NCBI RefSeq assembly: GCF_000002865.3
Contig: NW_001865039.1
Location: 492,527 to 556,526 of the forward strand
Length of the DNA: 64,000 nucleotides
DNA from: Monosiga brevicollis MX1
Lineage: Eukaryota; Opisthokonta; Choanoflagellata; Craspedida; Salpingoecidae
Reading direction: 5' to 3'
The notes under the pieces are model-generated. The model did no database searches, had not been told where the DNA came from, and saw only the letters and a list, made by a program, of their open reading frames with translations. The position numbers were made by a program, and so were the translations under genes. This document shows, piece after piece, positions 1 to 64,000 of the stretch; position 1 is the stretch's first letter, and every line of letters begins with the position of its first letter.

Positions 1-686
1 ACCGCAACCGCAAGACGGTTGCGATGCCCATCATCGATGCCATCGACTTTGAAACCTGGGAACATCGCACCGGCCTCTTGGAGCGAGGCGTCTTTGATTG
101 GACCCTCACCTTCAGCTGGAAGATGCTCAGCCCCATGCAGGAAGCGGAGCGTGCCGATGACCCCTTGGCCCCGTTTACCTCCCCAGCCATGGCCGGCGGC
201 CTGTTTGCCATGGATCGTAAGTTCTTCTTTGAGATTGGGGCCTACGACATGGGTATGGACACCTGGGGCGGCGAGAACATTGAGATGTCCGTCCGCATCT
301 GGACCTGCGGCGGCGTCATTGAGGCCGTGCCGTGCTCCCACGTTGGCCATGTCTTCCGCCAAAAGACTCCCTACAAGTTCAAGGACAAGGATCCCCTCAA
401 GACAATTGGCCGCAACCTCAACCGCGTGGCCGATGTCTGGATGGATGATCACGCCGACCTCTACTATGCCAAGACCGGCCACCGCTATCTCGGCCATGGC
501 AACACCACTGCCCTCGAAGAGCGCCTCGCATTCCGTCGTGATAACCAGTGCAAGTCCTTTTCTTGGTATCTCAAAAATGTTTTCCCTGATTTGGAGCTGC
601 CACAAAACTTGATTGTTCTCAATGCCTCGCGTTTTCCCACACTGGCCTGCCCCAATGTGCGGCGTCCGTGGTATGCACGCCGCTGA
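1..686 (+). CDS. GALNT: Polypeptide N-acetylgalactosaminyltransferase, 3' part
   Basis: The open frame enters from the left edge (codons from base 3) and stops at 684-686, so only the C-terminal half of the catalytic domain is here. Family marks seen are RKTV..PIID near the start, MAGGLFAMDR, the Gal/GalNAc-T motif WGGENIEMS..IW.CGG, CSHVGHVFR, and QCKSFSWYL near the end. The enzyme starts mucin-type O-glycosylation by moving GalNAc from UDP-GalNAc to Ser/Thr in the Golgi lumen. Animal family members usually carry a ricin-type lectin domain after the SWYL region. Here the protein ends about 40 residues later and no lectin exon is visible downstream. The visible part is one uninterrupted exon. 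Family is secure; the subfamily cannot be judged from this fragment. Confidence 0.93.
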   Translation, partial: RNRKTVAMPIIDAIDFETWEHRTGLLERGVFDWTLTFSWKMLSPMQEAERADDPLAPFTSPAMAGGLFAMDRKFFFEIGAYDMGMDTWGGENIEMSVRIWTCGGVIEAVPCSHVGHVFRQKTPYKFKDKDPLKTIGRNLNRVADVWMDDHADLYYAKTGHRYLGHGNTTALEERLAFRRDNQCKSFSWYLKNVFPDLELPQNLIVLNASRFPTLACPNVRRPWYARR

Positions 687-1535
687 GTGTTGACCTGTGG
701 CACCGCGACACTTGCTGAAGCCTGTGCCCATCTCAAGCAACAGGTCAGCTGAGAAGACAAGTATGAAATCAGACTTGCTCATTTTTTGGGGGAGCCTTGT
801 CAAGACTGAAGCCATCGCATCTGTGCGCATGTCGCTGCCCCTTGCGGGGTGCAGCATGATCTATCATATGTCCTGTTGTACTGGGCATGGTGTGTTCATT
901 GTACCTTTTTGGGCGTGACAGCAAGAACATGTTCTGCCCCTTGCATTCCATCATCGATGTTGTCTGTGGCGGCGGCGGCGGCGGCTGTAGCTGCCATTGG
1001 TCTACGCGCATGCACACGCGCGCTCGTGGCATGTCTGCATGGTGATGGTGAGCGTGTCTTCGCCCTCCAGCGACTTGATTCAATTAGGAAGTGGTATCAA
1101 TGGTGGATTTGAGCGTGATGTGAGCGTGTGCGCACATCCACGCGCAGGTGAAATTTATATTCCGATCAAAGCCGATGTCATTCCTTCGTGGCATATAAGT
1201 CAGATATGCAGAACAGATAAAGAATGCATTTGACAACCTTCCTCTCACGTCCTTAACCCCGCCTTAGCACATGACCATCGCCACCAGCGGCGCGGGCAAA
1301 CCAGATAGAGTTCGCCCAAGAAAAGAGCAAAGAGAGAGTTTAGAGCTTTGTTGTCACACTTTTTTTTTTTTTCTTTTTTTTTTTTTCTATCAATCACTGC
1401 GCTGTCGAGTCACGATTCGTTTGATAGCCGAGCATTGGAACGGACACGAGCGGTGATCTCACACCTGTGACCGAGCGTTCCGTGCGGTTGCGCCACGGAC
1501 GACGGCGTGTCTTTGGTTGAAGAATAACCGCCAAC
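687..1535. other. Intergenic spacer between GALNT and COG4
   Basis: About 850 bases with no supported gene. It holds a short GGC run near 969-985 and a T-rich tract at about 1361-1388, followed by the presumed COG4 promoter. Short open frames here show no family resemblance. Confidence 0.6.
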
Positions 1536-6045
<4,510 letters not shown>

Positions 6046-6297
6046 AAGTGTGTGCAAAGCGCGCTGGCATTCGATACGTCTAGATTGGGCGTTGAAAATG
6101 CTTGTAACGTTTCTGTGCACCTCTGCCTCAACACTTTTCATGCTTTCGGACTCAAATCTCTTCTGATTTTGCAAAGCGTGAACGAAGGTCAAAACCAAAG
6201 AGATCGAGAAAATGATAAAGCCCCATTTAGAGCGGTACGCCAAGCTAATTCAGAAAGAACACGACTTCAAGGCACGACAAGATCTGGTGAATATCAC

Positions 6298-9200
6298 TCA
6301 AAAGGTCAAATAACGACGACGCGCGCTGCGCGTCAGACTTGCTTCACCCGCGGTTAAAAAGGACAGAGAAAGGTTGAAAGCTGCTTCCCGACGAAGGGAC
6401 AAAAGGTCAACGCCATCCTCTTCTTGTCGCTGCTCGTATCGGCGAACAGCATTGTCACGCTTCAGCAAGGCCGGTCGAGCATAAAAGCTGCCTTGTACCA
6501 GCGCTGCATGCGAAATGTGGGCGTCAGGTACATCCTGCCATGAGCCTGCGGACGGCGTTTCTTCCTGTAAGGCTTGCATGTAAAGATGTGCGCTTTGCAT
6601 ATGCATTCGGCACACATCAAAGGCCCGAGCCATGTTGTACAAGCTTTCACTGCACCCACGGCCTTGTCGAGCATGCCGATAGCCAGCCATGAGCCGCAAA
6701 GCCTAACGACAGTCACCATCACACATGAGAAAGCAAAGCTGATTTTTTTTTTCACATGCCAGCTATAGGATCACCTGAAACTTACCCCCGCGAAAACCTT
6801 GTGTCGCTCGTAGCAAGTGCGTTGCATCACGCGCCTGGTCACTGCGACCATGCAGCCAAACAGGCCAATGGGCGTAGCCGCATGTAGATTGACGTGTGCT
6901 TTAATAAAGCTGCACTCCCAAGATGCATATGAAAGAGAGATGAGATGTCGAAAAGGCCATGTCAGTGAGACGATGTGCTGTAAGCTTACTTTGACATGGC
7001 GATGTGTAAGGACGACGACATTAAGGCGTGGTTACCAAGCGCCACACAAGGGGCACCTAAGGTAGGCTGCGCCTCAGCCTGCCGTCCAAAAAAGCGGTGG
7101 ACCCAGGCCACTTGCTCTAAGGTTGCGAGCGCCCCGGCATGAGTCCGGACACAATTGATGAAGGCATGCAAGGGCAAAGTCTTGCAAACAATCAACTCAT
7201 TCTCTTGCCTCAAGGACACACGCTGTTGAAACTGACCGTTGTGTATCGCGGTACGAAAGGCGTTGTGGTAGAGGGCGTTCCAACCTCGATGACAATTCTT
7301 AACCATCCCCAACAATGTACGACACTCGGCGTATGCGGTTGCTTGGTCCCCGGTAGCTTCCTGGACAAACACCTGTGACACCCCACATCAACCCTCATGA
7401 GGTCACAAATCCGTCATTCAAAAAGACACCTGTCAGTGCACAAAACGACAGTTGCTAGGTTCACAGGTCCTACCTCGAGGCATTTGTATACGGCCTTGTG
7501 CTCTGTCGAAATTTGTGATGCTTGCCCAAGGGTGCGAAGCACCAAGAGCATGCTGTCCAACTCAGCCATGAGATACAGGTGAGCCTCGACGGTGCGCACG
7601 ACGCATTGAAACCTACACCCGCATTGTCCTGTTGAGTTGAAGATGCATCAGTGTGCTCGATATTCGTGGCGGAGCGTGTCGTACCACTCGTCGGGTGTCA
7701 GCGCGGTGGCATCAAAGATAATGTTGTTGGACATTTCTGCAAGTATATTCACGATTGCAACAGTCGTCGTCACGCCTCAAAAAATGCCGCCGCGGTGCGC
7801 ACGGACATGGTGTCCAGGCATGGAGCAGTTTGGGTACAAGGCCAACATACCGAGCTGTCGCTTGACGCTGGGGACCAAACCAACCGTATGCTCGTATGTG
7901 AGCCATTCCGAGCCTTGGTGCCCAACCAATGTTCCTCGAATGCGCCTGCCAGTATTGCACGAGTGGCGGAGAAGAGCGGCCGTGTACAGTGGCAATGGCA
8001 GACACGTTAGTTCACATCAAATCTGAAACAATTTGTGCGCGCACGCTGCACGAGGACGCCTCAAAATTGGATGTGGTTTGGAGCTGGTGATCGCTTGGAG
8101 CGAGCACATTATACCTTGTTTGGGCAGGCGCAAAAGCATCGCGGATTGACATATCGTGGTGGATGGCGTAATGTGCCAGCAGGTCCCGTCCAATAGCTGC
8201 CACCTCAGTAAATCGATTTGCCTGATGCATTGCATGCAAGCGTTCGAGCTGTGGTACCAAATTGGCAGGCGATAATGTTGCCTGCGTGCGACCCACTGAA
8301 TTGGCGCGGCCGTGCGTCGCGAGGGAGTGCAATGGGTGTCAAAATGAGCAAAGCAAATTGTTGTCGCATCGGGAATTGACTCCATAGGGCTTCAAGCGCA
8401 ACATGTGTCGTACCGGTAACATGACCAATTTCAAGCAAGGTTGCTTGCCTGAATGAGAGCAAAGCGAAAGGGCAAGGCCAATGAAGTCAGGTCCAATATC
8501 GAGGCGTAAACGCGACAATCTACACTGACAGTACACATGCACCTACAGTTTTTTCTGCTTGGCCAGGGTTTGGGGGGATAATGGATGCTCGGAGGAGCTC
8601 AGATCTTGTGAAAGATTGAAAAAGTCGCCTCGACCACCCTGATACATGACAGCAAGGTGAGTGTGTACCATGTATGTGTTGGCAAGAGTCTTCAATGTAC
8701 CTTGCACATGATCATGAGATCCATTGCCGGTGACCAGTTGGGTATGATCTAATGCAAGCAATTGAAATGAGACTACTTTGCAGCAACAGACTTGAGACAC
8801 AGGGATCCAAGCTCCACTTACCGTCAGTAGCTCTGAGAGCATCTGTTGGCATCGTGTCAGCAAGCCATAATGAAAAAGGCAGCGTGCCTCCAGAAGCCTG
8901 ATCACTGGCACGTCCTGCTTTGGAGCTGCGCGCAGCTGATTCGTCGAGCCATTTAAAAAAAAAAAAAAAAAAAAAAAATTGAGAGAAGCTTGACTTGTGC
9001 CTCGAAGCAGTTTGCAGATTGGGCAAGTCTCACCCGCCGAGTGAAAACAAGGGCCTCATCAGCGCAGTCTTTTGACAGAAATGCCTCAATCATGTCGTCA
9101 TAAGCTGTTCGATGTAATACAGGACTGAAGTACAGCAAGGGATGTGCCAGCCCCAATACAGTTGCTTTGGCCTGTCCCAAGGCCAGTCGTGCCTTGACCA

Positions 9201-11568
9201 GCCGAACTCGGAAAAAGGGTAGCAGGCGGGGCATTTCCAAAGAATCGCTGCCAACTGCTACGGGCTGAATCTACAGTGCGTCGGATCAAAGTCAAAGTCA
9301 GTTTGCATCAGAATTCTTGTTTGAGAGAGGATGCATATCTGGGGAAGTGATGACAAATGGGGTTCAATGTCTCGGTGACACGATGGTTCCTTACCTCTGC
9401 TGCTGGGTTGCCCTGTTGAAGCGCCTCGCTCAGACTTTGGTAAAGAACGCAGGAGGAATCGGCGGTCAGCGGTCAGCTTGGGCTGAGGCGTAGGCAGAAA
9501 AACCACAAAAGGGGGTTGCAAGTGCAATCGCTTACCATTGTCGGGCGGCCAACTCCACTGCCTGCCAGTGAGGCCGCGTCGCTGCCGCCACCTTACTCAA
9601 CGGAGCCCCGGTTGAAAGCAGCCGTGTTGCTAGACATAAGCTCTCCTCACTCAAAGACTCATCCACCTCCGCGGATCCCAAATTTGTAGAGCCTGGATCT
9701 GACTGGGATGCAGATGCCAGCTCCACACTCTCAAAGCCAGGTATGGGGGGCAACACCAGCTTCGTCGTGGTTGACTCGCCCAGTCCCGGTAGAGGCGTGG
9801 CGGTAGTTTTGGGTCCACATGCCACGTACAGGCTTCCAGCCGCAGGCCTGACCAAACGCCAAATTGACGGCCAGTAGTGAGCGTCACACTGGAGGTGCCT
9901 GTGACACACTTTGAAAGTAAAACGTGGCCTACCGTGCATGCCGAATTCGTTGCGCTTGAGTGGAGGGCGGTTTGAATTGACAATAGCGTGCATATGTTTC
10001 GATGGTGCTCTCGACCTAAATCAAGTTCGGCACTGATCAGTCACAACAACAAATTGCCGCAGAGCGCCACCCATGTGTCGGAGGCACCCTCGTCTGGATG
10101 ATGGGAAAAAAAAAAGGAATCGTGTTGAATACCTGAGCCCAGGCCTCGAGATGGTCAAAGAGGTCAACGAGAAGCTTTACCAACTTCCGCTTGTCATCCT
10201 CCTCATACGCGCCTAACAGCCTGATGACGTGCGACATCCCGATTCACCGATGGCGCGTGAGAGGCCACAGACCAACTAGCTTCGAAAAACAAAGGCGGGG
10301 CGCTCCGCAAGCACTTCCACGCACCACTGGGCCAGCAACTGAGAGTACTCCTTGACCAAAGTGCGAGCCTCGGCAAGTTTGTCATTCAGCAAAGGGTTGA
10401 GTCGGCCCCGACCAACAAAAATGTCCTGCATCATATGACAGTCCAGCTGAGCACCACTAGCAGGCAGTCGCATGGTTGCCCAAGAACGGCTGACGGTTCA
10501 GTACATTGTAAATAGTCCACACCTTGACATCAGGCTTCTCTTGTAGCTCGAGAAATTTGAGATGCATACGAGCACATTTCAAGAATTTTTTCTTGTTCCA
10601 AAAGATGTCGGCCAATCGCTTATGAATCAACTACCGCAAAGCACGATAAACCTCTTGATCAGACGATATGCCATGTCCGGCGAAGCAACACCAAACCCTT
10701 TACAGAGACGCTACCAACGGTCGCGCGTCGTTCGATCCAATGCTAAACGTACCGGGTTATCAGGATCCTGCTTGACGGCTCGGTCGTACATGCGCAGAGC
10801 CTCATTGACGTTGCCATCTTGCAGATACACATCACCAAGACTATGCCCCAGCCACACCAAAGCAACCGACATGAGCCCGCACATGGGAAACTAGGCAAGG
10901 CCTACCCTGAACACTTGAATATCACATACTCAAGCCAGTCAAATTCATCGGCGTCACGGCAATTGTGGAGCTCGGCCAGTTTGTAGTAGATGACCTTTGC
11001 CCAATCCCTTCGCTCGCGATAGATCTGTTGATAGTTGCATCAAGGTGTGAGGCGCATTGGTCCAACACCGTGCGAAACCACGCCAAGCCAGCTGGACACA
11101 CCATGCCTAAGGTAATGAGAGGCTCAACGCATGCAGGTGTCACACTGATAATTTCTTCGCATAGCTTTTGCGCCTCCTTGAGATGCTGTTGGCCATTGTA
11201 GGTCCAAACATACGTAAATCACAGTTCAACCAGTAAAAGGAGGACCAACACGCGTGGTGGGTCATGTGCAGAAAGGCGCTGTATACGTACGCCCTGTGCA
11301 AAAAGCTGATTGGCCTGACCCATCTTGGGGATCAGCTCAACGGGCAGCACGTGGCGTGCTTGTGAGATGCTCTTGCGAAATTTACGACGCCGGCTGTGAT
11401 TGACGAGGCCAGATAAATCTTCAATCCTGCCAAGAGCATTAAGCAAATGAATGCCCGTGCTTTCCATGTCGGTGTGCACGTAAAATGAGACACCAAGAAC
11501 GAAAGAAAGAATGGCGGAGCCGAGACTTGCTCATCATCGTTGTTGGCTACATTGCCGTGCAAATCCAT
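6298..11568 (-). CDS. GTF3C3: General transcription factor IIIC TPR subunit (TFIIIC102/Tau131)
   Basis: This is the TPR subunit of TFIIIC, which binds A/B boxes and recruits TFIIIB for RNA polymerase III genes. The C-terminus is diagnostic: SESLYNMARAFDVC..., then DLLSLRREAAFNLSLSF and the stop at 6298-6300, matching the human segment ending in RRDIAYNLSLIY. N-terminal blocks are ARHVLPVELIPKMGQANQLF (about 11300-11400), a TPR with LKEAQKLCEEIISVTPACVEP (about 11110-11190), YRERRDWAKVIYYKLAEL (about 10965-11025) and ALRMYDRAVKQDPDNPVRLA (about 10745-10805). The gene is cut into many short exons; middle exons (7000-10500) were not all resolved. The start is uncertain. An ATG at 11568 opens an acidic stretch (NNDDEQ) and is the best candidate. 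It is convergent with COG4, 252 bp apart. Confidence 0.82.
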
Positions 11569-11671
11569 CTCGACTTCGGTGAAGCGCAGCCGCCTACATT
11601 CAGTCACATCATGAGAGCAAGCATCGGCAGAAGGCGCGGGCACGCCCGCGAATGGAAGGCGGCCAGCTTGA

Positions 11672-11713
11672 GGCAAGGTGGGCAAGGTGGGTAGCAAGGT
11701 GGGCAAGGTGGGT
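11672..11713. repeat. Short tandem repeat, GGCAAGGTG type
   Basis: Four to five imperfect copies of a 9-10 bp unit (GGCAAGGTGG, with one GTA interruption) lie in the non-coding stretch between the zinc-knuckle gene and the likely start of GTF3C3. Confidence 0.75.
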
Positions 11714-11972
11714 ATCATACTTTTGAAGCATCTTTGTGCCACTGGAAAACTCCGTCTACACAAAAGGCCTGGTGAGCACGACGCAAGCAGGAATCTCAAA
11801 TAAGCATAGCACTTCAATCTGATGGTGACTCGCCTCAATGCCGTGATGCTGCAAGTGTTGTAAGAAGCTTGTCAACTTGGTCGCATCTTCAATAACAGCG
11901 CGCGGGAATGTGTGACCACGATAAACTACGCTCTCCAAGGCCTCGCTCTGGCCTGGCAGCACGTGATGGCCA

Positions 11973-13347
11973 TCAACAGTGATGAGGCCTGATCAGTAGA
12001 TGCGTTTTGGCAGCCACAAAGATGCGAGCCTGTGCGAGAGGACCATTATGTCTTCATAACCCCCTGGCCAGCACCTGGACTGACCTTGCCTCGCTTCTGC
12101 CAAAGAGAGCTGATGAAGGAGGTCTCCCTGCAGTTCTTCCAGCTAAGCATAATCACAAAGAAGGTGAGAGCCTGCTGCAGGAGGGAGCGTTCTTGCTTCA
12201 GCACGAACAAGCATGGGATGGGCCTGTAGGAGGCGCACCGGCATTTCTAATAACTCTTGCAGGTCTTTGGTAGTGATCTCGTTTGCGGCCCCTTGCGCGG
12301 CCTCTAAGAGCTTGCCTGGCGATGGAGCAACGATAGAGGCTGCAGTCACAGCCGAATCAATTCGGAGGGTCGCATCGGAATGGAGATGAGTTTGGATAAG
12401 TGTCGTCCAAAAGATGTGGAAATCCACAATTGTAAAACAGCAGACTTTGCACATACCAGTACGTGCTTGTTGAGCAACGCGTTCCGAGGCCAAAGAGTTG
12501 AGCATAATGACGGAAGACAGTCCATGAAGCTTGGGACGACCGCTACATGTCATACAACAAATATGGCCCAGGGGCGTGAGAAGGGGCTAAGGGCAGAGTG
12601 AAGGCCTTCAGCTCCGGAGCGCACCTGCGACGACGTCTCGAGGTTTTTGGAAGTTTTGCATCCAGAAAGTTGGCATCATCGCTCTGCAATTGCTTCTCGC
12701 GGCAGATACGGCAGGTGCCGAATTTATGGGTGCAGACATGGCCGCGCTTGAATTGTCCGCAACAAGCACACTTTCGTAGCTACAGCCAATTCAAAAGTGA
12801 AGCACCATCAAGCACCTCGTCAGACCCGAAGAGAAGAAACTAAGATAAAAACTGGGCGCAATCACTAGGCTTGCAAGCGACGGCACACGATGAGCAGACT
12901 GACCCTGACAGAGCGACCCCCGCGGATAACATATCGGTCCTGGTCCTCGTTCTCTTCCTGCTCATCATCTTCCTCCTCAGCAGGCTCGTTAACGTTGTCG
13001 TTCGGCTCCTCTCCATGGCCTGCATCGCCTTCATCGTCAACAGTGTCCTGTCCACCAGTGCGAAGCATGCTCTGGGCAGCATGCTCATTGGCAGACGACG
13101 GTCGCTCGGCCGTCTCATGGGTCTTGCTGACATGTGGATCGGCCAGCTGTTGATCTGGTGTGAACCCAGTATCACGTGGGTGTGCATCTCCATGCAGTCG
13201 GTTCGAGGGGGATGGGCGGCTTCCAGGTGACGTTGTAGCAACCGCCAGCGCGTGCTGCTCCGCGTCAGTGCCCAAGCACTCAATCTTGGGTCGCTTGCTA
13301 GCAGCTTGCCCCTCGTCCACCTGGCTCGCCGGAAGCTGGCTAGCCAT
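11973..13347 (-). CDS. Unrecognised acidic protein with zinc-knuckle-like motif
   Basis: I do not recognise this gene. Four phase-consistent exons are clear: 13347-12904, 12779-12625, 12542-12457 and 12315-12239 (254 codons). The first encodes a polar N-terminus with an NLS-like SKRPKIE and a strongly acidic run, EEEDDEQEENEDQD, ending YVIRGGRSVR. The second encodes RKCACCGQFKRGHVC followed by GTCRICREK, a CxxCGxxKxGHxC zinc-knuckle-like pattern with extra cysteines, then a basic run of four Arg. The third and fourth are helical and unremarkable. Further exons probably run to a stop near 11973 through a coiled-coil-like stretch (LEELQGDLLHQLSLAEARQ), but the 3' end is uncertain. Acidic, basic and zinc-binding parts suggest a nuclear, nucleic-acid-linked protein (inference). 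It is divergent from NTHL1, 265 bp apart. It could conceivably be the 5' part of GTF3C3, which I consider less likely. Confidence 0.45.
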
Positions 13348-13500
13348 GCTGACGTTCAGAGATTCAAGACCCAGCCCCCAGTTGGCTCACCCTACGACGC
13401 AGCCTGCTTTGCTGTGTCGATCATGACACACGGTCGAGAAACCAATCGCCTTCACGCCCCACAGCACCCCTGGGCCAGGCATATGAGGTCAACAGCAAAC

Positions 13501-13575
13501 CCGAGAGAGACACAGAGAGACACAGAGAGAGACAGAGAGACAGAGAGACAGAGAGACAGAGAAGAGAGAAGAAAG
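13501..13575 (+). repeat. GAGACA-rich low-complexity tract
   Basis: Imperfect (GAGACA)n/(GA)n purine tract in the 265-bp divergent spacer between the zinc-knuckle gene and NTHL1. It lies about 40 bases upstream of the NTHL1 start codon and so may sit in the shared promoter or 5' UTR. Confidence 0.85.
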
Positions 13576-13612
13576 TAAATTACTTATTCTCTGTGGTCCA
13601 TTCTCATTTTGA

Positions 13613-15192
13613 ATGAGAATGGCGCTACGACGACGGATGGCGGAGCTGGCCGAATTGTCGGCCAGTGCTGGCGTAGCCCAGGGTGTCGCGCACCGAGCAA
13701 CCAGAAAAGTCAAGACAAGGGCGGTGACAGGTAAAGAAGAGCTGAAGGATGCACCCCCAAGTGTGAAGCCCAAACTTGAACCGCTGGATGGCAGCATGGA
13801 TATCAATGTCAAGCCAGCAGTCGATCAGCACCTGCCGGTCAAGATTGAAGTCGAGGAACCTCACCTAGCTGAGCTGAAAGTGGGAAGCCTCGAACATGAG
13901 CCTGCTTACTGGCGACAGCACATTGACAATATCCGCCACATGCGCCGGCACCGGTATGCTCTCCCCGCTTTGTCAGGGACAGGCGCCCGCGCTTCACAAC
14001 TCGCTGCGCCGCTTGATTGACCTTGGAGCCCTGCTCTAGGAATGCTCCCGTCGATTCCATGGGCTGTGAAACGCTGACCGACCCGAACACTCCCCCAGCA
14101 GTTGCAAGATTTCACGTGCTCGTCTCTCTGATGCTTTCTTCCCAGGTGAGAGAGGCGCTGTGCCGCCACAATGTCCCATGCGTGACATCTTCTTTTCACG
14201 ATAAGCTCGTATTCTAGACCAAGGACGCCATGACAGCTGCCGCAACGCGACGTCTACAGGCCTTGCCTGGAGGGCTAACGCCCAAGTCGATGGCAAGCAT
14301 GGAGCCAGAGGCTATAGCTCAAGTCATTTATGGTGCGAAAAGATGTCTCCATGAGCCGACACCTCGTTCCAATCCCCAACCTTGCCTTGAAGCTTTCATC
14401 AAGCAGCCAACCTGCCGTTGCATATTGATATTGACCTTACTAGGTGTTGGATTCTGGCGGCGCAAGGGTGAGTATATTCACAAGACAGCCAAGATTCTCT
14501 TGGCTGAACACAATGGCGACGTACCCGCCACCATTGCTGAGCTCGTCAAACTGCCTGGCGTGGGAATGAAGATGGCCCAGATTGCCATGGCCGTGGCCCA
14601 TAATGTGAGTGAAGTCGATGTGAACAGCTTCTTGATCCCGCCACCCCACTCCAAATGATGGCACCGTAACACGGACCGTGTTCTGTTGCTCGAACCCTAC
14701 CAGACAGTGACGGGTATCGGCATCGATGTCCATTGTCATCGCATCGCCAATCGCTTGGCTTGGTGTGACACGGCCCAAAAGACGCCGGAGCACACTCGTG
14801 TTGCACTCGAGCGTTGGCTACCTCGTGAACTGTGGGGAGAAATCAATCTCCTGCTCGTCGGTTTTGGCCAACAGATATGTCTACCTCGAGGCCCAAAGTG
14901 TCACAGTTGCTTAAACCGGGACATTTGCCCTGCAGCAGCTCAGAGCCTTGCAGCTAAACAACTCGAAGCTGAAGGTCAAGTCACTGCCAAGACCGCCAAG
15001 ACTGCTAAAACTGCCAAGGCTGCTACGACCACCAAGATCACCAAGACTACCAAAACCACCAAGACGACCGCCACGAGCCAAAGAGGGCACAACGCAGCCA
15101 AGCGCTCCACGCCGGCCAAAAACGCCAGTTCGGCAACTCGACGCACGCGCACACGACAATCGCGATCAAGCCCTGACTTGAACGACTGGTAA
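13613..15192 (+). CDS. NTHL1: Endonuclease III-like DNA glycosylase/AP lyase
   Basis: A bifunctional base-excision-repair glycosylase for oxidised pyrimidines. Five phase-consistent exons (13613-13953, 14040-14145, 14218-14332, 14444-14604, 14704-15192) give 403 residues. Seen in order: [12 protein letters not shown] and [10 protein letters not shown] leading into the fold; [23 protein letters not shown]; the helix-hairpin-helix [18 protein letters not shown] with the catalytic Lys; [15 protein letters not shown] with the catalytic Asp; [18 protein letters not shown]; and the [4Fe-4S] set [18 protein letters not shown] (C-x6-C-x2-C-x5-C). After the cluster is a tail of about 90 residues made of Lys/Thr/Ala triplets and Arg/Ser-rich sequence, absent from human NTHL1. 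An alternative start is the in-frame ATG at 13619. The N-terminus is basic; mitochondrial versus nuclear targeting is unresolved. Confidence 0.95.
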
Positions 15193-15495
15193 ATCATTGC
15201 ACTTCTGCGCGTTTTGACTTGCTGCGCGAGCCTGCAAACGTGACGGTCTGATGATTAGGTATCGAAGCATTGAATTGAGGACAGACCTGCACGATCCGAA
15301 AGTCAAAGCGGGCAGCCAGACTGAAGAAGGCGAGCAGATGCTCAAAGCATTCAAAAAAAAAGCATAGGCAACACACAAATAGCAAAAGGGCACGGCAAGT
15401 CGTGCCACCTGACGGCAAAAACACGGTTTTAATGGCTCGTCTCACCCTCAGCCAGCTCTGGCTGGGGGTCAAGTTGAGATACATGGGCCATTTCC
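15193..15495. other. Convergent spacer between NTHL1 and IARS
   Basis: About 300 bases between two stop codons facing each other. Nothing coding is supported; it should hold both 3' UTRs. Confidence 0.6.
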
Positions 15496-17943
15496 TTAGA
15501 GCTTGACGATAGCCAGTTGGAACTTTGCGTTCTTGATGGTCTGCTCGCCCTCAACGGAGACAGTAAGTCCCTCAGGGGCGCCTTCCTCCAACTTGAAGCC
15601 AACGCTTTCGGTGATGAAGGCAGCGCGGTTCTTGATCACCTCCGCCAACTGCACCTCGGTGTCATCCTGGATCATGCGGAAGAAGACACGGATCTGTGGA
15701 TTTTATGAGGGGAAAACCAAGCACAGACGAGCACAGATGAGATCAGCGACACTGACAAACGCAGCCCGCACAGCACCACGCAGGTTTAGAAAGTGTACCG
15801 TATCAGTGGGAGTGATGTTGCCTTGCTTGCGAAGCTTCTGGACGCGGTTCACCAGCTCTCGCGCGTAGCCTTCCTCGAGCATGTCGCGGTTTTGCTCAAC
15901 TGCAAGGCGAATTGTGGAAAAGATGAGAACGATTTAGAAATTATCCATCGGCATGAAAAGCGAGAAGGTAATTCATCATACCGTTGAGCAGGACCAGAAT
16001 GTCGTTGTCCGTCTGAGCACGGTACTTGGACTCGGTACCCGCGGCAAACTCATAACGCAGAGAAATGTCGGTTCCGGACAGGGTGTGGCCGCACACCTCA
16101 ATGCTGCCGTTGGTCTGTACACCCAGAATCACACCCGATGTGTAAGGTGTGAGAAGTCATCAAGCTGCAAGTCTTGAGACCATAGTTGATACATTGAGGC
16201 CAGAAAGAAAACTTGATACAATGACTGGTGTTGAATCAAGCGACACCAAACACACAAGTGTTCATGGCACGCGCACAAGTGCATACAAACCTGATAGCCC
16301 TGCAGAGCTTCGTGAGACAGACCGATGACGGCTTTGTGGATGGCCTTGTAGTCGTTCTAGATACCACACCAATGGTCAGATACTCAAAAATGCACTTGTA
16401 ACTCGCCTTTCAAGTCGCTCTAACGATTTTGATCGAATCCTTACCTTGAAGCGGACACCAAGGTTACGGCTGTCGGGCTGGCCCTTAAGCTGTGATGATT
16501 AAGGGGAAAAAAAAAAAAAAAAAAAAAGGGTTCAGCTTTGTTCCGGTGCTTGTTTGTCAAAACCACAGACGACAGACACACCGTAACATTGTAGGGCGAT
16601 TCATCCGCGGACAGGGTGATGCGCTGCACGTTAAGCTCGGAGAGAATGTACTCCTCCAAGTGACGAATGTCATCCAGCAGGAAGGGAGTCTAATGCACAG
16701 CATGACAAGCAATGATGAGATCAAGGACGCTTCTATTCCAAAGCAGGTAGGACACAAGGGTTGTGTCTGACCTTGGAGACAATAACAAGCTCTTGCAGAG
16801 GGTACTTGATGGGAATGTTCTCACGCTCACGCACAATGCTGCGGGTCAGGATGATGAATAGCAAGTGAGTACCAGTAAAAAGCAGATGACTAGCCATTTG
16901 GCTGACAAAAAATACAGGGGTGCGGGGCCATCGAGTTGGCGACCATGCCGAGTCATTGAGCTTTACAAAAAATGCCTTTTCGACAACTTACCGTCCAGCT
17001 TCGACGACGCGCTTCATGGCTTCGAACGCACGCACAATGGTCTCGTCCAAATACACAGACTAGCACACACACACAAACACACACACACACACACACACAA
17101 AGCATCGCGCGGTCAATGGATGTCGTGGATTGAAAAGAATATAGGCTACATGCTTGCCAACAGCAACCAGCTTGGTCAGCACACGGAAAAAGCGTCTTAC
17201 CTTGGGCTCGGGAATGAGCTGGAAGTGCACCGAGGCGTCTTCACGAACGCCGTTGATTGTGCGCACGTTATCGCTACCGCTGGCAGCGGCCGGCGTGGCA
17301 ACGCGGCGAGGCGAAGGTGGGGCTGAGCCCTGCATCAATTTGCGAGCCGCCCTGGAGCGCAAAAACATTGTTCAATGAGCATCCACCACCACGATGAAGA
17401 AGAGTGCTCCAAGGGTGAACAAGAATCGTTCCAACCATCACGCAAATGCCAGTCCTTCCCACCCCTGTATTCTTCAACACGAGACAAGCGGTGTGGATAC
17501 GTACCGAAGGATGCGCTTACGATCGGTGCAGCGGTTCACACCCATGGAGAGAAGATCATCATGGCTCAGGTCCACCAGATCAGCGCCGGTCAGACCGTTG
17601 GAAGCAAAGAGCTCCTGGTAGTCTTCCAGCTCGTTGGAGGACAACCAAGCATTCACATTGTCCAGGGACCACTCCGCCACGGCCTCAGCAGCGGCTGTCA
17701 TGGGACCTTGGTGGAGAGTCAGAGCAATGTCGCTCGAGGTTGATACCTTGTGGCCACGGGTGGTCGTACTGGCAGAGGCAGTCACCACAAAAGGACGCAT
17801 GTGCTGGTACATCCACTCGGCGAAGAACGGAGTGAAAGGGCCCATGGTAACAGACATGGTCATCAAGACCTCACCCAGGGCCCACAAAGCAAGCGCCGCA
17901 TCGTCATCGCTGTTGGCGCCCTGGCATCGTGACCAGACCAAGC

Positions 17944-17992
<49 letters not shown>

Positions 17993-20900
17993 GGGGAAAA
18001 AACAGCTGTGAACAAGGGTGTGTCCGTAATCCCAAGAAACGGACGCCAAGGCACTGCAAGGCCCAACCCAAGGCTTGAATGCCGGCGAGCACAAACGCTA
18101 TTGTCGATACCTTGAGACGCTTGCGGTTGAAGCGAATGAACCAATTGGTCAGGTTGTCCACAAAAGACAGCAACTTGGGCACAACAGTGTAGAGACGGTA
18201 GGCTGTGAACAAGACACGGGGGGGGTGAATCAATGCGACTCGTGTACAAGATCGGACTTTAAAAAAGGAAGCAATCACAAACGGCGCAAAACGTTCAAAG
18301 CGTCAGCCGGGTGGTAACGGTGCAGACTGACCAGCCATCTCTTGCTTGACAAAGCGAATCAAGTCTTGCGTGAAGGCGAGGATCCACTTGTCCATCTTAT
18401 TGGTCGACGGGCAGGCCTTGGCCGAGTCAAAGGTGAATGGACGGCCAACAGCTTGCTGCAAATTTTTTGAGAACAGAAAAAAAAAACACCCAAAAGGCGG
18501 TACACGAAAGGCAGGATGATGAGTGATGTGTGGTGCTTGGCAGCATGTTGACTGCACTTTTGACAAGCAGCGAGGGCTGCCATTCTGACAGAAAGAAAGA
18601 GAGACGGAAAAAAGACATCGAACCTTCCAACGCTCCGCCTGTTGCTCAAAGAACCGGAAGGCGTTCAACCAGGGCAGAAAGACATCCTTGATCAAAGCCT
18701 AGAGGTTCAAACGTGAACAGAACGCATGGTTGTTAAAAGGGAGAGGATAACAGCAAACACCAAAGGCCCTTGTACAGGTGTTGTGTCTGAGACATACCTG
18801 CACGCCCTTGCGCTCAAAGCGAAGGTTCTCGGCGCGCACAGCTGGCGAAGTGATGAGATACAAACTACGCACGCGAATTCAGGCACGATGAAACAAGGTG
18901 GTAGCAAAACACAAAGGGGTGATTGTGTATTCAAGCCACAGGCAGAATGTAAAGCGCCGTACGCAAGGGGTGGCGCACGAACCGCAAGGCATCGGCACCA
19001 TCCTCTTCAAGGACAAGGTTGGGATCAGGATAGTTTTTGAGACGCTTGCTCATTTTTTTGCCGTCACCGGCCAAAACCAGGCCGTTCACAATCAGATTCT
19101 TCCACGGAGGCTGATCGAAGAGCAGCGTGCTGATGACCATGAGCGTGTAGAACCTGTCGAATAATGAAAAGATGAACAAAATCAAAAGCACAAGTCGTCA
19201 GGTGAGTCGGAGGGTGACGCGTTCGAGCGACCTGTGCATTGGCAACCAGGGAAAAAGCGCACCAGCCACGAGTTTGGTCGACGCCCTCGGCAATAAAGTC
19301 GGCGGGAAAGTTCTTTTCAAATCGCTCCTACCCAGAGTACAACAAGAGGCAATCAGATGTTAGCAGTGCAAAGATACTACGACAACGCACACATGACGCT
19401 GACGGGTGGGCACTGTGGGCCTACCTTGTTTTCAAAGGGATAGTGGACCTGAGCATAGGGCATAGAGCCACTCTCAAACCAGCAGTCAAAGACTTGGGGC
19501 ACACGGCGCAGGACACCCTTGCCCTGCTTGGAAGGGATGGTGATGTCGTCCAAATGCTCGCGGTGAAGGTCCTCGATGTCCGTACGGCCAGAGAGCTCCT
19601 TGAGCTCCTCGATGGAGCCAATGCAGACGACTTCTTCATAATCCTCGCTGACCCAGATGGGAATGGGAGTGCCCCAGAAACGGTTGCGCTATCAAAAAAA
19701 AAAAAAAAAATGATAATAATAATAATAATCATCATCATAAGAGTCAAATCATAACAGAACCAAAGTAAGTGCGCTATTCTCCGTTGTGCTTTTGCATCAA
19801 AACAAGATTCATTTGATGTCACGACAAAGCAAAAGCGAGCTTTGAGGTGCTGTAGGCTTACGGAGAAGGCCCAGTCGCGAGCGTCGGCCAGCCAATTGTG
19901 GAAACGGCCATCGCGGATGTTTTGAGGAACCCTAAGGGCAACACAAGGATTGAGTGAGACAGATTTGATTCATTGTTTCGCAAAGCCCGCCAACATGGTG
20001 CTTTTTGATGCAAGGTCAGAGCTGCAAGGGTGCTTGATCGTACCAGTAAGTGTTCTGGTTGTTCTGAACAAGCTTGTCCTTGATGTCTTCGACACGGATG
20101 AACCAAGAGTCGACCGTCTTGCGGACCAGGGGCGTACCCGATCTAAACAGACGAATGCACATGAATGATTCACACATACACGGGCAGTTGGGGAGACAAT
20201 GCAGTGAGCACTCTGGCCAAGCTCAGCCAATGAGCCCGGCGTCGGCAAGTTCGTACCGCCAGCAATGGGCGTAGGCGTGCTTCACACGCCCAGCCTGGAA
20301 CATCTTGCCCTCATCCTTGAGACGCTTGATGATGACCTATGCACAAAAGATGGCATGACGTACAATGCAACATGTCATCAAACCACAAAGCAAGAAGCTC
20401 GCAAAAGCCAGGACATACGTTGTCAGCATCCTTGATGTACATGCCCTTGTAGTCGGAAACCTCGTCCGTGTACTTGCCACTGCACAAAGTGAAGGCAGTG
20501 GAATGGGAGCCGGTGGAGGGTGACATGACAGCCTGCGTTTACATCCGAGTCCAGAAAAAAAAGAACGAGGGGTGGGTTAAAGCGCACTGACCAGTCGTCC
20601 AACGGGCAGGGAATGTCGGTGGCAGTGACGACGCCGGCCGCCAGGCAGACACGGTAATCGTCCTACGCGGCATCGTTGTTGCATGATTAAGATGAGGTTC
20701 AAGGCAAAGAGGTGTGGTGGATCCAGCACACATTTGGCATGTATTAAACGCACTTCACCGTGACCGGGAGCGTTGTGGACAATGCCGGTACCGCTGTCGT
20801 CAGTGACGTAGGTGTCGACGAGCACCTTGAATGCGCGGTCCTCGAGGCGCTTGAAGTAAGGAAAAAGAGGCTCGTAACGACGGCCACGGAGAGTTTCACC

Positions 20901-22819
20901 CTTGAATTCTTCAATGATCTCGACCGACTTGTCGCCCTCCTTGTACAGGCAGCCCTTGCCGAAGAGACGGGACTTGAGGGCGATGTACACGCGCTCACGC
21001 TTGGTGTCTGCCGATACCATGGTGCAACATGTAAACCATGAGGTACCGTGCGCGCCTGCACCAGAGCCGATGCGTGACGACCTCAACCCATGTTCAACAG
21101 CCGGAAAAGTTCGTACCGCGAAACTTGACGTAGTCAAGCGTGGGGTGCACGCACAAAGCCAAGTTGGAAGGCAGGGTCCAGGGCGTGGTGGTCCACGCCA
21201 AGAAAGCGGCATCTTCATCCACCAGCTTGAAGGAAACCGTCACTGTGGCGGGCAAGCACCGAGGCATGGCGGTAAATGTATTGCGTACGATGACATACTC
21301 ACCCGATGTTGGAAAATAACAAGCACGCACCGGCAGGATCATCGACATCATGCATGTCCTGATTGGCCTCAAAGTTCGACAGAGGGGTCGACAGAGCCGT
21401 GGAGAAAGGCATGACCTTGAAGCCGCGATAGACCATGTCCTTGTCAAAAATCTGCTTGAACACCCACCTGCCGAGCCAATATCATAAGGAGACGATTTTT
21501 TGCCAATTGAGGCACAGGCGGCAAGCGGGTCGGGGGCTTCAAGGGAGTCGAGGTCCAAAGGCGACATGACGAAAACATGGCCCTAAATCTGGTCCGAGAA
21601 GCAGCCACTACGCACCAGACACTTTCCATGAACCAAGGATAGAGAGTCTTGTAGTCATTGTCAAAGTCAATCCAGCGACCGAGGCGGTTCACGGTATAGC
21701 GCCACTCGTCGGCGTAGCGCATGACGATGGAACGACATTCCTCGTTGTACTTGGCAATGCCCATTTTCTCAACATCAGCGCTGCCCGAAATCTGCAGGCA
21801 GAAAGACGTAAAACATGCGTGAGGAAGACCGACATGTTTTGGAAGAGCGGCAGCAACGCTCAAAAGGCCCGCCCACTCACGCCAAGCTTCTTGTCAATCT
21901 CAAACTCAACGGGCACGCCATGGGTGTCCCAACCAAAGCGGCGCTCGACGTGGTGGCCAGTTTGGTGGGCAAATCGGGTGACAACATCCTTGATGGTGCC
22001 GGCCAGAAGATGGCCATAGTGGGGAGTGCCGGTGGCGAAAGGCGGCCCATCGTAAAAGTTGTACTCGGGGCGGCCACGGGAAAACTCGAGCGAAGTCTGA
22101 AAGGCGTTCATGTCTGTCCACAGCTTCAGGATCTCCGTCTCCATGGTAGCAAAGTGAAAGCCTGCTTGGGCAAGAGTGTGGGAGTGTGGGATGAGATTGA
22201 CAACCCCAATGACGTGTTTCAAAGAAGCTGGCTCGCGACAACGGCAAACGTGGGCATCGACGTACGCTCGCCGGACGACTCATCCTTGCTCTTGTTGGCA
22301 GCAGCCTAAAAAGGTTGGAGTGAACCAGAAGCAGAGCTTGAGATGGACCAGATGCTAATAGCTGCATCGGCTTGGCAGCAGGAGGGGGCATGTGGGCGTT
22401 GCACGCATAACGAGACAAACCTTGGCGGGTTTGGCCTCTGCCTTCTTCTCAGACTTGCTGGGCTTGCTCTCGGCACCAGCAGCCTTGGGCTCGGCCTTCT
22501 TGTCTGCTTTGCCCTTCTTCTTGCCCTTGGAAGGCTTGGCACCAGGCAAATCCTCGCCAGTCAGCTCTTTGTAGGCGGTCTTGAGGCCCACGAGGGTTTG
22601 CACAGCGGCCTCAACCTCCTTCTTGTCAGCGTTGGCGCCCTTGAGCTCGCGAACTTTGGCACCTTGAGCCTCAATCTGCTGCAGCAGGGCTGCGGCACTG
22701 TCACAACGGGCGGAGGAGTAGCGCATTGGCACATTGGCAAGAAATGAGTGAATCGGGGGTGCAGGAGCACAGGCCATGCTAACAAGTAGGCTCACGCACT
22801 CGGCAGATGTAGCCGCCAT
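15496..22819 (-). CDS. IARS1: Cytosolic isoleucyl-tRNA synthetase with WHEP and internal SAM domains
   Basis: Charges tRNA-Ile with isoleucine. First exons: 22819-22800, 22697-22421, 22305-22266 and 22161-21881, in consistent phase. Residues 1-60 form a WHEP domain ([20 protein letters not shown]), followed by a Lys/Ala/Ser linker, then the catalytic core: [15 protein letters not shown] (HIGH motif), [52 protein letters not shown] (editing), and [15 protein letters not shown] (KMSKS, about 19040-19066). The anticodon-binding region begins normally ([16 protein letters not shown]) but then carries a complete SAM domain in the same exon (17920-17505) before resuming at [11 protein letters not shown] and [15 protein letters not shown]. 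The protein ends at FQLAIVKL, so the C-terminal UNE-I repeats of vertebrates are missing. Orthology is certain; intermediate exon edges were only partly set. Confidence 0.95.
17062..17099. repeat. (CA)n tract next to an IARS splice acceptor
   Basis: On the coding (minus) strand this is a (TG)n tract with one TTT interruption lying directly upstream of the intron's terminal AG, ahead of the exon coding [15 protein letters not shown]. Confidence 0.85.
17947..17984. repeat. (AC)n tract upstream of the SAM-exon acceptor
   Basis: About 19 AC units. On the coding strand it is (GT)n ending about 25-30 bases before the acceptor at 17923-17921 of the exon that encodes the SAM domain. Confidence 0.88.
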
Positions 22820-23267
22820 GATCAAAGGCCTGTCCTGTCCCACACACAAATCAAAAGTGTTTCGAGGGGATACGGAATGGTTGAAGACCACTCCGCCTTG
22901 CTGAGATCACACCAAGTTGACCTAAGGGTTCACCGAGATGCAACGGTGGTGGCAGCAGAGACACGCAAACACTTGTGAGGTCAGCCGCGGTCGGTGCTCA
23001 GATCTGCGCCAGACTTGGTTTAAGCAAGCACCACGCTCCAGAAGATATCGCTGTCCCAGGCACGGCATCCAACCCAGCCCAAGCCACGGCAGGCCACTGA
23101 AATGCACCCATTCTGAGTATATCAACCCCAGTACCTCCGGCAGATGAGCAGCGCATCAACCTCCGTCCCACTCAAACCAAGATGAACCAAGAGCTTTGAC
23201 GCACGACCGACCTCGCCTCTCAACACTGACAGCCACACGTGTAGGTGGCAAAATGAGTTTTTTTCTT

Positions 23268-23304
<37 letters not shown>

Positions 23305-23916
23305 GCTCGCCATCTTGATAGTCGAGCCTTTGTCACACTTTCAATGGTCAAAGTGTATCAGATTTGTCTCTTTTGGCTGCTGTGCTGGCATCATCACGAG
23401 TCGGCGCTCTGTGAATGGCGCCAGTCGGTGGTCGGAACCAGACACAAGCACGCGCCTTCACTCACAGAGTATCAAGATTGTTGCTTGTCATGCCGCTTCG
23501 ACAGGTCTGGCGCGGATGCAAGTAGCGACATCTTAGATTGCGACCCGCCGAATTGGCAATAACCTTTGATGATAACTGGGCCTGCAAGGTCCGAACCAAC
23601 CACTCCACCGAGGATGATTTTCCTGTTTAAACAGATCAGAGTACCTCATTTTTTGAAGAATTTGAACAGAAAAACTTTTTGTGCAGCGTATACAAAAGGT
23701 AAAGGCCTTGGTTACGATGCAATTGTCAGCAATTTACAACACTTGGGGTTCGAGCGTCGCCGTTCGTCTCCGACGCCCCCGGCATCCATGGCCTTGGCTG
23801 ACTCCATCTGCTCCTGTGCGTTGATGCTGAGCTACCCTTGGACCATACGTGGCACTGATGCGATCTGTATCGGTGCGACTTGCTAGCTGCTTGATTTGAA
23901 GCAAGACCAAATCAAA
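22820..23916. other. Divergent intergenic region IARS/CFAP299
   Basis: About 1.1 kb between two divergent start codons. It contains a (TG)16 tract at 23271-23302. No coding sequence with family resemblance was found on either strand. Presumed promoters of both genes lie here. Confidence 0.6.
23271..23302 (+). repeat. (TG)n microsatellite
   Basis: Sixteen TG units in the IARS/CFAP299 divergent spacer. Confidence 0.92.
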
Positions 23917-25360
23917 ATGGATATCACACAGTTTGCAACCTATGAAGACTTTTTGGACAGTCAAGTGCAGCCCATTGACCTCTACTATCTCGAGGTAGGC
24001 ACCTGTCATGGTGCAAACGCGCGGCTGTGGCCCCGCTCACGCATCATCCTTTCTCTGATGTGCAAGAACCGCGTCATCACAACCTCTTGTTGCTGTTTCT
24101 TTCCCTCGCCACATCCGCCTCACTTTCACGCATCACCCACACTTCTGGCGCTTGGATTGGCATGATCTGGGGTAGGATGAGGAGGTGGTTCGGCAACTCG
24201 TCGAGCTCGGCTTCCGCGGCACTGGCGAGGTTTGTGGCTGGCCCTACTTTATCCTTGGCTATCTTTTTATCTTATCTATTTTGTTAGATGCTGATGTGTC
24301 ATCAGTCAAGCACCTTCCTGCTGCTTTACATCCTACATCTTCGTACCTCACGTTGTTCGTTGTTGGGCGCTGTGGGCATTCATGACAGGTGGTAAAGCGC
24401 GAAGAATTTGAAGCCAAGAAGCGCGAGGCCGAGTTGCTGCGACAACAGCAGCGCAACAAGGGCAAATTGTACGGCTTTGACTCCACCTGAACACCAGCAT
24501 GGCGACCGCATCTCATTTTCACGCCGCACGCACCCTGGCTGTAGAGTCTTGGTCGGTGAAAAGTTTCACGACTTGAGTCCTTTTTTGGAGGCTTTGGCGC
24601 AACGTGAGGAAGCACACCGTACCGGCAAGATGATGGTACGCTGCTACAAGTTTCAATAAACCATCCCATGCTCGCAAACATGCTACACATTGGCCCCATG
24701 TCCGCATTGCTCACCGCCTTGGCGTGAGCAGAGCATTGTCTTTATCCGTGACCGGAATGCGCAAGGCCAAGAGGTTTCAGGCTACATTGACCTGGCTGCC
24801 CGCTTCAAGGTCAGATCCATTTTTCGTCGCCCCCTTCAGGCGTTTTTTTTTTTTTTTCTGGATGGGTTAAACTGTTTTGTTTGTTTTCTCCTGGATGGGT
24901 TGAGCTGTTCGCGTGACTTGCTACATTTTGGTATTCACCTGGCTCGTGCCGAATGGTGCATCAGAATGAGGCTTTTGAGCAGTATTTTTCGGGCAAGAAG
25001 AAGTTGATTCCCAAGCCAACTGACTTGAGGTGCGGTAGTCCCTTCCTGCTTTTTGCTCAGTTCCACCCACACTCCTGCTACCGTTTTGCGCTGCTTGACT
25101 GACTTGGTCACGACTTTGCATGCGAATGTAGTTTCTACAACTGGAGCACGGGCTCGGCATACGCATCAAGCTCGGAACATTATCAAGTAACCACAGACAA
25201 CGATGCCAGCGTGGCGTTCAAGAACAAGCGGGATCGCAAGATGGTCTTTGTTGACCCGGCTCGGGTTACCCCGGGTGATAACAGCAGTCGTACAGCCCTG
25301 CACACGGATGAATACATGCAGGTGGTCTTTTACGACCACGTCACTCGCATCACAGCTTAA
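23917..25360 (+). CDS. CFAP299: Cilia- and flagella-associated protein 299
   Basis: Ortholog of CFAP299 (human C4orf22), a conserved ciliary protein of unknown biochemical role. Seven phase-consistent exons (23917-23994, 24176-24229, 24389-24468, 24545-24635, 24732-24809, 24965-25029, 25132-25360) give 224 residues, close to the human 233. Seen in order: [124 protein letters not shown] and FYDHVTRITA before the stop. The match runs end to end, so start and stop are well supported. Occurrence in a flagellated protist agrees with the ciliary assignment. Confidence 0.95.
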
Positions 25361-25978
25361 GCAAAGAAGCTTCTAGCTACACCCACGCCCCTGTGCTCAG
25401 CGGGCTTGTTTTGCTGAAAACATTCAGCCAAAGTTGGACTTTGGAGGCGTCTGGTCAACCCTAGGTTGGCACAAATAGATATGTTCTTTGATGGGGAGGG
25501 GCGCTTGTGCGTGTGCGCCGATAGACCCCTGCGGGGTCCTTGTTTCCGGTCAAAAGCCGGCGTGGTGTTCAAACATGATTGTTATCGTTAATCGATTGAT
25601 GGATGGTCGACCAACGGCGTGCCCTCAAGGCACAAGCAGGACGGGACGAGTGGGAATATCAACGAGAAGACCAACAGGTCAGGGCGGCAGACCCTTGAAT
25701 CGAGGACACTTCAGCGAAGGAAAAACCTCCCTCGCGTTCCCGCAAGAAAACGAAAAGAAAAGAAAAACCATGGGCGGAAGGATAGAGAAGACGATAAACT
25801 TTGACTTGGAACAGCAAGATGAGGGCCACAGCCACTTGACTGGTGGCCTGCCAAACTGGATGGCCTGCTGAGCAAAAGGCAAGATTCGCAGAGCTTTCTG
25901 TAAAGACATCGTTGTTTCTGAACTGAGCGAGCAATTGTCCTTGCCGCAAGGACCCACAGACGCCAGGCAAGCAAAAAC
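25361..25978. other. Convergent spacer CFAP299/LSM4
   Basis: About 620 bases between two facing stop codons. Short open frames are present but none resembles a known protein or shows a splice-consistent exon. Confidence 0.55.
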
Positions 25979-26807
25979 TCAATCACTGCTGCCGCCACGA
26001 CCACGGCCACGACCGCCACGACCACGGCCACGACCACGACCGCGACCGCGACCGCCCACCCGGTTCTTGTTGCTGCGCTCCTCCTCGACCACCTGATCAA
26101 TGACCTTCACACGAGACGAGCAAAGAGGTGCATTTGCGTGAGTATGTGCTGCTACAGTCTGTGTGGGATCCGTGGACAAGTAGCAATTGGAAGGACATGA
26201 GAAGCAGGGTTACTTCAGACCTCATCAGGGATGCGTAGAAACTTGATGTTGTTGCCACGGATGTAGCACTCGGGCATCTTCCAAAAGCGATCACCGTCCT
26301 ATCGAGAAGAGATGATCACGCCAAGGCAGACCAGCGCAGTGATTCACCCGGGCAACTTGAACGTTGCGGAGCTCGCCACTGGTGAAGCGTCATGTCTCAC
26401 CTTGGACGTGAGGGTGACATCACGCATTGTAATGTTCATGTAGTTGTCGCACTTTGAAAGGTGCCCGTTGTATGTCTCGCCGTTCTTCAACTCTACCAGC
26501 TGCACGGGTTGGAAGAAAAATTCGGCAAGGTCGCTCGAGATGAGAAAAAAAAAAGGCAAGGTGCTCTGGCTCACGTTTGAGCCGTAAACGCAGGTTGTCT
26601 CTCGGTATGCATCGTACAAAGGCCCGCACTCACCATCATGTGGTTGCTGGCAGCGCGGAGGAGGCTGAGCGGCAGCTACAGCAGAGTGTTGTGGAAGATA
26701 GGGACATGAAATCGCGCGACGAGGGGAGACACAAAAATTTGAAGCGGTTGAGTCAGACCACCAAGCTCCACCGACCCTCAACACTTTTAACCCTCAAAAC
26801 TCACCAT
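25979..26807 (-). CDS. LSM4: U6 snRNA-associated Sm-like protein LSm4
   Basis: LSm4 is part of the LSm2-8 ring on U6 snRNA and the LSm1-7 ring in mRNA decay. Five exons give 115 residues in consistent phase: 26807-26805, 26675-26634, 26499-26401, 26298-26221, 26104-25979. The first coding exon is the ATG alone; the donor GTGAGT follows at once. Exon 2 supplies [14 protein letters not shown], exon 3 [14 protein letters not shown] (Sm1), exon 4 [20 protein letters not shown] (Sm2), exon 5 a helix and then [22 protein letters not shown]. The RG tail is the usual LSm4 feature and a likely arginine-methylation target. Human LSM4 begins MLPLSLLKTAQNHPMLVELK, which matches the spliced product exactly and supports the one-codon exon. 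Confidence 0.95.
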
Positions 26808-27043
26808 AGTGGCGATGCAGACAGTATGGGCGAGAAGCAAGTTGCGATGCTGTCCAGCCGCCTAGTTCAATCAAAACAACCTGGTCCCGATCAACCGTCA
26901 ATCAAGCACACAAATTCACTGAAGCACGCCCCCGCTGCCAAAACGTCGTTCCAACACCCAAAAGAAGAAAAAAAAATTGACCACACACACACTTACCAAA
27001 GTGCGAATTCGTTTACACTTTCTCATTCAAATTCTCTCGCTCG

Positions 27044-27074
<31 letters not shown>

Positions 27075-27295
27075 TGTCTTTTTGTGTCTGAATTTTTATG
27101 AGCAGACTGGGGTCGATCGGCGCGCACGCGCAGAGACACACGTGCCCACGGACGGTGAACACGGGCGGGCGCATGCGGATGCGGATGCCATTGCACCCTG
27201 GCTGCATGCTTGAGATGCGACGCACGCGTCCTTCCTGAGAGCCCATACTCTGAATCACTTGAGCGTGAAGGAGGCTGTGCCCTCACAAGGCGGGC
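26808..27295. other. Divergent intergenic region LSM4/DNAJC14
   Basis: About 490 bases between divergent start codons, holding a CT-rich tract at 27032-27079 and GC-rich sequence beyond it. Presumed promoters of both genes. Confidence 0.6.
27032..27079 (+). repeat. CT-rich low-complexity tract
   Basis: Imperfect (CT)n run with CTCG and TGTC interruptions in the LSM4/DNAJC14 promoter region. Confidence 0.85.
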
Positions 27296-28954
27296 ATGTG
27301 GCAGCGCATTCTCGCGCTCATTTTGAGCGCCGTGCTGACCGCTCTCCGTTCGATCTGGCCCTCGCGCTTCGTGGATCCGCCGGCGTGGTTGAGCGAAAGC
27401 TCAGGGTCAGGTCAGGCCCATTCGGGTTTTGGTGCATACGCCCATGCTGAACGAAACCCAGATGGAGCCATGCCGACCATGGAGCAGCTGGAAGACGATG
27501 ATGAGAACATCATTCCCCCCGACTTGGATTATGATGGACCACGGGCTGAGGGCGACGTGACCTCTTTCACCATTGAGCAGTTCCCTCAGCAGGAGGCAGA
27601 CTTGCCGACGAGCTCGGAAGCGGCTATCGCACACATTCTGGCCTCGAACCCACGCGACATCTTTGGCATTTTGGGCCTGACCCCGAACAGCGACCCTGCT
27701 CTGGTGCGGCCACGCTATCGCCGTCTCAGCCTCATGATTCACCCAGACAAATGCGCTGTGTCGGGAGCGAGAGAGGCTTTTGCCCGCCTTTCCCAGGCTC
27801 ACGCTGTATTGACAACACCGGTCAGTCACCGCCGACTTTACCTCACATGTGGCTTCACACTTGTGGAACTCGGTTCGTACCATTCCTGCCTGATTTTTTT
27901 TTTTTTTTGCGGCGCTTAGGATGCACTGAGGATATACATGAAAGAAGTAACGTTTGTATCGGCCGAGTCCCAGCGACGAGTCCGAAGATTGCGACGCTTA
28001 GAGCAAGACTACGAAGAATACGTTGATACGGTACGCTCGCAGAAGACCAACTGGCATCCAAATCCCAGCCTAGCCTTGGCTTGAAGAGCTGACGCGACCG
28101 CTTTGGATGAACCATACTCCTAGATTACCAACTCAATAGGTTGCGATTGTGAGGCTGGCCGCCATGAAAGACGTGAGGTCGATCGGCCAGTCAAGTCTGG
28201 ACGCTATTGCAAGCAGTGCGATACATTTCATCCGGCCAAAAAGGTAGTAAAGGATGCCATCTCTAGCCCCTGCCTCGTGCGTCCAGGGAGCGACAAAACA
28301 GCCATGCTGGAACCTTCACATACAGCAATACCTCACAAAACGCCTGATGCGATGCTGCACGAGCCTGCAGGGAGACGTATGGATTGAAAACGTCACCAAG
28401 GGCTGGTCGGTTGGTTGGTGTGGCTACTACAGTGATGGTACCAAAGTCTACAACATCACGGATGCACTCCGCTGTGCGGTGCGTAAAAAAAAAAAAAAAT
28501 CTGCAAAGTTTTGTGTGGCAATCCATTTTTCGTCGAGGACGGGGGCGGTACTGTGCGTCTTCTTACCACCTTTGCCACCCGCCTCGTGCCGCCTGATTTG
28601 TATTGTCGGCGCTCACCGCGTCTTTAGAAGGCCCACACCAACTTGCAAGCTGGCGCACACCGCGTCCAGATGCACTTCAAGACGTTGCCCAAAATGGTGG
28701 CACCAATGACTTTTGACGAGTATTGCGGCATGGTGTTCAAGGCAGCATGGCGCACGGTCTTAGCACAGCAGTACCCCGATGGCCAAGCACCAAATATGGA
28801 CGAGGACTTTTTGGCCTACTTGCGTCGGGAGCGTGACTTGAGCTCAGCCCGCCGTACCAAGGAAGCCAACGCCCCTGAAGGTGGCTCCAAAAAAGGAGTG
28901 CGTTCCCGACGCCCAAACAATGCCGGGGCGCGTCGCGCTCGACAGCGGCGCTAA
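27296..28954 (+). CDS. DNAJC14: DNAJC14-like J-domain co-chaperone
   Basis: A membrane-linked Hsp40 co-chaperone. Five phase-consistent exons (27296-27820, 27920-28030, 28124-28243, 28371-28478, 28628-28954) give 396 residues. Residues 1-25 are hydrophobic (signal anchor or membrane helix). A J domain lies at about 120-175 with an intact HPD motif in LSLMIHPDKC. The diagnostic part is the C-terminal domain shared with animal DNAJC14: cysteine pairs in CDCEAGRHERREVDRPVKSG and RYCKQCDTFHPAKKGDVW, then GYYSDGTKVYNITDAL. The tail is basic and Arg-rich. Human DNAJC14 is longer and has several membrane spans; here only one hydrophobic stretch is visible. Animal DNAJC14 acts at the ER on receptor export; the same role here is inference. 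Confidence 0.9.
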
Positions 28955-29539
<585 letters not shown>

Positions 29540-31024
29540 ATGGGCGAAGCACCCCCACCACCACCACCACGATGGGCCAGCCGTGGGATGGGAGTGGTAT
29601 TGGTGGCGGTCGTGCTTGCAGCACTGGTGGGCTGGACCTCTGAGCATCCACAGGTGCAGCTCGCTTTAATGAGGTTTTTCCGTGATGTCAGCCGAGCCAA
29701 AGCCCACGCTCGACTCTACGGTCGCGACAACGCACTGGCCGTCATGCTTGGCCAGGAGGAGCTCGCTGCATCAACGTGGAGTGAGGTGCCTGACACCAGC
29801 TTCAACGAGGAAGATCTTCAATGGCTGAATGGCGCTGAAAGTCGACCCGTATATCTGGCGTTGGCTGGTCGTGTCTATGATGTAACAGCTGGCCGCCACA
29901 AATATGGCCCGGGCGGGAGCTACCACAAGCTGGCTGGTCGTGATGCTTCTCGCCCGCTCGCCCTGGGCTGCCTCACGGAAAGCTGTCTCACTGGTTCCCT
30001 GCAAGGTGCCTCTCCGCAACAACTGCAGGTCTGCTGCACCTTATCCGCTGCCGTCAAGAGCAAGGCCTGTCCCTTTATTTGATGGCGCTCGCGCGCGTAC
30101 ACACTGCCACTTACCGGGGGGGCCCCGCGACGCGTGTGCTTAGGAGTTGCATCGCTGGGTGGATTTTTTTGATAAACACGATAAGTATTACTGCGTGGGC
30201 CACTTCTCTTATCGTGACCCAGTGGCAGCGGCTGTCGAGGCCAGCCTCGCTGCCGATGCCTTTGCTGAGAAGACAGCTGCTCGGTTGCGCCATGAGTACA
30301 AGCAGCAGCGGCAACAGCGCGGAGGCACCGGCGCCTTGGTGGCCATCATACAGGAAACGCAGCGTGACGCAGTCAAATTATACCGGCGCCAGCGTCTGGA
30401 CGACGTTGTCACCATCATCGAGGCGTTGTTTCTCCTTCTGGACGAACAAATGTCCCTAGGTGGTCTTGATTCCGCACCGTTGCCGCTCGAAATGGACGCG
30501 GGGCGTCTGATCCTTGCATGGTGGGCAGTTTGTATTTGTCATGAGCAAGACCGAGAAGCAGACCAGGCCATCTGGCAAACCAACTTCAAGGTCCGACGAT
30601 GCTCGTGACGCACGCGTGCGTCCACGCCTGATTTTATTTCCCATTGCCTCCCTATACCAAATTTGGATGTTGGTCCGTCCTGTTTGTAGACGTTCTTGCA
30701 AGCCGCATCAGATCGCCCGGATGCGGTGCCGACGGACACGTGGTGGAGTCAGTTGGTCGCTGAGGTAGGACCTGACCCGAGTAGCCTGTTAGCATCACCG
30801 GCGCTGGGGCTTTGTTGGCTGATACGTTGTGCTGACACGTTGTGCTGACATGGGTCCCTGTCGCCTGGCAGCTCTTGGCTGTGGCCTCTCAACCAAGCGG
30901 TGCCTTGGACACATCAAATCATAAGGTCCCTGGCCGAAGCCACCACGCTCGCCTCCGATCGGCGTGGCAAGATGCACTGGGCACCTCACATGCGACGCTA
31001 GCATTCTTCAATCTCACCGAGTGA
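29540..31024 (+). CDS. CYB5D2: Neuferricin-like cytochrome b5-type heme-binding membrane protein
   Basis: Four in-phase exons (29540-30028, 30144-30590, 30690-30764, 30872-31024) give 387 residues. After a short proline run there is one membrane segment (about residues 16-34, GVVLVAVVLAALVGW). The MAPR-type cytochrome b5 domain follows: FNEEDLQWLNG, RPVYLALAGRVYDVTAGRHK, YGPGGSYHKLAGRDASR. The Tyr-containing YGPGGSY..LAGRDASR block is typical of the progesterone-receptor-membrane-component/neuferricin family, which uses Tyr rather than paired His to hold heme. The exon 2 start ELHRWVDFFDKHDKYYCVGH matches the region after the heme domain in neuferricin. The remaining 200 residues are helical and do not show the Cys-rich neuferricin C-terminus, so the symbol means nearest family rather than proven ortholog. 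Confidence 0.8.
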
Positions 31025-31170
31025 GCTGCTGTGAATGCTTCTCCCCACCACTGAGCGTGTTCCGCGATGTGTCTAAATTGTCAAAGGCATCAAAACAAGC
31101 AGAGTCGCCAGAGCCTTTGTCGTGTCTTGCAAGCTGAGCCCGGCCTGGTTACAATACCGGGCCGCATACT

Positions 31171-32250
31171 CTAGTCGGGCGCCGGCATATCGGCCAGCTC
31201 GCCATTCAACCAAGTGCGGATGCTGTCTTTGCAAGGCGCAGTACACTCATAGTGGCTGATATAATCTTGCCGCATTGTACAAACGTGATTATGGTACCAG
31301 ATGTGGCCATCAATAGGACCACCAAAGCCTCTGCTGGCCTTTTGTATCATTCGCTGTGCACCCTCACGACTCACCAAGTATGCCACCTATCAGAGCACAC
31401 ATCCGTGAAGGCAACTGCAGGGCAAGGGCAGGCAAAGTAGCTTAAAGGCTTGATCGAGACAGGGCAGGAAGAAACACACCATGCCATAGCCCCAGTAAGC
31501 ATCCTGAACGGGAGTCTCCTCACAAATGTCCTCCCGCTCGAAGATGGTTGATGGCCGAAAAAGGATGAGGTCGCAGTCCACTGGGATGGGCGGAAGCTCG
31601 AGATATGAGGCGTTGGGCAATAGTGTGGCGTCATCCTATGCAACCCAGTATCACCAGGCCCAATGTCCACAGAAAACCCAGGTCAGCGTGCCAGCAGACA
31701 ACGATTTTGCGAGAGAACGCCCGGCACCCACCTCAATTATGATATTCCAAGGATAGTTACTTCGAGCTGCGGCTTTCCAGGCCCTGGGGCATTACAAGGG
31801 AAGCGGGTGAGGGCACTCGCTCAACCTTGACAAAACGGTTAAAGACGACCAAATGAAAACCATGATGCCTGCCACGTACCGAAGATGAGCCAAGGATGTC
31901 CCGTAGTCAGCCCACTTGAGGCCACGGACAAGGCGCGGAACGTCATATGGGCCACCATCCGGCGAAGCTTCAACGCCCCGCACGCGCTCAAAGGGGGGAA
32001 GGTTGTGCTCCTTGAAGGATTGGCGCATCCGAGCTAGCCGCTGCGGTGATCGGTCAAGGTTGATGACTAGAAAACCAACGTCTTCCGCCTGAGGCTTTTC
32101 CAGGCGAGGGCACGCCCGCGAGGATCGACGCCAGTGACCTGCTGCCGGTGCCTGAAGCGCCCCTTGCACCTCAAGAACCGTCATGCCCAGCATCAGCAGT
32201 GCCCATGGCGCTGCGAGCACCATGTTCCGCAGACCCCGCTGACCGACCAT
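31171..32250 (-). CDS. Glycosyltransferase family 25 protein
   Basis: A secretory-pathway glycosyltransferase of the GT25 (LPS/collagen beta-galactosyltransferase) type. The start MVGQRGLRNM leads into a hydrophobic segment (VLAAPWALLMLGMTVL) that reads as a signal peptide or anchor. The first exon (32250-31880) then has FLVINLDRSPQRLARM, the classical GT25 opening, and GVEASPDGG. Next exons give AWKAAARSNYPWNIIIE joined across an intron to DDATLLPNASYLEL, making the conserved E-D-D motif, and then ETPVQDAYWGYGMV and AYLVSREGAQRMIQKASRG, ending MPAPD and a stop at 31171-31173. The C-terminal part has a cysteine cluster (HYECTAPCKDS). Donor and acceptor sugars cannot be told from sequence. It lies on the same strand as NAA15, 407 bp apart. 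Confidence 0.85.
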
Positions 32251-32657
32251 TGCTCCCACGGACTCAAGGCCACTCGGCCAGTCACACCAAGCCAGGGTCG
32301 TTAATGTGTCAATCAATCGTGTCAGCGATGATTGAGATGAAAGAGAGTTTGTATGAAAAAATAAACCACCACAACTCTTTTTTTCTCTTTCTTTTCCTTC
32401 TTGTGCTTCTTTTTTTTTTCCACAGACATCACAACGTCTTCTTTCTTCTCTTGTTGTTGATTGGCAAGTGGGGCAGGTAAGGATGCAAGGAGAGAGATTA
32501 CACAAGAGCCAGAAGCCCGTATACAGGTAGGCGTGCAAAATGCGATGCCGTTTATGTTGAGACGACGCCAAAGGGCCTCGGCTAGTTGATCCAATCCTTC
32601 TTGTTGCTGGAAGTCATTCGTCTCGTGTCGGTTCATGTTTGCTCCAAAATTACGCGC
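32251..32657. other. Spacer between NAA15 and the GT25 gene
   Basis: About 400 bases with T-rich stretches (32375-32420 region) and no supported coding sequence. Holds the NAA15 3' UTR and the GT25 promoter. Confidence 0.55.
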
Positions 32658-35600
32658 TCATGCGGAAGCCTCGGTGGACGTGCGTGGCTTGAATGCATCT
32701 GCGGCCGGCCACAAGCGAAGGCAGGCGGCCTGGCAGGCTTGAAGCTGACTTGGCGCCTCGCGACGCACGCGGCTAGCCAATGCTTGCGCATCCTAAACAT
32801 TGTTGAAAAACATCCCCCCCCAACAAAACCAAGGCCAGAGAAATGGTTAGCTGGCTCGCCGTGAAGTGGCCACAACGATTGAGGCGTGTCGTGTCAAACC
32901 TTGAGAGGAAAGCTTTCCGCCTTGGCCACAACGGCAACCACAGCTGCGTAGGCATCATCTACGGAAGCCTCGCCCAGCGCCACGCGGCCCAGGTTGTAAG
33001 CCAGCGCCTCCTTGGGTTCAGCGGCGGCCTTGGCCTTGCGGGTTTCATTCAGCGCGTGCGCGTCCGACACTGATCCAAACAATGATTTTTGCACTACATG
33101 ACATGGCCGGCACAGGAATGCAAGTCAAAATTTGAGCAAAGACATGGAGCACACGGCGTTTCTTGGCCCAGAAGAGAAGAAGCCCAATGAAGCAAAAACA
33201 CGGCTGATCCTTGAACCAACCTTCGGGAAGAACCTTCTGCACCAGCTCATCCTGACCATCAATGCCGCCAGCAAGGATCTGCAAAAGCTGCACCCGGCAC
33301 ACGTGTACATCTGGATGCTCAGCCTGTGTCACCCCAGGGCGTGCATGGGGGAGAGGCGAATGAGCCCAAGAGCGTATGTTCGGAGCAAAAAAGGGGTTGG
33401 GGAAAAGGGTCACCGTACGTCAATCTGGGCTGCCGCGGCAAGCATGCGACACATGGGCAGCAGCTTGTTCAGTTGGCGATAAACCTCAAAGGCCGTAATA
33501 TAAAGGTCCACATGAGTCTTAGGCATAAGTTCGAGTGCCGGCTTGAGAAGCTTCAAAGCCGCCTCAAGAGGTTCAGAGGTCAGAGCGTGCTCCTCGCCCT
33601 TCTTGTCATAATGGCGGCGTGAGCTCAAATCTTCCTCTTCCTTCTTGGCACCGCCTTTTCCGGCAGCAGCCTTGTTGTCCGTGGCAGCAACCGCAGCAGC
33701 CGCCTCAGCTTTCTTCGCTGCCTTGCGCTTCTTGCTGAGGTACTTTTTCTTGTCCGCCTCGGACATACCAATGAGCGCAGGATCCTGTTGGCATCAGCAA
33801 CAGATTGGGTGAGCATCATCAATGACTGCATGCGTTGCCGACTGCAAGATGCAAGCAGATACGAAACAGACACTCACGTCGTCCTCGTCGCCGCCCTTCT
33901 TATAGGGCTTTTGCTTCAGGTACAGGTAGATTTGTGCGCCCAGAATTGCGGCTTCAATGTAGTTGGGGTGGCCGTGCAGGTTATCCTCGCCCTCCAAGAA
34001 TCTGCGGTGTGGACAAAAGTTGGTCAGGAAAACAAATATAACACAAAAGGCCCAAACCCTCGCCAAAGCTCTGAAACTCTTGAACAGATGAACATACCGC
34101 ACGTAAGCACGCAGCGTGCTCTTGCGAAGGCAATAGGTGTGAAAATCAAATTGGTCCGAAATGATGGTGTTAAAGTCATCTGCAACCATGTGGACCTGTG
34201 CAAGCCAGAAAAAGACCATGATGATCAAGCGACAAAACGTGAGCGCGACTCTAGGGATCGCTCCCTTACAACAAACGACAGCATGGATGGTGTTCAAGAA
34301 AGAAGAACATTGTTTGAAGGGGCGGGCCAATACAAACGCACCTTGCCCAAGGCACGCGGGATGTCCCGCTTCTCCCAATACGCCTAGATGAAATAGGTTT
34401 CGAGAGCAGGTGTCAACCAATCGGTGCGTTATATTGTGAGGAAGGAACGGACGAATTCTTGTGACCGAAGCCTTGCATGGTGAGCGTGATGTACCTTGGC
34501 GCCTACTACATTAAACCAAACAATTTGAAGGGTCAAAAGATAGTCCATGGGATCGCCATTTTCCTATTGGAGTGGTAAACATTGATGAGGGAATGAGAAA
34601 GAATCTCAAGAACTTGTGTTCAAGAGTGGGACATGTGCCACGAGTCGAGAGGGATGACAGCCATTGCAAACCTTGGCATACATGACGACGTTCTGGTCGG
34701 CCTTCTCCAACTGGCCGGCACGAACTTGGTACTTGACGCAGCGAGCGTTGATGTAACGGTCAGCCGTGTCAAGCGAGCGCGCCAGCTCGAGCTGGTCGGC
34801 GGCCTCGTTGAGGCGGCCCATATGCTGAGGAAAGGAATGGAAAAATAAAAATCAGTACGTGACGAGATGAACAGGAGAGGAGAAGCGGGTCGAGAAAGGA
34901 TTGAAACACCCGAAAGCTAAACCAGGCAAACTCTGTTGCGCATAGTCTTTGAAATTGGCTCAAAATGCCATCATCTGCATGGGCCGCGCTCAAGGAGCAA
35001 CGAACCTTGAGGATGCGTGCTTCAACAAAGTAAACTTCAAGCGCAGTCGGGGTGTGCGCCAGAGCTTCGCGCACGGTGCTCAGGGCACGATCATACTGGC
35101 CAAGATGATCCAAATGTTGTGCCAAGTAAGCCTTGGTCCACACCAGCACGGCAGGTGACTCGATACCTTCTGTGACAAGCAACCGCCGTGGTTTGCAGTG
35201 AGGTGCACGATGGCAACGCCGTCGACATTGCCACAGGTACCCAATCACAAATTTAGCCCCACGAATGAGACCCGCCTCAACGCACCGCCTGCAGCAAAGG
35301 CTCGGTCTTTCTCGAGACTGGCCACGTAGCCTTCGACAAGGGTCTGAATGGTTGCCACCTTGGTGCTGTCGACATACAGATGGCGCAGCATGTTGAAAAG
35401 CGGGGGCATGCCTGGGAAAGAAAACGTTTGTGTTGGCACAGGTGGAGCAGAGCAAGTGAGTTATGCATGCGCACGGGTTGGTTTCCATAACCGCTGACCG
35501 TGCAGAACATAAATCCGGGCATACCTTTACGCAAACAAGAGCGCAGAACGGTATCCACACGCGACTTGAAATCGTCACCGGTGGCCTCGCGCAGAACGAG

Positions 35601-37595
35601 TAGCTCCGGAAGCGTGGCCTTGGGATATCGGTTGTGCACCTCGTCCAACACAGCCATGCGCTTGGCCGGCTCGGTGCTGCGTGAAAGTGAGGTGAGGAGA
35701 AAAGCGGAATGAGCGTTTGCACGAGACAGTTGGCCTGGGCGCCACGCGACAGAGAGAGAGCGAACGGCAACGCACAGGTGCTTGGCTTCAAAGAGGCCAT
35801 CAAAGTAACGGCGGTCTTCAGGGTTATCGTCAATCAAGTGGCCGTAAATTGTGGCAGCCTTCTCACTGGCCTCGGTTTGACCTTGAGCGCCCAGCGCCAG
35901 GTTGAGCTGTGCGCGCATCTCGTGAAAGCCCCGACGGTCCCAAATCTCTTGATCGTGCTCGTGCAGCAGCTTGAGTGCCGTCTATTGGTTGCCATCCCCC
36001 ACCACGTTCACGGACATGCGCCAAGGAGTGTAAGAGGGGCTCTAAGCCTGGGCAGGTGGGTCACAACTGATAGGCAATTGCAGCTTGTCCCACCTCAGGG
36101 TCACCCTTATCCGCATGGAGCTGCACCAGATAAAAGAGTGTTTCGCTCAGCTCTGTATCATGCAAAGGGGTCTTGGACTACGCACAATCAAGTGTGTGGA
36201 TACGCGTGTTAGCGAGCAATTGTGTACCTAAGAGTAGAACCTGGTGGGCTGCGAAATAAATCGCGGATTGTTCTTGATTCATACCTCTTTCTGCAGGTCG
36301 AGCCACTTGCCAATGACCTCAATGGCCAGATCGTAGTCCTGGTTGAGGTGATGAGCCACCGCAAGACCGGACCAGTTTTGAGCCAAATCGGCGCGTTCCA
36401 TCAAGATCTTGCGACGTGACTCCTAGAAGAATCAAGTGTTGACCCAGAAATAAAAAAAAAAAAAGAGATAAGAAATTAAAGAAAAAAAAATGGGGGTTGG
36501 AAGCTGGGGTCAGACCCGCCGCAGTTCTATCTGTAGATTTGGCCAACAAGAACAGAAGGCCACATACCCGATAGCCATCGAGATCGCGCATCTGAATTTG
36601 TAGGGAGGCAAGATCGCGCAAAATGATTTGATTTTTCTGGCAACATGGAAAAAACACATCCGCTGTGAGGCGTGGCTAACAGATGATGACGGCGAGTGCA
36701 GCGGCGGCTTGGGTGCAAGCACGGGCACGGGCTGCGTTGGGTCGGTTCCATGAGCAGCGCAAAGCAAGCTAACAACGCACGGGATCTTTCACACAGGCCT
36801 GGCGGTAGCACTTGATTGCTTGCTCAAAGTTGCCATCGCAGCGGTAAATGATGCCGTAGACATGCCAGCAGAGGCTTTTCATGATGCCCTTGCGCAGACT
36901 GGCCTTGGCTGTCTCAAGAGCCTCTTTGCGCTTCTCGAGCGAGTTGTAGACCAGAGCCTTCATCGCCAGCGTTTCTGAATTTAGTGGCCCATCGGACATG
37001 TCATGAGTCAGCAGCGCCGATAAGGGCTTGCGGCCAGTTTTTTGTGTGCGCAAAGTGGGTAGGGCGCCGAGCAAAAGGAGGAAGAGTAGGATCGAGAGAG
37101 AAGACTAGAAGAGTAGGAGATGGGTAGGGTAAAGTCTCAAGATCAAAGAAATGGGCTGGGCGTACCGGGGTGATCCAGGCAGTCAGCCGAGGCCAGAATG
37201 GCATTGGCATGGCGCAGCGCCTGCTTGTACTGCTTTGTGTCGTAGCATTTCTATGAGCGTGCATGGCCAAGGACCACGGCGTTGCGTTAGAAGTGGGGCA
37301 AGGGACATGAGCACAGTGAAACAATACTGGCCAATGTCTTGGCTCAGCTGAAAGAGCTGCGGAACAGCTTCATGTAGCTGGACAAAGGGGTCACGTGTCG
37401 CTGCCAGCCAGCTGCACCCGAGAGCGCGCCACAGAACAGCTATCTGGTGGCTCGGGCTGATCACCGCATGCCCCACGCCACCAGATAAAAAACCGACAAG
37501 AGCCCGGACTCTCTGTTGCCGCTGGCCTGGAACGACTGACGCACCGAGAGCTTGCGATACAGCTGCGCCTCCTTGGGCGGGAGGGTGTCGGCCAT
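32658..37595 (-). CDS. NAA15: N-alpha-acetyltransferase 15, NatA auxiliary subunit
   Basis: NAA15 is the TPR scaffold that holds the catalytic subunit NAA10 on the ribosome as the NatA complex, which acetylates nascent protein N-termini. The start MADTLPPKEAQLYRKL corresponds to human MPAVSLPPKENALFKRI. Further blocks: CYDTKQYKQALRHANAIL, ETLAMKALVYNSLEKRKEAL, SLCWHVYGIIYRCDGNFEQA, LASLQIQMRDLDGYR, LDTADRYINARCVKYQ, DDQFDFHTYCLRKSTLR-AYV, and MSEADKKKYLSKKRKAAKKA followed by a Lys/Ala-rich loop. The final exon, beginning at about 32797 and ending at 32658-32660, gives CQAACLRLWPAADAFKP, matching the human C-terminal helix. Many short exons; not every edge was set. Divergent from the HORMA gene, 363 bp apart. 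Confidence 0.95.
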
Positions 37596-37958
37596 TGTGA
37601 CGGTCACTCAGACAGGGATGCCGGCGCGGTCTGAAAAAAGATGATGCTACACTTTGACCTCCCTTCCCGATGCTGCCACAAAGTGAGTTGAACGTTGGAC
37701 TTTCTTGCGTGTGTTTCCCGCGCAAAAAAGTGCTTGAATTGTCGACAAAATTGACACAAGCTGAAACAACGTGTTTGGACCCCTTGTGTCAGGGTATCAA
37801 GTCAAGGAAGGGGGGAGCAGCGTCAGTCACTTTACAGGCGGGCTTGTGGTTTGAGGCATTTTCTCTCTCACCCGGTGGGCAAGCAGGCAAGTGTCTCACT
37901 CTTATCAGTCGAGCTCCTCCACCCCGACCCCGAAGCACTCTGGCCAGGTTCCATCACG
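37596..37958. other. Divergent intergenic region NAA15/HORMAD
   Basis: About 360 bases between divergent start codons; no coding signal. Presumed shared promoter. Confidence 0.6.
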
Positions 37959-39715
37959 ATGCAAGCCATTCGGCCCCCGACGACCAGCGTGGTCAATGAG
38001 TTTGCCCAGCTCTTTCCGCAGCAATGCATGACCAGTCAGTATGCCCGGACTTGCCATGCAATGCCTTGATGTACCAGAATACGAATGGGTGGTCACTGCA
38101 CGGTGCTGGCTCGAAATTAAGCGTATGGTTGCCGTGCTGCCCACCCCTCGATGACCTAGGCACCGGTGCATCCGTCAAAGCCATCAAACAGCTTGTCGTC
38201 ATGTCAGGTAAGAATTGAAACTAGGAAGCAACTGTTAGCCCTCTTTCCAGGGCCCGGTATCTGGCCTCTGGCTGCAACTAGCTCGCGCCGCCCGATGCGT
38301 CCGTGCACTCTGACATGGTCTTGCCCAGTGTCCAGCATCGCCTATTTGCGTGGCCTTTTTCCCCACAGCGCGTATGGTGACCGCAACGTGGGCGAAGACA
38401 TGGCCATCAAGGTCTTGCGTGCCAACTCGCCGTGTGATGAGGCCGTTGCGCTCGTCGCTTGGCTCAAGTCCCTGCTACCAGGAATCGAACGACACTGGAT
38501 CGATCGCATCACGCTGGCCATTCACGACGGCTACGAAGCAGACGATGGCGATGAGCTCGAGAACGACACGTTGTTGGAAACCTACACGGTGCGTCAAAAA
38601 AAGGTGTCAAGCCCCGCCTTGTCAAGCAAGACTGTCATTGATTTATGGTGGGCTGATTGCTTCCAGATCAAGCTCGGCCATCTCAACGCTGAGGCCCACC
38701 AAGCTCTGCAACAATCCCAGAATGCGAGCCTCACGTTGCCAGACTATGCTGGCTTTCAAACCGATGTCAAGTCTATGCTACGGTAGGTCGTACGCCGTCT
38801 CAGGCCAGGCCCAACCAGGCGTGGCCATGCCCCATCCAAAGCTCTTTGATTTGACAGAGGAGACTGACACCAATGTCCTCATGTGCTGGCGTCCAGCAAC
38901 CTCCTTTTGACGACGCAGTCGCTTCAGAAGCTGCCGGACGTGTGCGTCGTCTCCATGCGCATTACCTTGGCAGCCGATGCCCCTGACGAAGCCATCCCAG
39001 CGGGCTTTATCACGAGCACGTCAACCGAAGGTTATCAAATTGCCAGCGAACATCGCATGCGCCTTGATGTAGGGGGCGTTGCCACCCATCATGATGCACT
39101 CAAGGTCTCTGTGGCGACCTTGCGCACGACTGGGCTGCATGCCACCCACGCGCCACGCGTCGACCTGGACCTGAGTCGCAACAGTCAGACTGAAATGCCC
39201 ACCCACAGCACGGCGCAGAAGGCCCAAACTGAGGCCAATGCCTCGAAGAAAGCTCCGCAGCCTGGCGGGGACCGCAAGGGAGGCGCACATTCGGCTTTGA
39301 GTGAAGCAACGGGCCCACAGAATCTAGAGAGCGGCGCTGCCGCCCTGGGCTTTGAGGCGCCCAGTTCGACTGGTGCGCCTGCGACAAAACGCAGCAAGAC
39401 CAAGGCGTCGCGAGTGGTCTCTAACAAGGCCAACGCCCGCATGCCTTCGGCAGCAAACGAGAAAATGGCCCGCCAACAGGCTCACTCGGCTCCGTTGCAA
39501 AAGGGACCGAGCCCCAGGCCGCTTGACCAGTTTGATTTTGATGATTCTCAGCAGGTATGGAAACTACTCACTCACCCAGCCTGCCCACTGCAAAACCAAG
39601 TTGTACGCCTGGGACTCATCGCGTGTGGCCCACTTAGGAGGTGGAGGCACCGTCTACCACGAAACGACGAGCTGCGCGCACGCGTCGACAACTTCGAGTT
39701 CGAAGCTCCCTCTAA
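37959..39715 (+). CDS. HORMAD1: Meiotic HORMA-domain protein (HORMAD1/Hop1)
   Basis: A chromosome-axis protein of meiotic prophase. Six in-phase exons (37959-38034, 38160-38207, 38329-38588, 38667-38782, 38897-39554, 39638-39715) give 411 residues; human HORMAD1 has 394. The HORMA domain is shown by GASVKAIKQLVVMS joined to VSSIAYLRGLFPHSAYGDRN, then AIKVLRANSPCDEAVALVAW, and later NLLLTTQSLQKLPDVCVVSM with the PAGF segment. A long polar, Ala/Ser/Lys-rich middle follows. The final splice yields DQFDFDDSQQEVEAPSTTKR, which resembles the C-terminal closure motif of animal HORMADs (human HHFDSSSQESVPKRRK). Reading through the last intron would also stay open to 39755, but would lose that motif. 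Orthology to the HORMAD/Hop1 family is firm; the HORMAD1 versus HORMAD2 label is nominal. Confidence 0.88.
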
Positions 39716-40274
39716 GTCACTTTGCCGCATTGTACTCGCAGACATTTACCAGTGATGAGCAAATGTATGGGATGTGGACACACGGTTGTCTTGACCTGGC
39801 GGTAAAAGTGAGGACCGGGGAGCAAATACGTGCTTTTCGGCACTAGAAAGAACAAAGAGCCTGGTCTTTGACAGACATGAATTATTGTTTTGAGACACCA
39901 GCACTTGGACTTGCACAATTGACCTCGGGTCATCGCAAGACACTGCACATAGATGGTAAAGTGCTTCAGCAGCACTCACGACACCAATACATGTACTTGG
40001 CACTTCAAATCACTGCTAACTCTTGAAGAGATGGGGTTCATCAAGCCGATATGCTCAAAGCAAACGCGCCTTCAGGTTGCTATCGAATTCTATTTTCGTT
40101 TTGCTTTTGTTCCTTCAGGGTGCTTTGCACGGAGCACAGGCTTCTAACGGCAGGGGTTGGATACGTGGCGGGGCTTGAAGCGCAACAAGCTGGGACTCTG
40201 CGAGCTTCAAAGCAGGAAGAGCAGCCCTTGGCCCGCTGTAGCCCATGGAGTAAAAGGTGGTGGCAGGTTTGCGG
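39716..40274. other. Convergent spacer HORMAD/NDUFS6
   Basis: About 560 bases between two facing stop codons; no supported gene. Confidence 0.55.
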
Positions 40275-40851
40275 CTACTCCTCGTCCGTGATGTCACGTG
40301 ACTTGTAGTATTGACCCTGCTTCTCGTACACGGCGCCACGCTCCAGGAGCTTCTTCAGCGCACCGCGGCGAACGAAAAATTCGCCCGAGTACGGGCAAAT
40401 AACGACCTTATCCTGATCCTGCATGGTTATCAAAATCATCATGAGGGCAAGCCGACACATTGGGTTCGGTTCCACGACCGCATCCCTGCTATGCTGTACA
40501 TACCAGGTTGAGAAATTCGACGGGATGTCCAGTGGGACCACCTCCGCTGACTGCCGTCTTACCATCCACGATGGTGATTGGCTCCTCGTGGATAAGATCG
40601 ATGGCCCAGTTTGGGTTGACCTGCCATGATAAAAACCACCAGCACGTCAGACGACACTCACTCGCGCACAGTCGCCTCTAAGAGTGTGGTGAAATAAAAG
40701 CGGAGGGTAGCCACGTTGCGCTTCTAACCAGCTTCTTGTCATTGATGAAACGTTGCTCGTAGAGAGGGCCCTCGCTGATGAGGCGGACCTGTCCGCACTG
40801 CAGACCGCGGAAGGAGCGGAGCAGGGTCGAACGCGCTTGCCACAGAGCCAT
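40275..40851 (-). CDS. NDUFS6: NADH dehydrogenase iron-sulfur protein 6 (complex I 13 kDa subunit)
   Basis: Accessory subunit of mitochondrial complex I needed for late assembly. Three exons (40851-40729, 40620-40504, 40418-40275), all in phase, give 127 residues against 124 in human. The N-terminus MALWQARSTLLRSFRG looks like a mitochondrial presequence. Conserved blocks are GPLYEQRFINDKKL, VNPNWAIDLIHEEPI, GGGPTGHPVEFLNL and VVICPYSGEFF. In animals and yeast the family binds zinc through three Cys and one His. Here the His (GHP) and the first Cys of the last pair remain, but the Cys before the glycine run is Val (AVSGGG for ACDGGG) and the second Cys of the pair is Ser (CPYS for CGYC). There is also an added C-terminal extension of about 28 residues, ending RDITDEE. 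Divergent from SPATA4. Confidence 0.9.
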
Positions 40852-41341
40852 TGCGATGATCACTACAAAGAAAGGGAAAAGAGAGAGGGGGGTAGAAGAA
40901 AGAAGCAGCCTCCACGAGTCCCGCTGCATGTGTTGCATACAAGAGTGAGGGGCGTCACACCGAGCAACCTGACCCCTGCGAACAGCACAGTACGCTGCTG
41001 CCCTGTCTGTCCCCTATGCGCCTGACGCACCAACACACGATCTATCGGCAAATGCCCACCCCATCAATAACACTTGGTAGTAGTCTTATACCCAACATCT
41101 GTTGACAACAGCAAAACGATGCATCTGACATTTCGTGTTGTTTGGACGGCACAGTTGTCAAGGGCAGAAGGATGCGCTGTGCTGATCACAACCGTGTCGT
41201 TCGTGTAGCTGCTTGCTGCTTGCTGGTGCCGCTGGTGTGCGCAACGCAAGACCCAGTCGGCTCAAACCCGATCCAGAACCAGCGGTTCTCATAGCCCAGT
41301 ACCGACCAAACCCTCACTCTTGCTCCTCGGGCACCAGCATC
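40852..41341. other. Divergent intergenic region NDUFS6/SPATA4
   Basis: About 490 bases between divergent start codons, no coding signal; presumed promoters of both genes. Confidence 0.55.
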
Positions 41342-42373
41342 ATGGTATTGCCGCGAGAGGTTTTACGCTGGCTTCAGTCGCTGAAATTGTCCAGGCCCGT
41401 CAAAAACCCGCGCCGTGATTGCGCCAACGGCTACATCCTGGCCGAGATGATCCGCGTCTATTTCCCTGAAGAGGTGGGTGGACCAAGAACGCACCTTCTT
41501 CCAACACACGGACTTCACATGGGCGTACACCCCTAGACCCCGACGTGTGAGTGTTTTTCAGGATCTCAACTCTCTCTCTCTCTCTCCGCCGGTGCAGATT
41601 ACAATTCACAACTATGTTGAGGGCACTTCCATTGAGCACAAGCTTTCCAATTGGGGGTTGCTGCAGAAGGCAAGTTGATACACTGCAAATAAGATGAAAG
41701 CCCCTCTTCTCTGTCATGGTGGTGCTCACGCTCGACGCACCCCACCCCCCCCCCCCCCCCGGGATGGTATGGAGGGCTTTAAAAAACTGTNNNNNNNNNN
41801 NNNNNNNNNNNNNNNNNNNNNNNNNNNNNNNNNNNNNNNNNNNNNNNNNNNNNNNNNNNNNNNNNNNNNNNNNNNNNNNNNNNNNNNNNNNNNNNNNNNN
41901 NNNNNNNNTCCCTACCAAGCTAGTTTACCACCCTATGCCCGCGCTACCGCTGCCTATGCAATCAAGAACAATCTCCGGCCTTCAGAAGACATGCCCTCAA
42001 ACGACCTGAACCAGTCCCATGCCAAGGTATGGAAACGTCTTTCTCATCTCTCTTTGCTGACACACGCTCATCCCTGTCCTTTGCCTTGTGGGGCACTGTG
42101 TCTGCTCGGGATAGATTGAAAGTATTATCGAGAGCCAACAGCAACTCAAGCAATTGGAACGGGAGACAAACCCTGGTATGCGTTCACCCTCGTCCCACCC
42201 CGGTGTTGCTGCCCTGCGACTCAGCGACGGTGGTGTCTGTATGCTTTGCATCCTTTGCAGATCGGTACGGAATCTCCGTGCCCAACTTGGCCGGTCAGCG
42301 CGCTCGGCTAAATCAATCACGCAAGCTGAAGAGCACGCTGCGACGACCAGCTGAGCTGGGTCCCATCTTGTAA
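41342..42373 (+). CDS. SPATA4: SPATA4-like calponin-homology protein (interrupted by gap)
   Basis: Resembles spermatogenesis-associated protein 4, a CH-domain protein of the ciliary SPEF1/CLAMP group. Exon 1 (41342-41473) reads LPREVLRWLQSLKLSRPVKN, PRRDCANGYILAEMIRVYFP; exon 2 (41598 to about 41669) reads ITIHNYVEGTSIEHKLSNWG and LLQK. The continuation falls in the N gap. After it, exons give PPYARATAAYAIKNNLRPSE, then IESIIESQQQLKQLERETNP joined to DRYGISVPNLAGQRARL, ending ELGPIL with stop 42371-42373. The order matches human SPATA4, including the late SRSTVSKSIKDNIRLSELL-like segment. The donor after exon 2 is GCAAGT rather than GT. The start could lie further upstream. Because of the gap the full protein cannot be given. 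Confidence 0.8.
41791..41908. other. Assembly gap (118 N)
   Basis: Run of N bases inside the SPATA4-like gene, preceded by a long C homopolymer ending at 41760, which may have caused the assembly break. It hides the acceptor after exon 2 and at least one coding segment. Confidence 1.
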
Positions 42374-42786
42374 ATATGTCTCTGTTCGACTGCACGGCCC
42401 CGGACCGTCTATGTGAGCAAGTGATGCACAACGCTATGTGTCCATGCTTGCTAATGCAGTTGGGACGAGGCTAGTCTTCATAATTGGTCCAGTGGTCAAA
42501 AAAGATTGGTCAGAATTCAAAATAATGGTATGCATGCACCCTGGGTCCACGCATTGACGGACGCAAAGCGCAACGAAAAACGACGCAGAGCACTCGCTCT
42601 GTAAGGAACAGGCTGAACCCAACAGCAACAACAAAAAAACATAGACAATAAAAAAATCACCAGAGGAATCAATAAAACGCTTGGTGCCCCGGCTACAACG
42701 CACGCGTGGCAAGGCCACATCCCATAGTATCATCACCAACAAAAGTTCCTAGTTGAGAAGAGAAGCTGAAAACTGAAAAATGGTCT
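42374..42786. other. Convergent spacer SPATA4/CDKL5
   Basis: About 410 bases between facing stop codons. Likely both 3' UTRs; nothing else seen. Confidence 0.55.
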
Positions 42787-45312
42787 CTACCGGCGCATGC
42801 TCCGTCGACGCCGGCGAAAGGTGCCCTGGCGCTTGCTCTTGCTTGGAGACTCTGGAACGACCTGGGGCGCGGGCTGTGGGTGCTGCTTTGACTGGTGTAG
42901 CGCTGCTTGAGCTGCCACTGATTGACTGCTGCTTGAGGGACGCTGACTGATGTCTGGAAAGCCAGCGTTGCCTTCCGCTCCGCTCATGGGCACGGTGAGT
43001 TGCTGTGGCATCTCGAGGCTTGCGCGTCGCGGTTTTCGTTGCTTGATCAAAAAGGACGCGGGAGTGACGCGCACGCCCGCGCGAGTCTCGCTGGCGCCAG
43101 CACTGGGTTCCACCAAGGCTGTTTCATCCAAAGTATCGAGGGGAGCAGCACGAGACAAAGATGACCGCCGATGTTCCGTCGGATGGCTCCCCTTGCCCCG
43201 TGTCGGCGGGGCATGAGGCTCAAGGACGCGGCCCTCCAGTGCATGCCCTGCCAATGCACCATTGTGGCTGTTGCTCAAGGCTGTGCGAGTGGCCGGCTTG
43301 AAGGCAGGCTTGCGCAAGCCATCCAGGCTCAGGCGCCCATTCTGTACCTCATTGGCAGGCGCGGCAAGACTCACAGCGTTTGACAAACGCGGCCCAGGTA
43401 CGGCACTGGGCGCCGCCGTGCCCGCAGCAATACTAGATGCATTCTGAGACTGACGCATGCGTTTGTAAGAGGAGAATGACTGAATGGGCACGGGTCCGGA
43501 CCCGAAAACGTGTGAGCTTGGTTGGCTAGTGGGTGGACTGACGGGCGCAGCTGCCGGCGGTATGCCTGATGGGGCAGACACAGGAGGAAACTCGGCTGCC
43601 GCTTGAGTATCAAGACCCTCAAGAGGACGTGTGGCCAGCGGCACCAACGGACCCCGGCCTGGTGCCGGGCGGTGCCGCTCATTGGCATTGACCTCTGGGA
43701 GCTGACGATGATCCGTGCTTTTGGAGGCTGGCTCACGCTTGGGCGGCTTGGCTGCGCCATTTTGCTGTTGGCCCAGCTGATGGGGTAGCTTGCCGAGAGT
43801 GGTCGCCGTGGGCGTGTGTTGGTTGCTGGTTTTGTTGTTATTCAGCTGGTCCGCAACCATGCGGGAGGAGGGGGGTTCTCGCGGTGCTGATGGCATCGCA
43901 CCATGGATGGGCTTTGAATTCTGAACGACTTGGGCATAGGATTGCGGTGGGGCAGGCAGCGGTGTCGGCTCAGGGGTGCGCTGCTCTGCCGAGTGCAAGT
44001 TGGTGCGGCTCATGGAAGCCAGAGACTCGAGGTCAGGCGTTGGGGCCCCGGGACGCGGGGAGCCGGGGCCAGCTGTGCTGCAAGGGGACCCGCTTTGGGG
44101 GGTCGACTGTGACGAGGCCACAAAATCACGACCGTGGAGCGCAAACCGAGCAGTGGCGGCATTGAGAACGCCCGTGTTGGCGGGAATGCGCGCGTCGGGG
44201 GCCGGTGCCGGGGCGGCCAGAGGAACCGAGGCAAGGGCGCCATCAAGCGGCGGTGGTCGGCGCTGTGGTGACGGAGCTGGAGTGCCATCTGTGCGAGGCT
44301 CTGGTCCGGGGCGAACCTGGAGCTGAGACGGAGGGCTCTTTGCATGTGTGGAAGACTCCACTACAGTGCCTGCACCAGCCTCATTGGTCATTTCCTGGCG
44401 CAGGACGATGCTGCAAAGGCCGGATTGACCCTCTGGTACAAGGTGTCCAAAGCTGGCAAAGACGTGTGAGGACCGGCACTCTTCGGCACTGGGTCGTTGT
44501 TCTGGGTCCATGGCCAGCATGGCCAGCATGAGCTGTAAAAAAGGGAGAGGAAGAACAGCCGTGTAGCGACTGGCCAGGGCATTTCGACGAGAGGCGGGGA
44601 GGATTTTGGCATGTCGCATGCGGCTGTTGCGCGCGAGGTAAGCTCGGTGGGCAGGCAGGAGTGGGCCCATGGCTTTTTGAATGACGTGTAATTGATCGAG
44701 ATCCGAGTCCCCAGCAAAGACGGGTTGGCCATCAGCCATTTCACCAATGATGCAGGCCACGCCCCAGATATCCACGGCGTAGTCGTACGGCGCTCCGACG
44801 AGGAGCTCGGGGGGGCGATACCAACGCGTCGCCACGTATTCCGTATGTTCGCCATCAGGGGCGAGGCGGCGGGAGAAGCCAAAGTCACAGAGTTTGATGT
44901 GACCATCATGAGAGAGGAGCAAGTTTTCTGGTTTGATATCTCGGTGGATGATGCCGTGTGAATGGCACCAGTGCAGACCGAGGAGGATCTGAAACGTGTA
45001 GCGCTTGACGAGTTCAATGTCGAGGCCATAAGGCTGGGCTTCAAGAGACTCGAGGAGGTTGCCGTCCATAAACTCAAAGACCATGATGAGGCGCTTCTTG
45101 CGGCGAAAAGCCTCTAGGAGGCGCACGATGTTGGGATGGCGCAGGGCCTTGAGCATTTTGAGCTCACGCAAGGTGTTGCGGTGCACGAGATCATCTTCCG
45201 TGTGTTTGAACTTTTTGATGGCGACCACCTCCTTGGTCTCCGTGTTGATGCATTTGAGGACAATGCCATAGGCACCCTCCCCAATCATATCACAAATCTG
45301 GTACTTGTTCAT
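42787..45312 (-). CDS. CDKL5: CDKL5-like serine/threonine kinase, single exon
   Basis: A CMGC kinase of the cyclin-dependent-kinase-like family, members of which control ciliary length and microtubule proteins. One uninterrupted frame of 841 residues; start at MNKYQICDMIGEGAYGIVLK (ATG 45312-45310). Kinase motifs: glycine loop GEGAYG, VAIKKFK with catalytic Lys, TLRELKMLKALRHPNIVRL, HRDIKPENLLLSHDGHIKLC, DFGFSR, and activation loop TEYVATRWYRPPELL with the CDKL TEY motif, then VDIWGVACIIGEMADGQPVF and GDSDLDQLHVIQKAMGPL. The kinase domain ends by about residue 290. The remaining 550 residues are low-complexity Pro/Ser/Ala/Gln and end in a basic RRRRRSMRR. The frame is open 69 nt further upstream without an ATG, so the MNKYQ start is preferred. 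Closest to CDKL5 among human paralogs. Confidence 0.93.
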   Translation of the reverse strand: MNKYQICDMIGEGAYGIVLKCINTETKEVVAIKKFKHTEDDLVHRNTLRELKMLKALRHPNIVRLLEAFRRKKRLIMVFEFMDGNLLESLEAQPYGLDIELVKRYTFQILLGLHWCHSHGIIHRDIKPENLLLSHDGHIKLCDFGFSRRLAPDGEHTEYVATRWYRPPELLVGAPYDYAVDIWGVACIIGEMADGQPVFAGDSDLDQLHVIQKAMGPLLPAHRAYLARNSRMRHAKILPASRRNALASRYTAVLPLPFLQLMLAMLAMDPEQRPSAEECRSSHVFASFGHLVPEGQSGLCSIVLRQEMTNEAGAGTVVESSTHAKSPPSQLQVRPGPEPRTDGTPAPSPQRRPPPLDGALASVPLAAPAPAPDARIPANTGVLNAATARFALHGRDFVASSQSTPQSGSPCSTAGPGSPRPGAPTPDLESLASMSRTNLHSAEQRTPEPTPLPAPPQSYAQVVQNSKPIHGAMPSAPREPPSSRMVADQLNNNKTSNQHTPTATTLGKLPHQLGQQQNGAAKPPKREPASKSTDHRQLPEVNANERHRPAPGRGPLVPLATRPLEGLDTQAAAEFPPVSAPSGIPPAAAPVSPPTSQPSSHVFGSGPVPIQSFSSYKRMRQSQNASSIAAGTAAPSAVPGPRLSNAVSLAAPANEVQNGRLSLDGLRKPAFKPATRTALSNSHNGALAGHALEGRVLEPHAPPTRGKGSHPTEHRRSSLSRAAPLDTLDETALVEPSAGASETRAGVRVTPASFLIKQRKPRRASLEMPQQLTVPMSGAEGNAGFPDISQRPSSSSQSVAAQAALHQSKQHPQPAPQVVPESPSKSKRQGTFRRRRRSMRR

Positions 45313-45884
45313 GTCGGCGGTTTTGCTCACAGTGGCGAGCCCTGCAATTGGGCACTGGCCTGAGCCGGGGGCTGGGAACAACTTACAGTTCGCGCGCGCG
45401 CGGGGTGACTATGAGCTGTGCACGCACCGGCCTGTGAAGACCAGCACTAGAGTGCAGCCAGGTGGTTCTTCATGGCTGTGTTCCATGCATCATCGCTGCC
45501 GGCACTTCCGCGCCACCAGCGCCCCTTGACGCCAGCTGTGCCTGCCCTTCCGTGCGCCCTCGGCCGTGCCTTGAGTGTTGGGTGCAGCTTGCAGCTGGGC
45601 TAGCCAAACAAACGATGAACAGCGCTCAACCGTTTGCGCTGCCGAGGGCCAGAGCCAAAAGCGATCTGGCACCAACGACAAACCCAACACCCCACGCCAA
45701 AAACCCAGCAACACTTGGGCTGAGATCTGCGACCTCGTTGACCCGTCTTCGTCGGCGGGGAGGTGAGAGCGAGAGCGAGAGTTGCTGTCAAGATGAGGAA
45801 AAACTCAACCAAACAACAACAACAACAACACAACATCAAAAAGAGAGTTGAAGACAAAAGATCTCTACTTCTTGGAAACCAACT

Positions 45885-45910
45885 CTCTCTCTCTCTCTCT
45901 CTCAAACTCT

Positions 45911-45968
<58 letters not shown>

Positions 45969-46110
45969 CTCTCTCTCTCTCTCTCTCAAGCTCTCTCTCT
46001 CTCTCAAGCTCTCAAGCTCTCTCTCTCTCTCAAGCTCTCAAACTCTCAGACTCTCTCTCAAACTCTCTCTCTCTCTCTCTTCTCTCACTCTCTCGCTCTC
46101 TCTCTCGCTA
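45885..46110 (+). repeat. CT-rich low-complexity tract
   Basis: About 225 bases of (CT)n broken at intervals by CAAA or CAAG, giving a higher-order pattern of CTCTCAAACTCTC blocks. Strong strand asymmetry (pyrimidines on +). Confidence 0.95.
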
Positions 46111-46419
46111 CCACTTGATGCAAGACGAAACGGCCAACTCTCACTGCTTTCGGCATCTGGTATACAATCTCAGAATGTCACCCTTGTTCTGCTCGTGCTG
46201 ACAATTAAGAAATGCCAGGCAACCTCCAAGGGTCAAACATCCATGCTATGCTCTGCATGACACACACACACACACACAACACAACAGACATCATCTGCAA
46301 AAGTGCGTGACATCGCAGGCTTGGTAGTCACTGAGCCAGCACCGCTGGCTTGGGGAAACGCGCATGCCATTGGGTCTACCGTGGCTGGGTAGCCGATCTT
46401 GGGTTGACCCGCACAGCTG

Positions 46420-46436
46420 GTTACCTCCGTGGTAAC
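46420..46436. promoter_or_regulatory. Inverted repeat resembling a spaced X-box
   Basis: GTTACC TCCGT GGTAAC is a perfect 6-bp inverted repeat with a 5-bp spacer in the CDKL5/MYRF divergent promoter. Its half-sites match RFX X-box half-sites, but RFX sites normally have a 0-3 bp spacer, so a regulatory role is only suggested. Confidence 0.25.
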
Positions 46437-47124
46437 GCCGCTGTGCTGGCATGTAGGCCGTTTCAACCCAACTCGAATGTGCAGCTGGCGAGTGCCAAGA
46501 GCCCTGCCTAGTTCCTCCTCTGATGCGCTCCAGGCCCTCAGTGGACTTTTCGCCCCTTGATGAACACTCCCAAACATGGATGGGCCTCTACACCATGACA
46601 AGGCCTTGATATGCGTCTGATGCTGTGACAACCATGTACGGAGCAAATGGCTCGGCATATCAAACCTCGCTGTCGTATTTTTATCGATCGAGGTGGAAGG
46701 AGCCCGAGCTCTTCCACCGCGTCACCGGCTCTTCCTCCTATCTCCTTTCAGCCCAGCCCTTTGCCCCTTGTCTCCCACATCCTGCCTGCCCAAGTGAAGA
46801 AGACACCACACTTTAGTCCCACCTCGAGGTTTGGTACACCGTCAGGACGAACCATCCTGTGCAAAGGAGCAGCGACGCCTGGGTCCCGAGCGCCCTCGCC
46901 CTCCGAGCGCCTTCTTGAATACTTGTGCTTTTGAAGCCGGTCCCTTCCGCTACCAGCCGCCCCACTCAGACAAACACAACAGAAACGGTAAGTTGCCTGA
47001 CCTTGAAATGCGCAACCGCCAGTCGCCCCGATGATGACTCTGGTGCTCGGGTCCACTGCTGTTTTGCAGGCCTGATCAAACTCAACATCCTTGCTCGTCC
47101 AACAGAACCGTGTCAACACGCATC

Positions 47125-49920
<2,796 letters not shown>

Positions 49921-51645
49921 TTAGATGATATCCTCCAATTCCTTGGCATAGTTGAGTGTGCGGTGCACCAACTGCGAGAAACATACAAAGACATTAGCGC
50001 CGCGTAGTAACATACACCCAGGGAAACAAATTACACGAATGATCAATAAACGTACCTTGCCCGAGTTAACTTGTCCCGATTGGACCTGCTTGGTGGGGAA
50101 GATAATGGTGCCATTCTGATATTGCCAGTCCTCGTGCTCCTGCACCAATGCCTCGGCTTGTGCCGTGTTGTCGGCAAACGTCAGCTTTTGAAACTCAGCC
50201 ATACTCAACGACCCGTAGGCTGCCTGAATGCATGCTGCAATATTCTCCCTGCACTCGCAGCATGAGAGGGCAAATGGCGAATAAGCAATGGTAAACGGAG
50301 TGCAGTTGACAAAACGTGAGAGAGAAGGGTTCTGAATAACCTCGAGTCCAACGCGCAAAAGAAAAGAAAGGACAAGAGAAGAGAAGAGAAGAGAAGAGGA
50401 GAGAAGAGAAGAGGAGAAGAAAAGAGGAGAAGAGGAGAGACGGCGTGAAACGCATGTCATTACCGGATGGCGCTAACGAGAATGTCCAAGAAACCATTGT
50501 ATGACTGCGCTGGTACGTTGTCGCGCGCAAGGAAGACCTTGTTGTAGCTGCCCTCCATCAGGTACTGGGCAAGAAGGGGGAGAGAAAAAGGTGAAGGAAG
50601 CGAATGAGTTGCCTGACACTCTCGGCATGCCCCCCGCCCCCACAACATTGACGCGCAATCATCACTGGGCTAACCTGCTCCAAGCTGACGGAGTAGCGGA
50701 TGTAAGGGTTCTCAAACAACAAGTCCACGTCAAGGCGCTCCAGCTCCTAAGGAGACAGAACGAACGTCACCGATGAGCCAAACCTACGACTGCAATAGCG
50801 ACAACAAAACCGCTGCATTGTAGTCATGGGCGTATTGGGGAGCAGGAGGCTCTACCGTATGAAATTCAGCAATCTTGTGCTGAGTAAGAAGGTACAGAAG
50901 ATTCAGGCCCAAGAGCTCATATTTGTATGCTGATTCGGGGACGAGCTCACTGGATAAGACAACCCACAAGCAGTCAAAAAGAAATGATTTGTAAGATCCA
51001 GTCAGTAAGGCCAGTGTATGGGGCGTTCAAGCTCTCTTGTATGAATCGTTCAGAAAAGCCAAAGATGCTTAAGAGGGAAAGCAGGTCAGTGTGGGTTGGC
51101 AGGGTTTTTTACCTGTAGTCGTAGTAGTAAGTCTTGAGCTGAGCCATGTAACGCTCAAAGGCGTCGAGGTCTTGCGCCGCCACGCTCCATTGCGTCGCCA
51201 CCTCGAGAATGTCGCCTGATCGAAACAAGAACGGCCGATGAATGGAAGCCAAAGTGCATGACAGGAAAAGAGTGTGTTCAAGCGAGGCAAACATGGTGCG
51301 AAGATGTGCGTGCTGCGGGGCGCTCACTTACGAGCCAAGAGAATTTCAGCCTGGTGTTCTTCGGCAGCTTCCAGGGGTAGGAAAGAGGTTTCAACGAGAG
51401 CCAACTATGTTTGAGAGCCGTACGCCAGTCAGTTGCCAAGACTAGACAAGCCCCCCAGCGCTCGGATGGCGCGGGCAGTCGAGTCCCGAAGGGGTTAATT
51501 CACGCAAACAGGACGAGTAGCTTTCACTTGTGCATACCTTGAGCTTCTTGAGGATGGTCTCACACTGTTCAAGATTGCCTTGTTTCCAAGCACCCTTGAG
51601 CTCCTCGTAGAGCGTCTTGGTACCGGCCAACGATGCGCCTGCCAT
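49921..51645 (-). CDS. PSMD8: 26S proteasome non-ATPase regulatory subunit 8 (Rpn12)
   Basis: A lid subunit of the 19S regulatory particle; the last lid subunit to be assembled in yeast. Start [20 protein letters not shown] (ATG 51645-51643). Blocks in order: [45 protein letters not shown] joined to [33 protein letters not shown] and [12 protein letters not shown] joined to [20 protein letters not shown] and [28 protein letters not shown]; and the C-terminus [16 protein letters not shown] with stop 49923-49921. These match human PSMD8 end to end ([33 protein letters not shown]). Introns are short, and one holds a GA-rich tract at about 50358-50440. Divergent from NIT2, with about 570 bp between starts. 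Confidence 0.95.
50358..50440 (+). repeat. GAAGA-rich tract in PSMD8 intron
   Basis: Purine-rich (GAGAAGA)n run on the plus strand, which makes a pyrimidine-rich tract on the coding strand of the PSMD8 intron. Confidence 0.85.
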
Positions 51646-52218
51646 TTTTGCTTGTTCCGAATCAATGGGTCCAGTAACACCGGCTCGTTCTCCTCTATGC
51701 GAAAACAGCCCCAGCGAGGCCCGAACAGTGAGAGGAAAAGAAAAGCGCGGACGAGAAACTCGGCGCAACCTTGTCGCGCCCTGTCGTACCAGTCCAAGTC
51801 AAGAAGACGTAATGCTCTCTGAACCAACTGCGAGACCTCTGCGGTACAAGACGGGCCACAGCCGGGACGAGTTCAGTATCCAAATGCCACAATTTCCTTT
51901 TGAGAGAGAGACAGAGAGAGACAGAGAGAGAATGAATTGGTCAGAGACAGAGACAGAGAAAGGTATAAACAGCAAACACACAAAGGAAAAGCACAACTAC
52001 CACAGAGACAGAGAGAGACACAGAGAGAGGCAGACAGACACAGAGAGAGAGAGAGACAAAAGCAAATCAGTGGGAAAAGAGTGTTGTCAACAGAAGTTGT
52101 AAGTGATGTGGCCCTTGGAGGCCAATTTAGACACACTCACTGATTTCGCGTTTTGACTTCATAGTGTGACAATGACCACAGTTACGTAGAAAGGCTTTTC
52201 CAACGTCAACTGGAGGTG
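51646..52218. other. Divergent intergenic region PSMD8/NIT2
   Basis: About 570 bases between divergent start codons, containing a GAGACA-rich purine tract at 51903-52062, like the one upstream of NTHL1. Presumed shared promoter. Confidence 0.6.
51903..52062 (+). repeat. GAGACA-rich low-complexity tract
   Basis: Imperfect (GAGACA)n with interruptions, in the PSMD8/NIT2 divergent spacer. Confidence 0.85.
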
Positions 52219-54212
52219 ATGGCGAGTTCAACGACCACAACGGCAGCCGCCGCGGCCAAGTCTGGTACGTCGGACCGCTTCCCAACCCCGCTGCTCACGG
52301 ATGGGCCTCTTGGAGACACGGGCGGCTGGTGGGATTCACCGAGGCGTGAAACAACGCCCTCACTTTGGCTTGAAAGCGACTTGAGACTGGTCCTTCTGAG
52401 CTTGGCCAAAGCCAATGACATCTCATGCCCGCCCGATCTTTTCCCCCCTTGGACCTGCGGTCGGCAATAGTGGTGCGAATCGCCTTGGCCCAACTACAGG
52501 TCACGTCTAACAAGCAGCAAAACATTGAAGGGGCCGTGCGTGCCATTGCCGAAGCAGCCAAGGCTGGCGCCCGCCTAGTCACCCTGCCCGAATGCTTCAA
52601 CTGCCCCTACGGCACAAAATACTTTGGCACGTACGCGGAGCCCATTCCAGGCGAATCTACGGCAGCACTCAGCCGTGCCGCCAAAGAAAACGGAGTACGT
52701 TTGAACCACTTGACCTCCGCCCTTTGCCTTTGTTCTCGTACCACCTGACGCTGACACGACTGCACGCCGCGACAACTTTTAAGGTTTATGTTGTTGGCGG
52801 CTCCATCCCAGAGCGAGCTGCTGACAAGCTCTACAACACTTGCACCGTCTTCAACCCCGACGGTGACCTCATCGCCACCCATCGCAAGGTTTGATGTTGT
52901 GCAACTCTTGCGTGTGTTGGAATCTGGATCCCAAGGCTCGCCGACCATCTCAGACCATCTCAATCTTGCCGGACTAATCCGCTTGTTAGATTCATCTTTT
53001 TGACATTGACATCCCTGGCAAAATCACGTGCGTACACCCCGCCCCATACGCTCGGCCATACTTTTGGAATAAGATGCAAAAAAAGCAGCTTGAGCTAGCG
53101 CGGTCACAAAGCGAGCGATCGCAAACGGGTTGTCCTCCCCTTGTGTGTCTCATGTAACAGCCGGACACAACCCCCTTCAGGTTCAAGGAGTCGGAAACGC
53201 TATCGCCTGGTGATGCACCCACAATGTTCAAAACAGGTTCGCCAGCGAGCAGGCATATGTGCGCGTCAGCGGCTTTTGTGGTGTCAAGCTGACACCTGAA
53301 TGCTTATGCCCGATTCAGACTTTGGCCACGTTGGTGTTGGTATTTGTTACGATATGCGCTTTCCAGAATTGGCCCAACTTTATGCCGAGCAGGTGTGTTG
53401 GTGAAAGTGAATACGCCCATTTGAAGGCGTAACCAGCTCCTGGCTATGCAAGGCAGCGCTTTCATCATCTTGTCTTTTTTTTTTTTTTTTTTTTTTTTTT
53501 TGGGGGGGGGGGGGGCTTGTAGTGTTTTTGTTGTTATTTTTTTCGCTTTTTTCACTCGAATTGTTTGCGGGCAACGCGTCGTGCACAATGTCTACAGGGC
53601 TGCTCTCTTCTTCTCTACCCTGGAGCTTTCAATATGACTACGGGGCCAGCTCATTGGGAGCTCCTTCAGCGTGGGCGTGCGCTTGACAATCAACTCTTTG
53701 TCGCGACAGCTTCACCAGCAAGAAATGCCTCTGCTGACTATCAAGCCTGGGGCCATTCTTCTTGTGTCGATCCCTGGTGAGCGTCTTCCAAACTTGCCCT
53801 CACCTCGGCTGCGCGCTGTTTCGATGCGCACCAGCGCCACCACCAGCAACAATGACAAGAACAATGAGAGCAATAACTCACTGACGCCGCTTTCCACCAC
53901 TTTTGTACGTTTTGTCTTTGTTTCTCCCGCGCTCAACCATCCGATCCACACCCGCACAAATGCGATATAGGGGAACGGTCATCGCCACCACGGATGAACA
54001 ACCTGGCCTGGTCTACGCAGACTTGGGTACGAAACGACACAACTGATCAAGGTTTTTTGTTTTTTGTTTTTTGTTTTTTTTTCGTTGGGTTGTACCCCTC
54101 ATTCGTGCATTGCCTGCCCAATCTAGACATGAGCAAGGTTTCGGAAGTTCGCCACAATATCCCTATCCGGGAGCAAAAGCGACACGATTTGTACCGCTTG
54201 GTGGTGCCGTAA
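52219..54212 (+). CDS. NIT2: Omega-amidase (nitrilase family)
   Basis: Hydrolyses alpha-ketoglutaramate and alpha-ketosuccinamate, clearing by-products of glutamine/asparagine transamination. Exon 1 (52219-52264) encodes a short Thr/Ala-rich leader and splices at 52471 to [20 protein letters not shown]. The nitrilase triad is complete: Glu in [14 protein letters not shown], Lys in [17 protein letters not shown], Cys in [19 protein letters not shown]. Other blocks are [76 protein letters not shown] and [20 protein letters not shown] before the stop 54210-54212. The match to human NIT2 is end to end. One intron contains a T27-G14 homopolymer junction (53475-53515). Confidence 0.95.
53475..53515 (+). 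repeat. T-then-G homopolymer junction
   Basis: About 27 T followed directly by about 14 G, in a NIT2 intron. Exact lengths are doubtful in any assembly. Confidence 0.8.
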
Positions 54213-54362
54213 ACGGAGTGTTTCAATTAAAATCAGAAAAGTTTAACACAAACAAAAGAGATCAGCATCGCTTAAACTTCTTCATGGACATGAGCAGCGC
54301 TGCCATGCGCACATGGCTGGCGGTAGCAAGGACCATCAAGACATAGACTGCACTGGCAGCTA

Positions 54363-57300
54363 TCAAAGGGCAACAAAATGGGCCTGATGCACCAGCAAAG
54401 CCAGGCCTTGCGCATCATCGACCACTGGATAGCGCACCACAGCACATTCCCAGCCCAGTTTGTTTAGAAAAGGCAACGCAATGGTTGGTCGCTGCTGGTC
54501 CTTGCCAGCGTGACACAAAATGACGGGCACTGCACAGACGCCCTCTACGGGACGCCCACGCTTTAGGGCCGTCTGCATGAGAGACAACGGCATAGGTGGT
54601 TTTACTTCCACCCCCGGTAAGACCTCCAATTCGACGCCTAGGCACGATGAGGGGCGGGACGGGGGCACATGTGAGCCGGCAACCTGTACCAGGTCAACGC
54701 AGCAACTGGTCAGTCCGTGACTTACCCGTCAGCCTCAACAAAGTGGTGTTCTCGTCGGTGTTCGTTTCCTTCCCAGGTGCCTCGCCAAGAAGGTGATTGG
54801 CATAAAGTTGGCCCACCAGGCGTGGTGCTGACAGCACATGGCGTGCCGGCAACTGCAATACCGACCAAAGGACGCAAACAGAAGCATTGTGATCATCAGG
54901 AAGGATAAATGTCACAATAAAAAGCCCCGAAGAACGATGACTTTCGGTTCTGGCTTTTGTGAAAAATGCAAAAGCCAAAGAGTCGAACTCACCGTTTCAG
55001 TAACATGAAGAGGATGGTCAACGACCTCGATCAGTGCCCGGACATACGTGACGGGATCGCAGCGGAGATCAAGGCGAGGGGCCAAATGCCACCGCTCTGG
55101 AACGTGCTCATGGACAAGATCCGTCGCCAGTTGCTGCGCATCCGTCTAAAAAGAAGCAACACAGACAAGACATGTTCAGGCAGCATGGAATATGAAGCAA
55201 TCAATGCACCCACATCCTTGCCCGTCTAGTTTGGATAAAGGTCAGAATCTATGTCCACGTACCGAGAGATGCAGGCTGCGCGCCAAGACTGCGCCTAGCT
55301 TGGTACAATCGGCACTGATGGCAAGCAACGCCAACGCTGCGCGCTCCTCCTCGCGACGACACAAGTAGAGCTCTGATCTTGCCCGGAACGAGGACAGGGA
55401 GGTGCTCATCCGATGCAGAGCTCCCTGAATTTCCTCCACCACCTTGCGCGCTCGGTGTCGGTCCAATGCTTCATCCTCGTGGCCAGGCTTGAGTAGGCCG
55501 TCGGTTGCAACAGCCCCCAGCATGGCCAGCTGCACTGGCGTCGCATCCAGGCCAGAAACTGTGACTTCTTGCAGCAGAGTATTGAGCAAGACGTCGTCCT
55601 CTAAAACACAGATCAGGCCTGCAGTGCCAGGAGGTTGTTGCTCCAACACGGCGCGAATGCGCGGCGCGGTGCTTTCGCTCACGAGACGATGTGCGGCCAG
55701 GCGAATGAAATCACGGTGATCAACACGTCCATATGCCCTAAAACAAACAATCGAGTTCCCGCAAATACAAGTGAAATTGAATGAGTGGTTCTACATGGTT
55801 CTGAGCTTGTGACAAGCAACGCGTAGGCACCCATGGACGTACAGACAATACGTCTCCGCATCCCAGCCAGGCATGTTTGGGGTCGGTTGAGCCGCTTCGC
55901 GATTCTTCAAGACTGCTGACACCGCTGCCAGCAGATTGATGTCAAAGGAGGCCGTGCCGCGCAAGCAGCCTGCACCTGCTCGACACCCCCAATTTGAGAA
56001 GGAAAAGAAAGACAAAAAATGTCAGCGCCAATGAAGATTGGGAGTGAGTGGAGGTCACGGCGATTTGAAGCTATCAAAACAAGGCCTACCGACCTTGACT
56101 CTGGAGGAGCGACGCGGCATGAAGCAAGCATAACTGGATCACACGCACGCGGACCGCCATATCATCGGCCTGGTCAAATACTGAAGCGTGATGGCCGATA
56201 AATCGAGCCAAACGCTTGCCAATCGATGCGTGCTCCTGTGCAAGCGGGCCAAGACACAACACAAAAGACACGCCCCAATGAATGCTGAATCATCTTCACC
56301 CATCAGCCACAATACATTTGGAGGGGGCAGGGGGAAGGGGAGGAAAAAGCAAGAACACAAGGGCCAAAGCAAGAAAGAAGGAGGGGGAAACCGAGCAACT
56401 TGCGGCGTGCCGAGCAGGAGAAAATGGCATGAAACGTACCCGATCTAAGCGCACGACCACACTATCAGCCATGGCCGAGTGCCGAAAGAGGTCGCTGTCC
56501 GGGTCAACAGTGGCAACCACACCAAAAGGACCCAATCGTGAGCCGTGTTCAGCCAGGCGTGGATCGGCTAAGAATCCGTCAGCATCGGCAGTGGAGGGCC
56601 GGGAGGTGCGTGACGCTCGAGATAGCGGCCGTGACGTCCGGCGGGTGGGCGATGGCTGAGTTGGTGCATTTTGCTGTCGCAAAAAGCGCAGCAAAATTGG
56701 CACAAGCCCAGGTTGCAAGTGAAGGTGTTCGATCAGCAGCGGTGAGCCTGTGGCCGCGCACTGGCGCAAGGCTCGCTGCAAATCCCCAACATCCAGACTA
56801 CCACAGCGCAAAACTTGCTGTATAGCAATCCCCATCTCAGTCTCCACCACGATCCGTTCATTCTCTGGCCAGTGTGGCTCGTGCTGAGCGATTACCAGCA
56901 AACGTGGATGATTATCAGCAAATGTACTCATATCTGGAGTCTGCTCGCTCGAGATGAGCTTTGGCATGAGCTTTTTCTCGACGATCCATTCCAGGAAGGC
57001 GCTCAGCAAAGCTGTGGCCCGCGTGCCATCCAGACAAATCTTCAGCAAGAGTGATGCCCACTCGCGCTCCAATGGCGTTCGCGCCAAAGACTCAGGCAAC
57101 GGACACTCGCTCGTCTCGGGCTGACTGATCCAAGCCTGCCAAGAGCTGGCATCTCCTTGCACCTGGGGGAACAATCCAAGCGTAAGGCAGACCTTTTCAC
57201 CAGCAACCGGATAGAACAATAACTCAAAACTCGGCCAATCCATACCTCTGCCAACAAGTCAAACTCGGAGCATCGCTGCTGAAACAACTCTCCAACCGCT

Positions 57301-60300
57301 TCAAGGCGAGCCCACTACAACAAAGAGCACCAAAGAGCGTGGTTGTAATAGAAACAAGAAGGTGAGTCTTGCAAACCGCACTGCCAACGCGAAGGCTCGA
57401 GCTGGTACACAAACACTTCACACTACGCACCTGCATGCCATTCAGCCATGGAACGGGCGGTACGGCTGGGGAGGCCGTGAGCTGTTCAAATCCACCCAAA
57501 GCAAACTCAAGCTCTGGTGGACGTGGAGCGCCCACATCCCCAAGAGCCGTCATTCCGCTCCACAATGCCGGCACTAATGTGGAATCTTGGCCGTTGACCT
57601 CTGCCTGTACGGTCAGCTTGCTCTCGCTTTCACTCATGGAGGCAATCGAGGCATTGTCTGAAGGATTCAATGGCGCATTGCTCTCAAGATTCATGGGCGC
57701 CTCGAGAAGCACGTCAGGCGTCAGGGGCCGATCAAAACCAAGGTCCAGCTCCTGTTCTTGCAGCAGACCTCGGCCCAGCACATTTGTTACGGGTAAAAGC
57801 ATGAGCATGGCTGCCTGAGCTATCGCTGCACGCTGAGCATCTGGTACTGTAGCACAAAGTTGCTCCACAATCTCTCGAACAGCGGGCCAAAGCCCGGTGC
57901 TCCCAGCCTCCGTACCAGGAGTCGACATTCGTGGAGTCGCCGAGCTGCCGTTCTGGCTGGCGCCACCACCGACAAGACCGTCGCCGCTTGAGGCTGTAAG
58001 GTGTGAGTGACTCGGGCGCCCGCGTTGTCGAGAGGACCCCAGCCTGACTGAGGCCTTGGCGAGCTGGCGCAAGTAGTGCTCAACTAGGTCTTGACTGCGC
58101 ACGAATGATGCGTTGTTCAGTCCACGAATGCGATCGCAAAGATGCACCAGTATTGCAAGAGGCCGCATCTGTTGGCGACAAGCCGTCTGCCAGACACGAA
58201 CTCGGCTCATATCGCGCTTGCGCTCGGCCAGTTGTCGGACATAATCAGCTTTGAGCTCAACTGTCTCCGCCACGCGCGTGGCATCAGCCGCCAAGCCTGT
58301 AAAAGTGTCGACCAGGTTGAGCGAGGCCGAAGCAATGGCGCGCTTGAGCTGTTGCAGCTGGGAAAGTGTTTGATTTACAAAGTGATGTGCGTTGCTGTAG
58401 CTACGCGCCATAAGCAGTGAGCCCAATACGGCCTGCAAGGATGGCTCGGAGAGGTTATCGTAGTTGACAAGGCGCAACACGGTTCCGAGCTCTGCAAACC
58501 ATGCACCCTGGTCCAACGCCGGGCCCATGACAACCAAGTTGGCCGCAGCATTGCCGTTGGGCAGGTGGCCATGGCCAGACGTGTTCGCCAAATCAGCAGA
58601 GGCATGGCCCGCACCAGGCGCGACCATGGACACGGCTTGGGTGGAGGCGCCAGCCATTGAAGCGGTGGCAGCTCCTCCGTGAATTGAGGCAACGTGTCCG
58701 GCATCGTCAAGTTCAAAACTCAAATGTCCGCTGCGTGATCGTTGATACGCGCGGCGCAGCCATTGTACAAACTCGGGACTCGGGCGTGCGGGCGCGTGGG
58801 TGCAGAGCACGACAGAACTGCATGCCAATGCTTCGTCGAGCTCCGTTTCCAAGCGTTCCCACGAAGTGGCGCCGATTCGCATATCAACAGCACGTGCACC
58901 ACCCGAAGCTGCATACATACTCATCACGTGGTGCTGAGTCATGTGGTCTGGATCTAGCGCCAAAGACCAATGCGTCGAGCACGTGATTGCAGCCCGGTTA
59001 ACGAAAAGGGCGCTGGTGTCACAAAAAATGTCCGCAGCAAGCTTGTCCTCGGCTCGTGCCATCAAAGGAAACAAACCCTGAAGAATCTCCTCAAGCGGCG
59101 CGCCACTGGTCGCTGGCACATGGCTTACACTCAAACTGTTGCCGGCTAGAATGTCTAGCCAGGTCGCAAGCAGTGGTGTCCGCGCTGCCTCGGGAAAGCA
59201 CGGCAAATACGAGCGGGCAAGTGATGCAACGAGGCAATCGCCCGTATGGCGCACCTGCACGCTTCGAATATGTTCAATGGCTGCCTTCCATTCCTGCTTC
59301 TCGAGCTCGAGGGAACGCAAAAAGTTTTGAGCTTGCTCCAGCTGGTCACCCAGTTGTGCCAATGCTGTAGCGTCGTCGTTGCGCTGACGAGTCGAGGTCA
59401 CGACATTGGCACGCAATGTGGCCACGCGCTTCTCAAGGCTGCCATTACTCTGACGCAAACTTCGCAGATCTTCGGTTTTATCATGCATGAGACGCCGCAG
59501 CCCGTTGATTTGGATTTCCTTCGCGCGAGTGTGGTTGTTCAGTTGACGATGTAGAATTAGCGCGCCCTTGGCCCAACGCGCTAAGACGTGCACGCAAGCC
59601 GGAATATGACGAGAGTCGCGTGGTGAAGCTATGCGGCCCGGCGTCGTGACCTCCCGCTTTGTTTCCGGTGAGCTGGTGCCAGGACCTGCTGCGAGCATCT
59701 TCACCACCTCGGCATCTTCCAACAGCTCTTGAATCTCGTTCAAGCGGGCCTCGGATATTTTGGCCACCTCACATGCATGCAACTGGAGGCGTAGCTTCTC
59801 GGCGTCCGCACACAAACGTCGGCCTCCGGTGCGCCAGACCAGCTCACTGTCCGATAACGGCGTATCGTTGCTGCCGCGCAAAAGCAAGAGAAGCAAGGCC
59901 GCGAAGACCGACTCGACGGCGTCAGGTGGTCGATTCATGGCTTGGACCTCGCGAAGTTGATCCTGGCCAATTTGATCTACGAGGGCCCGCAAGGCTTCCA
60001 CGTGCCCGCGCGTGACGCTCATGGCCTCCTCATACTCAACGAGAAGTGGCGCAACCTTTTCCTCAAGCTCGGCAATTTCGCGTTCTTTGCGCAACACTGC
60101 CTGCTGCAGCTTGCGCTGAGCTGAAACGTCTCGTCCAAGCTGGGCCAAGAGTCGCAGGCCCACATTGTCCCGCTCTTTTAGTAAACCCTCGAGACGCTCA
60201 TGTTGAGCCCGCAGCTCGGACAGATGCGCTTCGGCATTGATGGTCATTTGCACACCATGCTCCAATCGTGCCAGCCGCGCACTGTAGTAGGCACTCAACA

Positions 60301-63300
60301 GCTCATCGAAGCGAAGGAACCAGTGTGCAGCATCATCCAGGGCCGGTTTGAGCGCAGGATCAAGGTAGTGGCTGCCAGGCAACGATTGCGCTGTCTCCCA
60401 GGCAGCTTGATGGCATCGACCAAAGAGAGTGGCCTTGACAGCAACCTCAGCCTCCGCAAGACCCCCAGTACCCAACACTTGAGAAGCCTGGAATGTCCAA
60501 TCCTTGAGATTGGCCGAAGTCCAGTTAACAATGTTAATGTGCTGCACTAAGCGCGGATGGCTGCGCAAGACGTGCTGTGTCGCATCGAGGCGTCGGACGC
60601 CGTCGTCTGATGTAAATAGGCACACTTGGAGGTTGCGGCGCGCGTTCTCATGGAACCACAGCATGATATTGCGCTGAGTGGGGACCATGCCAAGGGCCAC
60701 GACGCGAGGCTGCACCAAAGTCGAGACGGCCACCAGGTTGTCCGTGCTCAGTAGGTCTGAAACGTCCTTGCCAGTGACAAATGATGCAATGACATCCAAG
60801 ACCTCAATCGACGCTTGATTGGAGTCGACAGCAAAAGTGATGCGCTCATCTCGCGTGGCTGATAACATCAGGAGCTCGACAAAGTGCATCTGAAACCGAC
60901 GTCCGCCATCACCGGCGTCCAGGCCCTCAGCCACACACAGGCGCCGCCCAGCAATGTGCGCATGTAGGCGCATAGCATTGACGCATTCGTGGCCAAAGAG
61001 CCAAAAGTCCGTGCGTGGCAAGCGCGCCACGCTGCTTGACAACATGTGACACATGTGGTGGAGGTGCGATTGTGCCAGATGCAGGTGAAATGCACTGTAG
61101 CGCTGAGCGCACTCCTTGACCTCATTCTCCATGAGGCCGCGTAGAATTTGCGCGGCTTTGCCACCGTCAGCATCGTGTGCAGCCACTATGCCATTAACGC
61201 CAGCCACCGTGCCCGAGGTAGCCAGGTTCTCGGAGTAGAACACATTCTCTTTGAGCCACACGGCACTGGCCTCGTCAAGTAGGGCTCGGGCAAACGTTTG
61301 CTTGACTGCCCGACGCAGTAATTCTTGAAAACTATGTATGCGAGTTCCGGATCGGTAGATGAGTTTGATCATGATGCGCGCACAAGACACGGCTTTGCAA
61401 CGGGCATCACACTTTGAACTCTGTCTTGACCTTGACTCTGGCTCCCGGCTCCCAGCCCTTTCCAGCACTCGTGCCACTCGAAATGGGCTTGAAGCATGCC
61501 CAAACTTACCGATGCTGGTCGATTGTGACGGCCATGCGCAGACCGTACACAGCCGTCATCAGCGCGGCCCAGACTCGAACCGCTGCGACCTCTGAGGCCA
61601 ATGGAGAAAGGGCACAGCATAGTCCCGCGGCCACGGACATGACATCGTGTGGCGTGAATCTAAAGCAAAGCAAGAATACGGTGAGCAAAAGCAAAGTCAC
61701 GTGCAGCAGCAGGGCACAATGCAATGCAAAAGGCCTTTTATGAGCGGCGCACCGATAAAGAAGGCGATGCGGAGCGACACCAAAGCCACCCAGGATAGCC
61801 TCGTGCACGTGGCAGGTACACTGGGCCAGTGGCGAAGCCCAAGCCACACTCGGCTCTGCTGAAGGCATGCCAGACTGGCTAGCACGCATGGACACCTGCG
61901 TATAGCCATCCGGTTGCAAAAGGTGTCGCTTGATGGTGGCTTGCATAACGTTTTGCATAATATCGACGCGTGGTGTAGTCAAGGACAAAACCAAACAATT
62001 TTGGGCCAAATTCGAGTCAAGCTTGAGTTGGGTATTCAGCGCGAGTGGATCTGTGGTCGTAGCAAAAGCCAAGACTAAGCCGCGAAGCTGACGGCCGAGG
62101 CCTGAGCGAAAGCTCTCACTGTCAAATACCATTCGCACGACTGCTAGCTGATGCAAAACCTGCATGACGTCACAAGTGGGCGAGGCCAAGTCTTGAACGT
62201 CGTCCAACACCACCAAAACCCCTGCCTTGCGACTTGCGGGACCATACTCCAAGCCTGACCCCATATCAAAGTGACGACGGATGTTCTGCCAAACGGCTTG
62301 ACCAGTCAAGCGGCGCGTGCAACTCAAGTGAACGGCAGCTCGCTCGGCACCTGTCATATCTGTGAGCATGTCGCTGAGCGTCTCCAAAATTCGGGACTTG
62401 GCCGAACCGCTGGGTCCACTCAGACCGACGTTGCGGCCGGCTCGCAAGCATAAGGCAGCCACGAACCGAATGGCCTCCACTTCTGGCGTTGCCACCAAGA
62501 CCTCGTCTTGGTCGTGTTCTGCAATTGCCTTGCGAGTCGTGATGATGGGTTCGGTCGTCATGTGCGCAAAGGTGGTAATGCCGGCAGCAGAACCTGGTCG
62601 TTGCTGCCAGATCGGCACTTCAGGTACGAAGCGCACGTCAAATTGAGCCAGACGCGAGCGCAGGAAGCGGTCTGCCTGTGCCAAAGGTTCCCAGTTTTCT
62701 TCGCACTCACGATCAATACACAAAATTGTCGCCCAAACGAGAGCCACACCCAAGCACTCGTAAGCAATGTGTGAGCCCAGATCGCTGCCTAGCTCATCTT
62801 GGACGACCCCAAACAAAGAAGTACTGAGGTCTCGCCAGGTCTCAAGGACGGAGGTGACGTTTAAAGCGTTGGGCACGGTAGTACGCAAAGCGGAAAAGGT
62901 GTCACAGAATTCAGCTGCTATATTAGCTAGTTCCTCGAGGTTCACACCCACGACCCCATCAGAAGCCACTAGTGCCTCGAGGTCGCGAAGAACCTGAGAG
63001 CGACGACAATAGACACGCGATCCAAGCAGTGCAAGATCGGGCAGCTCGTCTCCGGTGACCGATGGCTCGTAGTCCAGCCAAATGACGCGTGCACACTCAT
63101 CCAAGCGTGCACTGCTGCCACACGGCAACACAATGCGCCGCTGGGTCTTCACTTGATACAGGCTATCGCGCATGGCAGGCGACAGCACGCCGAGCAACAC
63201 AACGATTTGCAAATGTGCCAGTTCCTCCTCTGGCTCAGCAGTCGGGTCACGCTCTTGGGCATCTGCGCTATCGCTGAACCGGTGCGTAAGCAGCGAGGCC

Positions 63301-64000
63301 CAAAGCGATTGGTCCAGGGTTTCACCCGCAAAGCCGTTGCCGGCAAAGGCAGAGGGCAACACAACCTGCACTTGCGTATGCAGGTGCAGACCCTGCAAAG
63401 CCGCACGCAACTGTTCGACCAGAGCCAGACCATCGCGTGCGCTGTTGGCGCGCACATGCGCTACTGGGTGAAGGTCAAGAAGCAAAGCCAGATGGCGCAG
63501 ATCCAGCGAATGAGGTGTCAGACTCGTTCGATCGCGATTCTCATACTGGCGTACAGCTGATAGAAAATGGCTAGCTTGCAGGTCAAGCTGAAACACATCG
63601 GCCAGCGCCTTGATATCCGCTTCTAGCGCGCGTCCATTGATGCTGGACGCATCACAATCCATGCCATCTGGGGCACCCAGGCTCACGCCATAGTGCTGTA
63701 CAGCTGCGCGCAACACAGCTCGATCCTCAGCCCTTGTTAAAGAACGCCCGTGTGTAAACCAGAAGCAGTGCAACATGAGCTCCTTGGCCTGTTCGCCTGA
63801 CTCACTACGCCAGGCACCATGCGTCAAAGCCGTTAATCTAGCAGCGTTGAACAGCTCGAACATGCGACGAAGCGCATGCTCAGTATTGCGCGACTCCATC
63901 GAAGAGAGCAACCGACGCAACTCCACAAGAGCAAGCCGAAGACCGGCATGCTGCGCACCACCAATCACAACGTGAGCACGGAGCAGCAGCGGCCAGTCTG
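54363..64000 (-). CDS. Divergent dynein heavy chain, motor and C-terminal parts
   Basis: The gene runs in from the right edge (frame open at 64000; tail and AAA1/2 lie beyond) to a stop at 54363-54365. The 63998-61510 exon covers AAA3: P-loop-like GLSGPSGSAKS and Walker B-like GVLVVLDDVQDL. The next very long exon (about 61430-57430) holds AAA4, with GLDAGDGGRRFQ where a P-loop belongs; the ascending stalk helix (LSELRAQHERLEGLLKERDN, VEALRALVDQIGQDQLREVQ, MNRPPDAVESVF); a small microtubule-binding-domain region; the returning helix; then AAA5. A Ser/Gly/Pro-rich insert lies at about 57880-58060. AAA6 follows (WQAWISQPETSECPLPES, LLIEHLHLQPGLVPILLRFL), then C-terminal exons (AYGRVDHRDFIRLAAHRL; HRARKVVEEIQGALHRM). 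Layout is firmly dynein, yet sequence is far from standard classes. A DNHD1-like identity is my guess. Confidence 0.82.

Follow-up and report, generated by a model that had tools for sequence, protein, structure and literature searches.

A predicted SAM domain within the anticodon-binding domain of isoleucyl-tRNA synthetase from Monosiga brevicollis

The isoleucyl-tRNA synthetase gene

The window, a 64,000-nucleotide stretch of the Monosiga brevicollis genome, contains a gene for isoleucyl-tRNA synthetase (IleRS) on its minus strand at 15496..22819. Its exons were joined by hand, guided by sequence anchors, giving a splice model of 30 coding exons that encodes 1300 amino acids and ends in a stop codon. 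All 29 introns are of the GT-AG type and measure 82-190 nt each. Against the full-length ileS profile TIGR00392 the spliced protein scores 889.6 bits (cut-off 621.4), which identifies it as an IleRS, and its top match among solved structures is a cytoplasmic IleRS chain (9w01_B; 1119.7 bits across residues 112-896). We take 9w01_B to be the human enzyme and 8wnd_A, used below, to be the yeast enzyme. Class I synthetases carry the consensus motifs HIGH and KMSKS, and direct reading of the translation finds these signatures as HYGH and KMSKR. Pfam domains, all above cut-off, are arranged in the order WHEP-TRS (residues 11-61), tRNA-synt_1 (123-745), Anticodon_1 (800-899), SAM_2/SAM_1 (933-994) and DUF5915 (1097-1264).

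On the side towards which the gene is transcribed, a convergent reading frame at 14218-15192 (+) presumably encodes an endonuclease III-like protein with a Lys/Thr-rich tail; the divergent upstream neighbour at 23887-25360 (+) is taken, likewise by eye, to resemble a cilia-linked CFAP299-like protein. Long GT/CA runs occur in two IleRS introns (~17945-17985 and ~17063-17100) and upstream of the gene (~23270-23312).

Two features at the ends of the protein were missing from an earlier note on this DNA. The first is the N-terminal WHEP domain, which lies in exon 2 (22535..22687, minus strand; genome place C56:515061-515213; PF00458, E 1.5e-16, 60.6 bits, cut-off 32.5); a Lys-rich linker and then the small exon 3 connect it to the core. 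The second is the lack of UNE-I, the C-terminal UBX repeats. Exons 23-30 (15496..17059, minus strand) encode the remainder of Anticodon_1 and a C-terminal region that finishes level with the yeast enzyme, residue 1299/1300 aligning with residue 1071 of 8wnd_A at the alignment end, and a stop codon comes next. A curated table of WHEP-bearing synthetases names GluRS, GlyRS, HisRS, MetRS, ProRS and TrpRS, and IleRS is not among the enzymes in that table (PMC11580382).

The SAM domain and its insertion site

Exon 21 (17505..17920, minus strand; acceptor CCAG and donor GTACGT, both boundaries exact) encodes the final stretch of the anticodon-binding helix that precedes the insert, a linker, and the SAM domain up to codon 989. 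The phase-2 intron 17504-17352 interrupts this codon, so that two exons contribute to the SAM domain: its end (AARKL) lies in exon 22 (17201..17351, minus strand), which continues with a Ser/Pro/Ala linker and the restarting core, recognised by an 11-residue stretch. The earlier note had described an exon 17920-17505 that opens with a 16-residue stretch of the anticodon-binding helix and runs in frame into a SAM domain, which agrees exactly with the splice model. Its further claim that the SAM domain and the core share one exon holds for the core helix and most of the domain, and fails for AARKL. Ser, Thr, Pro and Ala are abundant in the linkers around the domain.

In the whole spliced protein, residues 933-994 match both SAM profiles above the Pfam cut-off, as expected from the earlier note's assignment (SAM_2, E 7.9e-14, 52.0 bits, cut-off 20.5; SAM_1, E 6.2e-12, 46.1 bits, cut-off 23). 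The 68-residue SAM piece scanned alone gives E 6.2e-16. Scanned in six frames, the entire genome gives 38 SAM_1 matches, one of them this domain (PF00536; 17495..17674, minus strand; 49.9 bits, E 1.5e-11); this match overruns 10 bases into the intron, the genuine last residues being those in exon 22. A chance resemblance was rejected on the E-values from the whole protein and the whole genome.

The SAM domain interrupts Anticodon_1, with profile positions 1-89 matched before it and 98-145 after it. Because the flanking pieces scanned alone score 24.0 and 20.4 bits, under the Anticodon_1 cut-off of 25.1, the join also rests on alignments to solved enzymes. In these, 129 query residues (897-1025) stand opposite 7 residues of 9w01_B, and 127 stand opposite 7 of 8wnd_A, matching the insert of about 110-130 residues, with the synthetase core then restarting, that had been read earlier. 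Placed by alignment, the SAM domain is in a loop of the anticodon-binding domain. The same site was measured in 39 prokaryotic relatives picked by exact short peptides of the M. brevicollis protein, and hence close relatives, mostly gammaproteobacterial. Two of them end short of the site and were excluded from the loop lengths; in the other 37, 5-12 residues separate the fixed anchors, against 136 in the M. brevicollis protein. An alignment query of viral contigs returned 25 IleRS-like loci, and none of the 22 that reach the site has a domain there, many being only 25-30% identical and the alignment rough. In the same contigs a single-protein query gave no match, and a query with the SAM domain alone found no relative. 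No domain is thus present at this loop in any relative measured, that is, in the two solved enzymes and the prokaryotic and viral-contig sets.

The genome searched comprises 39.47 Mb in 57 contigs, in which cadherin matches, for instance, number at least 150. No obvious donor gene for the insert was found in it: the closest other SAM domain, elsewhere on the same contig, is only 48% identical, so the IleRS domain was not recently copied from any SAM domain found in this genome. Direct repeats of at least 12 bases are absent from 17100-18000, and with them any target-site duplication of that length. Six gene loci match PF00133. Two encode IleRS, namely the SAM-bearing gene and one on contig C48. 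No third IleRS emerged among the other four, as the loci on C39 and C56 gave their top scores with ValRS and those on C53 and C52 with LeuRS. In the C48 gene, the longest open frame is closest to IleRS chains of 921 and 917 residues (8c9e, 1ffy), both of which we take to be bacterial, and less close to the cytoplasmic chain. Judged by these matches, the C48 enzyme is of bacterial type. As the genome profile search also gave no SAM match on C48, the SAM domain is on the only cytosolic-type IleRS found.

Possible roles of the inserted domain

Solved sequences matching the SAM domain at E <=0.001 number 24, with names of signalling or scaffold proteins; the closest are the SAM domains of Caskin, ANKS1B, Shank, DGK-delta, Eph receptors and tankyrase. 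The 45 residues from the first Trp include nine acidic and no basic residues (net -9), and the following 16, which include the last helix, carry a net charge of +6. This charge separation of 15 is the highest among 20 SAM domains compared (next 13, 12 and 12), drawn from ~44 genome places (weakest E 0.2), with L034, L036 and L037 short at the last helix. The charge split alone is no proof of binding, and three other SAM domains of the genome come near the same split. A similar acidic/basic split accompanies salt-sensitive head-to-tail polymerisation of the ANKS3 and tankyrase SAM domains (PMC4105859, PMC4980433). At an end-helix position where Caskin has Leu, the aligned IleRS domain has Cys. 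We take the key Phe of ANKS3 to be equivalent to this position, assigning it without an alignment; a Cys there may weaken the interface.

Because the nearest solved SAM domains are protein-binding and the charges are strongly segregated, we favour docking over RNA binding or a neutral passenger, with moderate confidence. The SAM domain would be a docking module that binds the SAM domain of a partner, or that of another IleRS molecule, through two faces, acidic at the mid-loop and basic at the end helix, and would thereby hold the enzyme in an assembly. With a linker on either side, it could dock without disturbing tRNA charging. In this way the domain could stand in, by other means, for the role of the C-terminal UNE-I in vertebrate IleRS. 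Tethering of IleRS to a complex, put forward in the earlier note, is plausible on these sequence grounds.

The SAM domain might instead have entered a tolerant loop and remained there with little function. Such a neutral passenger would fit the variable length of the loop among relatives (5-12 residues) and the Ser/Thr/Pro/Ala-rich linkers. The domain is, however, intact and well above both Pfam cut-offs, and the in-frame codon use of the insert fits the gene: in the upstream linker, the SAM domain and the downstream linker alike, the coding frame exceeds the other five frames in gene-like codon use. We regard this explanation as unlikely.

Unlikely, too, is a role in which the SAM domain, together with WHEP, adds nucleic-acid binding and keeps tRNA(Ile) or another RNA close to the anticodon-binding domain. 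The SAM domain does sit within that very domain, and its last helix is strongly basic. RNA-binding SAM domains carry a G-A-R-x-K pattern; this pattern is absent from the IleRS domain, the remainder of which is very acidic, and a like stretch occurs in another SAM domain of the genome (L003). Furthermore, the best 60 of 78 solved matches at E <=10 include no Smaug or Vts1 chain, both assumed to be present in the collection. Given this and the signalling and scaffold names of the 24 closest matches, RNA binding, which the earlier note had offered as an alternative, appears weaker than tethering. A SAM domain has also been connected with a synthetase and its tRNA in Arabidopsis: the plant protein HP30-2 is proposed to pass tRNA on to LeuRS2 during import. 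HP30-2 is a separate protein, said to be of the RNA-binding type, that acts in mitochondrial import (PMC8067559).

A more specific form of docking would be a self-assembling IleRS. Head-to-tail SAM polymers could build salt- or state-dependent filaments, and charging of tRNA(Ile) by the only cytosolic enzyme would then be controlled by assembly. From the sequence features above we consider this quite doubtful.

Docking to a partner or to itself, the reading we prefer, can be set against several known systems. The M. brevicollis IleRS has its catalytic, editing and anticodon domains in common with human and yeast cytosolic IleRS; unlike them, it has an internal SAM domain and an N-terminal WHEP domain and has no C-terminal UNE-I. 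The closest precedent is AsnRS of plants: its cytosolic form, and only that form, likewise contains a small inserted helical domain. That case differs in the enzyme, in the domain, which is WHEP and not SAM, and in the place, the catalytic domain (PMC7564348). Vertebrate IARS1 also has a partner-binding addition, UNE-I, which consists of tandem UBX domains and binds EARS1/EPRS1. UNE-I is C-terminal and ubiquitin-like (PMC9643514), and it is absent from M. brevicollis IleRS. Judged by sequence family (Shank, DGK-delta, tankyrase) and by the acidic/basic split (ANKS3, tankyrase), the domain appears similar to SAM domains that associate through mid-loop and end-helix surfaces, from which it differs in lying inside a synthetase and in having Cys at the key end-helix position.

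The earlier note knew of no described IleRS with an internal SAM domain, and we found none among the open-access papers listed (titles, abstract openings and passages). Searches there on IleRS or synthetases with SAM, on WHEP in IleRS or choanoflagellates, on choanoflagellate synthetases and on the multisynthetase complex did not find this architecture described; a domain database may already list it as an automatic annotation. An added domain on a synthetase is known, and the SAM type at this place seems to be new. Added synthetase domains serve as a model for how housekeeping enzymes gained new links on the line to animals. In M. brevicollis, which is probably closely related to animals, IleRS has been fitted out differently, with SAM and WHEP instead of UNE-I. 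This architecture suggests that a housekeeping enzyme gained its own, independent means of being tethered to partners. The insertion also suggests that the loop is able to hold a folded domain in a probably essential gene. The SAM-bearing IleRS is a direct test case for whether synthetases were already organised into complexes before animals.

Splicing, gene model and other synthetase loci

The claim in the earlier note that alternative splicing "cannot explain" the SAM domain was overstated, as weak in-frame alternatives exist and the domain lies in two exons. Splice sites were scored by matrices built from the gene's own introns, with candidates scoring at least as high as its weakest real site. 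Three in-frame pairs would delete the SAM domain cleanly and keep the core flanks (donor 17769, score 6.5, to acceptor 17322, score 3.3; 17746, 5.4, to 17329, 2.6; 17706, 4.1, to 17322), and a further three (132, 219 and 273 nt) would cut out part of it. If such pairs removed the domain in most molecules, the main enzyme would be an ordinary IleRS. Against this, the acceptors of all six pairs score under the gene median of 6.3, and clean deletion would require introns of 384-447 nt, which exceed all 29 in the model. The strong acceptor of exon 22 at 17351 (8.8) shifts the frame with each of the six upstream donors tested. Splicing-out of the SAM domain is judged unlikely from these scores, and its removal from most molecules very unlikely. 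An assembly or gene-model error that fused two genes is barely credible: the basis is a single assembly, but the core and most of the SAM domain share one open exon, the core restarts in phase with conserved sequence, and the stretch read has no N runs.

We also compared the genome's SAM domains with its synthetase genes. No candidate partner emerged from this comparison: all 43 other SAM places are at least 83 kb from matches to the five families covered (PF00133, PF00587, PF00152, PF00749 and PF01588). At a locus on contig C55, GluRS-type, WHEP (three) and weak ProRS-type matches follow one another; an earlier report describes an EPRS fusion with WHEP domains 1-3 from the choanoflagellate Monosiga brevicollis (PMC4072531). 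LysRS may also carry a WHEP domain: at locus L090 a WHEP match lies at ~3665-3814, directly upstream of LysRS frames 2178-3557 (-) on the same strand. At locus L091, two partial WHEP matches (~1176-1437) lie upstream of AspRS frames 3039-4385 (+), again on the same strand.
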